This document shows positions 1 through 62,005 of a DNA stretch of 62,005 bases, piece after piece (the first letter of the stretch is position 1; each line of letters opens with the position of its first letter). Source of the stretch: Verrucomicrobiota bacterium. Lineage in GTDB: Bacteria > Verrucomicrobiota > Verrucomicrobiia > Opitutales > Opitutaceae. The DNA lies in contig JAQGON010000108.1 of the NCBI GenBank assembly GCA_028293565.1, forward strand, positions 1 to 62,005, written 5' to 3'. Position numbers and translations under genes: made by a program. Below the pieces are notes generated by a model, which saw nothing but the letters and a program-made list of their open reading frames with translations, was not told the DNA's origin and searched no databases.

Positions 1-1113
1 GCCGCGTTGTGGCTGGTCTACCAGCTGTCCGGTGATCCATGGCATGTGGGCCTCGTGGGATTCGCGAACCAGATTCCCGTCTTCCTGCTCGCGCCGTTTG
101 CGGGCGTCTGGATCGACCGCCTGGACGCCTTGAACATCGTCCGGCTGACGCAGGTGCTCTCGATGCTGCAATCGGCGGCGCTCGCCGCGCTCGCATTGTC
201 GGGACATATGACCGTTCCCTTGCTGGTTTCGCTTTGCCTCGTGCAGGGACTGATCAACGCCCTCGACTGGCCCGCACGGCAGGCGCTCACCTATCCGCTC
301 GCGGGCGATCCGGCGCTGCTCGAAAACGTCATTGTTCTCAATTCGATCACCTTCAATCTCGCGCGGCTCCTGGGGCCGGCGATCGCGGGATTTGTCATCG
401 CCGCCACCAGTCCGGGCGTTTGCTTCGCGATCGACGCGCTGAGTTATGTGGCGGTGATTGTCGCGCTGGCGGGGGTCAAGGTGGCCGCGCGCACGACGAA
501 GCCGAGCGGGGCGCATCCGCTCGCGGATCTCCGCGAGGGATTTCGTTACGCCACGGGCCATCCGACGATTCGCCGCGCGCTGCTGATGGTTCCGATCATC
601 GGGCTCGCCGGGTTTGCCCACACCATCCTGGCCCCGGTGTTTGCGGAAAGAATTTTCCACGGCGATGCCCGCACGCTGGGCTTTCTCCTGTCGGCGACGG
701 GAATCGGCGCGCTGCTCGCGGGAGTGTCGCTGAGCCTCCGCGCGTCGCCCGCCGGCCTGGAGCGCATCGTCGCCATCGGGGCAGCGATCGACGGCGCGGG
801 GCTCGCGGGAATGGCCTTCGCCCCGACCTTCGCCTATGCCGTTCCCTGCTTCGCCGCGGCGGGAGCGGGCGGGGTCCTCGTCATGGCGTCGAGCAACACC
901 CTCCTCCAGGCCACGGTCGATCACGACAAACGCGGACGGGTGATGAGCCTGTTTGCGACGGGACAGAGCCTGTTTCCCATCGGTAGCCTGCTCGCGGGCG
1001 CGGGCGCCTCGGCGTTCGGCGCGCCCTCCGCGATCGCGGTGTGCGGCGCAATCTGCCTGATTTCTGCGGTGGTCTTTTATCGCACCACCCGCGGCAGGGC
1101 GGGCCGCGACTAG
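1..1113 (+). CDS. MFS transporter, 5'-truncated by the window edge
   Basis: This is the C-terminal part of a major facilitator superfamily permease, probably an efflux carrier of the EntS/MFS_3 type. The reading frame is open from base 1, and the first residues already lie in the first membrane region (WLVYQLSGDPWHVGLVGF), so the true start is upstream of the window. Some 370 residues remain, with about ten hydrophobic segments. The MFS loop motif is visible as GVWIDRLDA after the second segment, and another loop signature, DHDKRGRVMSLF, lies near residue 305. The substrate cannot be told from sequence. The stop overlaps the stop of the converging dehydrogenase gene by four bases, so little room is left for a terminator between them. 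Confidence 0.85.
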   Translation, partial: AALWLVYQLSGDPWHVGLVGFANQIPVFLLAPFAGVWIDRLDALNIVRLTQVLSMLQSAALAALALSGHMTVPLLVSLCLVQGLINALDWPARQALTYPLAGDPALLENVIVLNSITFNLARLLGPAIAGFVIAATSPGVCFAIDALSYVAVIVALAGVKVAARTTKPSGAHPLADLREGFRYATGHPTIRRALLMVPIIGLAGFAHTILAPVFAERIFHGDARTLGFLLSATGIGALLAGVSLSLRASPAGLERIVAIGAAIDGAGLAGMAFAPTFAYAVPCFAAAGAGGVLVMASSNTLLQATVDHDKRGRVMSLFATGQSLFPIGSLLAGAGASAFGAPSAIAVCGAICLISAVVFYRTTRGRAGRD

Positions 1114-4100
1114 AGACCGAGCTTGAACCCTTCGAACTGCGCCTTGATTTCCTGGAGGAAGGCCGCGGCACCGGCGCCGTTGACGACCTTGTGGTCGAAC
1201 GTGATCGAGAGCGTCACGACCTCCGCGGGATACACGACGCCGCCGTCGTTGATCATCCGCTCGTGCGCCGTGCCGACGAACAGCGTGCTCATGGCCGGCG
1301 GGACCACGATCGGCCACGCCTTCTCGATTCCAAACGCCCCGAGGCTCGTCAGGTTCAACGGAGCCTGGACGTCCTCGACGCGCCCGGTGCGCGTCGATTC
1401 CACGGCGGCGGCGTAAGCGGAAACGAACTCCGTCCAGCTGAGACGATTGCTGCGCCGGAGCACCGCGGTTCCGAGGCGGCCGCCCTCGAGCGCGACGGCG
1501 ACGCCCAGTTCAAATTCAGCCTGCTCGAGGATCGTGCCGTCCTTGGTCACAATCCGGCGGAAGGGCGCGTGCTTCTCCATCGCGCGCACCACGCACCAGC
1601 CCATCATGGCGGAAGGCGAAGGCGCGGCCTTCCCCTGCGCCTGTTTCGCCTGTTCGCGCGCGGCGCGGATCGCGCTGTAGCGCACGTCCATTTCCATGTT
1701 CGCCGCGATCACGGAATCGAGCCGGCGCGTGATCGCGGGAGGCAAGGCGGGATCGCGCCGTTCGCCCTGCGGGCCGGAGGCGGCTTTCGCGGCGGGCAAT
1801 CCGGTGCGCTGCATCTGCAGCTGCTGAAGACTGGGGTGCTGGGGCGGCACGACCGTCGCGGGCGCCGAAGGGGAGAACGACGCGATGCCGGCGCTGTCGC
1901 CGGCGATGGTGGCGATTTCCTGCCCGATTTCCACCGTGTCGTCCGGCTTGATCGTCCACGCCTTGAACGTGCCGCTGAAGGACGCCTCGATCGGGTACAC
2001 GGCCTTGTCCGTTTCCACCTCGCACAGCACGTCGTCGTGCTTCACGGCGTCGCCCGGTTTCTTGTGCAGCGCCACCACGCGCGCCGAGCGGAGGCCTTCG
2101 CCCATGATCGGGACTCTCACCACGATGTCACTGGATCCGGCCACGACGCTGTTTACCGGCGCGGGCGACGGGGCGGAAGCAGAAAGCGGCCCGGCGGCCG
2201 GTGGCGGCTGGGCCGGCGGATAGCCCGCCTTTTCCGTCGAGGTCGCCATGGCCCGCCGCAGCGCATCGATGATGCGCGGCGTGTCCGGCAGCGCCGCATA
2301 TTCGTAAACCGGGTTGTAGCCGATCATCACGTTGCCCTTCGAAACGAGGACCGGCGGCGCCACCATCCGGCTCCAGACATCGGGCCGCCCGGCAATGTGC
2401 GAAATGATCATCTGCCCGACGGAGCAGTTCTCGGTGTCCTCCTGCACGACGACCAGCCGTCCGGTCTTCCGCACCGACTCCTCGATCATCTCGTGGTCCC
2501 ACGGGACGATCGAGCGGAGGTCGATCAGCTCGACGCTGATCTCGCCCTGCAGCGCCGCGACCGCCTCGAGCGATTTCTCCATTGTGTTTCCCCAGGCCAC
2601 GAGGGTCACGTCGCCCCCCTCCTCGCGCCGGCGCGCATGGCCGATCGGGACCGCCATGGCCGGCTCGGCAATGGTGCGCTCGGCCCAAAGGAGATGTTTC
2701 GGCGCGAGGAAAATCACCGGGTCCTCCGAATGCATCGCCGTCCAGAGCAGCCCCGCCGCGTCCTCGGGCGTGCTCGGGATCACCACGTTGAGCCCAGGAA
2801 AATGCGCGATCGCCGATTCGTTGGCCTGCGAATGCCAGAGCGAACCGCCCGGCAGATACGCGCCATACGGTGCATAGATCACCACCGGGCACGACCAGCG
2901 GCCGTCGGTGCGCCAGCGGAGGGTCGCAAGGTTGGTGACAAGCTGGTTCCAGCCCGGATAGATGAAATCGACGAACTGCACCTCGAACACCGGCCGCTTC
3001 CCATAGCTCGCGAGCCCGCAGGCCACGCCGAGAATGGTGCTCTCCGCCAGCGGCGAGTTGAAGACCTGCTCCGGAAAATCGGTCGAGAGTTTCTGCGTGA
3101 GGCGAAAGACGCCGCCCTTGGGATCCTCCACGTCCTCGCCGAAAATCAGCCGGCCCGGATCCGCGTCGAGCCCCGAGCGCAGCGTCAGGTTGATGACGTC
3201 GCCCATGCGATACTTGCCGGGCTTGAGCACCTGCTCGTCGAGGGCGGCGGGAAGGGAGGAGACATTGGTCTCCAGTTCGTTCGCGACCGGATTCTCCGCC
3301 TTCTCGGCCTCGAGGTAATCGAGGCGCACGCGCTCCTTCGTTTCGCGGTCCAGCTGTTCAAACTGCGCCTCGGTGAGCTCGCCCTCGGCGATCAGCTGCG
3401 CCTTCAGCGTCAGCAGCGGGTCGCGCTCGGCCAGCGCCGCGAGTTCCTCCCTGCTCCGGTAAATCGCGTGGTCATCCGAGCTCGTGTGGCTCGAGAGCCG
3501 TTCCATCCGCGCCCAGACCAGCACCGGGCCCTGTCCCGAGCGCACCGCTTCGAGCGCCGATTCGGTGGCCGCGTGGACGGCTTCGACGTCCCATCCGTCG
3601 ACCGCGCGCCACTGGTCCTCGTTGAGGACCGAGAGCGCCCGCGGCGTGATTTTCGCGGTGGGGGTGCTGATGCCAAAGCCGTTGTCCTCGACGATCAGCA
3701 GAAGCGGGAGCCGGCGCTCCTGCGCGAAGCACACCGCCTCGTAGAAATCGCCCTGGCGCGTGGCCGCGTCGCCCACCGTGGCCACCACCACGGTCTGTTT
3801 TCCGTCGAGCTGCATGCCCCACGCCATCCCGCAGGCCGGAAGCAGCTGCGCGGCGGTCGGCGTCGGCACGCTCCAGATGTTCTGCTCGCGGTAGCTGTAG
3901 TGCGACGGCATCTGGCGCCCGCCGGAGGAGGAGCCGCGCTTCGCCATGTAATCGAGGGCCAGCTGGCGCGTCGTCACGCCGCGGGCCAGGACCAACCCGC
4001 GGTCCCGGTAGTACGGCACGATGAAATCGTCCGCCCGCAGCTGCAGCGCCACCGCCGCCAGCGCTTCATGGCCGCGGCCGGACACGTGAAAGTGCCCCTT

Positions 4101-4211
4101 GCCCTGTCGATTGAGATTTTCTTCGCGGAGATCGCCGTGCCGGCTTTCGAGGATGGTCGTCAGCAGGCGGTGCTTGAGCTTCGGGGACAGACGGGAGGCA
4201 ACGGAAGGCAT
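1110..4211 (-). CDS. Single-chain 2-oxo-acid dehydrogenase: E1alpha + E1beta + lipoyl + E2 acyltransferase fusion
   Basis: The 1033-residue protein combines parts normally made as three polypeptides of a branched-chain 2-oxo-acid (or pyruvate) dehydrogenase complex. Residues 1-300 are E1alpha, with the thiamine diphosphate motif from GDAATRQGDFYEA (G147) to N177. Residues 335-655 are E1beta (FGEDVEDPKGGVF, PYGAYLPGGSLWHSQ). Residues 695-770 are a lipoyl domain with the lipoylated lysine in ETDKA (K736). Residues 820-1033 are an E2 catalytic domain. The E2 active-site motif, normally DHRxxDG, reads DHKVVNG (H1007, N1011), so the usual Asp is Asn. No clear peripheral-subunit-binding domain separates lipoyl and catalytic parts. 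The chosen ATG follows a GGAG ribosome-binding site; an upstream in-frame extension to 4334 lacks one. No E3 (lipoamide dehydrogenase) gene is in the window. Confidence 0.88.
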   Translation of the reverse strand: MPSVASRLSPKLKHRLLTTILESRHGDLREENLNRQGKGHFHVSGRGHEALAAVALQLRADDFIVPYYRDRGLVLARGVTTRQLALDYMAKRGSSSGGRQMPSHYSYREQNIWSVPTPTAAQLLPACGMAWGMQLDGKQTVVVATVGDAATRQGDFYEAVCFAQERRLPLLLIVEDNGFGISTPTAKITPRALSVLNEDQWRAVDGWDVEAVHAATESALEAVRSGQGPVLVWARMERLSSHTSSDDHAIYRSREELAALAERDPLLTLKAQLIAEGELTEAQFEQLDRETKERVRLDYLEAEKAENPVANELETNVSSLPAALDEQVLKPGKYRMGDVINLTLRSGLDADPGRLIFGEDVEDPKGGVFRLTQKLSTDFPEQVFNSPLAESTILGVACGLASYGKRPVFEVQFVDFIYPGWNQLVTNLATLRWRTDGRWSCPVVIYAPYGAYLPGGSLWHSQANESAIAHFPGLNVVIPSTPEDAAGLLWTAMHSEDPVIFLAPKHLLWAERTIAEPAMAVPIGHARRREEGGDVTLVAWGNTMEKSLEAVAALQGEISVELIDLRSIVPWDHEMIEESVRKTGRLVVVQEDTENCSVGQMIISHIAGRPDVWSRMVAPPVLVSKGNVMIGYNPVYEYAALPDTPRIIDALRRAMATSTEKAGYPPAQPPPAAGPLSASAPSPAPVNSVVAGSSDIVVRVPIMGEGLRSARVVALHKKPGDAVKHDDVLCEVETDKAVYPIEASFSGTFKAWTIKPDDTVEIGQEIATIAGDSAGIASFSPSAPATVVPPQHPSLQQLQMQRTGLPAAKAASGPQGERRDPALPPAITRRLDSVIAANMEMDVRYSAIRAAREQAKQAQGKAAPSPSAMMGWCVVRAMEKHAPFRRIVTKDGTILEQAEFELGVAVALEGGRLGTAVLRRSNRLSWTEFVSAYAAAVESTRTGRVEDVQAPLNLTSLGAFGIEKAWPIVVPPAMSTLFVGTAHERMINDGGVVYPAEVVTLSITFDHKVVNGAGAAAFLQEIKAQFEGFKLGL

Positions 4212-4366
4212 GGGGACTCCAAGGGGGTTGGGAGTTGATGTTTTATAATGACCCCACGCTCGCCGAAACGCTCCGCGAAGCAACGCGTTTTCGACGCCTT
4301 CCCGCGGATCGCGCGGAGAATCCGGCGGTCCCATCCACGGCTATTCCCGAAATCGGCAAACGGGTC

Positions 4367-6370
4367 TCAAACCGCGCCGATGCTCTTCGCGTACCGCATC
4401 AGTCCGCCCCGAAAAGCCGGAAACCCCGTTCCCATCAGCAGCGCGAAGTCGGCGTCATCGGCGGATTTCAGCACGCCTTCATCGAGCACGCGTTTCGTTT
4501 CCTCGATCATCACCCGATTGAGCCGGTCGCTGAGCGCCTTCGCGTCCATCGACACCCTCGCGGCGGACCGGAATTTTTCCACGCCGGGATTCAGCGCCTC
4601 CCGGCCCTCGGTGTAGGAGTAGAATCCGCTGCCCGCCCCGTTCTTCCTGCCTTTCATGCCGGCGTCGAGCATCCGGCGGCAAATCGCCGAAGTCTTGAAG
4701 CGCTGCGGGAAATAATGCGCCATCTCGCCGAAGATGAAATCGGTGACGTCCACGCCGACCTCGTCGATCAGCCGCATGGGGCCCATCGGCCAGCCCCACT
4801 CGCGCAGCGCCGCGTCCAGCGCATCGGCGGGCACGCCCTGCTCCCACAGCTGGCACGCCTCGTTGAGATAAAAAAACAGCACGCGCGTGACGAGGAAGCC
4901 CGGTGACGACCGGCAGATCACCGGGCTCTTCCCCAGCGCCTTGGCGAACGCGAGCGTCCGTTCGGCGGTTTCCCGGGTCGTCTGCGGGCCCAGCACCAGC
5001 TCGATGAGCGCCATCCGGCTGACGGGATTGAAAAAATGAACGCCGATCGTCCGCCCCGGATGCGACGCCTTCGCCGTCAGTTCCTCGATCGGCAGCGCCG
5101 AGGTGTTCGACGCCAGGACACAGTCCGGCCGCACGACGGCCGAGAGTTCCGCGAAGAGCTGCTGCTTCGCGGCGACGTTTTCGACGATCGCCTCGATCAC
5201 CAGGTCGCAGTCGCCGAAACCCTCCCAGGCCGTCGTGGTCTTCAGCCGCGCCAGCCCCAAGGCGGCCGCTTCGGGACTCGTTTTCTGGCGTCCCACCGCC
5301 TCGTCGAACAGCCCGCGCACCACCGCCGCTCCACGCTCGACCAGCTCCGGCTTCACGTCGCGCAGCACGACCTCGTGCCCGCGGGCGGCGCACCATTGCG
5401 CAATCCCCGATCCCATCACGCCCGCCCCCACCACGCCGATTTTTCCGAACGGCCGCACGGCCGCCGGCGACGTCGACGTCGGATACCAGGCATCGACCGA
5501 GAGTTTCTTCACGCCGTCCTTCAGGAAAAAAATATGGATCAGATTGCGGCACACCTCCCCCGCGGTGATTTCGCCAAACGCGCGCGCCTCCTGTTCGAGC
5601 GCCGCCTCCACCGGCAGCATCTCCGTGCGCTCGATCAGGTCGATCGCGCGCAGCGGCGCCGGTTCGCGGCCGCGCGTCTTCTTGACCGTTCCGGCGCGCA
5701 AGGCCGCGAACATCGGCGCATCCGCCGAGGGCGGGCGCGGACGCGCCGGAATTCCCTCACTCGCCAGCTTGAGCGCCATGGCGCGCGCGCGCGCCTTCAG
5801 TTCCGGCGCGGGGACGATCTCATCGATCAAACCCGCCTGCCGCGCCTCGGCCGCGGACACCAGCGCGCCTTTCAGAATGTGCTCCAGCGCGCCCTTCGCG
5901 CCGATCAACCGCGGGAGCCGCACGGTGCCGCCCCAGCCGGGAATCGTGCCGATGCTCGTCTCCGGCAGGCCGATCGCCGTCTCCCTCGCGTCGCTCGCGA
6001 TGCGCCAGTGACACGCCAGCGCGAGCTCGTAACCGCCGCCGGCACATGCCCCGTGAATCGCGCAGACCACCGGAACGCGGAAATTGGCGAGCTGCGCAAA
6101 CGTCGACTGCCCGTCGCGGCTGACCGCCGTCACCGCCACGGCATCGGGCAGTTTCGAAAGCCAGCGCAGGTCCGCGCCCGCGATGAAGATCTTTTCCTTC
6201 GCGCTCATCACGATGACGGCCTTCACCGCCGACGCCGCCAGCGCGGCCAGCGCGCTACGCAGATCGGCGTGAACCGCCGCGGTGAAAACATTCGCGCGCG
6301 CCGCCGGATCGTCGAACACGATCCAGCCGAGGCCGTCGGCATCCATCGAGTAGGCAACAGTGGGTTTCAT
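4367..6370 (-). CDS. fadJ: Bifunctional enoyl-CoA hydratase / 3-hydroxyacyl-CoA dehydrogenase (FadJ/FadB type)
   Basis: This 667-residue enzyme should catalyse the hydration and NAD-dependent oxidation steps of fatty-acid beta-oxidation. The N-terminal crotonase domain (residues 1-200) keeps both catalytic glutamates, in GGGYE (E115) and GLPETSIG (E137). The dehydrogenase half has the Rossmann motif GVVGAGVMGSGIAQ from residue 312 and the catalytic histidine in GVHFFNPV (H445). C-terminal 3HCDH domains run from about 488 to the end. Length is close to FadJ (about 714). It lies upstream of the fused 2-oxo-acid dehydrogenase on the same strand, 155 bases apart, which fits a shared acyl-CoA or branched-chain degradation role; that link is inferred. 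No thiolase gene is adjacent. The FadJ versus FadB choice is not certain. Confidence 0.88.
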   Translation of the reverse strand: MKPTVAYSMDADGLGWIVFDDPAARANVFTAAVHADLRSALAALAASAVKAVIVMSAKEKIFIAGADLRWLSKLPDAVAVTAVSRDGQSTFAQLANFRVPVVCAIHGACAGGGYELALACHWRIASDARETAIGLPETSIGTIPGWGGTVRLPRLIGAKGALEHILKGALVSAAEARQAGLIDEIVPAPELKARARAMALKLASEGIPARPRPPSADAPMFAALRAGTVKKTRGREPAPLRAIDLIERTEMLPVEAALEQEARAFGEITAGEVCRNLIHIFFLKDGVKKLSVDAWYPTSTSPAAVRPFGKIGVVGAGVMGSGIAQWCAARGHEVVLRDVKPELVERGAAVVRGLFDEAVGRQKTSPEAAALGLARLKTTTAWEGFGDCDLVIEAIVENVAAKQQLFAELSAVVRPDCVLASNTSALPIEELTAKASHPGRTIGVHFFNPVSRMALIELVLGPQTTRETAERTLAFAKALGKSPVICRSSPGFLVTRVLFFYLNEACQLWEQGVPADALDAALREWGWPMGPMRLIDEVGVDVTDFIFGEMAHYFPQRFKTSAICRRMLDAGMKGRKNGAGSGFYSYTEGREALNPGVEKFRSAARVSMDAKALSDRLNRVMIEETKRVLDEGVLKSADDADFALLMGTGFPAFRGGLMRYAKSIGAV

Positions 6371-6447
6371 CGGGGAGAGGCAACTGTCCGACCACGATGC
6401 AAACCGGCTCGCCCAAGTAAACCGTCCATTCGGATGCCGGCGTTGCG

Positions 6448-7284
6448 TCAGGGCCGCGTCCGGGCATTTCCACCCCGGGGCGAGAATTTCCGCAGGTACT
6501 TCAGCGCGATTTCAAACTCCGGCGGCAGCGGCGCGCGCAGCGTCAGGGGCTCGCGCGTGGCGGGATGTTTCACGGTGACCTCGCTCGCGTGCAGCGCGAG
6601 GCGGGTCAGCAGCGGTTTTTCGTCCTCGCGCCCCTTGTACCCGCGCTTCAGATCGGACAGCAGAAGGCGCACCCCGGCGTCGCCATAGAGGTGATCGTTG
6701 AGCACCGGCGCGCCGAGGGCGGCAAGATGGACGCGCAGCTGGTGGGTGCGGCCGGTGACGGGACGACACTCGATCCAGGCAAATTTTCCGAAACGCTCGA
6801 GGACGACGAACTCGGTCAGGCACTCCCGCGCGCCGCGGCCCTTGCCGACGCGGAATTTTCCGGGTTCGCGCATGTCGTCCACCAGCGAAAAATCCATCGT
6901 GAAACGATCCGCCAGCCCGGCCGGTCCGTCGCGCAGCAGCGCCGCCGCCGGCATGGCGCGCTCCACCGGAAGGACCGTCACCAGCGCCCCGAAGCGCTTG
7001 TCCGCGGTCTTCGACTGGAACTGTCCGCTCAGAAAATCGAGCGCGACCTTGGTCTTCGCGCACACCACGACGCCGCTCGCCTCGGTCTCCAGACGGTGCA
7101 CGTTGGCCAATTCCGCGCCATAGCGCGCCCGCGCGCGTTCCATGAGCGATCCGCGCGACTTCGCCGCCGACGGGTCCGCCGAGACCGGCAGCCCGGAAGG
7201 TTTGTCAAAGGCCAGCATGTCGTCGTCCTCATGGAGGACCGGAGGCAGCGCCGAAAGTGAGGAAGGCAGGTTCAAGCGGACCAC
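6448..7284 (-). CDS. RluA-family pseudouridine synthase-like protein with substituted catalytic Asp
   Basis: The protein (278 aa) has the RluA-family core: FDKPSGLPV near residue 26, the active-site motif region near 63, and the substrate-loop motif GRTHQLRVHLAALGAPV followed by NDHLYG. RluA enzymes convert uridine to pseudouridine in rRNA or tRNA with an invariant Asp in HRLD. Here the motif is HRLETEASG, with Glu at position 66 (codon GAG). All other motifs look intact, so the gene is not decaying, but ordinary catalysis is doubtful. The start is a GTG preceded by AAGG at good spacing. The gene diverges from the GH3-family gene. There is no S4 domain at the N terminus. Confidence 0.85.
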   Translation of the reverse strand: MVRLNLPSSLSALPPVLHEDDDMLAFDKPSGLPVSADPSAAKSRGSLMERARARYGAELANVHRLETEASGVVVCAKTKVALDFLSGQFQSKTADKRFGALVTVLPVERAMPAAALLRDGPAGLADRFTMDFSLVDDMREPGKFRVGKGRGARECLTEFVVLERFGKFAWIECRPVTGRTHQLRVHLAALGAPVLNDHLYGDAGVRLLLSDLKRGYKGREDEKPLLTRLALHASEVTVKHPATREPLTLRAPLPPEFEIALKYLRKFSPRGGNARTRP

Positions 7285-7436
7285 GAATGACCTTCGCCAG
7301 GCGGACGCGGCAATCCAATAGTCGGAGCCAAAGCATTCCCGCGATGCGCCTGAGGTCGGACGAATGCGTCGGGGAATGCGCTTGCGGCTTTTCCTCGGGA
7401 GCGGCTGCCTTCCAGAGGTCCCGTTGGCCGCTGCCG

Positions 7437-9023
7437 ATGCCGGTTCTTCCCAAAAGTTTTCTGACGATCGGCGCGGGCCTGCAAACGGCCCGCATGAAGC
7501 GGCGGCTGCAGGAAACGAAGACGGCCGAGCCGGCGCAATGGCGCACCTTTCAGGAGCTCATGAGGATGTTCGCCGCAACCTCCCATGGCCGGCTCAACGG
7601 CGTGAAGGCCGCGATGAGTTACGCCAACTTCCAGGCGCGCGTGCCGCTGCAGACCTACGAACTCCTCGCCCCCAGCATCAGCCGGATGCAGCGCGGGGAG
7701 CGCGACGTGCTCTGGCCGGGCGAGTGCACCTTCTACGCGGTCACGGCCGGCACCGCGGGCGCGCCGAAGACGCTGCCGGTCACCAACGCGCTGCTCGAGC
7801 ATTTCAACCGCGCCGGCCGCGCGTCGCTGCTCCACTACACTGCGCGCTCGAAAAACGCGCGGGTTTTCCGGGGGCGCCATCTCTTCCTCGGAGGATCCAC
7901 GACGCTCGCCGCCATTCGGGACGCCGAGCCCTTTGTCGCCTATGCCGGCGACATCAGCGCGCTCGCCGCGCTGAACATGCCGCTGGCGATCGAGCGCCAT
8001 CTTTACGAGCCCGGCACCGCGATCGCCCAGATCACCGACTGGACGGAAAAAATCGCGGCCGTCGTGCAGCGCACGCTGGCCGCCGACATCTCCCTGGTCG
8101 CCGGCGTCACGCCCTGGCTGCTGGAGCTCGCCGAGGCACTGCTTCGCGGCGCGACCGGCGGAAACGCCCGGCCGATCAACCTGCAGATGATGTGGCCGAA
8201 CCTGGAATGCGTGGTGCACAGCGGCGTGCTCCTGACGCCCTTCTACGACGATCTCCGCCGCGCGTACGGACCCACCGTCAATTTTCACGAAGTCTATGCC
8301 GCGTCGGAAGGCGTGATCGCCGCCCAGGACGCCACGCCCGGCGAGGGCCTGCGCCTGATCGCGGATGCCGGCCTGTTTTTCGAATTCATTCCCGCGCGGA
8401 AATACGATCCTGCGCGTCTTCCAAGCCTGTCAGCCGACGCCATGCCGCTGGCCTCCGTGCAGGCCGGGGTCGACTATGTGCTCGTCCTCACCACACCCGG
8501 AGGCCTCTGCCGCTATGTCCTCGGCGACGTCGTCCGCTTCATTTCGACGGAGCCGCCGCGCCTGATCCTGGTCGGGCGAACGGAACTCCAGCTCGACGCC
8601 TTTGGCGAGAACGTGTCCGAAAAGGACCTCACCGACACGCTGCTCGCCGTCTGCCGTTCGCATGGCTGGAACATCGTGAATTTCCACGTGGCCCCGCTCG
8701 TCAATCCATCTCTGACCGGCCAGGTCCGCGGCCGCCACGAATGGTGGATCGAGCTGCGGGCCGGAACCGTCCAGACCCCGATCGGAGTGACGCTCGCATC
8801 GGAGCTGGACCATGACCTCGCCGCGCGGAATCCGAGCTATGCCGCCAGGCGAAAGGCGGACGGCTTCGAGACGCCGGTCGTGAGGCTCGTCATGCCGGGA
8901 GTGTTCGAGCACTGGATGCGCCACCAGCACCGGTGGGGCGGCCAGAGCAAGATGCCGCGGTGCCGGCGCGACCGGCTGATCGCTGACGGGCTCGGTGCCA
9001 TCGCCCGTTTCAACAACGACTGA
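7437..9023 (+). CDS. GH3 auxin-responsive-promoter family protein (acyl-adenylate-forming)
   Basis: This 528-residue protein belongs to the GH3 superfamily, which in plants adenylates carboxylic acids and conjugates them to amino acids. Bacterial members are widespread, but their substrates are mostly unknown. Visible motifs are the phosphate-binding region YAVTAGTAGAPKTLPVT, the adenine/acyl region NFHEVYAASEG, and LCRYVLGDVVRF before the hinge. ATG at 7437 (MPVLPKSFLTIG) is chosen because it matches the usual family N terminus; the frame stays open back to 7257 but would overlap the divergent gene. There is no signal peptide, so it is probably cytoplasmic. It converges on the TlpA-like gene with only five bases between stops. 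Confidence 0.85.
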   Translation: MPVLPKSFLTIGAGLQTARMKRRLQETKTAEPAQWRTFQELMRMFAATSHGRLNGVKAAMSYANFQARVPLQTYELLAPSISRMQRGERDVLWPGECTFYAVTAGTAGAPKTLPVTNALLEHFNRAGRASLLHYTARSKNARVFRGRHLFLGGSTTLAAIRDAEPFVAYAGDISALAALNMPLAIERHLYEPGTAIAQITDWTEKIAAVVQRTLAADISLVAGVTPWLLELAEALLRGATGGNARPINLQMMWPNLECVVHSGVLLTPFYDDLRRAYGPTVNFHEVYAASEGVIAAQDATPGEGLRLIADAGLFFEFIPARKYDPARLPSLSADAMPLASVQAGVDYVLVLTTPGGLCRYVLGDVVRFISTEPPRLILVGRTELQLDAFGENVSEKDLTDTLLAVCRSHGWNIVNFHVAPLVNPSLTGQVRGRHEWWIELRAGTVQTPIGVTLASELDHDLAARNPSYAARRKADGFETPVVRLVMPGVFEHWMRHQHRWGGQSKMPRCRRDRLIADGLGAIARFNND

Positions 9024-9028
9024 CCGCC

Positions 9029-9526
9029 CTATTTTTCGAGGTATTTTCGCACGACGGCCTCGTAGGCGCCGGCCTCGGCCGCGCCGGTCTTGCGATCCCG
9101 GATGTTTCCCGCGCGGTCGATGATGAACGTGGTCGGAATCCCGTCCATCCCGCCAAACGCCTCCTGCACCTCGTCGTCCCCCATCACGACCTGGTAGTTC
9201 ATCCCGTGGTCGGCGATGAATTTTTTCACCACCTTCGGGCCCAGCCGATCGACGGAGATTCCGACGATGACGAGCCCGTCGCCGCGGTACTTGTCCTGGA
9301 GCGCGATGTATCCGGGAAGCTCCGCGCGGCAGGGGGCGCACCATGTCGCCCAGAAATCGATCACGACGACCTTGCCCTTGAACTGCTCGAAACGGACCTC
9401 ATGCCCGTCGACGTCCATCAGTTTCCAGTTCGGCGCCGGTTTGGGCGGGACTGTATCCGCCGTCGCCACCGCGGCGACGAAGGCGACGGCGACAACCTTG
9501 AGCAGGGTGCGGAAAAATCGGGTCAT
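9029..9526 (-). CDS. TlpA-like thioredoxin-fold protein, exported
   Basis: The 165-residue protein starts with a cleavable signal peptide (MTRFFRTLLKVVAVAFVAA, cleavage near ATAD) followed by one AhpC/TSA-TlpA thioredoxin domain. The active site is FWATWCAPC, with the CxxC pair intact and the cis-proline region GIPTTFIID later on. It should act as a periplasmic thiol reductase or oxidoreductase, for instance in cytochrome c maturation or general thiol repair. No cytochrome maturation genes are adjacent. An in-frame start 48 bases upstream would spoil the signal peptide, so the internal ATG is preferred. Confidence 0.88.
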   Translation of the reverse strand: MTRFFRTLLKVVAVAFVAAVATADTVPPKPAPNWKLMDVDGHEVRFEQFKGKVVVIDFWATWCAPCRAELPGYIALQDKYRGDGLVIVGISVDRLGPKVVKKFIADHGMNYQVVMGDDEVQEAFGGMDGIPTTFIIDRAGNIRDRKTGAAEAGAYEAVVRKYLEK

Positions 9527-9656
9527 GGAAAAACCTGACACCGAAATCACCGGATTCTCAAATCGGCGCCGCACCTTTTCGCGATGGCAACAGGGCGCTG
9601 ATTTTTCCCAAATGCGCCTCGCTGGACCGTCACGTCGCGAAGCTGACGCGCCAGGC

Positions 9657-10556
9657 TCAGTTGTTCCGCGTGTCCGGGAGGTCCAGGCCCAGGATTTCGA
9701 TGAACTTCTTCATCGCCGGCGTGAGCACGCGGCCCTTGCGATGAAGGATCGCGAGCGGACGGGTGAAATCCTTGCCCCGAAAGTGGACCGCCGTGAGCGT
9801 GCCCTGCTTTACTTCCTGAAGGACGGTCGCCTGAGGCACGATCGCGATGCCGTGGTCGATCTCGACGGCGCGCTTCACGGTCTCGATGTTGTCGAATTCC
9901 ATGACCGGCTCGATCTCGAGCTTGTTGTCCCGGAAAATCTGGTCGACAGCCTTCCGCGTCGGAATGTCGGGGTCGAAGCCGATGAACTTCTGGCCCGCGA
10001 GCTGCCGGAGATCGATTTCCCCGCCCTTGGCCAGCGCGTGGCCGGGATGGGCGATGAGGACCAGATGGTCGTCGCGGAACGGCAGCACCTCGATCTGGCG
10101 CTGTTTCACCGGGAATGCCACCAGCCCGAAGTCCACCGCGTTGTGCAGGATATCCTCGTACACCAGATTGGAGCGGCGGTATTCGACCCGCACGTTGACC
10201 GAAGGAAAATCGTGGAGGAATTTCTTGATGTAGGCCGGGAGCTCATGGAGGCCGATCGAGTAAATCGTCGAGATCCGGATCGTGCCGCTGATGACCTTCT
10301 TCATCTCCTGCAGCTCGGAAAGGAGCTTGTCGTAGGTATGCAGGATTTCCTTCGCCGACTCGTACACCCGCTGGCCCTCGCGCGTGAGCTGGAACTGCTT
10401 CTGGCTGCGGTCGATCAGGAGCGTCTTGAAATGCCGCTCCATCGCCCGGGCCTGCTGGCTCACCGCCGATTGGGTGATCCCGTTGAGTTTCGCCGATTTC
10501 GAGAAACTCTTGGTCTCGACGAGGTCGGCGAATATTTTGAAATTTTCGATTTGCAT
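9657..10556 (-). CDS. LysR-type transcriptional regulator
   Basis: A 299-residue LysR regulator. The winged helix-turn-helix occupies residues 1-60 (FADLVETKSFSKSAKLNG, then QSAVSQQARAMERH), and the periplasmic-binding-like effector domain runs from about 90 to 295. It is divergent from yggS. A perfect inverted repeat (GCGACC, five bases, GGTCGC) sits in the 75-base gap and overlaps plausible promoters of both genes, which suggests autoregulation and possibly control of yggS. The effector is unknown; similarity to CysB/CbbR-type regulators is only general. Confidence 0.9.
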   Translation of the reverse strand: MQIENFKIFADLVETKSFSKSAKLNGITQSAVSQQARAMERHFKTLLIDRSQKQFQLTREGQRVYESAKEILHTYDKLLSELQEMKKVISGTIRISTIYSIGLHELPAYIKKFLHDFPSVNVRVEYRRSNLVYEDILHNAVDFGLVAFPVKQRQIEVLPFRDDHLVLIAHPGHALAKGGEIDLRQLAGQKFIGFDPDIPTRKAVDQIFRDNKLEIEPVMEFDNIETVKRAVEIDHGIAIVPQATVLQEVKQGTLTAVHFRGKDFTRPLAILHRKGRVLTPAMKKFIEILGLDLPDTRNN

Positions 10557-10571
10557 GGCTGGCGTCCGATC

Positions 10572-10592
10572 TTGCGACCATAACGGTCGCTA
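10572..10592. promoter_or_regulatory. Candidate LysR operator between lysR-type gene and yggS
   Basis: The perfect inverted repeat GCGACC-ATAAC-GGTCGC occupies 10574-10590, flanked by TT and TAA. It lies between the divergent LysR regulator and yggS, which is the usual place for a LysR-type binding site. On the minus strand the repeat overlaps a possible -10 (TATGGT) of the regulator gene. On the plus strand its right half overlaps the weak -35 position of yggS. The binding role is inferred from position and symmetry. Confidence 0.5.
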
Positions 10593-10612
10593 ATTTAACA
10601 GCAACCTATAAG
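10584..10612 (+). promoter_or_regulatory. Candidate yggS promoter
   Basis: TATAAG at 10607-10612 matches five of six bases of the bacterial -10 consensus. The -35 region 17 bases upstream (CGGTCG) is poor and falls inside the inverted repeat, as expected if an activator or repressor works here. The start codon of yggS is about 20 bases downstream of the -10, giving a short leader. Confidence 0.35.
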
Positions 10613-10631
10613 CAGTTCCGCTTTCGAGCGC

Positions 10632-11336
10632 ATGTTCATCACCTACGACGAGTTTTCGCGGCGCGCTGACCAGGTTCGCGCCGAGATCGCGACGGCTTGC
10701 CGGGCGGCCGGGCGCGACCCGGCGGAGGTCGGGCTCCTGGCCGTCACGAAGACCCACCCCGCCGCGGCGGTCGAGTACGCGGCGCGCTACGGGCTTCCCA
10801 CGGTCGGGGAGAACCGCGTCCAGGAAGGCGCCGAAAAACGGGGACAGGTGTCTGCCGTCATCCGCTGGGAGCTGATCGGGCATCTCCAGTCGAACAAGGC
10901 GAAGCTGGCCGCGACGCATTTCGACCGGGTCCAAAGCGTCGACAGTGAAAAACTCGCCCGGATGCTCGACCGCGCCGCCGGTGAGCTGGGCCGGAAGCTG
11001 GCGGTGCTGCTGCAGATCAACGCGGGCCGCGATCCTGCGAAATTCGGCGCCGAGATCGAGGCGGCGCCGGGGCTGCTCGACGCGGCGCTGGGCCAGAAGA
11101 ACCTGGTCGTGGAAGGGCTGATGACGATTGCGCCGCTTAGCGATGACCCGTCGGTGGCGGTGCGCACGTTTTCCACGCTGCGCGAGCTCCGCGACCGCCT
11201 CGCGGCGCAGGCCGGAGTTTCGCTGCGCGAACTTTCGATGGGGATGAGCGGCGATTTTGCGGCCGCGATCGCAGCGGGAAGCACGCTCGTGCGCGTGGGA
11301 ACGGCCTTGTATGGATCGCGCGCGGCGCCCACTTGA
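10632..11336 (+). CDS. yggS: YggS/PROSC family pyridoxal phosphate homeostasis protein
   Basis: This 234-residue single-domain PLP-binding TIM-barrel protein buffers free pyridoxal 5'-phosphate and affects amino-acid and cofactor pools. Family motifs are present: LLAVTKTHPAAAVEYA with the PLP lysine in TKT, GENRVQEGAEK, WELIGHLQSNKAK, and LSMGMSGDFAAAIAAGSTLVRVGTALYG near the C terminus (phosphate-binding). Length and motif order are typical. In many bacteria yggS sits near proC or cell-division genes; here its neighbours are a LysR regulator and a SirB1-like gene. Confidence 0.93.
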   Translation: MFITYDEFSRRADQVRAEIATACRAAGRDPAEVGLLAVTKTHPAAAVEYAARYGLPTVGENRVQEGAEKRGQVSAVIRWELIGHLQSNKAKLAATHFDRVQSVDSEKLARMLDRAAGELGRKLAVLLQINAGRDPAKFGAEIEAAPGLLDAALGQKNLVVEGLMTIAPLSDDPSVAVRTFSTLRELRDRLAAQAGVSLRELSMGMSGDFAAAIAAGSTLVRVGTALYGSRAAPT

Positions 11337-11405
11337 CCTTTTTTTCGCGAAGATTTTTCCGTTTCCGAATTGCAAGGCGCGCGGATTTTTTTTCCCATCA
11401 GGTCC

Positions 11406-12275
11406 GTGGATCACAAAAAACTCGCTGAAGAACGCCAGGAGGCGCTTCGGGGTTTGCTCGACGATTCCAGCCCGGCGGTGCGCCGCGCACTGCTGGCTCA
11501 CTTCCTCCACCTGGGCGCGTCCGCCATGGAGTTCCTGCAGGAGACGTCGCGCAGCTCGAATCGCCCGCTCGCCCGGCATGCCGCCTGGTTTCTCGAGGAA
11601 CTGAAATTCGCCGACCCCGTCGCCGAGTTCCGCGGCTTCATCCGCTCCCTCAACTACGAGCTCGAGACCGGCGCGCTGCTGCTCAGCCGCACGGTCGCGC
11701 CCGCGCTCGACGCCGGCGCGTGCTGCACCGAGCTGGACCGCATCGCCAAGCGCTGCGCCGAGCTGATCAGCGAGCCCGCCAGCGCCCGCGAAAAGTGCCG
11801 TGTGATCAACCGCGTGCTGTTTCACGAGTGGGGATTTCACGGGAACGTCGAGCACTACACGGACCCGCTGAACAGTTTCCTCGACCAGGTGCTCATCCGC
11901 CGCACCGGCATCCCGCTTTCCCTCAGCATCGTTTACCTCCTCGTCGCCCAGCGCCTCGGTCTCGCCCTCGAGCCGGTCGGACTGCCGGGGCATTTCATCG
12001 TCGGCTCGTTCGAGGAGTCGCCGCCGTTCTTCGTCGATCCCTTCGACAAGGGCGTTTTCCTCGACCCGGACGAGATCTTCACCCTGCTGCGCGCGAATCA
12101 TATTTCGCCGAAGGAGACCGACCTCGCGCCGACGCCGGTGCGCGAAGTCCTCTGCCGCAACTGCCGGAACCTCGCCAACCATTATACCACGGTCGGCGAC
12201 ACCGAGCACGCGCGCCTGTTCGCCAGCTTCGTCGAAGAGTTCGAGTCGACCTACGAGCGCCACGCGCGACCGTGA
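11406..12275 (+). CDS. SirB1-like transglutaminase-core protein
   Basis: The protein of about 289 residues belongs to the SirB1/transglutaminase-like core 2 family (PF13369 type). The signature stretch is HGNVEHYTDPLNSFLDQVL followed by RRTGIPLSLSIVYLLVAQ and VGLPGHFIVG. The first 80 residues form a helical, HEAT-like segment (SPAVRRALLAHFLHLG). The molecular function of this family is unknown. The start is uncertain: GTG at 11406 follows CAGGT and gives VDHKKLAEERQEAL, while an ATG at 11370 is also in frame. It lies 69 bases after yggS on the same strand and could be cotranscribed. Confidence 0.8.
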   Translation: MDHKKLAEERQEALRGLLDDSSPAVRRALLAHFLHLGASAMEFLQETSRSSNRPLARHAAWFLEELKFADPVAEFRGFIRSLNYELETGALLLSRTVAPALDAGACCTELDRIAKRCAELISEPASAREKCRVINRVLFHEWGFHGNVEHYTDPLNSFLDQVLIRRTGIPLSLSIVYLLVAQRLGLALEPVGLPGHFIVGSFEESPPFFVDPFDKGVFLDPDEIFTLLRANHISPKETDLAPTPVREVLCRNCRNLANHYTTVGDTEHARLFASFVEEFESTYERHARP

Positions 12276-12284
12276 CGGCTGCGC

Positions 12285-12421
12285 ATGGCGGATTTGGGAT
12301 GGCGGAGCGCGGATAGGAAAGACCGCGAAACCTCCTGCCGGGTCTGTTCCCGACGATGTTGCCTTGCGCCGTTCCCCGGCGGTTTGACTTTCCGCAGTCG
12401 GCCATCCGCAATCCGCAATTG
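12285..12421. repeat. Intergenic imperfect inverted repeat (GCGGATT family)
   Basis: The left arm at 12285-12322 (starting ATGGCGGATTTGGGATGGC) and the right arm at 12389-12421, read on the other strand (starting AATTGCGGATTGCGGATGG), are similar imperfect copies in opposite orientation, separated by about 65 bases. The element fills the whole gap between the SirB1-like gene and aroE. Only this copy was seen in the window. It resembles the mobile palindromic intergenic repeats of many environmental bacteria; the function is unknown. Confidence 0.45.
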
Positions 12422-13330
12422 ATGGATTCCGTCCTGACCCTCCGCGACCTCGAATCCTGGTCGCGTCCCGGCGTCTCGCTGGCCGTGCTCGGCCAGCCGA
12501 TCAGGCATTCGATCAGCCCGGTCATGCACAATGCGGCGCTGGCGGAACTCACGCGACAGGACGCGCAATTCTCCGAGTGGAAGTATTTCCGCTTCGAGAT
12601 CGCGCCGGAGGACCTGCGCCACGCGCTCGGGTTGCTGCACCGGGCAAAATTTCGCGGAGTGAATCTCACGGTTCCCCACAAGGTGCTCGCCTTCGACCTC
12701 GTGGCCTCCGTCGTCGGGACCGCCCAGGCGGTGGGCGCGGTCAACACGCTGCTCTGGACCGAGGGCGGCTGGATCGGTCACAACACCGACGGCTACGGGC
12801 TCGCGGCCGGGCTGCATGAATCCCTCGGCCAGGATTTCGCCGGCGCGCACGTGCTGCTGCTCGGCGCGGGCGGGGCCGCCCGGAGCGCGGCGGTCGAATG
12901 CCTGCGACGCCAGTGCGCGACGCTCGCGATCGCGAACCGCACGCGCGGGAATCTGGCCGCCCTCCTCGAGGCGCTCGCGCCGCTGGCCGGCCGCATTCCC
13001 GTCCGCGGAATCGGCTTGGCGGACGGCGCGGCGGATCTCTCCGCGAATGCGATCGTCCTCAACGCCACCAGCGCCGGCTTGCGCGAAAGCGATCCGGCCC
13101 CGATTGATTTGCAGCGCATTCCGCGCCCCGCCAGCGTGTACGAGATGATTTACAACCCCCCGCTCACCTCGCTCCTGCGGCAGGCCCGCGCCATGGGGGT
13201 GCCATCGGCCAACGGGCTCTCGATGCTGGTGCACCAGGGAGCGAAGGCGCTGGAAATCTGGAGCGGAATCCCCGCCGCGCGCACGAGTCCCTTCATGCAG
13301 GCCGCCGCCGCCGGCGCGCTCGCGGGTTGA
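12422..13330 (+). CDS. aroE: Shikimate 5-dehydrogenase
   Basis: This 302-residue enzyme reduces 3-dehydroshikimate to shikimate with NADPH in aromatic amino-acid synthesis. The shikimate-binding serines are in GQPIRHSISPVMHNAAL. The catalytic lysine is in GVNLTVPHKVLAFD, its partner Asp is in IGHNTDGYG, and the nucleotide-binding loop is LLGAGGAARSAAVECL. The C-terminal motif NGLSMLVHQGAKALEIW is present. ATG at 12422 (MDSVLTLRDLESW) is preferred over an upstream in-frame ATG at 12356, because the region between is made of repeat sequence. The stop is four bases before the prepilin peptidase start. A DAHP synthase of the same pathway lies at 17.2 kb. Confidence 0.93.
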   Translation: MDSVLTLRDLESWSRPGVSLAVLGQPIRHSISPVMHNAALAELTRQDAQFSEWKYFRFEIAPEDLRHALGLLHRAKFRGVNLTVPHKVLAFDLVASVVGTAQAVGAVNTLLWTEGGWIGHNTDGYGLAAGLHESLGQDFAGAHVLLLGAGGAARSAAVECLRRQCATLAIANRTRGNLAALLEALAPLAGRIPVRGIGLADGAADLSANAIVLNATSAGLRESDPAPIDLQRIPRPASVYEMIYNPPLTSLLRQARAMGVPSANGLSMLVHQGAKALEIWSGIPAARTSPFMQAAAAGALAG

Positions 13331-13333
13331 GCC

Positions 13334-14242
13334 ATGTCCGACTACGCTGAAATCGCGCGGGCGTTTCCGTGGTTCTGGCCGCTCGTCGCGGCGGTCTTCG
13401 GCGCCATGGTCGGAAGTTTCCTCAATGTCTGCATCTACCGGATCCCTGTCGGAAAATCGATCGTGCGGCCCGGGTCGCAGTGCGCCTGCGGCCAGCCGAT
13501 CCGGTGGTACGACAATATCCCGGTCGCGAGCTGGTTCATCCTCCGGGGAAAGGCGCGGTGCTGCGGACGGTCCTACTCGTTTCGCTATCCGGCGATCGAA
13601 CTCCTCACCGCGGGGCTTTTTCTCGCGTGCTGGCTGCTTTTTCCGCCCGCCAAGGCGGCCTGCGGCATGGTGTTTGTCAGCGTGCTGGTCGCCGCGACGT
13701 TCATCGACCTCGATCATATGATCATCCCCGACGCCTTCACGCTCGGCGCCGGGACTCTGGGCGTCCTGCTGTCGATGCTCGTGCCCTCGCTGCACGGACA
13801 GCAGGAAGGCGTTTTCATGATCGACAGCCTGCGCTCGACCGCCGCCTCGGTGCAGGGACTCCTGATCGGCTCCGGACTCGTGCTGTGGATCGCGCTGCTG
13901 GCCGAAATGGCGTTGAAAAAGGAAGCGATGGGTTTCGGCGACGTGAAATTCGTCGGGATGATCGGGGCTTTCTGCGGATGGAAGGGCGCCGTGTTTTCCG
14001 TGTTTGGCGGAGCGATCGTCGGAACCGCGTGGTTCGTGCTCGCGCTGGCCTGGCAAAAAATCTCCGGGAAAAAAGTAGCGATCGCGGCGTCCGGCGAAAC
14101 TCCTGGCAGCGAGCCCGCGCCGCTGGGCTTCGGCATGCAGGTGCCATTCGGGCCAATGCTCGCGATCGCCGGCCTGCTCTACTTCCTCTGGTTCCACCGC
14201 ATGGTCGCCGCGTACTTCGCCGCGCTCAGCGAGCTAATCTAG
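13334..14242 (+). CDS. pilD: Prepilin peptidase / N-methyltransferase (type IV leader peptidase)
   Basis: This inner-membrane aspartic peptidase (302 aa) cleaves type IV pilin and type II secretion pseudopilin leaders. The two catalytic aspartates are visible in ATFIDLDHMIIPD and MGFGDVKFVG. The N-terminal methyltransferase-associated segment is present (GSFLNVCIYRIPVGKS, then PIRWYDNIPVASWFILRGK). The four-cysteine zinc motif is unusual: CAC (C50, C52) and RCCG (C76, C77) replace the two CxxC pairs. About eight membrane helices are predicted by eye. It follows aroE at four bases, as in some other bacteria. A pilin-like substrate candidate lies at 43.2 kb. Confidence 0.9.
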   Translation: MSDYAEIARAFPWFWPLVAAVFGAMVGSFLNVCIYRIPVGKSIVRPGSQCACGQPIRWYDNIPVASWFILRGKARCCGRSYSFRYPAIELLTAGLFLACWLLFPPAKAACGMVFVSVLVAATFIDLDHMIIPDAFTLGAGTLGVLLSMLVPSLHGQQEGVFMIDSLRSTAASVQGLLIGSGLVLWIALLAEMALKKEAMGFGDVKFVGMIGAFCGWKGAVFSVFGGAIVGTAWFVLALAWQKISGKKVAIAASGETPGSEPAPLGFGMQVPFGPMLAIAGLLYFLWFHRMVAAYFAALSELI

Positions 14243-15376
14243 GGCCGCGCCGTCGGCTGTCCTCACGGGCAGCACATCGGGCCGGTTTCCGAATTTTTCG
14301 GCGTAAGCCTCGACGACCCTCTCGGCATCCGCCGCGGCATAGCCGGCATGGGTGAACGCCATGACGGCGCCGCCAAATCCGCCTCCCGTGAGCCGCGCGC
14401 CATAAACATTTTCCGCGCCGGCCAGCCGGTCGACGAGGAAATCCAGCTCGGGCGTGCTGTTTTCAAAAAGATCCCGCGAACTCCGGTGCGACGCGGTCAA
14501 CCGGCGCCCCACCTCATCCAGGTCGCCCGCGCGCAACGCCGCGACCGTGGCATTCACCCGCGCGATCTCGTCCACGACATGCCTGGCCCGCCGGAAAGGG
14601 ATCTCTGGCAATCCGGCCTGGGCCGCGGCGAGGGTTGCGGGCGCGATCTCGGCCAGCAGCGACACGCCCAGGAATTCGGCGGCCTCCATGCACTCGCGGT
14701 GACGCGCCGCATAGAGGCCGTCGACCAGCGCGTGTTTCACGTGCGTGTTGAAGATCCAGAATCGCACCCCCTCCGGCAGTGGCACGGCGGCGAAGGACGG
14801 GCCCGCACAATCGATGAACACCAGGTGATCCTTTTTTCCGAAACCCGACACCCCTTGGTCGAGAATTCCGCACGGCACTCCGACGAAATGGTTCTCTGCG
14901 TGCCGGCAGAGTTTTACGACCGTATCGCGCGCCGCCTGCTGCCCGCTCAATTCGAGGAAGGCCAGCGCCGAGGCCAGCTCGAGCGCCGCGCTGCTGCTAA
15001 GCCCGGCGCCGGCGGGGAGATCGGACGCCGCCAGAAAATCCAGGCCTCCCGGCGTGCGCAGGCCGAACTCGCGAAACGCCGAGAGAACCCCGAGGGGATA
15101 ATTCGCCCAGCTCTCGGCGTCGGCGCGCCTTGCAGGCTGGGCTGAAGCGGTCATCTCGACAAACCCCGGCTTCGCCTCCGACGCGAATCTCCAGCGCCCG
15201 TCGTTTCGCGGGGCCACGGCCACCTGAACCCTGCGGTCGATCGACGCCCCGAGCACGGTCCCGCCGTTGTAGTCGGTATGATTTCCGATGAATTCGATCC
15301 GCCCCGGCGCGTGCGCCGTCACGAGTGGCCCGCGGCCGAAGCGGGACCGGAAATTTTCCGCGAGGAGTGCGTTCAT
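14234..15376 (-). CDS. galK: Galactokinase (GHMP kinase)
   Basis: This 380-residue enzyme phosphorylates galactose at C1 in the Leloir pathway. The signature APGRIEFIGNHTDYNGGTVL at residues 24-43 binds galactose. The GHMP ATP-binding loop is LPAGAGLSSSAALELA, the catalytic Asp region is GVPCGILDQGVSGFG, and the third motif is GARLTGGGFGGAVMAF near the C terminus. Length matches bacterial GalK. No galT or galE is adjacent. It overlaps the converging prepilin peptidase by nine bases and lies 46 bases after an HU-like gene on the same strand. Confidence 0.93.
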   Translation of the reverse strand: MNALLAENFRSRFGRGPLVTAHAPGRIEFIGNHTDYNGGTVLGASIDRRVQVAVAPRNDGRWRFASEAKPGFVEMTASAQPARRADAESWANYPLGVLSAFREFGLRTPGGLDFLAASDLPAGAGLSSSAALELASALAFLELSGQQAARDTVVKLCRHAENHFVGVPCGILDQGVSGFGKKDHLVFIDCAGPSFAAVPLPEGVRFWIFNTHVKHALVDGLYAARHRECMEAAEFLGVSLLAEIAPATLAAAQAGLPEIPFRRARHVVDEIARVNATVAALRAGDLDEVGRRLTASHRSSRDLFENSTPELDFLVDRLAGAENVYGARLTGGGFGGAVMAFTHAGYAAADAERVVEAYAEKFGNRPDVLPVRTADGAALD

Positions 15377-15422
15377 GCCGTGGCGCGCCCAGGCGTCCGT
15401 GCCCGCCGCTTGCGCGGAAAAA

Positions 15423-15698
15423 TCACGCGATCGCCTTCAGGTCGAGGCCCGCTTTGAACCGGACAATCTTCATCCCGCGGATTTTCATCGGGCGCTGCGT
15501 GTGCGGATTGAACCCACGCCGCGCCGCGCGTTTTATGACCGCGAAAACTCCAAAACCGACGAGCTGGACCTCGCGGTCGCGCTTGAGGCCGTGGCTGATC
15601 GACGCCAGCACTGCGTCGATCGCCCTTTCCGCCCCAGCCTTGGATGCGCTCGAGCCAAGGCGTTTTTTCACTTCAACGATCAACGCGGATTTATTCAT
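15423..15698 (-). CDS. HU/IHF-family DNA-binding protein
   Basis: This 91-residue histone-like protein begins MNKSALIVEVKKRLGSSASK, the usual HU start. The conserved core LVGFGVFAVIKRAARRGFNP and the DNA-contacting arm (PHTQRPMKI) follow. It should bind DNA as a dimer and bend or compact the nucleoid. The arm reads RRGFNPHTQRP instead of the usual RxGRNPxTG, so DNA preference may differ from standard HU. The ATG at 15698 is chosen over an upstream in-frame codon because it gives the canonical N terminus. Confidence 0.88.
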   Translation of the reverse strand: MNKSALIVEVKKRLGSSASKAGAERAIDAVLASISHGLKRDREVQLVGFGVFAVIKRAARRGFNPHTQRPMKIRGMKIVRFKAGLDLKAIA

Positions 15699-15800
15699 GG
15701 AAAAGGGCCAGCCGTCTCGTGGCGGGTGTCCAACCAAGCAAATCCCTGTTCCCCGCGGCAATCCCATTCCTGACAATCAGGCCGCCAGGCAGATCGACGG

Positions 15801-16025
15801 CTAGGAATTCCGCGGTTCGCCCGGATTGAAACCCGGCGCCACTTCGCCGCTCCGGCCCTTCACGACCAGCGTCAGGAGATATTCCAGCGCTGCCTCGCGC
15901 GTGATGCCTCGTTCCGCCGCGAGCTGCGCCGATCGTTTCAGAAGCTGGGCGGCCATCGTCGCAGCCTGCGCGGGTTCCGCGCCGAGGCGCTCGCAGAGCG
16001 CGCGCAACTGCTCTTCCTCGCTCAT
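15801..16025 (-). CDS. Small conserved-looking protein of unknown function (74 aa), coupled to ygfZ
   Basis: This 74-residue acidic, helical protein starts MSEEEQLRALCERLGAE and contains KRSAQLAAERGITREAALEYL. I do not recognise the family. Its ATG overlaps the ygfZ stop by four bases (ATGA), the classic arrangement for translational coupling, which supports it as a real gene. There is no signal peptide or membrane segment. A function linked to Fe-S repair or one-carbon metabolism through YgfZ would be speculation. Confidence 0.6.
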   Translation of the reverse strand: MSEEEQLRALCERLGAEPAQAATMAAQLLKRSAQLAAERGITREAALEYLLTLVVKGRSGEVAPGFNPGEPRNS

Positions 16026-16897
16026 GCGTCCGCTCCGATGAAAATTTCCGCCGGGCCGGTGGCGTCCAACGCCAGCCCTTTCCCGTGCGCCACCTGCAGG
16101 CGCGAGAGCAGCGCGAGGCCGATCCAGTTTCCGCCCTCTCCCACCGCGGAACGCAGCTCGCCAATTTTGCGTCCCGCTTGGAAAAGTGCCGCGGGTGCCA
16201 GGGGCGCTGCGCCGGACCCCTTGACGAACCCCAGCGTGCGCCGGACCTGGCCCATCGACTTCAATCGTGCCATCACCTCTTGACCAAGGTAGCACCCCTT
16301 GGTGAATGAAATCGCCTGACGCTCCAGTCCGCCTTCGTTGGGCAGATCCGCCGGCCCGATATCGAATGGCACCGCCGGAATGCGCGCGTTGATCCGTCGC
16401 CGCTCCATCTCCAACCGGGAAATTTCTGCATTCGGAAACATCGATCCCCCGTGCGGCCGCGACTCGCCCGAAGGAAAGATGATCTCGGTATGCGGCGTGC
16501 GGGCGCGCCGGCCGGAAAACGTCAGTGCATTTGCCGGAATCGCCGAAGGAATCGGATCATCCCCAAAAACCGTCATCGCCGTTGCCTGCGCCGTGAGGTC
16601 TTCGATCACGACGTCATCCGCGATCACGTACGCTTCGAGGCGTTCGCGAATGACCGCCGCCGCCGAAAAATAGCTCACGACGCGGAATTCGTGCTTCGAA
16701 ATCCGCACCACAAAACTGTCGGCCAGCGTCTTTCCCTTTTGATTCAACCAAAGCCCGTACACGGCGCCTCCCGGAATTATCTTTTGCAAATCGTTGGTGA
16801 ATTGGCCCTGTAAGAAAGTCGCCGAATCCTCGCCGGAAACGCGCAGCAACGCGGCGGGTCGCCAGCGATGAAAAGCGGGTGGGTTCTCTGGATTCAT
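16022..16897 (-). CDS. ygfZ: YgfZ/GcvT-like folate-dependent Fe-S cluster maintenance protein
   Basis: This 291-residue protein of the YgfZ/COG0354 family uses a folate and supports repair or assembly of some iron-sulfur enzymes such as MiaB. The family signature K-G-C-Y-x-G-Q-E is present as TKGCYLGQEVMARLKSMG near residue 200. The N-terminal half has the GcvT-like barrel (LRVSGEDSATFLQGQFTNDL). ATG at 16897 is used; a TTG one codon earlier is possible. Its 5' side is an AT-rich region shared with the aroG/F-type gene on the other strand. Confidence 0.9.
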   Translation of the reverse strand: MNPENPPAFHRWRPAALLRVSGEDSATFLQGQFTNDLQKIIPGGAVYGLWLNQKGKTLADSFVVRISKHEFRVVSYFSAAAVIRERLEAYVIADDVVIEDLTAQATAMTVFGDDPIPSAIPANALTFSGRRARTPHTEIIFPSGESRPHGGSMFPNAEISRLEMERRRINARIPAVPFDIGPADLPNEGGLERQAISFTKGCYLGQEVMARLKSMGQVRRTLGFVKGSGAAPLAPAALFQAGRKIGELRSAVGEGGNWIGLALLSRLQVAHGKGLALDATGPAEIFIGADA

Positions 16898-16963
16898 CAA
16901 TTTAATAAGCTACCGTTTTCCAGCTACTAGCAAAACAAAGTGGAAGAATTTGATAACTTGGAG

Positions 16964-16991
16964 TTGACGAGGCCGCAAACGAGTGTACCTA
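16964..16991 (+). promoter_or_regulatory. Candidate promoter for the DAHP synthase leader
   Basis: TTGACG at 16964-16969 resembles a -35 box and TACCTA at 16986-16991 is a weak -10 with 16-base spacing. The surrounding 100 bases are clearly more AT-rich than neighbouring genes. A transcript from here would pass through two hairpins before reaching the DAHP synthase start at 17169. Confidence 0.3.
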
Positions 16992-17014
16992 TCTACTCAT
17001 TCAGTTTAACACTT

Positions 17015-17034
17015 CTCCCGCCTAGCGGGAGTTT
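17015..17034 (+). terminator. Short hairpin followed by U-run in DAHP synthase leader
   Basis: A perfect 7-bp stem (CTCCCGC, loop CTA, GCGGGAG) is followed directly by TTTT. It lies 41 bases before a stronger terminator hairpin. It could be a first terminator, or an element that competes with the second one. Confidence 0.4.
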
Positions 17035-17055
17035 TGGGGTAACTAAGAAAGCAAA

Positions 17056-17093
17056 GGCCGGCCACTTAGGGGTAAGTGGCCGGCCACTTTTTT
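17056..17093 (+). terminator. Strong intrinsic terminator in the leader of the DAHP synthase gene
   Basis: A perfect 12-bp stem (GGCCGGCCACTT at 17056-17067 with AAGTGGCCGGCC at 17074-17085, six-base loop) is followed within two bases by six T residues (17088-17093). This is a textbook rho-independent terminator. No plus-strand gene ends upstream: the nearest is prepilin peptidase, ending at 14242, and ygfZ points the other way. So it most likely controls read-through into the downstream aroG/F-type gene or ends a small leader RNA. The 3' arm is also part of a 16-base palindrome (17074-17089), allowing alternative folding. Confidence 0.7.
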
Positions 17094-17168
17094 GCCCGGA
17101 TTTCGGGAAATTGCCAGCATGAGCAAGGGCTTGCACCGCCAATGCCGGCCCAACCAAGCTGGCGGTTC

Positions 17169-18224
17169 ATGCAGAGAACCTCGGACATCAACGTCGTCGA
17201 AACGCGCGCCCTGCCTTCCCCGGCCGCGCTGCTGACGGAACTGCCCAAATCCGCCGCGCAGGCGGAATTCGTGACGGAGGCCCGCCGCGAAATCCACCGG
17301 CTGATTTTCACCGATGACAAGCGTTTCCTGCTCATCGTCGGTCCGTGCTCGATCCACGATCTGGAGGCCGGGCGGGATTACGCGCGCCATCTCGCGAAAC
17401 TTTCGCGCGAGGTTTCGGACCGGGTCATGATCGTGATGCGCGTCTATTTTGAAAAGCCGCGCACGACTGTCGGCTGGAAAGGCCTGGTGATGGATCCGCA
17501 TCTCGACGGGTCGCACGACATCGCCGCCGGACTCAGGCTCGCGCGGACGTTCCTGCGCGACGTGCTCGACCTAGGGCTGCCGACGGCAACGGAGCTGCTC
17601 GACCCGATCACGCCCCAGTACATCGCCGATCTCATCTGCTGGTCCGCGATCGGGGCGCGCACGGCGGAATCGCAGACGCACCGGGAGTTGGCGTCCGGCC
17701 TTTCGATGCCGCTCGGGTTCAAGAACGGCACCGACGGTTCGATCGCGACCGCGATCAACGCGATCAAGGCGGCCGCCCAGCCCCACACCTTTCTCGGCAT
17801 CAACCTCGATGGCACGGCCTCCGCCATCGTCACGCGCGGCAATCCCGACTGCCACGTCGTCCTCCGCGGCGGCGCCACCGGTCCGAATTACTCGCCGGCC
17901 CACATCGCGCAAACCGAGCAGCTGCTCGCCAAGGCCGGCCTGATGAAATCGATCCTCGTCGACTGTTCCCACGACAACTCCGCCAAACAACCGGAACGGC
18001 AGCCTGAGGTCATGCGCGAACTGCTCGGCCAGATCGCCGCCGGCAACATCTCGATCATGGGCGCGATGATCGAGAGCAACCTCGAGGCGGGCAGCCAGCC
18101 GTTCCCGCAGCCAAAGGAAAAACTTCGCTACGGCGTCTCGATCACCGACGCCTGCATCGATTGGCCGACCACGGAAAAACTCGTTCGCGAGATCCACGCC
18201 GGATTGTCGCCGCGCTTCCGCTGA
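17169..18224 (+). CDS. aroF: 3-deoxy-D-arabino-heptulosonate 7-phosphate synthase, AroG/AroF/AroH class
   Basis: This 351-residue class I DAHP synthase condenses phosphoenolpyruvate and erythrose 4-phosphate, the first step of the shikimate pathway. Motifs are VGPCSIHD, VMRVYFEKPRTTVGWKGL, ITPQYIADLICWSAIGART, ESQTHRELASGLSMPLGFKN, and CHVVLRGG, with metal- and substrate-binding residues in place. The start at 17169 gives an N terminus aligned with E. coli AroG; in-frame upstream starts at 17142 and 17076 lie within or just after the terminator. The isoenzyme (Phe-, Tyr- or Trp-sensitive) cannot be decided by eye, so the symbol is tentative. Expression is probably controlled through the terminator-bearing leader. 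Confidence 0.92.
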   Translation: MQRTSDINVVETRALPSPAALLTELPKSAAQAEFVTEARREIHRLIFTDDKRFLLIVGPCSIHDLEAGRDYARHLAKLSREVSDRVMIVMRVYFEKPRTTVGWKGLVMDPHLDGSHDIAAGLRLARTFLRDVLDLGLPTATELLDPITPQYIADLICWSAIGARTAESQTHRELASGLSMPLGFKNGTDGSIATAINAIKAAAQPHTFLGINLDGTASAIVTRGNPDCHVVLRGGATGPNYSPAHIAQTEQLLAKAGLMKSILVDCSHDNSAKQPERQPEVMRELLGQIAAGNISIMGAMIESNLEAGSQPFPQPKEKLRYGVSITDACIDWPTTEKLVREIHAGLSPRFR

Positions 18225-18279
18225 CCGGTGGGTCGATCGCGTCGGCACGGGAGGCGGGAAACGCCGTCCGCGACGGGGT

Positions 18280-18308
18280 TTGCGGCGCAGCTCCGCATTA
18301 AATATATC
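18280..18308 (+). promoter_or_regulatory. Candidate malate dehydrogenase promoter
   Basis: TTGCGG at 18280-18285 and TATATC at 18303-18308 are separated by exactly 17 bases, in the 173-base gap between the DAHP synthase gene and mdh. The -10 match is good and the -35 is moderate. It would give a leader of roughly 80 bases. Confidence 0.35.
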
Positions 18309-18397
18309 CCTCATCAAGCCCGCCTGACCTAATTTCCGCCCCGCCGCCGAAATTCCGCGTGGCCTTGGTGCCGTACGCTGTCAGCCTGCGGTCCCCC

Positions 18398-19381
18398 ATG
18401 AAAACTCCCCTCCGCGTCGCTGTCACCGGTGCAGCCGGCCAGATCGGTTATTCCCTGCTCTTCCGCATCGCATCCGGCGCCATGTTCGGACCCGACCAGC
18501 CGGTCATCCTCCAGCTGCTCGAAGCCCCCATCGAAAAGGCGCTGAAGGCGCTGGAAGGCGTGGCGATGGAACTCGACGACTGCGCCTTCCCGCTCCTCAA
18601 GGGCATCGTCCAGACGGACAAGCCCGAACTGGGCTTCAAGGATGCCAACTGGTGCCTCCTCGTCGGCGCAAAGCCGAGAGGCCCCGGCATGGAGCGGGCC
18701 GACCTGCTCAAGGACAACGGCACCATTTTCATCGCGCAGGGCCGGATCATCGATGCGGTCGCAGCCGCCGATGCGCGCATCGCTGTCGTGGGAAATCCCG
18801 CGAACACCAACTGCATGATCGCCGCCAGCCAGGCCAGGCGCCTGCCGGCCGAACGCTTCACGGCGATGGTCCGCCTCGACCAGAACCGCGCCCAAACCCA
18901 GCTCGCGAAAAAAGCCGGCGTCGATCTCACGGCGGTGAAGGACATTTTTATCTACGGCAATCACAGCCCCTCGATGTTTCCGGCGTTTGCCCACGCCACC
19001 ATCAACGGCAAGGCCGCCGCCTCGGTCATCAACGACGACGCCTGGTTGAAAGGCCCGTTTTGTGAAACCGTCGGCAAGCGCGGGGCGGCGATCATCGCCG
19101 CCCGCGGAGCCTCGTCCGCCGCCTCGGCGGCGAACGCGCTCGTCGATCACGTCCGCTCGCTCGTCACCCCGGGCGCAATCCACTCGGTCGCGGTCAAATC
19201 CGACGGCCGCTACGGATTCGACGCCAACGTCTGGGCCGGAATGCCGGTGCGCACGACGACGCCCGGCTCGTACGAAGTTATCACGAGCTATGGGATGGAC
19301 GTTTTCGCGAAGACCAAGATCGCCGCGACCTTCAAGGAGCTCGTCGAGGTGCGCGCCTTCGTTGCCGAGATGATCAAATAA
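18398..19381 (+). CDS. mdh: Malate dehydrogenase, NAD-dependent (cytosolic-type family)
   Basis: This 327-residue enzyme interconverts malate and oxaloacetate in the TCA cycle. The nucleotide-binding loop is [19 protein letters not shown]. The NPANTN motif and the substrate arginine region follow ([25 protein letters not shown]), and the catalytic histidine lies in [12 protein letters not shown]. It belongs to the group resembling eukaryotic cytosolic MDH. ATG at 18398 ([15 protein letters not shown]) puts the Rossmann loop at the normal distance from the N terminus. It converges on the rhamnosidase gene across an inverted-repeat element. Confidence 0.94.
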
Positions 19382-19400
19382 GCCGGCCGCGCGCCGATCG

Positions 19401-19486
19401 CTTAACTTTCACCGCAAAGGCCGCCGGACAGTCAGAACGAAGCCACGGGTTTCCTTCGCGAACTTCGCGCCCTTTGCGTTAAAAAA
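19401..19486. repeat. Intergenic inverted repeat, CCGCAAAGG/CCTTTGCG family, copy 1
   Basis: The left arm is CTTAACTTTCACCGCAAAGG (19401-19420). The right arm is CGCGCCCTTTGCGTTAAAAA (19466-19485), similar in inverted orientation. The element lies exactly between the converging 3' ends of mdh and the rhamnosidase gene, where it could work as a bidirectional terminator. A second copy is at 59440-59510. Confidence 0.6.
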
Positions 19487-21817
19487 TCAGCCCGCCCGGA
19501 CTTCCTGCGAGCCGGGCTGCAGCGGCGTTTCGGTTCCGGCCCAGACAAACACCCCTGTCGTTTCGGGTGGAAGATCGATCGTCGCCGTCACCCGCGGGCC
19601 GTCGAACTCGGCGCGGAAACGAATCGTCCCGCGCGGATGAGGGAGCGCGCTTTCGATGCGCTTCAATTTCCCCGGCTGGGGCGCAATGCGCGCATGGCGG
19701 AATCCCGGGGTCATCGGACGTATGCCCGCAATGGTCGCGTGCAGGTGAAACACCGGGTGCGCGCCCCAGGCGTGACAGTCGGACCGCGCCGGCTCGGGGC
19801 TCTCGACGGGTGTCTTGAAGCCGCGGGCCACCAGTCCCCGCCACATTTCGAAACGTTCGAGCACCAGGTCTCCTCGCCCCGCTTTTCCCAGCGCCTCGAA
19901 AAGGTAATGCTGGAAATAAATCGTCGCCGCGGAAATCCCGTTCGCCTCCGCATCCGCCCACCGCGCGGGATCCGGGATCCGCAGCCCGCCGATCACGGCC
20001 AGCGCCTGCGCGTGCTGGCTGAACGCCTGGTGCGATTCGTCATCGGCCCACAATCCGCGCGCTTCGTTCCAAAACCGGCGGTCCAGGGCAACTGCGAGCG
20101 ACCGCGCCCGGTCCGCCCAGCGCTGCGCCAGTCCCGGCTCGCCGATCCACTTTTCGAGATCCGCCGCCCGCTGCAGCGTCAGCAGATACTGGAGATTCAC
20201 CAGTGCCGAGCGACGCCCTTCGCGCTGTCCGGGCGGCCAGCCCGCAAACCAGCCCGGCACCCAATCCAGAAACAGCCAGCCGGGCGGGTTCGCCAGGAAG
20301 CCATCCGCATCCTCCTCGCCGCCCAGCGCGTCCATCAGAGCCCGCAGGCCCGGAAGCCGCTGGCCCAGCCACGCCATGTCGCCGCGCCAGAGCGCGAAGT
20401 CGTGCAGCATCCATGGCCAGATCATCGCGAAGGTTGCGCTCTCCTGCCGCAACACCGACGGATGCCGCATCGTCGGATAGCCGCGGCGATCCCGCGAGAG
20501 GTCGAAGAGCTCCATCCCGCGCCTCGGCAGCCGGTCCTCGCCGGCGAACGCGTACGCGAGCAGCATCTGGATGCGGGTGTCCGCCACGTACATCATCTGT
20601 TCGTAATACGGACAATCGACGAAGAGATCGTGCATGCAGGCCCGCAGTCCGCGTTCGCTCAACTCGACGATTGGCTGGAGCGAGGAATCGTCCGCGGCGA
20701 ACGATGCCCCCGGCGCCAGCGGAAACCCCGTCCGCTCCACCGCCAGCGTGTGCAGCACGACGGGCTTCGGGCCGACCTTCACGCTGATCAGCAGATACCG
20801 CCCCGCCCGCCACCACGGCGCGCTGACAAACCGCCTCCCGCTGCCGCCCAGCTTCCAGGTGTCGCCAAATCCAAAAAAAACCTTTCCCGCCACCGCGCCG
20901 CGATCTCCCTTCGGGCCCGGCGTGTTGTCGAACGAGGCCTCGAAGCGTTCGAACAACGACTCCGCCCACTCCCACCGAACGCGGCTGCCGGCCCCGCCGG
21001 AAAATTCGAGGACCGGGAAACCGCAGAGGTAATCGTCCGTGTCGATCAGGATCGTCGCCTGATGTCCGGCCGGGAGCTTCAGCGGCTCGTCCCCGGATAA
21101 AAGCCGGCTCCAGGCCTCGGCGCCGCGATTCGTCTCTTCGGCAAACTTCACCTGAGGCTCGGCGGTCCACTTTCGCAGGTGGCCCCGCACGCGCCCGCCG
21201 CGCCAGAGGTCATGGCGCTGTTCCGGAAGATTCGACGGATGCATCCTCCATCCGGCCGCGATGATCCCGCAGGGGTGAAACGCGATCGGCTCGCGCACCA
21301 CGGCGGGCTTCATCCATTTCGCGCGACGCGAATCAAACTTCGCAAGGTCCACCCGGGCGGGGCAGCCGATGACGTGGTACGAGCGCCCCAGTTTCTCGCC
21401 CCACTCGAGGCCATCGAGTTTCGCCGCCCGCCAGCCCGCCTTTCCCGTCGTGAACCGGCCGTCGTCGCGGCCGAGTCCGGCGCACGCGAAACCTCCCCGC
21501 CACGTCATCCGGCCCTCCGGCGCCTGCGGCGTTTTTGCCCACCACACCAGCGCCTCCAGCCGGTGTGCCCCGGCCTTGAGTGTCAGCTCGTAGATGGCGA
21601 AGGCCCAGTGCGGGACGTCCGCCGTATCCGGCCCGCGCGCAATCAGCGCGCCATCGAGCCCGAGCGCAAAACAGAGATCCGCACTGACCTGCAGGCGGAC
21701 TTTCTCCCTTCGAGCGGACGTCACCCCGAGTCGGAACAGCACGACGCCCGGCTCGATCTCGGCCAGATGCGGGTGCCAGATCCACGAGGCCTGATCGAGC
21801 GCCTGCAGCGGCTCCAT
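19487..21817 (-). CDS. Alpha-L-rhamnosidase-like glycoside hydrolase (GH78)
   Basis: This 776-residue protein has a GH78 layout: an N-terminal beta-sandwich (WIWHPHLAEIEPGVVLFRLGV), further sandwich domains to about 330, then the (alpha/alpha)6 barrel with the family motif LFVDCPYYEQMMYVADTRIQ holding acidic catalytic residues, and a C-terminal beta domain. It should release terminal L-rhamnose from plant or microbial glycans. No signal peptide is present from the chosen ATG at 21817, so it may be intracellular; the frame is open upstream to 22087, but that part is repeat-derived sequence. No sugar transporter or regulator is beside it. Confidence 0.82.
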   Translation of the reverse strand: MEPLQALDQASWIWHPHLAEIEPGVVLFRLGVTSARREKVRLQVSADLCFALGLDGALIARGPDTADVPHWAFAIYELTLKAGAHRLEALVWWAKTPQAPEGRMTWRGGFACAGLGRDDGRFTTGKAGWRAAKLDGLEWGEKLGRSYHVIGCPARVDLAKFDSRRAKWMKPAVVREPIAFHPCGIIAAGWRMHPSNLPEQRHDLWRGGRVRGHLRKWTAEPQVKFAEETNRGAEAWSRLLSGDEPLKLPAGHQATILIDTDDYLCGFPVLEFSGGAGSRVRWEWAESLFERFEASFDNTPGPKGDRGAVAGKVFFGFGDTWKLGGSGRRFVSAPWWRAGRYLLISVKVGPKPVVLHTLAVERTGFPLAPGASFAADDSSLQPIVELSERGLRACMHDLFVDCPYYEQMMYVADTRIQMLLAYAFAGEDRLPRRGMELFDLSRDRRGYPTMRHPSVLRQESATFAMIWPWMLHDFALWRGDMAWLGQRLPGLRALMDALGGEEDADGFLANPPGWLFLDWVPGWFAGWPPGQREGRRSALVNLQYLLTLQRAADLEKWIGEPGLAQRWADRARSLAVALDRRFWNEARGLWADDESHQAFSQHAQALAVIGGLRIPDPARWADAEANGISAATIYFQHYLFEALGKAGRGDLVLERFEMWRGLVARGFKTPVESPEPARSDCHAWGAHPVFHLHATIAGIRPMTPGFRHARIAPQPGKLKRIESALPHPRGTIRFRAEFDGPRVTATIDLPPETTGVFVWAGTETPLQPGSQEVRAG

Positions 21818-21941
21818 GTTTAGAGTGCCATGCGGCGCCGTCGGGGAGGCAACCCGCCGGCAGATCCCATCGCCGGCACTCGGGGCAAAGAGCATACTCG
21901 GGCTATACGAGGAAAGCCTCAAATTCCAACCTTCAAGCTCC

Positions 21942-22051
21942 GTGTAGCACGGGTCTCCGACCCGTGTGGGCGGACTCTGCCAACGGAGAACGTCGAGCCC
22001 ACCCGTTGAGCTCGAGTCCACCTTCACGGGTCGGAGACCCGTGCCACACAC
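21942..22051. repeat. Long intergenic inverted repeat, ACGGGTCTCCGACCCGT type
   Basis: Two arms of about 37 bases (21942-21977 and 22014-22051) are near-identical in inverted orientation. Each arm contains its own palindrome, ACGGGTC-TCC-GACCCGT, so single-stranded forms could fold into a cruciform with nested hairpins. The element lies upstream of the rhamnosidase gene and downstream of the unknown gene ending at 22112. Confidence 0.65.
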
Positions 22052-22111
22052 GATGGTGGCCACTTGAGGATGAGGATTCAGCAGCATGGCTACCGTTTTG
22101 TTTCAAGTGCT

Positions 22112-22825
22112 CTAGCCGAGCACCCCAGAGAGTTCGCGGCTCACGCCAAAGGCTCCGCGCACCGCGGCAAAACCCGCCATGAGATCGCGCGGCGAGCCCG
22201 GCCGGGGGAAAATCATTTGGAGCGAGGACGACGTGCAGCGGACGCGCGCGTCCACGCCATCGACCGCGATGACGCATTCGCTGCAGTCGGACGGATAGGT
22301 CACCCCCAATCCGCCCTTTCCCTCCAGCGCTTCGATCACGTCGACGATTTCCTCCACCCGCGCGCCCTGGGTCAGGAGAAACGAAATCTCCCCGAACCGG
22401 CTGCGAAAAATCGCATCGAACTCCGCGGTCGCGGCCAGCGCGGCGCTTTTCAATCCGCGGAGCGTGGTCGTGACCGCGTAGCGCCCAGGATCGAGGTCAT
22501 CGAGGACGTACTGGATTTCCACGATGAAATCGCGGGCCGTGAGCGTCGCGAATCCCGGCGCAACCGACAAGGCGGCATCCTTCCGCTTGAGGTTCAAACG
22601 CGTGCGGACCTCCTGAAACAGCCGCTCCGCCTCCGCCGCCAGCTCGCCGCTGGAAATTTTGGCGAGGAATCCGTTCGTCACCGGATTCGCGGCGTCCGGC
22701 ACCGTGTGGTGGCCTTTCCTGAATCCGCTCAGCGCCTTCACCCGCCCGCCGCCGCGGCCGATGAAGGTGATTTCCGAGACGATGCGGGCAGGAAGCTCAT
22801 CCGACATTCCCTCCAGCAAACGCAC
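22112..22825 (-). CDS. Hypothetical protein, function unknown (about 237 aa)
   Basis: I do not recognise this protein. It is soluble, with no signal peptide, and appears alpha/beta (DELPARIVSEITFIGRGGGR, then FIVEIQYVLDDLDPGRYAVT, then EEIVDVIEALEGKGGLG). Cysteines occur in YPSDCSECVIAVDG, and a further one in VRCTSSS. The start is uncertain: GTG at 22825 or ATG at 22807. The codon choice matches neighbouring real genes, and no overlapping frame has a better candidate. It follows the 96-aa membrane protein on the same strand with about 40 bases between, so the two may form an operon. Confidence 0.65.
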   Translation of the reverse strand: MRLLEGMSDELPARIVSEITFIGRGGGRVKALSGFRKGHHTVPDAANPVTNGFLAKISSGELAAEAERLFQEVRTRLNLKRKDAALSVAPGFATLTARDFIVEIQYVLDDLDPGRYAVTTTLRGLKSAALAATAEFDAIFRSRFGEISFLLTQGARVEEIVDVIEALEGKGGLGVTYPSDCSECVIAVDGVDARVRCTSSSLQMIFPRPGSPRDLMAGFAAVRGAFGVSRELSGVLG

Positions 22826-22865
22826 CGGCTCGCGGCGCGCGACCTCGAAATCCGCCGGACCCGGC

Positions 22866-23156
22866 TTACGCCATCGCCCGGGGCTTCCGGCGGCAGAGCG
22901 AGACGAGCCCGACCACTGCGAGAACGGGAATCCAGACCGGCGAGAGCACCGTCAGGATGACGAGCGCGACGGCCACAAAGGCCGCGAGCGCCGAGAGACC
23001 GATGGCCGCCGTCGCGGTGAGCCCGCCCGCGAGCACCGCCCCCACCGCGAGCGTGAGCGCCACGGAAATCACGACGGGAACGAGGATCAGGGGAAAAATC
23101 TTCAGCGCGAGAACGGCAACGACTGCGATCAGGAGAATTTTCAGAAAGGTTTTCAT
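22866..23156 (-). CDS. Small membrane protein, function unknown (96 aa)
   Basis: The protein is almost entirely hydrophobic: MKTFLKILLIAVVAVLALK, then LVPVVISVALTLAVGAVLAG, and two more segments ending in SPVWIPVLAVVGLVSLC. Three or four membrane helices are likely, with a short positive tail (CRRKPRAMA). It has no recognisable domain. It is probably transcribed with the unknown gene downstream. Confidence 0.65.
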   Translation of the reverse strand: MKTFLKILLIAVVAVLALKIFPLILVPVVISVALTLAVGAVLAGGLTATAAIGLSALAAFVAVALVILTVLSPVWIPVLAVVGLVSLCRRKPRAMA

Positions 23157-23237
23157 GCCTCAAATACACGCGGCGCCGCGAAAAGTCGCAGCATTCCCAA
23201 ATCCCGACATTGTCCACTTTTAGTGCCACCCCGCGGG

Positions 23238-23305
23238 TAGGATGTCTTGGTACCACCCGCCCGGGATTCGAGGTTGGAAGTTGAAAGTTGGACGTTCGAA
23301 GTTCG
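23238..23305. repeat. GGTACC/GTTGGAAGTTGAA repeat, copy 1 (half element)
   Basis: The segment carries TAGGATGTCTTGGTACCACC followed after about 15 bases by GTTGGAAGTTGAAAGTTGGACGTTCGAAG-type sequence. The same two blocks, in the same order on the opposite strand, occur at 40316-40375. It lies in the 229-base gap between the small membrane protein gene and the divergent dioxygenase gene; nothing else was recognised in that gap. Confidence 0.65.
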
Positions 23306-23385
23306 TTCGGAGTCCCGGTGCCCTTCTCCCTTGCCAGCCCTGAAATTCCCGTCGACGTTGCCCGCGGAAAAGACCGCCTTCCTCC

Positions 23386-24300
23386 ATGGTTGCCTCCATT
23401 CCCCTCCTTTCCTTCAAGCACGCGCTCGATTCGTCGCCCGAGGCCTTCGGCGAGTTGCGCTCATCCGAGGAATTCCTCGGGCAACCCGCGATGCTGAACC
23501 AGCGGCTCGAGGAGGACGGCTACCTCTTCATCCCCGGATTTTTCGAGCCGGACCTCGTCCTCGCCGCGCGTGCCGCCGTGACCGACCGGCTCGCCGCCGA
23601 AGGCGCGCTCGATCCGGCCTATCCTCCGATCGAAGGGCGCTGCATCCCCGACCGTCCGCTGGGATTCCGCGGCGACCTCGCAAAGGACAACCCCGCGATC
23701 GACCGCGTGGTCTATGGGCCCGAGCTGCTCGGCTTTTATGCGAATCTTTTCGGCGAGGAGGTCCGCCATTTCGACCACACCTGGTTTCGTGCGATCAGCC
23801 GCGGGCAGGGCACTCCGCCGCATTGCGACCTGGTCTACATGAGCCGCGGCACCCACCAGCTGCTCAGCTGCTGGATCCCGTACGGCCACGTCCCGCTGGA
23901 AATCGGCGGGCTCATGGTTCTCGAACATTCCCATCTCCAGTCCGAACGGCTGAAGAACTATCTCGAAGTGGATGTCGACCTCTACTGCGAAAACCGTCCG
24001 CGCGAGATCGAGAAGGTGAAGGAAAAAGGCGGCTGGAGCCATCCCGGCTGGCTCACGAACAATCCCGTGTCGCTGCGCCAGAAGCTCGGCGGCCGCTGGC
24101 TGACGGCGGAATACCATCCCGGCGATTTTCTGACGTTCAAGATGACGCTCGTCCATGCGAGCCTCGACAACCAGACGGACTTCGTGCGCCTTTCGTCCGA
24201 CACCCGCTACCAGCGCGCGAGCCATCCCGCCGATCCCCGCTGGGTCGGATCCAATCCGGCGGGACACGGGCCCCGCGCGAAGCAGGGAATGATCTGTTGA
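23386..24300 (+). CDS. Phytanoyl-CoA dioxygenase (PhyH) family protein
   Basis: This 304-residue Fe(II)/2-oxoglutarate-dependent oxygenase has the PhyH fold. The iron ligands are visible as HCD in TPPHCDLVYMSRG and a distal His in TLVHASLDNQTDFVR, with the 2-oxoglutarate-binding Arg in VRLSSDTRYQRAS. The N terminus (EDGYLFIPGFFEPDLVLAAR) is typical. PhyH enzymes hydroxylate many small molecules, and the substrate here is unknown. There is no signal peptide. It converges on the solute-binding-protein gene. Confidence 0.85.
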   Translation: MVASIPLLSFKHALDSSPEAFGELRSSEEFLGQPAMLNQRLEEDGYLFIPGFFEPDLVLAARAAVTDRLAAEGALDPAYPPIEGRCIPDRPLGFRGDLAKDNPAIDRVVYGPELLGFYANLFGEEVRHFDHTWFRAISRGQGTPPHCDLVYMSRGTHQLLSCWIPYGHVPLEIGGLMVLEHSHLQSERLKNYLEVDVDLYCENRPREIEKVKEKGGWSHPGWLTNNPVSLRQKLGGRWLTAEYHPGDFLTFKMTLVHASLDNQTDFVRLSSDTRYQRASHPADPRWVGSNPAGHGPRAKQGMIC

Positions 24301-24395
24301 GGCGCCGGCGTTTCACCGGCGGATTCAGGATCAAGACGGCGGGCTGAAGAAGGGGCCGGCTGCCGGGGGGTGTTCAATTTTGGATTTGGATCTTT

Positions 24396-25994
24396 TCATT
24401 CCGCGCGCCGCGGATCGGTGGCGTCCAGCGTGAGTTTCATCTGAAACACCAGCCCCTCTGACAGAGTCTGGGCGGCCTCGAGTTCCTCGCGCCTTTCGCG
24501 CGCCCGATCGCCGGCCAGGCCGGACCAGCCGACGATCATCGGGTCCTGCGGTTTCACGAGCAGCAGCGAATTCCGCATTTCCGCCGTGAGGTCCGCGCGC
24601 ATCGCGGCCGGGCCCACGACGTCGAGGGCCGCCGCGTAGCGGTCCGCGCTTCCCTGGTCCCCCAGCAGCGCGAAGAAATACCGGTCCCAGTTCATCGTCA
24701 CTTCGGTGCCGAGCGCATCGTAGGGCGCCTGGCCAAACGAGATCCCCTGCTGGTAATTGCGGAAATTCCGGATCTCCTCTGGGTCAACGACGCCGTTGAC
24801 CGCCGGCAGCCACAGGCTTTTGTCCGTGAAAATCTGGTTGCCCGGCACGCTCGTCAGAAAACGCAGGAAATCGAGCGCCTCCTCCGGATGCGGGCTGTTC
24901 TTGTTGAGGTACATCGCGAGGGAGGTCTCCCCGATCCCTTCGCCTCCGAGTCCGACGATGTGCCGTCCGACTTCAGGGTCGTCGGGAGTGACTGGCGGCA
25001 GCTTCATCGCCTGGATTTCAAACGTCGCCAGCCGGCGCAGGCTCGTCGCGTCCCACGTGCCGTAGAAAAAAAACAGGGCCTCGCCGCGCAGGAACTCGAG
25101 CATCGCGTCGTCCCGCCGGAGCTGGAGAAAACCCGGCTTCATCGCCTGCGTGACTTCGCGCACCAGCTGGAGGCCCGCCTTCACCGCCGGATCGCGGTAG
25201 CTCCACTTGTGCTCGAGATAGCCCGCGAGCATCTGGCGGTTGTAGAGGTAAAGCGTCCCGCCTTCGTCCATGCGCTGGTTCACTCCCAGCAGCGGCGACG
25301 CGAAAAGCGGCTCGGCGATCGCGCGCGCCGTGTCGCGGCTGCCGGCGATCGCGGAGAGGCGCTTGCCGGTGCGGCGCGAATACGTCGCCACCTGCGCCAG
25401 GATTTTCCTCAGGTCGTCGTAGGTTTTCGGCACCACCACCTTCCCGACGATTTCCCGCATCAGCTTCACGTTGCAGAACAGCCGCAGCGTCGTCTCCGTG
25501 ATATTCACCGCGTAAATCTGCCCCGGGTCCGGCGAGTCCCGCCGCGGCGCCAGCAGCTTGTCGTGAAACGTGTCCTGCCACGGGATCTTCTCCTGCGACG
25601 TTCCCAGGTTGTAGGGATTCGGCCTGACCAGCGCCGCGGTCAGCGGCGCGAAATAGCGCGCCGGGATGTCCTTCGTCCCCGCCACCCACGAGCCCCATTC
25701 GAGGAGATCGGGGCCCGTCTCGCCGACGAGATTCGAGCGCAGCCACTGCGGATAAATCGTGCCGCCCGGCACGAGCAGCTGCACCACGCGAACCCGGGGA
25801 TTCAGCTCCTCGTACCGTTTGATCACCGCCTCGATCCCTTCGGGCGGCCCCCGCTCCAGCTGCCAGTGCGCCAGGTGCAGCGTAACGGGGCGCTGGTGAA
25901 TCACCGGCGCCGAACGCGTGAAGACCCAATAGGACGACAACCCATACGCCACCACCAGGAGGACAAAGCTGAGACGCTGTGCACGCCGCGTCAT
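24396..25994 (-). CDS. Extracellular solute-binding protein, family 1-like, membrane-anchored
   Basis: This 532-residue protein starts with a signal-anchor (LSFVLLVVAYGLSSYWVFT) without a lipobox, then a sugar-type solute-binding fold (LHLAHWQLERGPPEGIEAVI, YEELNPRVRVVQL, GPDLLEWGSWVAG, RGEALFFFYGTWDATSLR). These proteins usually deliver oligosaccharides to an ABC importer. No permease or ATPase gene is adjacent; instead the gene follows a TPR protein with a four-base stop/start overlap. A role as an anchored sensor or as a partner of a transporter elsewhere is possible. Confidence 0.75.
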   Translation of the reverse strand: MTRRAQRLSFVLLVVAYGLSSYWVFTRSAPVIHQRPVTLHLAHWQLERGPPEGIEAVIKRYEELNPRVRVVQLLVPGGTIYPQWLRSNLVGETGPDLLEWGSWVAGTKDIPARYFAPLTAALVRPNPYNLGTSQEKIPWQDTFHDKLLAPRRDSPDPGQIYAVNITETTLRLFCNVKLMREIVGKVVVPKTYDDLRKILAQVATYSRRTGKRLSAIAGSRDTARAIAEPLFASPLLGVNQRMDEGGTLYLYNRQMLAGYLEHKWSYRDPAVKAGLQLVREVTQAMKPGFLQLRRDDAMLEFLRGEALFFFYGTWDATSLRRLATFEIQAMKLPPVTPDDPEVGRHIVGLGGEGIGETSLAMYLNKNSPHPEEALDFLRFLTSVPGNQIFTDKSLWLPAVNGVVDPEEIRNFRNYQQGISFGQAPYDALGTEVTMNWDRYFFALLGDQGSADRYAAALDVVGPAAMRADLTAEMRNSLLLVKPQDPMIVGWSGLAGDRARERREELEAAQTLSEGLVFQMKLTLDATDPRRAE

Positions 25995-26824
25995 GCCCCG
26001 CTTCCTTTCGCCACCCGGCGGGTCGCCTCGTCGAGCTTCTGCTTCACCGTGAACGCGCGGACATTCGTGGGGTACTCCGCGAGGTAGCGTTCGAAATAGT
26101 CCTTTGCCTGCGACCAGAGTCCCGAGCGCTCCGAAAGGACGCCGATCTGGACGATGAGATCCTCGCGCGCCGTGCCGCTGACTCCTCCGATCCGGTCCGC
26201 GGCGACCAGATGCGGCAAGAATCGCGCGAGCGGCTGGTGCAGCACCACGCCCGCCTGTCCGATCTGCAGGTGGAGATCGCGCTTCAGCCGCGGTTCCGAA
26301 ATCCGTTCGAGCAGCGCCTCCGCGGGCGCGAGCCGGTCGCTGTCCGGAGCCGCCGAGTCGGGCAGGACATACAGTTTCAACACGGCGAGTTTCACCAATC
26401 CCTGCTGCGACCAGTGGGATCCCGGCCAGCGCCGGGCCAGTTCGCCATAAAGCTCCGCCGCCCGCGCGTAGTCGGGCACGCTGAGATGGACCTGGTAAAT
26501 CCGCGCCCGCAGATAGGCCGCCTGGGCCGCGAGTTCGTCATCGCCTCGCGCCAATTCCGCGAGGACCGACTCGGCAGCGCGCATGTGGTCGTCCGTCGCC
26601 GGCTGTCCACCGATGCGGGCCGCGGCCCACGCCAGCTTCTCCGCCCGCGAACCTTCGCCGCCGCGCAGCGCCCGGAGCACGTCGTTGGGCCGGCCGTTCG
26701 CCAACGCCGTCCAAATCCGCTCCGGATCCGTCCCCGATTGCGCCGCCGGGAGTTTCAGGGCGAGAACCAACCCAAGGAGAACGGAAATTCGCGGAAAATG
26801 CGGAGCCGACCGAACTGAAAGCAC
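25991..26824 (-). CDS. TPR-like exported protein, upstream of solute-binding protein
   Basis: The 277-residue protein begins with a hydrophobic N terminus (ISVLLGLVLALKLPAA), so it is probably exported. Helical repeat segments of TPR type follow (LAAQAAYLRARIYQVHLSV, YARAAELYGELARRWPGSHW, SQAKDYFERYLAEYPTNVRA). The start is a GTG at 26824. Its stop overlaps the start of the solute-binding-protein gene (ATGA), so the two are translationally coupled and likely work together. Function beyond protein-protein contact is unknown. Confidence 0.7.
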   Translation of the reverse strand: MLSVRSAPHFPRISVLLGLVLALKLPAAQSGTDPERIWTALANGRPNDVLRALRGGEGSRAEKLAWAAARIGGQPATDDHMRAAESVLAELARGDDELAAQAAYLRARIYQVHLSVPDYARAAELYGELARRWPGSHWSQQGLVKLAVLKLYVLPDSAAPDSDRLAPAEALLERISEPRLKRDLHLQIGQAGVVLHQPLARFLPHLVAADRIGGVSGTAREDLIVQIGVLSERSGLWSQAKDYFERYLAEYPTNVRAFTVKQKLDEATRRVAKGSGA

Positions 26825-26900
26825 CCAGTCACTGTGAAAGGTTATCCGTGGCCGACAAGGATTGATGTGGCGCCGCGGGCTCGCCTAACGGGATTGAAAC

Positions 26901-27233
26901 ATGCGCAGATCGCCGACAGAACGGGGCGTGCGCAAGAAACACCTTTGGCTCGTGCCGGTCATCGCGCTCGGAATCGCGGTCGGTCTTTGGTGGAAGCGCA
27001 GCCAAGCCGATCGCCCGGCGCATGCGCGGGGCGGTCCCGCCGTGATGACTGCGACCCCGTCAAAAAACCCGGTCGCCATCCAGGACCGGCGGACGATCGA
27101 TTTTTCCAGCGGCAGGCCCGTCGTGAAAAACTCCGACGACGACAAGGCAATCATCGACAAGGCAGTGAAGGAAATGGACGCCGCGACGAAGGACATCACC
27201 TTCGGCCCCACGCCAGCCCCCGCCAAAAAATAG
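26901..27233 (+). CDS. Single-pass membrane protein, function unknown (110 aa)
   Basis: After a short positive N terminus there is one membrane helix (HLWLVPVIALGIAVGLWW), then a Pro/Ala-rich, probably extracytoplasmic tail with DDDKAIIDKAVKEMDAATKD near residue 80 and a PAPAKK end. No known domain is seen. It starts at a plain ATG and diverges from the TPR/solute-binding operon. It may be lineage-specific. Confidence 0.55.
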   Translation: MRRSPTERGVRKKHLWLVPVIALGIAVGLWWKRSQADRPAHARGGPAVMTATPSKNPVAIQDRRTIDFSSGRPVVKNSDDDKAIIDKAVKEMDAATKDITFGPTPAPAKK

Positions 27234-27288
27234 GTGGAACGCGTAGCCCCAACGCGTTGGCCGCTCCGTCATCTCCCAAGAGCCAGCT

Positions 27289-27711
27289 CTACCGCGCCAG
27301 CCTCACGCGGATCGTGTACTTTTTTGCGGCCGCGCCGGCCGCCGTGAAATGCACCGCCTCCGTCGCCTTCTCCGCCACCGTGAGGGATTGAAACGGCGTT
27401 TCGTCGCCCGTGCTGAAACCCTGGGCGTCCTTGAACACGCAGTTCACCTGGACATGCATCGAATGACTTTCGCGGTTCTTGATGTTCGCGACGACCTCGA
27501 TCCGTCCATCGGGCAGCGTCCGCTCCTGCAGGCCGGTGCAGGTGATCGAGGCCTGCGTGGGCGGATCGAGCAGCACGAACTTGTCGGTGTTCTCCACCGT
27601 GTACTTGGTCGTGTCCTGCGGCGCCGTTGATCGCGGTTCGGTGGCGCACCCGGCCAGCAGCAGCAGGCCGGCGCAAGCCGCACAAAAGGAGGGAAACTGC
27701 TTGGTCTTCAT
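27289..27711 (-). CDS. YcfL-like outer-membrane lipoprotein (DUF1425)
   Basis: This 140-residue lipoprotein has a clear lipobox, LLLLAGC, with the acylated Cys at 22. The mature part resembles YcfL/DUF1425: ADGRIEV-like strands (LPDGRIEVVANIKNRES) and the signature VQVNCVFKDAQGFSTGDETP. In E. coli YcfL is encoded near LpoB, the peptidoglycan synthase activator, but no such neighbour is seen here. The 233-base gap after its 5' end (27712-27944) holds no gene or repeat I can recognise. Confidence 0.78.
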   Translation of the reverse strand: MKTKQFPSFCAACAGLLLLAGCATEPRSTAPQDTTKYTVENTDKFVLLDPPTQASITCTGLQERTLPDGRIEVVANIKNRESHSMHVQVNCVFKDAQGFSTGDETPFQSLTVAEKATEAVHFTAAGAAAKKYTIRVRLAR

Positions 27712-27944
27712 GGTCAGGTGATGGGGTGAGACTCCCGGACTCCGCTTAAGTTTCCCCCGGACGCATCATCACGGTCCCTCCCCGATCTTCCACCGAAATC
27801 GCGACTTGCCCAAATAATCAGCCCCCGCCCCGAAAATTTCCGGGCCGATTCATCTGCATCCCAACTCCCCGCCAGACCGGACCCGGCTTGCAGCGCCAGC
27901 TCCGCATCCGGACGGCTCTTCGCGACCTTCCGTTCAAACCCCGG

Positions 27945-30900
27945 TCATTTCGCGCCCACCGGTTCGCCAAGGGTGGCGCGCGCGCGGCTGCGTTCCCGGC
28001 GATGTTTCAGCGCGGTCGTGAACCGGTCCATGTAGACATAAATCACCGGAGTGATGTAGAGCGTCAGCAGCTGCGAGACCATCAGCCCGCCCACCACCGC
28101 CAGACCGAGGGGACGCCGCGAGTCGGCGCCGCTCCCGAGCCCGAGCGCGATCGGCAGCGCCCCCGCCAGGGCGGCGAACGTCGTCATCATGATCGGACGG
28201 AAACGGACCAGGCAGGCCTCGACGATCGCCTTCTCCGGATCGAACGCGGCGCCCTGCTCGCGCTCCCTCGCGATCGCGAAATCGATCATCATGATCGCGT
28301 TCTTCTTCACGATGCCGATCAGCAGGATCACGCCGACGTATCCCATGATGTTCAGCTCCTCGTGAAACGCCCACAGCGTGACCAGTGCGCCGAAACTCGC
28401 CGCCGGCAGGCCGGAGAGAATCGTCAGCGGATGGATGAAATCCTCATAGAGAATTCCCAGCACGATGTAGATGACGACGACCGCCGTGAGCAGCAGCAGG
28501 CCCATGCCCTGGAGCGACGAGGCAAACGCCTGCGCCGCGCCGACGAAGCTGTACGTGATCGTCGCCGGCAGCTCCTTGCGCGCGATCTCCTCGATCGCCG
28601 CGGTGGCGTCGCCGATCGACACGCCGGACTTGAGATTGAACGAGAGCGTCACCGCCGGGAGCTGGCCAAGATGCGCCACGGTCAGCGGCCCGACGTTGCG
28701 CCGCAGTGCGGCCACGCTGTCGAGCGACACGAGCTTTCCGCCGCGCGACCGGAGATAGATCATCGAGAGGGCCGAGGCGTCGCGCTGGAATTCCGGCGCC
28801 ACTTCCATGATGACGTAATATTGGTTGGTCGGAGTGTAGATCGTCGACACCTGCCGCGACCCGAACGCGCTGTAGAGCGCGTCCTCGATCTGCTGCGGCG
28901 TGATCCCGAGCGTCGCCGCGCGGTCCCGCTGGATGTCGACGCGCAGCTGCGGGCTGGTGATCTGGAGGTCGGTGTTGACGTCCGTCAGCTGGGGAATCGC
29001 GCGGAATTTTTTCTCCAGCTTGTCGGCCACGCCGTAGAGTTCGGTCAGGTCGCTGCCCGTCAGCGTGAACTGGTACAGCGCCTTCGTCAGCTGTCCGCCG
29101 ATGCGGATCGCCGGCGGGATCTGCGGGTAGGCCTTCAGGCCCGGGACAACCGAGAGCTTCCGCCGGAGGTCGTTCAGGATGACATCGATCGACGGGCGCT
29201 CGTTGCGCGGCTCGAGCCGCATGAAGATGCGCCCCTGGTTTCCGGTGGCGGCCACCGAGCCGCTGGCGCCCATCGCCGACATGAACGCCGCCACATAAGG
29301 CTGCTGCGCGACGATCACCGCAGCCGCCTGCTGGTGACGCACCATTTCCTCGAACGAGATGTCCTGCGCCGCCTCGGTGAAGACCAGCACGATTCCCGTG
29401 TCGTCCGTCGGGATGAATCCCTGCGGCAGGACTTTCACCAGCCCGACCGTCAGCACCGCCATGAGCGCGGCGATGCCCAGCACGACAAACCGGTGCCGCA
29501 GGCTCGCGTGCAGCGTCCGCTCGTAGAGCCGGTGCAGCCCCTCGAACATGCGCTCGCTCCACTGGTACAGCCTGCCGTGCGCCGAGCCGGCGGACGGCGC
29601 CCCCGCGCCGTGGCTCTTCAGGAAGCGGCTGCAGAGCATGGGCGTCAGCGTCAGCGACACCACCCCCGAGACGATGATCGCCGCGGTGATCGTGACCGCA
29701 AATTCATGCAGCAGGCGCCCCAGAATCCCGCTCATGAACATCAGCGGGATGAACACGGCCACCAGCGAAAGCGTCATCGACAGGATGGTGAACCCGATCT
29801 CCTTCGAGCCCTTGAACGCCGCGTCGCGCACGCTCATGCCGCCCTCGATGTGCCGCACGATGTTTTCCAGCATCACGATCGCGTCGTCGACCACGAAGCC
29901 CACCGACAGCGTGAGGGCGAGCAGCGAAAGGTTGTCCAGCGAGTACCCGAAGAAATACATCACCATGAACGTGCCGAGCAGCGCCATCGGGATCGCCACG
30001 CTCGGGATGATCGTCGCCCAGACCGAGCGCAGGAAGACGAAGATCACCAGGATCACGAGCGAGATGGACAGCATCAGCGTGAACTGGACATCGTGCACCG
30101 ACTCGTGGACGGCCTCGGAGTTGTCGCGGAGGATGCTCAGGTTCACCGACTCCGGCATCTGCTTCGCGAAGATCGGCAGCAGCGCGCGGACCCGGCCGAC
30201 GACCTCGACGGTGTTCACGCCCGGCTGCTTCTGGACCGCGAGGACGATCGAGCGCGAGGTGGCCAGGTTCCCCGCCTTGTCCCTCTCGCCATACCAGTTC
30301 GCGACCCGGGTCTCCTGCACGCCGTCGATCACCTGCGCCAGCTCCCCGAGGCGGACGGGAGCATTGTTCCGGTAGGCGACGACGATGCCCGTGAACTCGC
30401 TCGCGTTGGCGAGCTGACCGCTCGCGAGAATCTGCACCGACTGGCTGTAGCCGTCGAGGAGGCCCGTCGGCTGATTGACATTGTGCGCGTTCAGGGCTGT
30501 CCGGACCTCGTCGAGCGTGATGCCGCGGCTCGCCAGCAGGCGCGGGTCGAGCCTCACCCGCAGCGCGTACTTCTGCGCCCCGTAGACCTGCACCTGGGAG
30601 ACGCCGTCCACCGTGGAGATGCGCTGCGCCAGCATCGTCTCCGCATACTCGTCGACGACCGAAAGCGGCAGGGTCGGCGAGCTCATCGCGAGGAAAAGCA
30701 CCGGCTGGTCGGCCGGATTCGTCTTTCGAAACGACGGCGGCGCCGGCATGTCGAGCGGCAGCCGCCGCTGGACCGCGGCGATCGACGCCTGCACGTCCTG
30801 CGCGGCCGCGTCGATGTTCCGCTCCAGCGCAAACTGCAGCGTGATCGTGGTGGTGCCCGTGCCGCTGGTCGACGTCATCGAGTCGATGCCCGAGATCGTC

Positions 30901-31115
30901 GAGAACTGCTGCTCGAGCACCGTCGCGACGGCGCTTGCCATCGTTTCCGGCGTCGCGCCGGGCAGCGACGCGGTGACGAGGATCGTCGGGAAATCGACGG
31001 TCGGCAGGTCGCTCACCGGCAGGAGCCGGTAAGCCATCAGGCCGAAGATGCACAGCGCCGCGGTCAGCAGCGTCGTCATCACCGGCCGGCGGATGCAGAG
31101 TTCCGGGAGATTCAT
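27945..31115 (-). CDS. RND-family multidrug efflux transporter (HAE1/MdtB-C-like)
   Basis: This 1056-residue inner-membrane proton-driven efflux pump starts MNLPELCIRRPVMTTLLTAA, typical of the family. The proton-relay Asp pair in helix 4 is visible in LTLSVGFVVDDAIVMLENIV. Both large periplasmic loops and the porter motifs are present, and length is normal. It is encoded five bases after the adaptor lipoprotein gene, with marR upstream, so the order is marR-adaptor-pump. No outer-membrane TolC-type channel gene is adjacent, so the pump must recruit one from elsewhere. MdtB/C similarity suggests drug or bile-salt type substrates, but this is not proven. Confidence 0.93.
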   Translation of the reverse strand: MNLPELCIRRPVMTTLLTAALCIFGLMAYRLLPVSDLPTVDFPTILVTASLPGATPETMASAVATVLEQQFSTISGIDSMTSTSGTGTTTITLQFALERNIDAAAQDVQASIAAVQRRLPLDMPAPPSFRKTNPADQPVLFLAMSSPTLPLSVVDEYAETMLAQRISTVDGVSQVQVYGAQKYALRVRLDPRLLASRGITLDEVRTALNAHNVNQPTGLLDGYSQSVQILASGQLANASEFTGIVVAYRNNAPVRLGELAQVIDGVQETRVANWYGERDKAGNLATSRSIVLAVQKQPGVNTVEVVGRVRALLPIFAKQMPESVNLSILRDNSEAVHESVHDVQFTLMLSISLVILVIFVFLRSVWATIIPSVAIPMALLGTFMVMYFFGYSLDNLSLLALTLSVGFVVDDAIVMLENIVRHIEGGMSVRDAAFKGSKEIGFTILSMTLSLVAVFIPLMFMSGILGRLLHEFAVTITAAIIVSGVVSLTLTPMLCSRFLKSHGAGAPSAGSAHGRLYQWSERMFEGLHRLYERTLHASLRHRFVVLGIAALMAVLTVGLVKVLPQGFIPTDDTGIVLVFTEAAQDISFEEMVRHQQAAAVIVAQQPYVAAFMSAMGASGSVAATGNQGRIFMRLEPRNERPSIDVILNDLRRKLSVVPGLKAYPQIPPAIRIGGQLTKALYQFTLTGSDLTELYGVADKLEKKFRAIPQLTDVNTDLQITSPQLRVDIQRDRAATLGITPQQIEDALYSAFGSRQVSTIYTPTNQYYVIMEVAPEFQRDASALSMIYLRSRGGKLVSLDSVAALRRNVGPLTVAHLGQLPAVTLSFNLKSGVSIGDATAAIEEIARKELPATITYSFVGAAQAFASSLQGMGLLLLTAVVVIYIVLGILYEDFIHPLTILSGLPAASFGALVTLWAFHEELNIMGYVGVILLIGIVKKNAIMMIDFAIAREREQGAAFDPEKAIVEACLVRFRPIMMTTFAALAGALPIALGLGSGADSRRPLGLAVVGGLMVSQLLTLYITPVIYVYMDRFTTALKHRRERSRARATLGEPVGAK

Positions 31116-31119
31116 GGGA

Positions 31120-32295
31120 TCAGGTTTTCCGCGGCTCGGCGGCGGAGGCGGGCACCGCCACCGGTGCGCCCGAGAGCTGGCGCGGCTCCGCTTTCATGCC
31201 CGGCAGCAGCCGGAGCTGTCCGTCGGTGACCACGATCTCGCCGGCCTTGAGGCCGGAGGCCACGAGCGTGCTGTCGCCCGCCACCCGGGAAACCTTCACC
31301 GTGCGCAGCTCCACCGTGGAATCGGCCTTCAGCACGTAAATCGACGAGCCCGACTGGCTGTTCTGCAGCGCGGTGGACGGCACGACGATCGCGTTGCGGT
31401 CGATGCCCACGCGGGTGACCACATAGACGAACTGGCCCGGCCAGAAGGCGATGTCCTCGTTCCCGAAGACCGCCTTCAGCGTCACCATGCCGGTCGTGGC
31501 GTCGACGGTGTTGTCGATGAACTCGAGCCGGCCGTTCTCGCGCGTCTGCCCCGAATTCCGCTCGGTCGCGATCACCGTCGCCGTGTGCGCCGTGAAGGCC
31601 GTGCGAATCTCGTCGAGCGCCCGCTCCGGCACGGCATAGGTCACCGCCACCGGCGCGAGCTGGTTGATCGTCACCAGCGTGAAGCTGTTGTCATTCGCCT
31701 TCACGAGCGCGCCCTCGTGCAGCAGCCGCTGGCCGGTGCGGCCCGCGATCGGCGCGCGGATTTCCGTGTACCCGAGCTGCAGCTCCGCGTTGGCCACCGC
31801 CGCCTCCTTCGACTGCACCTGCGCCTTCGTCGTGTCGGCCTTCGTCACGTAATTCACATACTCCTCCTTCGACACCACGTCCTGCTGGTTGAGGCGCTGG
31901 TACCGCTCCAGATCCACCCGGGCCTGGTCGGCCATCGCCTTCGCGTTCGCCAGGTCCGCCTTCGCGCTCCGCAGGCTGTTCTCGAACGGCCGGCGGTCGA
32001 GCGTCACGAGCAGGTCCCCCGCCTTCACATCCTGGCCTTCCTTGAAATTCACCTCGGCGATGATCCCGTCCACCTGCGACTTCACGCTCACGGTGCGCTG
32101 GGCCTGCACCGTGCCGATCGCGGAGATCTCCCGCGGGACATCCTGCTGCACCGCGACCGCCGTCTGCACCGGCACCGCGGGGGCGCCGCCGCCGGCCCGG
32201 GACGAGGCGCGGCGACAGCCGCCGGCGGCGAGGAGGGCCGCGCCGATCAGCGGCAGCAGCGCCAGGCGCGAAATAAAGGGAAAATCAGTTTTCAT
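31120..32295 (-). CDS. RND efflux periplasmic adaptor lipoprotein (membrane fusion protein)
   Basis: This 391-residue protein has a lipoprotein signal ending in AALLAAGGC. The adaptor layout follows: beta-barrel/lipoyl half (VKSQVDGIIAEVNFKEGQDV), a coiled-coil hairpin (residues about 105-175), the second lipoyl half (LGYTEIRAPIAGRTGQRL), the beta-barrel and the membrane-proximal domain (GDSTLVASGLKAGEIVVTDG). It links the RND pump to an outer-membrane channel. The start overlaps the end of marR by 11 bases. Confidence 0.92.
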   Translation of the reverse strand: MKTDFPFISRLALLPLIGAALLAAGGCRRASSRAGGGAPAVPVQTAVAVQQDVPREISAIGTVQAQRTVSVKSQVDGIIAEVNFKEGQDVKAGDLLVTLDRRPFENSLRSAKADLANAKAMADQARVDLERYQRLNQQDVVSKEEYVNYVTKADTTKAQVQSKEAAVANAELQLGYTEIRAPIAGRTGQRLLHEGALVKANDNSFTLVTINQLAPVAVTYAVPERALDEIRTAFTAHTATVIATERNSGQTRENGRLEFIDNTVDATTGMVTLKAVFGNEDIAFWPGQFVYVVTRVGIDRNAIVVPSTALQNSQSGSSIYVLKADSTVELRTVKVSRVAGDSTLVASGLKAGEIVVTDGQLRLLPGMKAEPRQLSGAPVAVPASAAEPRKT

Positions 32296-32758
32296 CAGGA
32301 CGGTGCTTCGATCGGGCCTCCATCTCCAGGAGGTTGGTTTTTATCTTCAGAAGGTCGTTGATCAATGATTCGCGGCGCGGCGACGCCAAGCCGCTGAGAT
32401 ATTCGTCGCGGAGGCGGACCGCCACCTCCTCGAGCCGGAGCGCGAGACGCTCCGCCTTTGGCGTCATGTACAAATGGTACGCCCGGGCATCCGCCTGGTG
32501 ATCGCGGCGCTTGATCCAGCCCGCTTTCTCTAAGCGGTCGGCCTGGCGGCTGACGGAGATCCGCTCCATCTGCAGGCTCTCGGCCAGCTCGCTCTGCGTG
32601 CAGCCCGGCTGCCGCGCGAGATGACACAGAAAAAGCCACTGTGCCCGCGTCAGCCGCATCGCGCGCACCCGCCGGTCGAACTCCTTCCGCGCCAGCCGGC
32701 TGATATCCCCGATGATGAAACCGAAGTTGCGGTCGAGTTGAAAGGGACGGACAGCCAT
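32285..32758 (-). CDS. MarR-family transcriptional regulator of the RND operon
   Basis: The 157-residue protein has the MarR winged helix: LTRAQWLFLCHLARQPGCTQ, SELAESLQMERISVSRQADR and the wing RRDHQADARAYHLYMTPKAE. It is the first gene of the marR-adaptor-pump unit and overlaps the adaptor start, so it probably represses its own operon and is relieved by a pump substrate. The ATG at 32758 is chosen over an in-frame extension, because a palindromic operator and promoter lie just upstream. Confidence 0.9.
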   Translation of the reverse strand: MAVRPFQLDRNFGFIIGDISRLARKEFDRRVRAMRLTRAQWLFLCHLARQPGCTQSELAESLQMERISVSRQADRLEKAGWIKRRDHQADARAYHLYMTPKAERLALRLEEVAVRLRDEYLSGLASPRRESLINDLLKIKTNLLEMEARSKHRPDEN

Positions 32759-32773
32759 GGACGTAAGGGGCCT

Positions 32774-32802
32774 TTGGTAAGCTAGCTTACTTTTCGAGGC
32801 AA
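32774..32802 (-). promoter_or_regulatory. Candidate marR promoter with palindromic operator in the spacer
   Basis: The perfect 14-bp palindrome GTAAGCTAGCTTAC lies at 32777-32790, 19 bases before the marR start. On the minus strand it falls between a possible -35 TTGCCT (32797-32802) and -10 TACCAA (32774-32779), spaced exactly 17 bases. A MarR dimer bound here would block RNA polymerase. The palindrome is directly visible; its role as the MarR site is inferred from position. Confidence 0.6.
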
Positions 32803-32942
32803 GTCCGCGGAAAAAAAAAGGCCATGGCAGTCCCAAGACGCGCCGGACGCCGCAAAATTACCGTCACTTTCCGCCGGAGCATTCTCCTCGAAGTCGTCCG
32901 CTCCCCTTCGCAGAATCGCCCCCGCGCACTGCGCACTACCCC

Positions 32943-34445
32943 ATGGGCCGGAAATTCATCCTCGCGCTCGACCAGGGCACCACCTCCTCCCGCGCCCTGG
33001 TCTTCGACCGCCGCGGCCGCGCGCGCGGCGCCGCGCGCCAGGAATTCCCGCAATATTTTCCCCAGCCCGGCTGGGTGGAGCACGATCCCGCCGACCTCTG
33101 GGAAACCACGCGGCGCACCGCACTCGCCGCCGTCGCCGAAACCGGCCTCACCGCCCGCGACCTCGCCGCCATCGGGCTGACCAACCAGCGCGAGACGACG
33201 CTGCTCTGGGACCGCCGCACCGGACAGCCGCTCGCGCCGGCGATCGTCTGGCAGGACCGCCGCACCGCCGCGCTCTGCCTGAAGCTGAAGCGCCGCGGAC
33301 ACGAACCCCTCTTTCGCGCGCGCACCGGCCTGCTCCTCGACCCTTATTTCAGCGGGACAAAACTCGCGTGGCTGCTCGACCGCCTTCCCGGCGCGCGGCG
33401 CCGCGCGGCCCGCGGCGAGCTCGCGTTCGGCACCGTCGACAGCTGGCTGCTCTGGAAACTCACCGCCGGACGCGTCCACGCAACCGACATCTCCAACGCG
33501 TCCCGCACCCTCATGCTCAACCTGCGAACCGGCGACTGGGACGACACGCTCCTGGACGTGCTCCGCGTTCCCCGTGAAGTGCTTCCCACCGTCCGCTCGA
33601 GCAGCGAGGTGTACGGCCACGTCGAGGGCATTCCCGCCCTGCGCGGCGTGCCGATCGCCGGAATCGCCGGGGACCAGCAGGCCGCGCTCTTCGGCCAGGG
33701 TTGTTTCCGTCCGGGCCTGGCCAAGAACACCTACGGCACCGGATGCTTCCTGCTGCTGAACACCGGCCGGCGTCCCGTCGTTTCGCGCCATCAGCTGCTG
33801 ACGACCATCGCGTGGCGGCTCGGCGCCAGCGGCCCCATCGAGTACGCGCTCGAGGGCAGCGTGTTCGTCGGCGGCGCCGTCGTGCAGTGGCTGCGCGATG
33901 GCCTCGGGCTGATCTCCGAATCGGGCGAAATCGAAGCGCTCGCCGCGCAGGTCGCGGACAACGGCGGCGTTTTCCTGGTCCCCGCCTTCACCGGGCTCGG
34001 CGCTCCGCATTGGGATCCCGCCGCGCGCGGTATGCTCATCGGGCTGACGCGGGGCAGCACCGCCGGACATGTCGCGCGCGCCGCGCTTGAAAGCATCGCC
34101 TACCAAAGCGCCGACGTGCTCGACGCCATGCAGGCCGACGCCGGCCTCCGCCTGCGCGAGCTCCGGGTCGACGGCGGCGCGACGGTGAACAATGCGCTCA
34201 TGCAGTTCCAGAGCGACCTCCTCCGCGTGCCCGCGGTCCGTCCGCGCACCAGCGAGACCACCGCCCTCGGCGCCGCCTTCCTCGCCGGCCTCGCAGTCGG
34301 CTACTGGCGTGACCAGGCCGAAATCGCCGCCCTCTGGTCCACCGGCAAAATCTTCCGCCCCCGCGCACCGCTGGCCGCAATGAAAAAACTCCGGCGCGAC
34401 TGGCAGCGCGCCGTCGAGCGCTCGAAAGCCTGGGCCTCCGCCTGA
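32943..34445 (+). CDS. glpK: Glycerol kinase
   Basis: This 500-residue FGGY-family kinase phosphorylates glycerol to glycerol 3-phosphate. Family signatures are [19 protein letters not shown] at the N terminus, [48 protein letters not shown], and FVPAF-type [15 protein letters not shown]. The C-terminal ATP-binding region [20 protein letters not shown] is present. Length is as expected. Neither glpF nor glpD is adjacent. The 105 bases between it and the divergent marR region hold no other recognised element. Confidence 0.94.
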
Positions 34446-34519
34446 AGCCTGAATGGCCCCGCAAAAACAAAACTTCACGCATTGAATCCGCCGGTCCCTT
34501 CGCGCAGAATCCGCCTCCC

Positions 34520-35161
34520 ATGATCCGCCTTGTCCACGTGCTGTCGTTCGCGCTGGTCGCCTTCGCCGCCGGAGCCGTGCACGCGGCCGAACCTGCCGAG
34601 ATCGCGGCGCTGCGCGTCAAGGCGGAAAAGGGGAACGGTCTCGCCCAATACAATCTGGGCCTGGCCTACGCCGAGGGGGAAATCGTCGCGCCCGACCTGG
34701 CCGAGGCGTTTGTCTGGCTCTCGCTGGCGTCGAGCAACGGCGCGACCGGCAAGGCGCTCGACCAGGTGCTCGGAAACATCACCGACGCCCAGCTCGCCGA
34801 GGGCCGGCGCCGCCTCGAGGACTATCGCGCGGCCATCGCCTCGCGCACTCCCACCACCAGTCCCGCGGCGTCGCACCGTTCGGCAAACCGCGGTTTCAGT
34901 CTTTTCTCTCAAGGCGGCCCGCCCGCGGGCACGTTGCCCGCACCGGAGTCGACGTCGACCGTGACCCAGCCGCCGCGCAACCCGGGCTCCCGCGATGCCG
35001 CAGCCGTTTCCGCCGCCGGAGCCGGGGAGATCGCTCGCCTGAAAACCGAACTCGCCAAGGCGAACGAACTCGTCGAACGGCAGGCCGCCACGATCGCGAA
35101 ACTAGAGGAGGAGCTGCGCCGGCGCGCACCTTCCGCCGGATCGACCCCGCCCGTGCGCTAG
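34520..35161 (+). CDS. Sel1-repeat exported protein with short coiled coil (triad gene A)
   Basis: The 213-residue protein has a signal peptide (MIRLVHVLSFALVAFAAGAV, cleavage near HA-AEP). Residues 24-105 hold one Sel1-like repeat (NGLAQYNLGLAYAEGEIVAP, AEAFVWLSLASSNGATGKAL) and the tail DAQLAEGRRRLEDYR. A Pro/Ser-rich linker follows, then a short coiled coil (residues 170-200, IARLKTELAKANELVERQAA). Its first 105 residues are closely similar to the start of the next gene, 150 bases downstream. Sel1 repeats mediate protein-protein contacts. I infer a periplasmic or envelope role; the function is unknown. Confidence 0.75.
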   Translation: MIRLVHVLSFALVAFAAGAVHAAEPAEIAALRVKAEKGNGLAQYNLGLAYAEGEIVAPDLAEAFVWLSLASSNGATGKALDQVLGNITDAQLAEGRRRLEDYRAAIASRTPTTSPAASHRSANRGFSLFSQGGPPAGTLPAPESTSTVTQPPRNPGSRDAAAVSAAGAGEIARLKTELAKANELVERQAATIAKLEEELRRRAPSAGSTPPVR

Positions 35162-35168
35162 ATTGGAT

Positions 35169-35238
35169 CGCGAAAGCGCGAAGCGGCGAAAGTCGGAAGG
35201 ATCCGCTTTCCACGCTTCCGTTCCTGCGCTTCCGCGAG
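35169..35238. repeat. Intergenic inverted repeat (GCGAAAGCGCGAAG type)
   Basis: CGCGAAAGCGCGAAGCGGCG (from 35169) and, in inverted orientation, CGCTTCCGTTCCTGCGCTTC (from 35213) form imperfect arms around a short loop. It fills the gap between triad genes A and B and could fold into a hairpin in their transcript. One copy was seen in this window. Confidence 0.4.
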
Positions 35239-35314
35239 ACGATTTTCCCTGCGCTCGAGGTCAGGACGGATTCGCGTATTGAGTAGAGGGCAAAAGCATT
35301 TAGGGATTTGCGCC

Positions 35315-38300
35315 ATGCTTCCGCGCGCCCGCCCCGCCCTGCTGTTGTTGTTGCTCGCGATTGCGTGCAGTCGTCTCGCCGCCGCCGAATCCGCCGAAAT
35401 CACGTCGCTCCGCGCGAAAGCCGAACGGGGTAACTCAATCGCCCAATACAACCTCGGGCTGGCCTACGCCCAGGGCCAGCTCGTCGCGGCCGACCCGTCC
35501 GAGGCTTTCGCATGGCTCACCCTCGCGTCGGAACGAGGATCCACGGGAAAGGCGTTGAACAGCGTGCTGGGCAACATGACAGACGCCCAGCTTGCCGAAG
35601 GGCGCCGGCGCCTGGAGGCGTACCGGACGAGCGTCAACGCGATCGCCAAATCGCCGCCGCCTCCCTCCGGCGCCGCGGCCAAGGCCGGCAGCCGCGCGTT
35701 CAGCGTCAACTCCGCGTCCCCCGCGCCCGCGGCTCCGAGTCTCGCCGTCATTCGCCAGCCCTCCGCGCCGGTCGCGCATCCGCCCGAAAAACCGTCGCCA
35801 GCGCCGGACGCGGAACCGGGTGCGGAGGTCGCCACCCTCCGGAACGACCGTCATCAGCTCAGCACCGAACTCGCGTTGGCCTGGAAGGAAAACGCCCAGC
35901 TCAAGACTGACCTGACCGCCGCGCAGAGTTCCCTCAATGAGGACCGCGCCCGGATTTCCGCCCAGGCCGCCGCGCTCGCAAAACTCGAGGAGAACGGCCG
36001 GACGCGCGCCGCCGCCGTCCAGGACACCGCCCGGATTTCCGCGGAGCGCACCGCCGCCGAAGCCGCCCGCGCCCTGGCCGCCGCGTCCGCGGAATCGCTC
36101 GCCGCGGAAGTGGCGAACCTGAAGAACCGCCTGGCCGCCGCCGAATCGGCGCACGCCGCGCTCGCCGCGGAAAAATCCACCGCCGCGGAAAGCATTTCCA
36201 CCCTGACGGCCGAGAAGACGGCGCTCGCGGCCCAGCTCGACCAAGCCAATGCCGCTGCGCAGGCGGGACGCGTCGGCGAGCAGCAGAAACTCGCCGCGGA
36301 GTTGGAAGCCGCGCGAAAGGAAACCGCCCAGGCCAGAAATGCCGCGGCCGCCGCATCGGCGGAGGCGAAAAATTCCCAGGCCGCGCTCGCGACCCTCGCC
36401 GCAGCCCGCGACGCCGCCGAAGCCGGCCGCGCGAAAGCCGCCGACACCGCCGGGAGCCAGGCTGCGGAAATCGCGGCGCTGAACCAAAAGCTCGCGGCGC
36501 GCGAGCGCGACGCCCAGACAGCCGCCTCAACCCGCGCGGAAACAGAAAAGACCTCCGCGCAGCTCGCGCAGCAGCAGGCGCAGATCGACGCGCTCAAGGG
36601 ACAGCTGGCCGCGGCCGACGCCGCCCGCGCCGCCCTCGCCTCGGAAAAAACCGCGGCCGACGAAACCGTTTCCCGCCTCGCGTCGGAAAAGGAAAAACTC
36701 TCGGCGCAGGTGTCCGCCGCCGCCTCGGAACCAGCCCGGACCGCCGCCGCCGACACGCTCCGCCGCGCGGAATTCGCCGCGAAGGAAGCGACGGCCCAGG
36801 TCGCGTCGCTCAAGGCTCGCGCACAGGCGCTCGAGTCCGACCGCTCCGCCGCCCTCGCCGAACAGGCCCAGGCCAGCGAGCGCGCCAGGAAACTCGCCAT
36901 CGAACGCGACGCCGCCGAGGCCGGCCGCGCGAAATCCGCCGCCGCCGCGGAAGTCCGGGCCGCGGAAATTTCCAGCTTGAACGAAAAGCTCGCCGCCGCG
37001 GTCGCGGCGACAACCGCCGGCGCCGAGGACAAAGCCCGCGCCGCCAAGGCGGCCGCCGAGCTCGACCGCGTCCAAGCCGAACTCAAATCCTCCGAGTCCC
37101 GGATCGCGGCCGCCGAAGCCGCGCGCGCGTCGGCTCTCGCCGAGAAAACGACGGCGGAAAACGCCGTCGCCCAGCTGACCACGGACAAGGAAAAGCTCGC
37201 CGCCCAGCTTGCCGCCGCCAGCGCCGCCGATGCGGGCCGCGCCGCCGCCGCCGATGCCCTGCGACGCGCGGAATTCTCCGCGAAGGAGGCGACCGCGCAG
37301 CTCACCGCCCTCAAGGCCAGGACCCAGTCGCTCGAAGCGGACCGTGTCGCCGCCCTGACTGACCTCGCGCAAGCCAGCGACCGCGCGAAAAAGGCCCTCG
37401 CCGAACGCGACGCCGCCGAAACCGCGCGGGCCAGGCTCGCGGCCGCTTCCGAGACGCATGCGAAGGAGCTCGCCGCGCTCAACCAGAAACTCGCGGCCGC
37501 CAGCACCGCCGCGGGTTCGGACGGAGAAGCCCGGGCCGCCGCTCGCGCCGCAGCTGAACTTGCGGAACTCCATCGCCGGATCGAGGCCCAGACCACCCAG
37601 CTTGCCGCGACCGAAGCCGCGCGCGCCGAACTGGCCTCCGCCCGCTCGGCCGAGATGGAACGCAGCAAGGCGTCGGCCGATCAGGTCGCGGAATTGAAGC
37701 AGCAGGTCGAAGGCCTGGAGTCGGCGCGTGTCCAGGCGACGAACGAAAAAGACTCCCTGGCCGCCCAGCTTGCGCAAGCGGGCGCGGCCGCCGCCAAGGT
37801 CGCGGTCTCCGCCGCCGGCGCCGCCGAGCTCGCGGCGGCCAAGGCCGAACTCGGATCGATCCGCGAGAAACTCGCGGCCAGCGAATCCGTGCGCTCCGAT
37901 CTCGCCGGCCAGCTTTCGCCGCTCCGCGTCCAGCTGAGAGACGCCGAGGCCGCCGCCACCGCCGGTCAGGAGCAGGCGAGAAACCTCGCCGCCGTCCAGG
38001 CCGCGCTCGAAAAGGAGCGGCGCGCCAGCGCCCAATCCGAGCAGGCCCTCGCCCAGCTGCGGGCGCGCACCGAGGAGCTCGAAGCCAACAACGCCAGGCT
38101 CGTCGCCTCCGTCGCGTCGGCGCCGAAAATCGCGGCGGATCTTGAAGATACCCGGCGGGAATTGATCGCGGCGCGCGAAAAACTTTCCGCGTTCGCCACC
38201 GAAAGCTCCACCCATGCCGCCGCGCTGGAAGAAGCCCGCCGGGAGGCGGCCGCCCATCGCGACGAACTCGCCGCGCTCCGCGCGAAAACCCAGTCCGCGG

Positions 38301-39547
38301 TCGCCTCCGCCGGAACCGAGGCGCAGCTGCGCGTGGAATCCGCCAAAGCCTCGGCCGCGCTCGCGCAGCTGCAGGACGAGGCCGTCGGCCTCCGTTCCGA
38401 CCGGCAGCGCCTCGCGGAGGAATTGGCGACGACTCATCAGGCCGCCGACAAATCCCGCGGCGACGCCGCGGCCGCCGCGAGCCAGCTCGCCACTCTCCAG
38501 GCCAAGGTCACGCAGCTCGAAAGCGAGCGCGCCACCGCCGCGGCCAATGCCGGCCAGGCCTCCGAGCAGGTTGCCCAGGCCACGGCGCTGCAAACCCGGA
38601 TCGCCGAGCTTCAGGGACGCCTCGACGCCGCCGAAATCGCCCGCGTCGCGCTCGCCGCCAAGGTCAGCGCTTCCGCCGAGTCCGATCGCAACGCCGTCGA
38701 CCAGGTCGCGTCCCTGCGAACCCAGGTGCAGGCGCTGGAGAGCGAGCGGACCGCGCTGCGGCAGCAGATGGCCGACGCCAAAGCCGCGCCGTCCGGAAGC
38801 GACGCGGCCCGGGCGGATGCCGAATCAAAACTCGCGATGGCCCTCCGCAGCTACACCGTGCTGCGCGAGGAAAACGACGCGCTGAAGGCCGCGGCCGAAA
38901 AATCCTCCGCCGAAAAATCCGCGCTCGCGGGCGAACTCTCCGCGACGAAGTCCGCCGCCGATGCCCTCAAGCCCCAGGCCGAGGCCGGCGCCGCGGCTTC
39001 CGCCCAGCTCGAAGGCATTCGCGACCAGCTGCGGCAGTCCCAGACACAGGTCGGGGCGCTGGTCGAAGAGAATTCCCAGCTGAAGGCCCGTGTGGCCTCC
39101 AGTCCCCCCGCTGACCTCGAATCCCTGCGCACGCGCTCCGCCGAAGCGGAGCGCAAGGCGTCCGACGCGCAGAAAAGCAGCCGCGCGCTCGCCGAGGAAA
39201 ACGCGCGGTTGAAGGCCACGATCGCGAGCGTTTCCCAAACCGTGGGCCGCACCGTCGCCGTCTCGGCCCCGCCGCCGGCCGCCGCCCGGCCGGTCGGCAC
39301 GGCCGCGCCCAATCCGAATTCACCCACCCGTCCCGGCAGCATCCAGGCCGCCGCGCTCACCACCCCTCCGCCAGCGCCCGCCCCGGTGGCCCGGACCCAC
39401 GTCGTGGTTCCCGGCGACACCCTCGGAAAGATCTCCCGCCTCTACTACGGCACGCCAAACCGGTGGCCCGCGATTCTCGCCGCCAACGGCGATGTCCTTC
39501 GCGACGAACGCAGCCTGGTCGTCGGACGCATCCTGCGCATTCCCTGA
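35315..39547 (+). CDS. Giant Sel1 - coiled-coil - LysM envelope protein (triad gene B)
   Basis: The 1410-residue protein begins with a signal peptide (MLPRARPALLLLLLAIAC, cleavage near LAA-AES; the Cys at 18 could alternatively be a lipobox). Residues 25-105 are a Sel1 repeat nearly matching gene A. Residues 110-170 are a Pro/Ala-rich linker. Residues about 170-1310 are an Ala/Glu/Lys/Arg-rich coiled coil with three copies of a roughly 166-residue repeat (anchors RDAAEAGRAK at 365 and 531, RDAAETARAR at 698). Residues 1315-1360 are Pro-rich. Residues 1361-1410 are a LysM domain (THVVVPGDTLGKISRLYYG). The last 240 residues match gene C. LysM should bind peptidoglycan, and a continuous coil could reach far beyond the periplasm. 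A structural, scaffold or shape role is inference. The ATG at 35315 is chosen because it starts the signal peptide. Confidence 0.82.
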   Translation: MLPRARPALLLLLLAIACSRLAAAESAEITSLRAKAERGNSIAQYNLGLAYAQGQLVAADPSEAFAWLTLASERGSTGKALNSVLGNMTDAQLAEGRRRLEAYRTSVNAIAKSPPPPSGAAAKAGSRAFSVNSASPAPAAPSLAVIRQPSAPVAHPPEKPSPAPDAEPGAEVATLRNDRHQLSTELALAWKENAQLKTDLTAAQSSLNEDRARISAQAAALAKLEENGRTRAAAVQDTARISAERTAAEAARALAAASAESLAAEVANLKNRLAAAESAHAALAAEKSTAAESISTLTAEKTALAAQLDQANAAAQAGRVGEQQKLAAELEAARKETAQARNAAAAASAEAKNSQAALATLAAARDAAEAGRAKAADTAGSQAAEIAALNQKLAARERDAQTAASTRAETEKTSAQLAQQQAQIDALKGQLAAADAARAALASEKTAADETVSRLASEKEKLSAQVSAAASEPARTAAADTLRRAEFAAKEATAQVASLKARAQALESDRSAALAEQAQASERARKLAIERDAAEAGRAKSAAAAEVRAAEISSLNEKLAAAVAATTAGAEDKARAAKAAAELDRVQAELKSSESRIAAAEAARASALAEKTTAENAVAQLTTDKEKLAAQLAAASAADAGRAAAADALRRAEFSAKEATAQLTALKARTQSLEADRVAALTDLAQASDRAKKALAERDAAETARARLAAASETHAKELAALNQKLAAASTAAGSDGEARAAARAAAELAELHRRIEAQTTQLAATEAARAELASARSAEMERSKASADQVAELKQQVEGLESARVQATNEKDSLAAQLAQAGAAAAKVAVSAAGAAELAAAKAELGSIREKLAASESVRSDLAGQLSPLRVQLRDAEAAATAGQEQARNLAAVQAALEKERRASAQSEQALAQLRARTEELEANNARLVASVASAPKIAADLEDTRRELIAAREKLSAFATESSTHAAALEEARREAAAHRDELAALRAKTQSAVASAGTEAQLRVESAKASAALAQLQDEAVGLRSDRQRLAEELATTHQAADKSRGDAAAAASQLATLQAKVTQLESERATAAANAGQASEQVAQATALQTRIAELQGRLDAAEIARVALAAKVSASAESDRNAVDQVASLRTQVQALESERTALRQQMADAKAAPSGSDAARADAESKLAMALRSYTVLREENDALKAAAEKSSAEKSALAGELSATKSAADALKPQAEAGAAASAQLEGIRDQLRQSQTQVGALVEENSQLKARVASSPPADLESLRTRSAEAERKASDAQKSSRALAEENARLKATIASVSQTVGRTVAVSAPPPAAARPVGTAAPNPNSPTRPGSIQAAALTTPPPAPAPVARTHVVVPGDTLGKISRLYYGTPNRWPAILAANGDVLRDERSLVVGRILRIP

Positions 39548-39605
39548 TTCCGGCGCCCTCCGGTGCGGGGTTGCCTCGATCCCGAATCCACTCAATTTCG
39601 AGGTC

Positions 39606-40268
39606 ATGCGTTCCTTTACGTTGTCCGCCGCTTCCGGCGCTTTTTTTCTCCTCATCCTCTCCCACCCGGGTCTCGCCCAGTCCGCCTCCGCCAACTCCGC
39701 GCCCCCCGCCACCGTCGCGGTCGAGCCGCAGGACACGCCGGAGGCGAAACTCGCGATCGTCCTCCGCAGCTACACGCTGGTCCGCGACGAGAACGACCAG
39801 CTCAAGGCCGAGAAGGAAAAACTCCTGGCCGAAAAATCCTCCCTCGAGGCGCAGCTCGGCGTGACGAAGGACGCCCTCCCCTTGGCCGACCAGGCGGCAG
39901 GATTCCGCGAGCAGCTGCGGCGGATGCAGGATCAGCTCGCCGCGCTCTCGCTGGAAAACAACCAGCTGAAAACCCGGCTCGCCCTCAGCGGGCCCGCGCC
40001 GGGAACGACCGCACCGGCTGCCGCGGCTTCGGGCGACACGATGGTTCCGAACGCCATCACCCCGAAATTCGACAAGCTGCCTGAACCCGCGCCGGTCCAC
40101 GCCGCCGCGCCGCGCACCCACGTCGTCGCGTCCGGCGACACGCTGATGAAAATTTCCAAGAAGTATTACGGCACGCCGGATCGCTGGACGGAAATCTTCG
40201 TCGCCAATCCCGACGTGCTGAAGGACGAGCGCAGCCTGGTCATTGGCAAGACGCTGCGGATTCCGTGA
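39606..40268 (+). CDS. Coiled-coil LysM exported protein (triad gene C)
   Basis: The 220-residue protein has a signal peptide (SAASGAFFLLILSHPGLAQS). A coiled coil at residues 45-125 begins EAKLAIVLRSYTLVRDENDQ, a Pro/Ala linker follows, and a C-terminal LysM domain occupies 171-220 (THVVASGDTLMKISKKYYG, DERSLVIGKTLRIP). The ATG follows GAGG at three bases, supporting this start over an in-frame upstream one. The whole mature protein aligns with the C-terminal 240 residues of gene B, which ends 58 bases upstream. It should bind peptidoglycan through LysM, and it may bundle with gene B's coil. Confidence 0.8.
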   Translation: MRSFTLSAASGAFFLLILSHPGLAQSASANSAPPATVAVEPQDTPEAKLAIVLRSYTLVRDENDQLKAEKEKLLAEKSSLEAQLGVTKDALPLADQAAGFREQLRRMQDQLAALSLENNQLKTRLALSGPAPGTTAPAAAASGDTMVPNAITPKFDKLPEPAPVHAAAPRTHVVASGDTLMKISKKYYGTPDRWTEIFVANPDVLKDERSLVIGKTLRIP

Positions 40269-40315
40269 GCGGGAGTACCTTCGTCGGGGTTGGTTCCGAG
40301 GACCCAGGCGAACAT

Positions 40316-40443
40316 CGAACTTTCAACATTCAACTTCCAACGTCGAATTCCGGAGTGGTGGTACCAAGACATCCTATCCAGTGATTCTGCGGTACCGGAT
40401 CGGCATTCAATGTTGGAAGTTGAGCGTTGGACGTTCGAAGTTC
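40316..40443. repeat. GGTACC/GTTGGAAGTTGAA repeat, copy 2 (full palindromic element)
   Basis: The element is about 128 bases. The left arm (CGAACTTTCAACATTCAACT, from 40316) and the right arm (ending GCGTTGGACGTTCGAAGTTC) are inverted relatives. Two GGTACC sites lie inside, at 40360 and 40391. The left half, read on the other strand, matches the copy at 23238-23305 block for block. It fills most of the gap between triad gene C and the cyclophilin gene. Confidence 0.7.
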
Positions 40444-40509
40444 AGACAGTTCAGACCGTAGCGCCGAGTTTCATTGTGACAGCGGATCGGTTGGTTCACC
40501 GTCGACCGC

Positions 40510-41655
40510 ATGAGATTCCTGTGCGCGTGCCTCGCGGCCGTTGCAGCGGTTTTCACCGCCGTCGCCGACGTTCCGGCCGTTTTACCCGACGGGCTCTATG
40601 CGGAGTTCTCCACCCCGCGCGGCGTCCTCACGGCGGAACTGTTTTATGGGCGCGCTCCGCTGACCGTCGCGAACTTCGTCGGGCTGGCCGAAGGCACCCT
40701 CGGTCCGAAACCGGGAACGCCGTTTTTTGACGGCCTGAAATTCCACCGGGTGGTGCCGGACTTCGTGGTGCAGGGCGGCGATCCCCTCGGCACAGGCGAG
40801 GGCGGGCCGGGCTACAGTTTTCCCGACGAGTTCGTTCCCGGACTGCGGCACGATTCCGCCGGCATCCTCTCGATGGCCAACGACGGACCCGACACCAACG
40901 GCTCGCAGTTTTTCCTCACCCTGCGCGAGGTGAACCGCCTCAACTATCTCCATGCCGTTTTCGGCCGCATCGTGCGGGGAGTCGAGCTGCTCCCCCTGAT
41001 CCAGCAGGGCGACGCCATGACCGCCGTCGCAATCCGGCGGATCGGTCCGGTCGCGAAGGCGTTCCGCTGCGACCGTCCCGCGTTCGAGGCGCTCGTGGCC
41101 AGGACCGTAAAATTTCACGCCGCGCCGGCGCCCGGGCCGAAGGCCCATTTCGACGATCCGGCCGGCGTCCTGCCCATCGAGCCGCCGCGCGCCCTCGCCT
41201 TCCAGCGCAAGCTGGCGAACTACGAGCGCGCCACCGGCAGGAAAGTCTACGCGCGCATGGCGGCGAAGTTCATGCCTGAAACGCCCGGACAAAAGACCGG
41301 CGCCCTGGCCGGGAAGATGGCGGGCCAAATCGGCCTCGCCGCCGACGGCGTGCTCGCGGTCTACTTCGCCGACATCGACCAATGGGCGCTCTGGATTGGC
41401 GACGATTGTCTTCCCGCCTTCACCGGCCGTTCCGGTGAATCCCTCGCGAAACTGATCGCTGACGGCGGACTGCACCGCGCGAAGGAGGATTTTCTCGCCG
41501 CGGCACGCCGGCAGGGCGACCTGGCGATTGCCGACTACACCCGAACCGCGCCGCCGGACAAGCCGGTCACGGCCGGCCAGAAAATCAAGCTGCAGGTCGA
41601 CGCCGTCCTCGACGCGCTGCTGTTCAGATTCGAACCCCACCCCCGGATCCCATGA
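40510..41655 (+). CDS. Exported cyclophilin-type peptidyl-prolyl isomerase with long C-terminal extension
   Basis: The 381-residue protein has a signal peptide (MRFLCACLAAVAAVFTAVAD). Residues about 25-180 form a cyclophilin domain (FDGLKFHRVVPDFVVQGGDP, ILSMANDGPDTNGSQFFLTL, LNYLHAVFGRIVRG), with the catalytic Arg in FHRVV and the QFF motif present. Residues 200-381 form an extra region of unknown family (YERATGRKVYARMAAKFMPE, ADIDQWALWIGDDCLP). It should catalyse proline isomerisation in the periplasm. Its stop overlaps the next gene's start (ATGA), so the isomerase and the M20 amidohydrolase are translationally coupled. Confidence 0.87.
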   Translation: MRFLCACLAAVAAVFTAVADVPAVLPDGLYAEFSTPRGVLTAELFYGRAPLTVANFVGLAEGTLGPKPGTPFFDGLKFHRVVPDFVVQGGDPLGTGEGGPGYSFPDEFVPGLRHDSAGILSMANDGPDTNGSQFFLTLREVNRLNYLHAVFGRIVRGVELLPLIQQGDAMTAVAIRRIGPVAKAFRCDRPAFEALVARTVKFHAAPAPGPKAHFDDPAGVLPIEPPRALAFQRKLANYERATGRKVYARMAAKFMPETPGQKTGALAGKMAGQIGLAADGVLAVYFADIDQWALWIGDDCLPAFTGRSGESLAKLIADGGLHRAKEDFLAAARRQGDLAIADYTRTAPPDKPVTAGQKIKLQVDAVLDALLFRFEPHPRIP

Positions 41656-42980
41656 AACCCCGCACTCTGTTTGCCCTGTTCCTCCTCGCGGCCACCCTCG
41701 TTTCGGCCGCAGATCAATCGCTCACTGAACTCGTCGCCTCGCGCGTGGACCACGACTACGCGGCGCTCAGCGCCTTCTACCTGGATCTCCACCGCCATCC
41801 TGAGCTTTCGCTGATGGAGGAAAAGACCTCGCGGAAAGTCGCCGCATCCCTGCGCGAGTCTGGTTTCGAGGTGACCGAAAAATTCGGCGGCTACGGCTTG
41901 GTGGGAATTCTTCAGAACGGTCCGGGTCCGACGCTCCTCGTCCGCACCGATCTCGACGGACTGCCGGTCGAGGAGGAAACCGGCCTGCCCTATGCGAGCA
42001 AGGACCGCGGAACGGACCCCGCCGGACGTGACGTGCCCGTGATGCACGCCTGCGGACACGACGTGCACATGACCGTGTTCACCGGCGCCGCGCGCCTGCT
42101 CGCCGGGCTGCGCGACCGCTGGTCGGGCACGCTGGTCTTCATCGGACAGCCCGCCGAGGAACGCGGCATCGGCGCGCGCGTGATGCTCAGCGAAGGGCTC
42201 TACCGGAAATTCCCGAAGCCCGATTTCGCGGTCGCGCTGCACGACAGCGCCACGCTCCCCGCCGGCACGCTCGGCACCGTCGAGGGCTACGCGATGGCGA
42301 ACGTCGACACCGTGGAAATCACCGTGCGCGGAGTCGGCGGACACGGCGCCTATCCCCAGACGACCAAGGATCCCGTGGTGCTCGCGGCGCGGATTGTGCT
42401 CGCGCTGCAGACGATCGTGAGCCGCGAAACCCGCCCGATCGACCCGGCCGTCGTCACCGTCGGCTCGATCCACGGCGGCACGAAGGCGAACATCATCCCC
42501 GGCGAGGTGAAGCTCCAGCTCACGCTGCGCTCGTACTCGGACGGCGTGCGCGCGCACATCCTCGAGGCCGTGCGCCGCATCTGCCGCGGCGAGGCCATTG
42601 CCGCGGGGCTGCCGGACGACCTCCAGCCCGTCGTCAATGTGATCGCCGACGACGTGGCCAACGCCGTCTACAACGATCCGGCCCTCACGCGCCGCGTGCG
42701 CGCGGCGCTGGTCGGCTGGTTTGGCGCGGACAAGGTGCAGACGATCATGCCCGAGATGGGCGGCGAGGATTTCGCGGAGTTCGGCCGCACGACCGAGCAT
42801 GTGCCGGTCTGCCTGTTTCGGCTCGGCGCCGTGGATCCGACGAAGGTCGCGGAAAGCGAGCGAACCGGCGTTCCGCTCCCGTCGCTCCATTCGAGCCGGT
42901 TTGCGCCGCTGCCCGAACCGACGCTGCGGACCGGTGTCACTGCCCTTTCCGCCGTGGCGTTGGAGATCCTGAAAAAATGA
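41652..42980 (+). CDS. M20-family amidohydrolase / N-acyl-amino-acid hydrolase, exported
   Basis: This 442-residue metallopeptidase-type hydrolase has a signal peptide (MKPRTLFALFLLAATLVSAA). M20D motifs are present: the start FYLDLHRHPELSLMEEKTS, RTDLDGLPVEEETGLPY, metal-binding HACGHDVHMTV, catalytic GQPAEER, the dimerisation-domain motif VGGHGAYPQTTKDPVVLA and the distal EMGGEDFAEFGR. It probably hydrolyses N-acylated amino acids or hippurate-like compounds in the periplasm. It is translationally coupled to the cyclophilin gene. Confidence 0.9.
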   Translation: MKPRTLFALFLLAATLVSAADQSLTELVASRVDHDYAALSAFYLDLHRHPELSLMEEKTSRKVAASLRESGFEVTEKFGGYGLVGILQNGPGPTLLVRTDLDGLPVEEETGLPYASKDRGTDPAGRDVPVMHACGHDVHMTVFTGAARLLAGLRDRWSGTLVFIGQPAEERGIGARVMLSEGLYRKFPKPDFAVALHDSATLPAGTLGTVEGYAMANVDTVEITVRGVGGHGAYPQTTKDPVVLAARIVLALQTIVSRETRPIDPAVVTVGSIHGGTKANIIPGEVKLQLTLRSYSDGVRAHILEAVRRICRGEAIAAGLPDDLQPVVNVIADDVANAVYNDPALTRRVRAALVGWFGADKVQTIMPEMGGEDFAEFGRTTEHVPVCLFRLGAVDPTKVAESERTGVPLPSLHSSRFAPLPEPTLRTGVTALSAVALEILKK

Positions 42981-43211
42981 GCCCTGGAGGGTCGGGGCCG
43001 TTCGGCCCTAATTCATCTCTTTCACCCTTGGCACTCCCTCGATTGTCAATCTATGTATCCTTCGCAGTATGTTTTGGCGCACGGGTTTCCGGTTCGACAA
43101 AACGTGTTCATGCATTTTTCCCGTGAGTCGATCGTACATTTACCCAGCGCTAAACTATAGGCGCGCCTTCCCCAATCGCGTCTGGCTTTTTCTTCCTCGC
43201 ACCCTGGCTCA
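42981..43211. other. AT-richer intergenic region before the pilin-like gene
   Basis: These 231 bases are noticeably more AT-rich than their surroundings, contain no convincing open frame, and separate the M20 gene from the pilin-like gene. A long untranslated leader or regulatory region is plausible. A sigma-54 type promoter was looked for and not found, and no intrinsic terminator is evident. Confidence 0.3.
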
Positions 43212-43559
43212 ATGAAATCCCCCTCCCCATCCGGCTTCACGCTCGTCGAGATCATGATCGTCGTGGTCATCATCGGCATGCTCGCAGCGCTGGCCATTCC
43301 GGGATTTCAAAAAATCCGCGCCGCATCGCAGGACAAGACCGTGATGAGCAACGCGCGCCAGCTCGCCGCCGCCACGGACCAGTACATGATGGAGTTCGGC
43401 CGTTCGACCGTTTCCATCGGCATGCTGGTCGGACAGACCAATTACGTGAAGAACCTCGATCTCGTGGCCAACGAGATCTACCCGACGACCTACGTCTCCG
43501 GCACGCCCATCACCGTCCTCGGCGTCGCCGGCGCCCGCACCATCACTTACGGGCTCTGA
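43212..43559 (+). CDS. Type IV pilin-like / type II secretion pseudopilin-like protein
   Basis: This 115-residue protein has a prepilin leader MKSPSPSG with cleavage before FTLVEIMIVVVIIGMLAALA, including Glu at +5. The mature N-terminal helix and a small C-terminal domain (LAAATDQYMMEFGRS, EIYPTTYVSGTPITVLG) follow. It should be processed by the prepilin peptidase encoded at 13.3 kb. Its short length and lone position suggest a minor pilin or one of the many PilA/PulG-like proteins common in this lineage. No assembly ATPase is nearby. Confidence 0.85.
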   Translation: MKSPSPSGFTLVEIMIVVVIIGMLAALAIPGFQKIRAASQDKTVMSNARQLAAATDQYMMEFGRSTVSIGMLVGQTNYVKNLDLVANEIYPTTYVSGTPITVLGVAGARTITYGL

Positions 43560-43715
43560 GGGCGGGAAGCGAAGCGGTCTCGTCGTCTTTTCGCAGCGTT
43601 GAGTTTCAACCGGGCTGCTGGAACGCGAAGGCCCCAAAGGGCGAAGTTCCGCCGCGATTCTGGATTTTCCCGCACGCTTGCGCCGCGGCGAGCCCCCCGG
43701 CACGGTTCCCATTCG

Positions 43716-44249
43716 ATGCGCAACTCCGTTTATCTCTTCGTCCTCGGCTTCGCCCTGCTCACGCTCGCGCTCGTCGTGCGTTCGGGCATTCTGGCCCGCA
43801 AGGAGCCGGGGCGCCCGATCAACGCCGCGATGCGGGAGGCGATCGCCGAGGAATCGCCGCAGATGAGCGAGGCTGACGCGGCGCTCATCCGCGAAAGATA
43901 TGGCAACGCCCGGCGCCTCCACTCCGGCTTGCTCTATGTCGAGCGCGATCCCGGCATCGGCGCCTCGACTCCGCGCAACGGCCAGGAGGTCATCGTCCAG
44001 TACGACGGCCGGCTGCTCGACGGGACTCCGATCGACAGTTCGTACAAGCGCGGCGCGCCTTTCACGTTCCGGCTCGGCGCCGGCATGGCCATCGAGGGAT
44101 GGGACGAAGCCTTTCGGACCATGCGCAAGGGCGAGAAACGTACCCTGATCATTCCGTACTGGCTCGCCTACGGCACGGCCGGCCGGCCCCCGGCCATTCC
44201 GCCGCGCGCCACCCTGATCTTCGATGTCGAGCTGATCGACATCCGGTGA
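43716..44249 (+). CDS. Membrane-anchored FKBP-type peptidyl-prolyl isomerase
   Basis: The 177-residue protein has an N-terminal signal-anchor (VYLFVLGFALLTLALVV), a short helical spacer, and one FKBP domain from about 75 (GQEVIVQYDGRLLDGTPIDS, FTFRLGAGMAIEGWDEAF, MRKGEKRTLIIPYWLAYG). Core FKBP aromatic residues of the active site are mostly kept. It should assist folding outside the cytoplasm. ATG at 43716 is chosen because it starts the membrane segment; an in-frame upstream start at 43599 would add low-complexity sequence. Confidence 0.87.
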   Translation: MRNSVYLFVLGFALLTLALVVRSGILARKEPGRPINAAMREAIAEESPQMSEADAALIRERYGNARRLHSGLLYVERDPGIGASTPRNGQEVIVQYDGRLLDGTPIDSSYKRGAPFTFRLGAGMAIEGWDEAFRTMRKGEKRTLIIPYWLAYGTAGRPPAIPPRATLIFDVELIDIR

Positions 44250-44277
44250 GCGGATCGGAAACCTGATCGATGGGCCC

Positions 44278-45822
44278 CTATCGCGGGCGCCGATAATTCA
44301 CCCCGAGCCGGTCGAACCGCGCCAGCAGCCACGGCAGGCGTTTCCGGAAATCCGCGTAGTTTTTTGACTGCGCCGGCGACCACACAACTTCGGCGAGCGC
44401 GCTGAGCCGCGGGTACGCCCGATGCTCGACCACGGCCAGGCTCGGCATCCGCTCGCGCCAGAGTTGTCCCTGCGCCCCGAGCACGCGCGCATGATGGGCG
44501 GGCTCGAGCTCGGCGGGAACGGGATCGAACGAGTAAACCTTCTCAAGGGTGGTCTGCGTGCCGATGGCGCCGCCTTCCTCCTCCGCGGTGCCTTCGGTGT
44601 AATCGAAATAGGTGTGGGACGTGGGCGCCATCACGACGTCGTGCCCAAGCCGCGCCGCCTCGACCGCCCATTTCACGTCGCGCCACGCCATCATCGCGGC
44701 GCCCGGGGCGAGGCCGCCCTCCTGGATTTCGTCCCATCCGATCAGCCGCCGCCCGCGCTGCGCCAGAAAATTCTCCGTCCGCCGGATGAACCAGCTCTGC
44801 ATTTCACGGCCATCCTTCAGCCCGTTCGCGCGCATGAAGGCGCGCGTCGCCGGCGATTCCTCCCACTGCTCCTTCATCGCCTCGTCGCCGCCGACGTGGA
44901 TGAATTTCCCCGGAAACAATCCCAGCACCTCGGTGAAGACATCGTCGAGGAACTGCAGCGTCTCCGGCTTCGGCGCGTACGTCTCGGGAAAAATCGACCA
45001 CCCCGTCCGCAGCTGCGGCGCATAACCCGGCGCATCGGTGTTGCCGAACTCCGGATAGGCCGCGAGCGCCGCGGAACTGTGCCCCGGCACCTCGATCTCC
45101 GGCACCACCGTGATGAAACGCGCCGCCGCGTAAGCCACCACGTCGCGGATCTCCTCCTGCGTGTAGAACCCCCCGTGGGGAACCGCATCGGTCTCCTGTT
45201 CCGCGCCGACGCGGGTCGTGCCCGCGCGCCATGCGCCCACAGACGTGAGCTTCGGATATTTCCTGATCTCGATCCGCCATCCCTGGTCGTCGACGAGGTG
45301 CCAGTGAAACACGTTCAGCTTCTGCAGCGCCATCGTGTCGAGATACCGCTTGACCTCGCTCACCGGTGAAAAATGTCGGCTGACGTCGAGCAGCGAGCCG
45401 CGCCACCCGAAGCGCGGACGGTCCTCGATTTCCAGCGCGGGTGCCGTGACGTCCTGCCCGTTCGCGCGCCAGCCGAAGCGCTCGACGTCGGGCGGCAGCA
45501 GCTGCCGCAGCGACTGCGTCCCATAAAAGACCCCCGCCGGCCCGCCGCCACGGATTTCCACGCCCCGCGCCGAGATGCCGAGCACATATCCTTCCAGCCC
45601 GAGCCGCCCCGCCAGCGCCGGATCCACCATGAGGTGGATCGCCGGAAGATTTTTCGCCGCCGCCCCGGCGGTCACGTCCAGCAGCGCAGCGAGCAGCCGG
45701 GCGGTTTCTTCGAGCGCCGCGTCGCCGTGCACGACCACGGTTGTTTCCGTCAGGCGGAAAGGCGCGCCGCCCGTGAAACGGCACGAAACCGGAAGGGGAA
45801 TGACCGTCGGGGATTCGCTCAT
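44278..45822 (-). CDS. Beta-N-acetylhexosaminidase (GH20)
   Basis: This 514-residue enzyme removes terminal GlcNAc/GalNAc residues, for example from chitin fragments or glycoproteins. The N-terminal alpha/beta domain precedes the TIM barrel, with family motifs RGSLLDVSRHFSPVSEVKRY, FHWHLVDDQGWRIEIRKYP and the catalytic Asp-Glu pair in FIHVGGDEAMKEQW. No signal peptide is seen from MSESPTVIPLP, which is unusual for a glycan-degrading GH20 and points to a cytoplasmic role. It is seven bases after the YgjP-like gene on the same strand. Confidence 0.9.
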   Translation of the reverse strand: MSESPTVIPLPVSCRFTGGAPFRLTETTVVVHGDAALEETARLLAALLDVTAGAAAKNLPAIHLMVDPALAGRLGLEGYVLGISARGVEIRGGGPAGVFYGTQSLRQLLPPDVERFGWRANGQDVTAPALEIEDRPRFGWRGSLLDVSRHFSPVSEVKRYLDTMALQKLNVFHWHLVDDQGWRIEIRKYPKLTSVGAWRAGTTRVGAEQETDAVPHGGFYTQEEIRDVVAYAAARFITVVPEIEVPGHSSAALAAYPEFGNTDAPGYAPQLRTGWSIFPETYAPKPETLQFLDDVFTEVLGLFPGKFIHVGGDEAMKEQWEESPATRAFMRANGLKDGREMQSWFIRRTENFLAQRGRRLIGWDEIQEGGLAPGAAMMAWRDVKWAVEAARLGHDVVMAPTSHTYFDYTEGTAEEEGGAIGTQTTLEKVYSFDPVPAELEPAHHARVLGAQGQLWRERMPSLAVVEHRAYPRLSALAEVVWSPAQSKNYADFRKRLPWLLARFDRLGVNYRRPR

Positions 45823-45829
45823 GAAAAAG

Positions 45830-46600
45830 CTACAGCCCCAGCAGGCTGCCGTTGCGCTTGATCCAGCGCTCGGCATCCCGCCAGTCCGGGCACACCTCGC
45901 CCACCTGCGCCCAAAAACGCTCGGAGTGGTTCATCTCCCGCAGGTGCATCAGCTCGTGGTAGATGATGTAGTCCCGCACGAAATCCGGCGTCTGCACCAG
46001 CCGCCAGTTGAGCGAGATCGTGCCGTTCGCCGAACACGAGCCCCACCGCGACCGCTGGTTGCGCACCGTCACCAGTTTCACTTCCACGCCGGTCACGGCC
46101 GAAAGTTCCCACGTGCGCGCCGGCAGCTCGATCTTCCCGCGCCGCGCGAAATGCGCCTCGAGCGTGGGCCGCAGGTCGCCATCGAAACCCGGCACGCGAA
46201 ACACGTCCGCCGCGAGGCAGACCTGCGGCCGCGCCGCCGGCTCGATCACGAATTCCGGCGGAGGCTCCACCACCGCCGCGCGGATCTCCGTCATCTGCCC
46301 GCGCCACAGCACGTGCGCCCCGATCGTCCACCGCTCGACCCCGCGCGGACGCAGCGCCTGCCGCGCCCGCGCGCGCTCCAGCCAGTCGGCGTGGCTCGCG
46401 ACAAACCGCTCCGCCTCGCGGACCGAGCCGCGGACGGGAATCACCGCCACCGCCGTGCCGTCGCGGCGCAGCGTCAGCCGGTAATTGCGCGCCCGATGGC
46501 TCCGTTCGAAGACGATGCCCCCCGAAGCCGGCGGGGCCTTGTGCACGCCAGGCGACGGTTCAAACAGGCCGAAAAGATCCTGCTGCTGTTGCTCGCTCAC
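45830..46600 (-). CDS. YgjP-like zinc metallopeptidase-domain protein (PF01863/DUF45)
   Basis: The 256-residue protein has the WLM/DUF45 metallopeptidase motif YHELMHLREMNHSERFW (HExxH plus distal His), with QRSRWGSCSANGTISLNWRL before it, the family signature. It is likely cytoplasmic. Homologues sit beside restriction or repair genes in many bacteria, but their role is not well defined. GTG at 46600 is the start. Six bases separate it from the phosphoesterase gene upstream, so three genes form one minus-strand unit. Confidence 0.86.
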   Translation of the reverse strand: MSEQQQQDLFGLFEPSPGVHKAPPASGGIVFERSHRARNYRLTLRRDGTAVAVIPVRGSVREAERFVASHADWLERARARQALRPRGVERWTIGAHVLWRGQMTEIRAAVVEPPPEFVIEPAARPQVCLAADVFRVPGFDGDLRPTLEAHFARRGKIELPARTWELSAVTGVEVKLVTVRNQRSRWGSCSANGTISLNWRLVQTPDFVRDYIIYHELMHLREMNHSERFWAQVGEVCPDWRDAERWIKRNGSLLGL

Positions 46601-46606
46601 TGCGCG

Positions 46607-47041
46607 CTAGACTCGCACGACCTGCCAGCTCGTCAACTTTCCATCCGCGACGGTCAGCCACGCGAAACTCGCCCGTCCCTCGCGCGGCCGCGTCAGGCTC
46701 CCGGGATTCAGCCACCGCACGCCACCGATCATCTCATCGCGCGCCGCGTGGGTGTGCCCGTGCAGGAGCGCGTCGCAGCCGGACGGTGCCCGCGCCGGCG
46801 GAATGTGGATCAGGAAAAACCGCACCGCCTCGCGCTCCACCGTGAGCGAAGCCGGCCAGGCGTCGTTTTCATCGCAGTTTCCGCGCACGACGAGCAGCGG
46901 CTTGCCCAGGCCCAAAAACGCCTCGAGCACGACCGGTGCGCAGACGTCGCCCAGGTGCCACACCTCGTCGGCGGCGCGCAGCCGCTCCGGCAGCGACGGC
47001 GGATACCGGTCGTGCGTGTCGGAAATCACCGCGATGCGCAT
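46607..47041 (-). CDS. YfcE-like metallophosphoesterase
   Basis: This small (144 aa) calcineurin-like phosphoesterase has its metal-binding motifs in order: AVISDTHDR, WHLGDVCAP, VRGNCDENDAW and LHGHTHAARDE. It should hydrolyse phosphodiesters, like YfcE or MJ0936. It starts at 47041, 63 bases from the divergent Y-family polymerase gene. The frame remains open upstream to 50188, antisense to two real genes, but that part is not coding. Confidence 0.9.
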   Translation of the reverse strand: MRIAVISDTHDRYPPSLPERLRAADEVWHLGDVCAPVVLEAFLGLGKPLLVVRGNCDENDAWPASLTVEREAVRFFLIHIPPARAPSGCDALLHGHTHAARDEMIGGVRWLNPGSLTRPREGRASFAWLTVADGKLTSWQVVRV

Positions 47042-47061
47042 GCCGCGAAATTGAACGACGC

Positions 47062-47078
47062 GCTGTCCATTTGACAGC
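47062..47078. promoter_or_regulatory. Perfect inverted repeat before the Y-family polymerase gene
   Basis: GCTGTC-CATTT-GACAGC is perfect over six-base arms and includes TTGACA (47071-47076), a consensus -35 box facing the polymerase gene. A repressor bound here would block that promoter. SOS control by LexA is the obvious guess for a Y-family polymerase, but the half-site does not match the E. coli box and no lexA gene is in the window. Confidence 0.45.
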
Positions 47079-47104
47079 GGTTTTTGCATGCCGAACATCG
47101 CGGC

Positions 47105-48394
47105 GTGCTCCGGGCGCTCGCCATCGACTTCAATTCGTTCTTCGCCTCCGTCGAACAGCAGGAGCGGCCGGAGCTGCGCGGGAAGCCGCTGATCGTCGTG
47201 CCGGTCCTCGCCGAAACCACCGGCTCGATCGCCGTCAGCCTCGAGGGAAAGGCGCTCGGCCTGAAGCGAAACGTGCGCGTCGCCGAGGCGCGCCGGCTCT
47301 GTCCCGGAATCATCATCCTCGAGGCGCGGCCCGAACTCTACATCCAGTACCATCGCCGCCTGAAGGCTGTCGTCGAAACCCTCGTGCCCGTGAAAAAGGT
47401 CCAGTCGATCGACGAGCTCGAATGCGAGCTGTCCGGCGACCTCGCGGCGCCCGCGCGCGCCCTGAAGCTGGCGGGTGAAATCCGCGCGAAGATCTACCGC
47501 GACGTCGGCCGCTGCCTGCGCTGCTCGATCGGGATCGGCCCCAACTGGTTCATCGCCAAGCTGGCCTCCGACATCCGCAAGCCGGACGGGCTCGTGCTGT
47601 TCGACGACGCGGACATTCCCGGCAAACTCCTCGGCATCCCGCTGAACGAGTTCACCGGCATCGGCCCGAACATGGAGCGGCGCCTGCGCGCGGCCGGGAT
47701 CGGGAACGTCGAGCAGCTTTATGCCGCGGGCAGCGCGCAGCTGCGGGCCATCTGGGGCAGCGTCGAAGGCGCGCGGTTTCACGACTGGCTGCACGGCGGC
47801 GTCCAGGATCGCGAGCCGCCGCGGCATCGCACCATCGGCCACAGCCACGTGCTCCCGCCCGAGAAACGGAACGCCGCGGCCGCCCTCGCCGTGCTCCACC
47901 GCCTGGTGCAGAAGGCGGCGATGCGGCTGCGCCACGAGGGCTTTTACGCGGGGGCGCTCCAGCTTTCGATCGGCTACCGCGACGGGACGGAGTGGAGCGC
48001 CGACCTGCGTTTCAACGAAACGCAGGACACGCTGCACTTCACCCATGGGCTCAACGAGCTCTGGTCGCGCCGTCCGGTCGCGCACCAGAGGAAGCCGCCG
48101 CTGCAGGTGGGGATCGCGTTCCACTCGCTCCTCGCGGCGGCCCTGCACACGCCGGATCTTTTTGAAGCGGAAAAGGAAAACAGCCGCGCCCGGCTGCTCG
48201 GCGCCGTCGACACCCTCAACCAGACGTTCGGGAAAAATTCCGTCTACTTCGGCGGCGCCCACGGCGCGACGGCGTATGCCCCGATGCGCATCGCGTTCAC
48301 GCGGATCCCCGAACCCGAAATCGAGGAAATCGACGCCTCCCGCCAGCGGCGCCTCCGGCCGAAACAAACTCCCGCCCCGCCCCCCGAAGAATGA
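47105..48394 (+). CDS. dinB: Y-family DNA polymerase (DinB/UmuC-like)
   Basis: This 429-residue translesion polymerase has palm acidic residues Asp8 in LAIDFNSFFASVEQ and the Asp-Glu pair in VQSIDELECEL; the steric-gate Phe13 is present. The helix-hairpin-helix region FTGIGPNMERRLRAAGI and a little-finger domain follow. The C-terminal tail (residues 400-429) is Arg/Pro-rich. GTG at 47105 gives an N terminus aligned with Pol IV (Asp at position 8). A TTG at 47084 is also in frame, but no ribosome-binding site is seen for either. No imuA/dnaE2 partner is adjacent. Assignment to DinB rather than ImuB or UmuC is tentative. Confidence 0.85.
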   Translation: MLRALAIDFNSFFASVEQQERPELRGKPLIVVPVLAETTGSIAVSLEGKALGLKRNVRVAEARRLCPGIIILEARPELYIQYHRRLKAVVETLVPVKKVQSIDELECELSGDLAAPARALKLAGEIRAKIYRDVGRCLRCSIGIGPNWFIAKLASDIRKPDGLVLFDDADIPGKLLGIPLNEFTGIGPNMERRLRAAGIGNVEQLYAAGSAQLRAIWGSVEGARFHDWLHGGVQDREPPRHRTIGHSHVLPPEKRNAAAALAVLHRLVQKAAMRLRHEGFYAGALQLSIGYRDGTEWSADLRFNETQDTLHFTHGLNELWSRRPVAHQRKPPLQVGIAFHSLLAAALHTPDLFEAEKENSRARLLGAVDTLNQTFGKNSVYFGGAHGATAYAPMRIAFTRIPEPEIEEIDASRQRRLRPKQTPAPPPEE

Positions 48395-48514
48395 GGCGCG
48401 CAAAGGGGAAATTGACTGCTGCTTTCCGATCATCGCGCACCTTCCACTCTTCGTGGTGAAATTCCCCCATGTCTCCGGGATTGCTGGGCCCGGCCGGCCC
48501 CATAACGTGCGGGC

Positions 48515-50242
<1,728 letters not shown>

Positions 50243-50269
50243 AGAGGCGGCAGGCGGCCGCGGATTTTA

Positions 50270-50425
50270 ACCACGAAGCTCACCAAGCGCACGAAGATCG
50301 ATCTTCCGCGGTGGAATGCGTTGTCGCAGACCCTGAGCTTGTCGAACGGGCCCTCAACGCGTTGGACGCTTCGTCGACCGACAAGGTCCGCTCGCACCCC
50401 CAGCGCATTGAGGGCAATGCGCTCC
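50270..50425. repeat. Composite of intergenic repeats between ggt and rpmH
   Basis: The region contains AACCACGAAGCTCACCAAGC (from 50271), CCTGAGCTTGTCGAACGGG (50332 area) with an inverted partner CGACCGACAAGG (50378-50389), the palindromic stretch CTCAACGCGTTGG, and a perfect hairpin GCGCATTG-AGGG-CAATGCGC (50403-50422). These short motifs look like widespread palindromic intergenic repeats. No gene is supported here. Confidence 0.5.
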
Positions 50426-50500
50426 ACCTCCGGGCGAAATCCGGCCCTTGACACCCCTTGGGGCGTGCGGCACTTCTGACCCTCTTTTTCTTCAAAAGCC

Positions 50501-50638
50501 ATGAAACCTACATTCCGCCCGCACCGCAAGAAGCGCGCCCGCAAAATCGGTTATCGCGCCCGCATGGCCACCCGTGGCGGCCGCAAAGTCATCAAGTCCC
50601 GCCGCCTGAAGGGTCGCAAGCGCCTCACCGTCGTCTGA
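50501..50638 (+). CDS. rpmH: 50S ribosomal protein L34
   Basis: A complete 45-residue L34: [20 protein letters not shown], followed by the family core with [14 protein letters not shown] and a basic C terminus KRLTVV. It is part of the large ribosomal subunit. It heads the conserved order rpmH-rnpA-yidD-yidC. Its start has no strong Shine-Dalgarno sequence (TTCAAAAGCC precedes ATG). Confidence 0.97.
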
Positions 50639-50667
50639 ACCCGCTCGCCCCGGCGAGCCGCGGTCCC

Positions 50668-51039
50668 ATGCGTTTTCGTCCCGAGCAGCACCTGCGTCGT
50701 CAGGACGATTTCCGCGCCGTGCGCGAAAAGGGACGCCGAATCGACTGCGGGGCCTTCACCCTCTGGGTCCTGCTTCCTCGCAGCGACGACCAGCCGCCGA
50801 AACCGCGCGTCGGAGTCGTCGCCTCAATCGCTTCCGTCGGCGGCGCCGTCCAGCGCACCCGCGCCAAACGCCGTCTCCGCGCCCTGTTTCGCGAGCACCA
50901 GGCCCTGGTGACGCCCGGCGCCGACCTGCTGCTCGTGGCCCGCGCAGCGGTCAACCGCCTCGAGTTTCGCGCGCTCGAACAAAAATTCATCGACGCCTGT
51001 CACAAGATTTTCCCGTCCAGTCATGCTCCCGCGCAATGA
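50668..51039 (+). CDS. rnpA: Ribonuclease P protein component
   Basis: This 123-residue basic protein binds RNase P RNA for tRNA 5' maturation. The N-terminal motif LRRQDDFRAVREKGRRI, the middle RVGVVASIASVGGAVQR and the arginine-rich helix are in place. The conserved RNR motif reads RTR (R63-T64-R65 in VQRTRAKRRLRALFR), so the usual Asn is Thr. The frame is open without stop through the whole of rpmH (from 50458), but ATG at 50668 gives the normal N terminus. The end overlaps yidD by 17 bases. Confidence 0.92.
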   Translation: MRFRPEQHLRRQDDFRAVREKGRRIDCGAFTLWVLLPRSDDQPPKPRVGVVASIASVGGAVQRTRAKRRLRALFREHQALVTPGADLLLVARAAVNRLEFRALEQKFIDACHKIFPSSHAPAQ

Positions 51040-51355
51040 TCCGAGCTCCGTTCTCCGCCGCGTGACCGCGTGGCCGGCCCGCGCCATCGTCCGCTTGATC
51101 TGGGTCTATCAGCGCACGCTCTCCCCCATCCTTCCGGCGGTGTTCGGCGCCTCCTGCGGCTGCCGCTTCGCCCCGACCTGTTCCCACTACGCATCCGAGG
51201 CGATCCGCAGCCACGGGCTGGTCGCCGGGATGCTCCTCGCGCTTGTCCGGCTCGTGAAGTGCACGCCGCTCCACCCCGGAGGCTTTGATCCCGTGCCGTC
51301 GCGCACCCGCTTTTCCTGCGTCGCTGTCACCAAGGCCACCCTGGCCGAGGGCTGA
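51023..51355 (+). CDS. yidD: YidD membrane protein insertion efficiency factor
   Basis: This 110-residue protein of the YidD family helps insertion of membrane proteins by YidC/Sec. The signature ARAIVRLIWVYQRTLSPILP, then CGCRFAPTCSHYASEAIRSH, is typical and includes conserved cysteines. An amphipathic N-terminal helix anchors it at the inner membrane. It overlaps rnpA by 17 bases. The C-terminal 25 residues are longer than in the shortest homologues. Confidence 0.93.
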   Translation: MLPRNDPSSVLRRVTAWPARAIVRLIWVYQRTLSPILPAVFGASCGCRFAPTCSHYASEAIRSHGLVAGMLLALVRLVKCTPLHPGGFDPVPSRTRFSCVAVTKATLAEG

Positions 51356-51381
51356 TCCGCCGGCGCCACCGCTCCCTTTTC

Positions 51382-53169
51382 ATGGACAAAAAGAACACCA
51401 CCATCGGCGTCCTCTTCATCGTCGCCGCGTTCGCCAGCCTTTTCCTCTCCCAGAAATTCTTTCCCACGCCCCCGCCGGCTCCGGCCGCCGCCGCGGTCAG
51501 GCCGGCCGCGGCAAATCCGGACGGCTCGATCGCGACGGCCAACCCCGCGGCCGCAGGCTCGACAACCGTCACCGGCACCCCCGCGTTCAACGTGCTGGCC
51601 CGGGATCCGGCGCAGGCCACGCTCACGACGCTGCAGAACGGGTTTATCACGGTGCGTTTCACCAATTTCGGGGGAGCCATCCGCGACATCGCCCTCCGGA
51701 AGTTTCCCGCGGAACTTCGCCGTCCCGAACCGTATGTTTTCAATTCGGTCCACACCGACCCGATGCTCGCGTTCGTCGATTATCCCGGCCTCGACCGCAA
51801 CGTGGCGTTCGAACTCGTCTCGCAGACCCCCACCGAGATTCTCTACCGCGCCGTGCTCGGGCAGCAGGTCGAGGTGACACGGCGCTACACCCTCGTCGCG
51901 CAGCCGGACAAGCAGCACGATCCGTATCAGCTCCGCCACGAGACCCGGTTCCGGAACCTCACGGACAAACTGGTGCCGATGGCCCGGGCCACCCTGAGCC
52001 TCGGCACGATCGCCCCGGTCAGCGACTCGATCTACGGGCAGAAGATCTCCACCGCCTACTCCGACGGCAAGGACCAGACCTTCGTCGGCCGCACCAATCT
52101 CGAGGGTGGCAGCGGCTTCCTCGGCATCGGCTCGAGCCTGCCGAAAACCACGCTGACCAATGGCGGCCCGATCGCCTGGGCGGCGATCGACAACCAGTTT
52201 TTCACCGGGATTCTCACCCCGGACCAGCCGGGCGTCGGGCTGATCACCACGCGCGTCAAGATCCTCGCGACCGCCGCGGACGACCAGCGCAACGCCTATG
52301 GGCTGACGGGTGCCACGCAGTTCGACGTCAAGCCGCTCCCCGCGCATGGCGAGTCGACGCTCGCGATGAGCTTCTACGTCGGGCCGAAGGAATACCGGCG
52401 GCTTTCGAACTCGGATGCGTTCAAGGCGGACCAGGACAAGGTCATGCAGTTCGGGTTCTTCAAATACTTCAGCCAGATCCTCGTGACGCTGATGGACTGG
52501 GTGCACAAATACCTCCCGAACTGGGGCATCGCGATCATCATCACGACGCTGCTGCTGAAGATCGTGTTCCTCCCGTTCACGCTCGCCGCGTCGCGCTCCG
52601 CGAAACGCATGCAGAAAATCCAGCCGGAGATGCAGGCCGTGCGGGAGAAATTCAAGGACAACCCCCAGAAGCTCCGGGCGGCGACCATGGAGCTGTTCAA
52701 GAAGCACAAGGTGAACCCGCTCGGCGGCTGCATTCCGATCCTGATCACCATGCCGTTTTTCTTCGGCTTCTTCACCATGCTGCAGAGCGCCGCCGAACTC
52801 CGGTTCGAGCCGTTCCTCTGGGCGCCTGACCTGTCGGCGCCCGACACCGTCGCGCATGTTTTTGGCCTGCCGGTCAACATCATGCCGCTGCTGATGGGGG
52901 CCACGATGATTTTCCAGATGCGCCTGACGCCGCAGCCCTCCGTCGACAACGCGCAGGCGAAGATGATCAAGTTCATGCCCTGGATCTTCATCCTTTTCTG
53001 TTACAGCTTCTCCTGTGCCCTGGCCCTGTACTCGACGATCAACAATCTCTTCACGATCCTGCAGCAGCTGGTCATCAACCGCATGAAGGACGACGGCGAC
53101 CCCGCGGCCGCCCCCACCGGTTCCGACGGCCTGAAAAACGTCACACCGAAGAAGAAACGGAATTCGTAA
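51382..53169 (+). CDS. yidC: Membrane protein insertase YidC (Gram-negative type)
   Basis: The 595-residue insertase has an N-terminal membrane helix (TTIGVLFIVAAFASLFLSQK), a large periplasmic beta-sandwich (residues 70-340) and the conserved five-helix insertase core from about 365 (NWGIAIIITTLLLKIVFLPF, with the groove Arg region after it: AASRSAKRMQKIQPEMQAVR). The cytoplasmic hairpin KDNPQKLRAATMELFKKHKV and the final helices are present. It inserts respiratory and transport proteins and assists Sec. The periplasmic domain marks a double-membrane organism. Confidence 0.95.
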   Translation: MDKKNTTIGVLFIVAAFASLFLSQKFFPTPPPAPAAAAVRPAAANPDGSIATANPAAAGSTTVTGTPAFNVLARDPAQATLTTLQNGFITVRFTNFGGAIRDIALRKFPAELRRPEPYVFNSVHTDPMLAFVDYPGLDRNVAFELVSQTPTEILYRAVLGQQVEVTRRYTLVAQPDKQHDPYQLRHETRFRNLTDKLVPMARATLSLGTIAPVSDSIYGQKISTAYSDGKDQTFVGRTNLEGGSGFLGIGSSLPKTTLTNGGPIAWAAIDNQFFTGILTPDQPGVGLITTRVKILATAADDQRNAYGLTGATQFDVKPLPAHGESTLAMSFYVGPKEYRRLSNSDAFKADQDKVMQFGFFKYFSQILVTLMDWVHKYLPNWGIAIIITTLLLKIVFLPFTLAASRSAKRMQKIQPEMQAVREKFKDNPQKLRAATMELFKKHKVNPLGGCIPILITMPFFFGFFTMLQSAAELRFEPFLWAPDLSAPDTVAHVFGLPVNIMPLLMGATMIFQMRLTPQPSVDNAQAKMIKFMPWIFILFCYSFSCALALYSTINNLFTILQQLVINRMKDDGDPAAAPTGSDGLKNVTPKKKRNS

Positions 53170-53276
53170 TTCGGAATTGGGAATTCGTGCGCGCCAGAAA
53201 CCGCGATCGGCCGCTTTCTTAGCTCGAACGTCGAACAACATCTCCAAATCGGGTCCCGCGAATTCCGACGCAAAAA

Positions 53277-54032
53277 ATGGCCGGCCACAACAAATGGTCC
53301 AAAGTCAAACGCGCGAAGGCCATCACCGATTCGCGCAAGGGGAAGGTGTTCTCCCGGCTCTCGCGTGACATCACTCTCGCCACCAAGGCCGGCGGCGGTG
53401 ACCCCGACGGCAACGCCCGCCTGCGCACACTGCTGCTCAAGGCCAGGGACGCGAACATGCCCGTCGAGAACGTCGAGCGCGCGATCAAGAAGGGCACCGG
53501 CGAGCTGCCGGGCGTCGTGTTCGAGGAAATCACCTACGAGGGTTACGGCCCGGGCGGCGTGGCGTTCGTCGTCAAGGTCACAACCGACAACAAGACCCGC
53601 GCCGCCCAGGACGTGCGCTCGGCTTTCGCGCGCCACGGCGGCAATCTCGCCAGCACCGGCGCGGTGGCGTTCCAGTTTCTCCACGCCGGCCAGTTCCTGA
53701 TCGCGCTCGACCAGACCACCGAGGATGCCCTGATGGAAGTCGCGCTCGAGGCCGGCGCCGACGATGTGATCGCCAGCGACCACGGCTTCGAGGTGCGGTG
53801 CAACGTTCACGCCTTCGATCGGGTCTCGCACGCCCTCGAGCAGAAAAAACTGAAGCCCGAGAGCGCCGAGATCGCCTACATTCCCGTCAGCACGATGCCG
53901 GTGACGGATGCCGCCGTCGCAAAGACCCTGCTGAAGCTCCACGATGTCCTCGACGAGATCGACGACGTCCACGCAGTTTATTCAAACGAGGAAATCGACG
54001 ACGCGACCAGCGCCGCCGTGCAGGCCCCCTGA
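53277..54032 (+). CDS. yebC: YebC/PmpR-family protein (TACO1 homologue)
   Basis: The 251-residue protein begins MAGHNKWSKVKRAKAITDSR, the invariant YebC start, followed by GKVFSRLSRDITLATKAGGG, NMPVENVERAIKKGTGELPG and the acidic C-terminal domains (EEITYEGYGPGGVAFVVKV). Members act as DNA-binding regulators or, as shown for several, help ribosomes through proline stretches. In many genomes it precedes ruvC; that is not so here. A short direct/inverted repeat region separates it from yidC. Confidence 0.94.
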   Translation: MAGHNKWSKVKRAKAITDSRKGKVFSRLSRDITLATKAGGGDPDGNARLRTLLLKARDANMPVENVERAIKKGTGELPGVVFEEITYEGYGPGGVAFVVKVTTDNKTRAAQDVRSAFARHGGNLASTGAVAFQFLHAGQFLIALDQTTEDALMEVALEAGADDVIASDHGFEVRCNVHAFDRVSHALEQKKLKPESAEIAYIPVSTMPVTDAAVAKTLLKLHDVLDEIDDVHAVYSNEEIDDATSAAVQAP

Positions 54033-54066
54033 ATTGGAACAGGGCCAACCAGCGCGTGGAGCGCGT

Positions 54067-54079
54067 TGTCATAATGACA
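54067..54079. promoter_or_regulatory. Palindrome upstream of metX
   Basis: TGTCAT-A-ATGACA is a perfect inverted repeat 51 bases before the metX start, in the 97-base gap after yebC. It could be an operator for a methionine or sulfur regulator. No SAM riboswitch fold was recognised here. The role is inferred from symmetry and position. Confidence 0.3.
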
Positions 54080-54129
54080 TCCGCAATGCTTGTCTCGCAC
54101 CCGCGGCGCACAATGGTCAGCCCTTCCGC

Positions 54130-55314
54130 ATGACTGACTCCGAGGAAAACGCACCCGTGGGCAGTCCGTTCGCGGCCGGCGAGGTCGGGGTCGTCACGCC
54201 CCGCGACTTTGTTTGTCCGCGGCCGTTCACGTTCAAGAGCGGCCAGGTCCTGCCGGGATTCACGCTCCGCTACGAGACGTACGGCGAACTCAGCGCGACG
54301 CGCGACAACGCGATCCTGATCTGCCATGCGCTCAGCGGAGACCATCACTGCGCCGGCGTGCACTCGGCGGACGACCGGAAGCCGGGCTGGTGGAACAACC
54401 TGATCGGCCCGGGCAAGGCGGTCGACACCCGCCGCTTCTTTGTCGTCTGCGCCAACGTGCTCGGCGGCTGCGTCGGTTCCAGCGGACCGTCGTCGCTCAA
54501 TCCCGAAACGGGCCAGGCGTACGGCATCTCCTTCCCGTTCGTCACCATGCTCGACATGGTGCGCGCGCAGAAACTCCTGCTCGACCACCTCGGCGTCACC
54601 ACCCTGCACGGAGTCATCGGCGGGTCGATGGGCGGGATGCAGGCGATGCTGTTTGCGATCGAGTTTCCGGGGTACACGCGGCGGGTGCTCGCGATGGCGA
54701 CGACCGCGCGTGAAAGCGCGCAGGCGATCGCGTTCAACGAAGTCGGCCGCCAGGCGATCATGCAGGACCCCGACTGGAACCAGGGAAACTACGGCAAGGG
54801 CGCCGGCCCGCGCGTCGGCCTCGCGATCGCGCGGATGATGGCCCACATCACCTACGTCTCGGACGCCTCGATGGACCGGAAGTTCGGACGCCGGAAAAAA
54901 ACCACGGCCAACGGCGAGAGCTACACATTCGACGTGCAGTTCGAGGTGGAGGGTTACCTGCGCCACCAGGGCCAGGCCTTCATCAACCGTTTCGACGCCA
55001 ACTCGTACCTCTACATCACGCGGGCGCTCGATCAATTCGACCTGGCCCACGCCTACGGGTCCCTCGAGTCGGCGTTCGCGCCCGTGCAGGCCGAGTCGCT
55101 CATCGTCGGGTTCACCAGCGACTGGCTCTTCCCCCCCGAGCAGAACCGCCAGATCGCGCTGGCCATGCTGCGCGCCGGCAAGCGCGCCAGTTATGCGGAG
55201 CTCGCGACCGACCTGGGACACGATTCCTTCCTGCTCGAGTCCGAGGAGCTATACGCGCTCATCCGCGCCTTCCTCGAACGGAGCCACATCGTTGCCGTGG
55301 ATTTTTCGATCTGA
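54130..55314 (+). CDS. metX: Homoserine O-acyltransferase (acetyltransferase type)
   Basis: The 394-residue alpha/beta-hydrolase transfers an acetyl (or succinyl) group to homoserine at the start of methionine synthesis. The nucleophile Ser is in GVIGGSMGGMQAML, Asp in VGFTSDWLFPPEQ and His in DLGHDSFLLE. Other family motifs are CHALSGDHHCAG and NVLGGCVGSSGP. The start MTDSEENAPVG gives a normal N terminus. metW follows after 13 bases, the standard pair. Acetyl versus succinyl specificity was not decided. Confidence 0.94.
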   Translation: MTDSEENAPVGSPFAAGEVGVVTPRDFVCPRPFTFKSGQVLPGFTLRYETYGELSATRDNAILICHALSGDHHCAGVHSADDRKPGWWNNLIGPGKAVDTRRFFVVCANVLGGCVGSSGPSSLNPETGQAYGISFPFVTMLDMVRAQKLLLDHLGVTTLHGVIGGSMGGMQAMLFAIEFPGYTRRVLAMATTARESAQAIAFNEVGRQAIMQDPDWNQGNYGKGAGPRVGLAIARMMAHITYVSDASMDRKFGRRKKTTANGESYTFDVQFEVEGYLRHQGQAFINRFDANSYLYITRALDQFDLAHAYGSLESAFAPVQAESLIVGFTSDWLFPPEQNRQIALAMLRAGKRASYAELATDLGHDSFLLESEELYALIRAFLERSHIVAVDFSI

Positions 55315-55327
55315 GCAACCCCCACCC

Positions 55328-55933
55328 ATGACCAAAATCGTCGAAAAGCGCACGGTCGACATGCAGATCATCGGGGAGTGGGTCGCCCCCCGGTCGCGGG
55401 TGCTCGATCTCGGCTGCGGGCGCGGCGCGTTGCTGGATTACCTCGTGCAGTCCAAGGATGTCGCGGCCGTCGGCGTGGACCTCGATTTCGCGCGGGTCAC
55501 GGCATGCGTCGCCCGCGGCCTCTCGGTCTATCAGGGCGACATGACGGGATTCATGCGCCAGTTTCCCGACCGGCACTTTGACCGCGTGATCTGCTCGCGG
55601 ACCGTCCAGGAACTCGGCGATCCCGCCGGGGTGATTCTCGAGGCGCTGCGCGTCGGCCGGACGCTCACGGTCGGCTTCGTCAACCACGGCTTCTGGAAAA
55701 ACCGCGTCGACGCCCTCGTGCGCGGCCGCAAGGTGCGCAACGACGTTTACACCACCGACTGGTTCGAAAGCCGTCCGGCGAACCCCGTGACGATCGCGGA
55801 TTTCGAGCACTTCTGCGCGGCGAAAGAGATCACGATCACCCGTCGGGCGCACTTGCGCGGCAACTGGCACAGCCCGTGCCGCACGCTTCCCAACCTGTTC
55901 GCCGGCTACGCGCTCTACGACCTGGCGAAGTGA
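55328..55933 (+). CDS. metW: MetW methionine biosynthesis protein
   Basis: This 201-residue SAM-methyltransferase-like protein has the binding loop SRVLDLGCGRGALLDYLV, then VGVDLDFARVTACVARGL and the MetW-type region DRVICSRTVQELGDPAGVIL. MetW pairs with MetX in many bacteria and is needed for homoserine acylation. It follows metX in the same operon and ends 13 bases before the converging methyltransferase gene. Confidence 0.93.
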   Translation: MTKIVEKRTVDMQIIGEWVAPRSRVLDLGCGRGALLDYLVQSKDVAAVGVDLDFARVTACVARGLSVYQGDMTGFMRQFPDRHFDRVICSRTVQELGDPAGVILEALRVGRTLTVGFVNHGFWKNRVDALVRGRKVRNDVYTTDWFESRPANPVTIADFEHFCAAKEITITRRAHLRGNWHSPCRTLPNLFAGYALYDLAK

Positions 55934-55945
55934 CAGCCGGCTGGA

Positions 55946-56866
55946 TCAGGAAGCCGTCGCCGCCAGCCGTGCCGCGCGGAAGAGCGCGACGCAGTTCGAA
56001 CCGTCCCCGGTCGTCAGCCATTCCGGCTCCAGTCCGCGGAACTCGCGATCGACGGCCGTGCGCAGGCCGCCCACCTCGATCACGACCACCCCGCCGGGCA
56101 CGAGACGCGTCGCCGATTGGCGGAGAAGTTTGCGGATGACCACCAGCCCGTCCCTGCCGCCGTCGTGCGCCAGTCGCGGCTCGGCCTGGAACTCGGGCTC
56201 CTGCCGGTCCACGTGCGCGCTCGGCTCGTAAGGCGGGTTGCTCAGGATGACGTCGTACTTCGCCGGCGGGACGGCGTCGAAGACATCGCTGCGGCGGAGC
56301 GCGATGCGCCGCTGGAGGCGAAACTGCGCGACGTTGATCCGCGCGACGTCGAGCGCGTCGGCGGAAAGATCCAGCGCGTCGACCCGCGCCTCGGGAAAAT
56401 GCTTCGCCAGCAAAATCGCCAGGCAGCCCGAGCCGGTGCAGACGTCCGCCACCCGCCGCACGTCCGCGGGGCGCACCCAGCGGTCCAGCTGCGTCGGGAT
56501 GATCTCGAGAAAATAGCTGCGGGGAATGATCACGCGTTCGTCGACGTAAAACCGGAGATCCCCGAGAAAGGCTTCACGGGTCAGGTAGGCCGCGGGCACC
56601 CGGTTCAGGATCCGGCGCCGGAGCACCGACTCGAGCGTGCGCCGCTGCGTTGCGCCGGGTTTCAACTCCAGCACGCCGGCCGGGCTCCCCAGCGGGAGAT
56701 CGAGCGTGCGCAGGAGAAGATAGAGGGCTTCGTCGTGCGCGCTGGCGGCGACCTGCCCGAGCGCGACGCGATGCCGCGCGTAAAGTTTTTCCGCCAGGGC
56801 GAGCCAATCCCCGACCGTCTCGCAGGCGGCGGAACCCGGCAGCGGTTTATTTTTGGGCCGCTTCAC
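55946..56866 (-). CDS. prmB: N5-glutamine methyltransferase, HemK/PrmB family
   Basis: The 306-residue enzyme methylates a glutamine side chain; the PrmB branch modifies ribosomal protein L3. The SAM-binding motif is RVADVCTGSGCLAILLAKHF and the catalytic NPPY is in YDVILSNPPYEPSAHVD. The N-terminal helical domain (YLTREAFLGDLRFYVDERVI) resembles PrmB more than PrmC. The GTG start at 56866 lies 20 bases inside the end of the rhomboid-like gene, so translation is probably coupled. Confidence 0.87.
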   Translation of the reverse strand: MKRPKNKPLPGSAACETVGDWLALAEKLYARHRVALGQVAASAHDEALYLLLRTLDLPLGSPAGVLELKPGATQRRTLESVLRRRILNRVPAAYLTREAFLGDLRFYVDERVIIPRSYFLEIIPTQLDRWVRPADVRRVADVCTGSGCLAILLAKHFPEARVDALDLSADALDVARINVAQFRLQRRIALRRSDVFDAVPPAKYDVILSNPPYEPSAHVDRQEPEFQAEPRLAHDGGRDGLVVIRKLLRQSATRLVPGGVVVIEVGGLRTAVDREFRGLEPEWLTTGDGSNCVALFRAARLAATAS

Positions 56867-57671
56867 TGGACGCCGTCACGTGCTCATGGGCGAAGATGTG
56901 CTCCGGGCAATAGCACTCGTCGCCGGCGCATTTGGAGCAGTAGCGGAAGTCCAGCTCCGGATTCGTCAGGTCCGTCTTGCCGCAGACCCGGCAGCGATGG
57001 CGGGCCTCCGGCCCGGCGGCCTCGGAGGCGAAGCGCCGGGCCTGTCCGGCCATCGAGCGCTTCCGGTGGCGCATCGTCTGGACGATGTCCCGGCTGAAAA
57101 ACAGCAGGAAGTTTCCGACCGAGGCCAGGATCTGGAACCGCAGCGGCCAGCCGCCGCGGAAGAACTGGTAGGCAAACATCAGCCACGTGACGAGCGCGAG
57201 CCACTTGATCCTGACCGGCAGGATGAAAAACAACGCGAGCTCGAACTCCGGATTCAGCCACGCAAACGCGAGGAAAACCGAGCCGGCGATGAACAGGTTC
57301 GTGGTGGGCGAGTACGGCGTGAGAAACGCGACGCCGATCGTCAGCAGATAGCCGGTCAGCAGGAAAAGATTGAAGCGAAACTCGCCCCAGTAGCCCTCGA
57401 GGGCGCCGCCCATCAGGAAAAACATGTACCACGCGAACGCCACCAGCGCGTAGCCAAACAGCCCGGGCGGCGGCGGCATGAAGACCATCGTGAACAGGCG
57501 CCACCATTCGCCCTGCCGCGCGAGCTCGGGCACGAACAGGAAATTGCCCAGGTCGAGCAGCCCCAGCAGCGCCGAAAGCAGCACGAAGACCTGGCCGATG
57601 ACCAGGTAGAGCGAAAGGTTCGGAATCGCGAAGCGGCCGAGGAAACGTTCGAGTTTGGGAAGCAGGGGCAT
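56847..57671 (-). CDS. Rhomboid-like membrane protein with C-terminal zinc-ribbon-like tail
   Basis: The 274-residue protein has about six membrane segments with rhomboid-type landmarks: EWWRLFTMVFMPPPP (usual loop WWR) and LEGYWGEFRFNLFLLTGYL. The catalytic GxSG motif reads IAGSVFL (S131), lacking the following Gly, and no conserved helix-6 His is visible, so protease activity is doubtful. Residues 225-264 hold a cysteine/histidine cluster (C227, C230, C245, C248, C253, C255 and nearby His) typical of a zinc ribbon. It starts at ATG 57671, sharing one base with the TPR gene's stop. Confidence 0.75.
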   Translation of the reverse strand: MPLLPKLERFLGRFAIPNLSLYLVIGQVFVLLSALLGLLDLGNFLFVPELARQGEWWRLFTMVFMPPPPGLFGYALVAFAWYMFFLMGGALEGYWGEFRFNLFLLTGYLLTIGVAFLTPYSPTTNLFIAGSVFLAFAWLNPEFELALFFILPVRIKWLALVTWLMFAYQFFRGGWPLRFQILASVGNFLLFFSRDIVQTMRHRKRSMAGQARRFASEAAGPEARHRCRVCGKTDLTNPELDFRYCSKCAGDECYCPEHIFAHEHVTASSEAAQK

Positions 57672-58531
57672 CAGGGAGGCAAAGCCGCTTGTTTCTCGGG
57701 CTTGGCCGCGAGCTGTGCAACGAGCTTCTGCTTCTGCGGCGCCAGCGACGGCTCGACCACCGTGGCGAGGAGCAGCTTCGCATGCTCAAGCTTGCCCTGC
57801 TTGATCAGGATGTTGGCCGCGTGCAGCCGCATCGTCTGCCGCTCGACATCGGTCGCCGCCTTTTCCTCCAGCGCCCCCCAGGCCTTCAGCGCCGCATCCC
57901 AGTCCGGGACCGGCAGGTCGTAGAACGACTCGGCCTGACGGTACGTGAATTCGAGGCGGTTTGGCGCCAGTTCCGCGGCGTGGCCGAACGCCTCGTGCGA
58001 GGCGTGGTCGACCGCGTCCGCGGTCCACTCCCCCGACCGGATGAAATCGTCGCGCGCCTCGTGCAGCAGCATCCCGAGCTGGTAATGGTAAAGCGGCTCT
58101 TTCGGCTCGAGCTTGATCGCCGCGAGAAAATACGGGAGCGCCTCCAGCGGCTTCCCCTCCTCGGCGAGGAAGTTTCCGATCTGGTTTTTTACCAGCGCCT
58201 GGTCGGGATCGAGCTGGTTCGCCTTGAGCAGCATGGCGATCGACTCCTTCCGCATCCCGACCTTGCCGAGCAGGTAGCCGTACGCCGCATATCCCGGGGC
58301 GTAGTCCGGGTTGTCGCGGAGCAGGCCCTCGTAACCCTGCGAAACCTGTTGCAGCTGGAGCTTGAAATTATCCTGGTCGAAATTCGCGTGGTTTTTCGCC
58401 GCGTCCGCCAGCAGCTCCTTCTGCCGCTCCACGAGCTGGCGCAGCGTACGGTCCGGCAGCGATTCGCTCTCCGCGCGGCCGGACGCGACGAGCGAGAGGA
58501 AAATGACGAAGACCAGGAGCCGAGGTTTCAT
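57671..58531 (-). CDS. TPR-repeat exported protein
   Basis: The 286-residue protein has a signal peptide (MKPRLLVFVIFLSLVASGRA) and several TPR-like repeats (YGYLLGKVGMRKESIAMLLK, NFLAEEGKPLEALPYFLAAI, AANILIKQGKLEHAKLLLAT). It is probably periplasmic and mediates protein contacts. ATG at 58531 starts the signal peptide. A GTG at 58555 overlaps the fdhD stop by four bases and is an alternative. It lies in the operon fdhD-TPR-rhomboid-prmB. Confidence 0.78.
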   Translation of the reverse strand: MKPRLLVFVIFLSLVASGRAESESLPDRTLRQLVERQKELLADAAKNHANFDQDNFKLQLQQVSQGYEGLLRDNPDYAPGYAAYGYLLGKVGMRKESIAMLLKANQLDPDQALVKNQIGNFLAEEGKPLEALPYFLAAIKLEPKEPLYHYQLGMLLHEARDDFIRSGEWTADAVDHASHEAFGHAAELAPNRLEFTYRQAESFYDLPVPDWDAALKAWGALEEKAATDVERQTMRLHAANILIKQGKLEHAKLLLATVVEPSLAPQKQKLVAQLAAKPEKQAALPP

Positions 58532-58551
58532 GCGGACCCGTTCCGACACCT

Positions 58552-59403
58552 TCACGGGGACAAGGTGCCCGCGTAAACGTTCATCCGCTCGCCGCGCAGA
58601 AATCCCACCAGCGCCTGCCCGCTCGCCTGCGCGAACTCCACCGCCGCACTCGTCGGCGCGGAGATGGCCGCCACGACCGGAATGCCGGCGGCGAGCGCCT
58701 TCTGCATGATCTCGAACGACACCCGCCCGCTCACCAGCAGCACCGCGCCGCGCAGCGGGAGCCGCTCGGCGAAAAACGCGTGGCCCACGACCTTGTCCAG
58801 GGCGTTGTGCCGGCCGACATCTTCGCGCACCGCCTGGAGGACGCCCGCCTGGTCAAACAGCGCGCTGGCGTGCAGCCCGCCGGTCGCGTCGAAGGCCTGC
58901 TGCGCCGCGCGCAATTTCGCCGGCAGCGAGGCCAGGATCTCCCGCGACGGCGCGATCGGCGCCTCGATCGGCGGGAACTGCGTCCGCACGGCGTCGATCG
59001 TCGCCTTGCTGCAGATGCCGCAGCTCGACGACGTGAACACATGCCGCGTCAGCCGCTCGAAATCCACCACCGCACCCGGCGCCAGCACCGCGTCCAGAAT
59101 ATTTTCCTCCGGCTGGCCGCCGTCGTTCCGGCAATGGATCAGGTCGAACACCTCCTCGCGCCGGCGGATGATCCCCTCCGTGACGAGAAATCCCGCCGCG
59201 AGCTCGCGGTCATGGCCCGGCGTGCGCATGACCACCGCCACGCTCCGTCCCCCAACGCGGATCTCGAGGGGCTCCTCGGCCGCGACGGCATCGTCACGCA
59301 GGCTCGCCGGCGCCGCGCCCTCGTGGCGGGCGATCGGGACAACGCGCGTGGCCTTGGCAAGCGACATGCCGCGAAGAAAGCGGATGCCGCGAATAACAGC
59401 CAC
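58552..59403 (-). CDS. fdhD: FdhD sulfurtransferase for formate dehydrogenase maturation
   Basis: The 283-residue protein delivers sulfur to the molybdenum cofactor of formate dehydrogenases. The reactive cysteine pair is in SSCGICSKATIDAV (CxxC). Other motifs are EEPLEIRVGGRSVAVVMRTP, FLVTEGIIRRREEV and REDVGRHNALDKVVG. The GTG start at 59403 follows GGAAGAGA at about nine bases; an ATG at 59367 is an alternative. No formate dehydrogenase subunit gene is in the window. Confidence 0.91.
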   Translation of the reverse strand: MAVIRGIRFLRGMSLAKATRVVPIARHEGAAPASLRDDAVAAEEPLEIRVGGRSVAVVMRTPGHDRELAAGFLVTEGIIRRREEVFDLIHCRNDGGQPEENILDAVLAPGAVVDFERLTRHVFTSSSCGICSKATIDAVRTQFPPIEAPIAPSREILASLPAKLRAAQQAFDATGGLHASALFDQAGVLQAVREDVGRHNALDKVVGHAFFAERLPLRGAVLLVSGRVSFEIMQKALAAGIPVVAAISAPTSAAVEFAQASGQALVGFLRGERMNVYAGTLSP

Positions 59404-59439
59404 GTTTTTTATCTCTTCCCCGGGTTCAGCCGGTGTGGG

Positions 59440-59510
59440 TTTACCGCAAAGGGCGCAAAGGTCGCGAAGGCCAACGCCCTCCGGTCTTCGCGCCCTTTGC
59501 GGTTAAAAAA
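59440..59510. repeat. Intergenic inverted repeat, CCGCAAAGG/CCTTTGCG family, copy 2
   Basis: TTACCGCAAAGGGCGCAAAG (from 59441) and CGCGCCCTTTGCGGTTAAAA (from 59489) are inverted arms separated by about 28 bases, with GCGAAGG and CTTCGCG extending the pairing. It is related to the element at 19401-19486. It lies between the divergent fdhD and radical SAM genes. Confidence 0.6.
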
Positions 59511-59575
59511 ATCCTCGCGGCAGGTTTTCCCGACAACGGGGTTGCCTCCTGCCCAAAGCTTCATGCCTTGGATTC

Positions 59576-60646
59576 ATGCCCGCCTCCTCTGCCTCCCCGT
59601 CCGCGGCTCCTCCCGGGCGCGGGGCGGCGATCAACCCGCCGAACCGCTTCGAGCCGCTGATCCTCGAGCCCGATCCCGACTGCCCGCCAGAGGAGCGCCC
59701 GCATCCGCGGACGCAGTTTTTCTTCGACGCGAGCGAGTCGATCCTCTCGCGCAACGACAGTCCCGACGTCCCGTTCACCTTCGGCCTCAACCCCTACCGC
59801 GGCTGCGAGCACGGCTGCGCCTACTGCTTCGCGCGGCCCTACCACGAATATCTCGGCTGGAGCAGCGGGCTCGATTTCGAGACGAAAATCCTGGTGAAAC
59901 TGCGCGCGCCGGAGCTGCTCCGGGCCGAGCTCTCCTCGAAACGCTGGAAGCCCGAGGGCATCACCATGAGCGGGGCGACGGACTGCTACCAGCCGTGCGA
60001 ACGGCAGTTCAGGCTCACGCGCGCGTGCCTCGAGGTCTGCGTGGAATTCCGCCAGCCGATCTCGATCATCACCAAGAACGCACTCGTGACGCGCGACCTC
60101 GACCTTCTTGCCGAACTCGCGCGGCTCCAGGCGGCCGCGGTCTATGTGTCGGTCACGTCACTCGACACCGAGCTCGCCGGCAAACTCGAGCCGCGCGCCT
60201 CCCGCCCCGCCGCGCGGCTGCGCGCGATCCGGGAGCTCAGCGCCGCCGGGATTCCCGTCGGGGTGATGGTCGCGCCGATCATCCCCGGGCTGACGGACCA
60301 CGAGATGCCCGCGATCATCGCTGCCGCCGCGGACGCCGGGGCGACGCGCGCGGGTTACGTCATCATGCGCCTGCCGTTCGCGGTGAAGGACGTTTTCAAG
60401 CAGTGGCTCGACGATCACGCCCCGACGAAGAAGGCGCGCATCCTCGACCGCGTCATGGAAATCCGGGGCGGCAAGCTGAACGTCAGCGAATGGGGCAACC
60501 GGCTGCGCGGGCAGGGCATCTTTGCGGACCAGATCGCGGACCTCTTCGAGATCTCGGCCCGCCGCGCCGGGCTGAACCAGAAGCATCACCCGCTCTCCGC
60601 CGAACATTTCCGCCGCCCGGGCCCGCAACAACTCGAATTGCTTTGA
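59576..60646 (+). CDS. PA0069-family radical SAM protein
   Basis: This 356-residue radical SAM enzyme binds its [4Fe-4S] cluster through CEHGCAYCFAR (CxxxCxxC). The following region, RPYHEYLGWSSGLDFETKI, and GATDCYQPCERQFRLTRACL are typical of the PA0069/SplB-like group. Its reaction is unknown: the fold is close to spore photoproduct lyase, but no DNA repair link is shown. There is no signal peptide. It is divergent from fdhD, across a repeat element. Confidence 0.9.
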   Translation: MPASSASPSAAPPGRGAAINPPNRFEPLILEPDPDCPPEERPHPRTQFFFDASESILSRNDSPDVPFTFGLNPYRGCEHGCAYCFARPYHEYLGWSSGLDFETKILVKLRAPELLRAELSSKRWKPEGITMSGATDCYQPCERQFRLTRACLEVCVEFRQPISIITKNALVTRDLDLLAELARLQAAAVYVSVTSLDTELAGKLEPRASRPAARLRAIRELSAAGIPVGVMVAPIIPGLTDHEMPAIIAAAADAGATRAGYVIMRLPFAVKDVFKQWLDDHAPTKKARILDRVMEIRGGKLNVSEWGNRLRGQGIFADQIADLFEISARRAGLNQKHHPLSAEHFRRPGPQQLELL

Positions 60647-60682
60647 GACCCGCCGCCGCCGGCGGCACGGTCGGGTCCGCGC

Positions 60683-62005
60683 ATGACTTCGAACCCCTCG
60701 GTGCGGTGGACGTGGAACGGAACGACTAGCCGCGCGGCGTATCTCGGCTGGGGGTTCGCGCTGATGGCGATCAAGTACAACGTCGACCGCGCCCTCGCGA
60801 CGGCGATGGGCGCGCACGACTGGCGGCTCGGCCGGTACTGGCGGCCTTCCGACATTCCGCTGGCGTTCACTTCCAGCCAGGACCGGGATCTTTACCTGAC
60901 GCTCCTGTACGTGGCGCTGCCCTTCATCCTGGCCGGAGTGATCCTGACGGTCCGCCGGCTCCGGGACGCGGGCTGGCCCCTCTGGCTGACGGGACTGTTT
61001 TTCATCCCGGTGGTGAACCTCGTTTTCTTTGCGGCGCTCGGCGTCGCGCCGACGAGGACGGAAACCTCCCTACCGCCCACTCCGCCGCAGTCGTTCTGGT
61101 GGAAGATCTCGCCCCCTGCGCTGAGCGCCATCACCGGCATCGTCCTGGCCGCCGTGCTGGGAGTCCCGCTGATCTATTTTGGGACGATGATGCTGCACTC
61201 CTACGGATGGGGCCTCTTTGTCGCGGTGCCCTTTTTCATGGGAATGTTTTCCGCGCTCGTGCATTCCGCGTCGCATCCGCGAACACTCGGAGCGTGCTGC
61301 GGCGTGGCCGCGCTCTCGGTGGCGCTGGCCGGCCTGCTCGTGCTGATCCTCGCGATCGAGGGGCTGATCTGCGTGCTGATGGCGGCGCCGGTCGCGCTGA
61401 TCCTCGCGTCGCTCGGAGGCGTCGTGGCGTACCTGCTGCAGTCGCGGCGCTGGTCGCACGGGGAAATGGCGCGGCTGTACGGCATGTCCTGGATCGTCTT
61501 TCCGCTCGCCCTCGTCGGCGAATCCGCGGCCGCGACCGCTCCTCCGCTCATCGCCGCCACCACCAGCGTGATCGTCGCCGCGCCGCCTGCGACGGTGTGG
61601 CGCCATGTCGTGACCTTCTCCGAGCTGCCCGCGCCGCGGGACCTGATTTTCCGGAGCGGCATCGCGTATCCGGTGCGCGCCCGGATCCTGGGACACGGCC
61701 CCGGCGCGATCCGCCACTGCGAATTTTCCACCGGCCCCTTCGTCGAACCGATCACCGTGTGGGACGAGCCGCGCCGGCTGGCCTTCGACGTGACGCAGCA
61801 GCCCGAGCCGATGCGTGAGCTTTCGCCGTATCCCGGGCTGCACCCGCCGCACCTCGACGGTTTTTTCCGCTCCCGGCGCGGCGAATTTCGCCTGACTCCC
61901 CTGAGCGGTGGCCGGACGCGGCTCGAGGGAACGACGTGGTACGAGCAGGATCTCTGGCCGAACCGGTACTGGCGCGTCTGGTCCGACTATCTCGTGCACC
62001 ACATC
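60683..62005 (+). CDS. DUF805 - SRPBCC membrane protein, 3'-truncated by the window edge
   Basis: Translation from ATG 60683 gives at least 441 residues with no stop before the window end. Residues 10-125 resemble DUF805 (GTTSRAAYLGWGFALMAIKY, LTVRRLRDAGWPLWLTGLFF). Several further hydrophobic segments follow (about 145-280), then from about 300 a soluble SRPBCC/polyketide-cyclase-like domain (VIVAAPPATVWRHVVTFSEL, GAIRHCEFSTGPFVEPITVW, LTPLSGGRTRLEGTTWYEQD). This domain usually forms a hydrophobic ligand pocket. The combination suggests a membrane-tethered lipid or small-molecule binding protein. It lies 36 bases after the radical SAM gene on the same strand. Confidence 0.78.
   Translation, partial: MTSNPSVRWTWNGTTSRAAYLGWGFALMAIKYNVDRALATAMGAHDWRLGRYWRPSDIPLAFTSSQDRDLYLTLLYVALPFILAGVILTVRRLRDAGWPLWLTGLFFIPVVNLVFFAALGVAPTRTETSLPPTPPQSFWWKISPPALSAITGIVLAAVLGVPLIYFGTMMLHSYGWGLFVAVPFFMGMFSALVHSASHPRTLGACCGVAALSVALAGLLVLILAIEGLICVLMAAPVALILASLGGVVAYLLQSRRWSHGEMARLYGMSWIVFPLALVGESAAATAPPLIAATTSVIVAAPPATVWRHVVTFSELPAPRDLIFRSGIAYPVRARILGHGPGAIRHCEFSTGPFVEPITVWDEPRRLAFDVTQQPEPMRELSPYPGLHPPHLDGFFRSRRGEFRLTPLSGGRTRLEGTTWYEQDLWPNRYWRVWSDYLVHHI

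Follow-up and report, generated by a model that had tools for sequence, protein, structure and literature searches.

The initial annotation of this locus described three adjacent genes, A, B and C, of which the long middle one looked like a fusion of its two short neighbours. This raises the question how the three genes are related and what kind of protein B is. All coordinates given here are positions in the window, i.e. the whole analysed stretch of 62,005 nt of contig JAQGON010000108.1, forward strand. Gene A (34520–35161, + strand) encodes 213 aa, with a signal-peptide-like N-end, a Sel1 module (residues 23–105), a Pro-rich linker containing an RGFSL stretch, and a short coil. Gene B (35315–39547, +) encodes 1410 aa from an ATG start (the mechanical ORF is 1422 aa and begins at a TTG) and consists of a signal-peptide-like N-end, a Sel1 module (residues 24–106), a heptad coil of about 1,130 residues, a Pro-rich linker and a LysM domain (residues 1356–1410). 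Gene C (39606–40268, +) encodes 220 aa (258 aa in the mechanical ORF), with a signal-peptide-like N-end, a coil carrying an LRSY motif and a LysM domain (residues 166–220). The signal peptides were judged by eye, without a predictor. The lengths and layout proposed in the annotation were borne out by the ORFs and the domains. A putative promoter-like element, ATTGAGT-N4-GG-N-AAAAGCA-N-TTAGGG, is located 5' of B (35278–35305, +) and has one match in the window; by eye, similar stretches were seen upstream of B or A in several members of the genus. A pilin-like ORF near the triad (43212–43559, named by eye) was present in 10 of 11 genomes, and the neighbours also include an M20 peptidase (Pfam) and a hexosaminidase-like gene (by eye).

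The Sel1 module of B (35384–35632, +; Pfam and alignment) scored 32.3 bits at residues 42–76, over the curated cut-off of 30.7 for Pfam PF08238. The module of A scored 28.2 bits, slightly below this cut-off, and A was therefore filed with the Sel1 proteins by its 49% identity to B (query residues 8–181, E 7.1e-39). The LysM domains of B (39380–39544, +) and C (40101–40265, +) scored 27.7 bits (residues 1362–1410) and 26.0 bits, respectively, against a cut-off of 20.9 (Pfam PF01476). In an alignment of 23 B proteins from 23 genomes, 7 columns of the Sel1 module and 11 of the LysM domain were invariant; both ends of B are conserved.

In a whole-genome search the head of B was the best other match of A, followed by the paralogue B2 (E 3.1e-9) as the sole further match at E ≤ 0.01 in the window's genome. 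Likewise, the best other match of C in this genome was the tail of B (E 1.8e-20, query residues 102–220), with a further match to B at E 2.3e-14 (residues 25–136), and two other LysM proteins matched at E 6.6e-13 and 2.5e-11, roughly over the LysM domain alone. Direct repeats were also present at the DNA level, between A and B (34582–34827 and 35380–35625; 246 nt, 73%) and between B and C (38828–38956 and 39747–39875; 129 nt, 75%). A generic or chance likeness of Sel1 and LysM domains was ruled out, as the A-B and C-B E-values lie far beyond those of the other matches in the genome. The similarity of B to both neighbours is thus well above that of the genome's other Sel1 and LysM proteins, in support of the initial annotation.

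Within the genus, B was found in all 12 genomes and A and C in 11 each, so that the expected conservation of the A-B-C order holds there; outside the genus the triad was not seen. B itself was present in 13 of 25 other genomes of the same family, a strong match being absent from the remaining 12, and at most loci outside the genus it occurred without A. A Sel1-only gene upstream of B is rare elsewhere (11 of 60 loci in all), and glpK was located upstream in 27 of 60 loci. In trees (11 of 41 rows dropped), A and C of the genus were placed near B of the genus. The C proteins of the genus, 56–65% identical to C of the window, formed one group in the tail tree, in which B of the genus was not a single group; constraining this tree to unite all B and C tails of the genus gave a p-AU of 0.188, which neither rejects nor establishes such a grouping. 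The LysM tree (55 columns, 54 rows) did not separate B and C. An origin of B by fusion of A and C, as first suggested, is not favoured by the loci without A and by these trees. Since B is more widespread and mostly found without A, A looks like a partial copy of the head of B and C like a partial copy of its tail. The neighbours of B2 (TatC, RF-1 type and succinyl-CoA ligase type genes) were examined and gave no functional hint.

The coil of B spans 1,130 residues with 8 Pro. Its hydrophobic period is 3.48 (power 6.4, compared with a maximum of 2.0 among 20 shuffles), so that it shows the 3.5-residue period and Pro-poor composition of a coiled coil; for 31 of the 32 B and B2 proteins tested, the heptad peak was higher than in any of the 20 shuffles. 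The AF2 model of a 772-aa B showed helices of 124, 57, 121, 116, 55 and 29 residues with brief breaks between them, although overall confidence of the AF2 models was low (pTM 0.28 and 0.29). A fold search with the B model yielded no match at E 0.001 or better; what it returned were LysM, Sel1 and generic long helices. SMC-type coil models of NCBIfam matched B far under their cut-offs, which we read as generic coil likeness. A long wall-anchored coiled coil, as originally predicted, is still the best reading of B.

A rod of fixed length is not supported: across 66 loci, the shortest spacer between Sel1 and LysM had 8 residues and the longest 1931. In one MAG (G008), Sel1 and LysM are kept and no coil is present, suggesting that the coil may be dispensable. 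Assembly collapse may cause length variation in MAGs, but frames in single-contig genomes differ as well (G014, 1099 aa; G030, 1110 aa; G015, 1147 aa; G316, 1270 aa; G169, 1707 aa; G319, 1904 aa; presence of LysM checked for the first three). Given this wide range, the coil is no fixed ruler. In B of the window the coil contains duplications (36395–37497, +) lying 167 aa apart, with a 104-nt unit at 36395, 36893 and 37394 (a 63% alike copy at 36035) and a 232-nt repeat pair at 36714 and 37215. Internal coil similarity exceeded that of shuffles in 28 of 30 proteins, at differing offsets.

These data could also be explained if only the two ends of B matter, the coil being a roughly neutral spacer shaped by duplication and deletion, and A and C being drifting duplicates without a joint function. 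The range of lengths, the unlike offsets of the internal repeats, the loss of the coil in G008, the patchy occurrence of B across the family and the low number of loci with an upstream Sel1-only gene all fit this reading. However, the spacer is at least 320 residues long in 65 of the 66 loci, and heptads are kept in nearly all coils tested. The coil motif described below is conserved, and the C proteins of the genus are similar to that of the window and form one group. We consider this explanation rather unlikely.

Ahead of the LysM domain we found a 36-residue coil motif, KLA..LRSY..L..EN..LK, newly described here, which is located at 38819–38926 (+) in B and at 39738–39845 (+) in C. At a threshold of at least 12 bits it was present in 60 of 68 B spacers (absent from 8), 32 of 38 LysM-only frames and none of 204 heptad-preserving shuffles; without those genus members from which the profile had been derived, the counts were 50 of 58 and 22 of 28 for the spacers and LysM-only frames, respectively. 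Only 2 of 24 Sel1-only frames contained it, neither from the genus, which does not support a coiled-coil bundle shared with A, and none of 14 B2 frames was reported to have it. The window's genome had just two occurrences at E ≤ 0.1, one in B and the other in C. The motif is thus almost restricted to B and to LysM partner genes, including unlinked ones: in the single-contig genome G014 it was found both in B and in a pair of LysM genes at a distance of 1.5 Mb, of which one carries a lipobox-like GCHYVHFG. A lipobox of this type was present in 14 of 38 LysM-only frames. The LRSY motif is a candidate co-assembly site, and its nearly locus-specific presence in B and C fits the earlier proposal of partners that share the ends of the rod.

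The layout of B was compared to known systems. A polar landmark or hub like FimV/HubP or PodJ, in which LysM would set the position at the pole or division site and the coil and Sel1 would recruit client machines, is a possibility that we regard as doubtful. Long coils often drive clustering, which counts in its favour. PodJ resembles B in that a single protein unites a peptidoglycan-binding domain with Sel1 repeats and a coiled coil, but its coil is cytoplasmic, the order is different and the wall domain belongs to another family. FimV/HubP have similar ingredients (PMC12918733), namely a peptidoglycan-binding LysM, a long middle of variable sequence and TPR-type repeats at the opposite end; in FimV as described there, LysM is periplasmic, the middle is acidic and lies in the cytoplasm, and the protein also has a transmembrane region and, at its C-terminus, a FimV domain. 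In B, by contrast, Sel1 comes first and LysM last, and Pfam reported no FimV domain in the triad proteins. No internal hydrophobic segment was seen in B by eye, so both of its ends would be periplasmic, unlike those of FimV. Among the neighbours, only the pilin-like ORF would point to a polar machine.

Several regulators of wall hydrolases combine a periplasmic coil and LysM in one protein, and B could, like EnvC or NlpD, bring an amidase or activator to the septum. This is highly improbable, since neither Pfam nor NCBIfam reported LytM or any other enzyme domain for the three proteins, and no wall hydrolase was recognised among the neighbours examined. The outer-membrane tether SlpA reportedly resembles B in pairing a wall-binding part with a stalk or coiled coil in the periplasm. 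SlpA and OmpM are proteins with SLH domains and an outer-membrane barrel, whereas B has LysM and Sel1, and at E ≤ 0.1 Pfam reported neither an SLH domain nor an outer-membrane beta-barrel for any of the three proteins. OmpM also shares the stalk or coiled coil and the wall-binding part with B (PMC10628300). Literature searches on Sel1, LysM, coiled coils and the Verrucomicrobia envelope, judged mostly from titles, showed no named protein with the layout of B among the matches listed, and those on Opitutaceae and LysM returned only other subjects, judged by title. B is a combination of known domains not found named in these searches.

We give an even chance to B being an exported scaffold or tether of the periplasm that is bound to peptidoglycan and has short partner proteins. 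Peptidoglycan binding and a periplasmic site are predicted from LysM and the signal-peptide-like N-ends. The solved LysM closest in sequence is that of E. coli Kbp (7pvc, 157-residue chain; E 5e-6 with C residues 165–220), a small potassium-binding BON-LysM protein that, unlike B, lacks a long coil and Sel1, and for this reason wall binding rests on the LysM family. The C-terminal LysM would hold B to the wall, the computed heptads would oligomerise into a long hinged rod and the N-terminal Sel1 head would recruit a partner. With a rise of 0.15 nm per residue in an alpha-helix, a fully extended helix of 1,130 residues would measure about 170 nm. As this far exceeds the width of the periplasm, the rod would have to run along the wall or fold at Pro/Gly breaks. 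C and the lipoprotein LysM proteins of other genera probably join the coiled-coil bundle of B at the wall end, because they have the LRSY motif ahead of LysM in common, and the lipoprotein forms would bring an anchor in the membrane with them. As a head-only copy, A would compete for or pre-load the Sel1 client of B. Coil length would be free to drift, the coil working as spacer or scaffold mass. More speculatively, the triad may form a three-part periplasmic filament: a B rod of evolvable length, tuned by duplication of coil segments, with A and C as dedicated partners that arose by partial duplication, A joining at the head and C, via LRSY, at the wall, and with lipoprotein LysM relatives tying the bundle to the outer membrane. 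We regard this fuller model as rather unlikely.

In our judgement, attachment of the outer membrane to the wall is poorly known in Verrucomicrobiota. In the window's genome the OmpA family had two matches and the Lpp family none, but since the Lpp model matched just one (E. coli) of 14 control genomes, its absence says little. A group of environmental Verrucomicrobia is predicted to carry a periplasmic rod, beside whose gene a single genus appears to have gained two small genes that copy parts of its two ends. The locus offers one mutable motif (LRSY) and one natural coil-less copy for comparison. As copies of the ends of B, A and C would exemplify how new subunits arise by partial duplication. 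A widespread wall-bound coiled-coil protein whose length changes fast, and whose partners seem to derive from its own ends, would provide a natural example of how spacer length evolves.

Genes A (34520-35161), B (35315-39547) and C (39606-40268) lie on the forward strand of contig C163, in a genome of 4.16 Mb and 239 contigs, and are flanked by glpK (FGGY kinase) and a cyclophilin-type gene. A encodes a Sel1 module, a linker and a short coil; B a Sel1 module, a coil of approximately 1,130 residues, a Pro-rich linker and LysM; C a coil and LysM. By eye, all three proteins have a signal-peptide-like start, and the B orthologues of the genus have no lipobox in common. A promoter-like element was found upstream of B (35278-35305), with a similar stretch in several genus members; in some members whose A and B genes touch or overlap, it precedes A, not B.

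In a search of the window's own genome, A matched the head of B (E 7.1e-39), and its sole other match was B2, a second Sel1/coil/LysM paralogue on contig C139 (E 3.1e-9). C matched the tail of B (E 1.8e-20) and its distal coil (E 2.3e-14); its matches to B2 and to a LysM lipoprotein on contig C150 spanned roughly LysM alone. The A/B and B/C pairings are also visible as direct DNA repeats (73% and 75%, respectively). Given this specificity and the DNA repeats, the likeness goes beyond that of generic Sel1 and LysM domains; the initial annotation had named a merely generic likeness as grounds to reject its reading.

The same annotation had described B as looking like a fusion of its neighbours. 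Across genomes, B was more common than A or C. The tree built from 36 Sel1 modules placed A and B of the genus in one weak group (89/67), B of genome G036 included, and set A of G007 beside B of that genome (99/98), which hints at exchange between the copies. The tree built from 30 tails united the 11 C proteins of the genus (91/98; 88% of 200 bootstrap trees) but not its B proteins. From the wider spread of B and from these trees of short alignments, A and C are best read as partial copies of B, which reverses the proposed direction.

B and C have in common a 36-residue coil stretch before LysM, the LRSY motif (consensus AEAKLAVxLRSYxLLQxENDQLKAxxEKLAAEKSAL), with 9 invariant columns across 23 rows. 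A profile built from genus members, with a cut-off of 12 bits for the named loci, detected it in 60 of 68 B spacers (the stretch between Sel1 and LysM), 32 of 38 LysM-only frames, 2 of 24 Sel1-only frames and none of 204 shuffled spacers; without the profile-building members, our own count was 50/58 B spacers and 22/28 LysM-only frames. The motif is nearly locus-specific: in 38 whole genomes there were 30 matches at E ≤ 0.1, spread over 15 genomes and absent from the other 23, several of the same family among them. All except one fell in B or LysM-gene frames, the exception being a weak match (E 0.07; G008, contig C51, 23433-23486) within a 1,388-aa frame approximately 0.8 kb from a LysM match. 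B and C were the only two matches in the window's genome at this threshold; the motif was not reported among 14 B2 frames, and the C150 lipoprotein matched weakly (7.4 bits).

In the single-contig genome G014, two LRSY-bearing LysM genes (L052, 188-1279 and 1498-2883, minus strand) lie 1.5 Mb from B, one with a signal-peptide-like start and the other with a lipobox-like GCHYVHFG. That unlinked genes carry this motif in common is, of all the evidence in the analysis, the strongest sign that B and LysM partners may act together. A lipobox directs membrane anchoring, and the GC-Y-H lipobox in 14 of the 38 LysM-only frames points to a putative membrane anchor in those proteins. In two other lineages, a Sel1-only gene that follows B (L170, 11409-12653; L188, 3075-4124) carries an LRSY-type motif near its C-end, unlike A of the window.

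Within the genus, synteny was directly observed. B was present in 12/12 genomes (coil-less in G008), A in 11/12 (no A was found in G010) and C likewise in 11/12; the G005 contig stops right after B, so all genes past B are absent there. For the most part, the neighbourhood retains the order RND, MFP, MarR, glpK, A, B, C, cyclophilin, M20, pilin-like, FKBP, Hex (glpK, MarR, cyclophilin and M20 named from Pfam; RND, MFP, pilin-like, FKBP and hexosaminidase-like by eye). In the stretches compared around the triad, glpK was not found in G001, G004, G008 and G010, MarR in G004, G008 and G009, RND and MFP in G004 and G008, and M20 in G010; G009 has only a glpK fragment next to the triad (L077, 11028-11424). 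The pilin-like ORF (by eye; 43212-43559 in the window), downstream of the triad, is 77-94% conserved in 10 of the 11 other genus genomes.

Beyond the genus, the distribution of B is patchy. A was matched at E ≤ 1e-16 in 13 of 25 other same-family genomes, and more weakly or not at all in 12. Of the 29 same-family genomes shown, 17 matched the Sel1 profile at E ≤ 1e-29 and two had no match at all; outside the family, no such match occurred among all 337 genomes of the phylum (best 9.5e-16). The named loci are the best 80 of 292 relatives of the B Sel1 module, picked by that likeness; they are titled as Opitutaceae, Opitutus, Opitutae/Opitutia, Cephaloticoccus, Rariglobus or Didemnitutus, or no more precisely than by a Verrucomicrobia-level group. 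Sel1 and LysM shared a single frame in 66 and were on separate frames in 4; the Sel1 frame was interrupted by a contig end in 8, and 2 were large LysM frames (L148, L162) with Sel1 seen by eye. In this set, 27 of the 60 loci with enough upstream sequence had glpK no more than 3 kb away on that side, an upstream Sel1-only gene occurred in 11/60 (10 of the 11 genus loci have one), a LysM-only gene directly downstream in 27/63 and cyclophilin downstream in 5/17. The A-B-C triad thus belongs to the genus, and synteny beyond it is partial. B of G027 is split by a single in-frame stop (L106, 8018/8019, minus strand) between its Sel1-coil and coil-LysM parts.

The ends of B are conserved and its length is variable: across 66 loci the spacer was 8 residues in one and 320 to 1931 in the rest. 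The heptad character of the coil was evident from a hydrophobic period of 3.44-3.54 in 32 tested B and B2 proteins, above all 20 shuffles in 31 (exception G034). Internal similarity exceeded 5 heptad-preserving shuffles in 28 of 30 proteins (not in G018 and G025), with top repeat offsets that vary among proteins (167 residues in the window's B); coils therefore seem to grow by lineage-specific duplication. A near-neutral spacer is an unlikely reading of the coil. In MAG G008, the coil-less B (L076, 6707-7207, minus strand) consists of Sel1, 8 residues and LysM, in frame, and is adjoined by C. G004, closest to it in the Sel1 tree, has a spacer of 1,435, and a comparison of the two showed only a few shared bases at the junction; the coil loss may stem from an assembly error.

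B2 has several Sel1 repeats, a giant coil and LysM, in frames of 1,628 aa on C139 (L089, 5902-10788, plus strand) and 2,611 aa in G030 (L096, 4008-11843, minus strand), and an RF-1-type gene lies near it, as in each of the 11 further B2 loci compared. On C150, a 296-aa lipoprotein-like ORF (L010, 3827-4717, minus strand) has, by eye, TPR-like repeats, a short coil and LysM; a comparable protein was seen in G043 (L067), from another family of the same order. Based on B2 and the C150-type ORF, an architecture of repeat head, coil and LysM tail may recur within the order.

AF2 modelled C as helices 45-90 and 92-127 followed by LysM (mean pLDDT 72.8, pTM 0.28), and the 772-aa B of G005 as Sel1 helices first, coil helices at 161-284, 293-349, 356-476, 485-600, 606-660 and 662-690, and LysM last (pLDDT 70.4, pTM 0.29). 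No Foldseek match reached E 0.001, the matches comprising LysM domains (Kbp, phage baseplate), a Sel1 structure (6ok3), AlgK and generic long helices; a sequence search of solved structures linked LysM to Kbp and the head to Sel1-repeat proteins. B would be exported, bind the wall and form oligomers, its Sel1 module would bind a client, and B and C would co-assemble. A polar hub is an unlikely reading of B, and a regulator of a hydrolase a very unlikely one. Favoured over these and over the near-neutral spacer, at about an even chance, is that B acts as a peptidoglycan-bound scaffold or tether.
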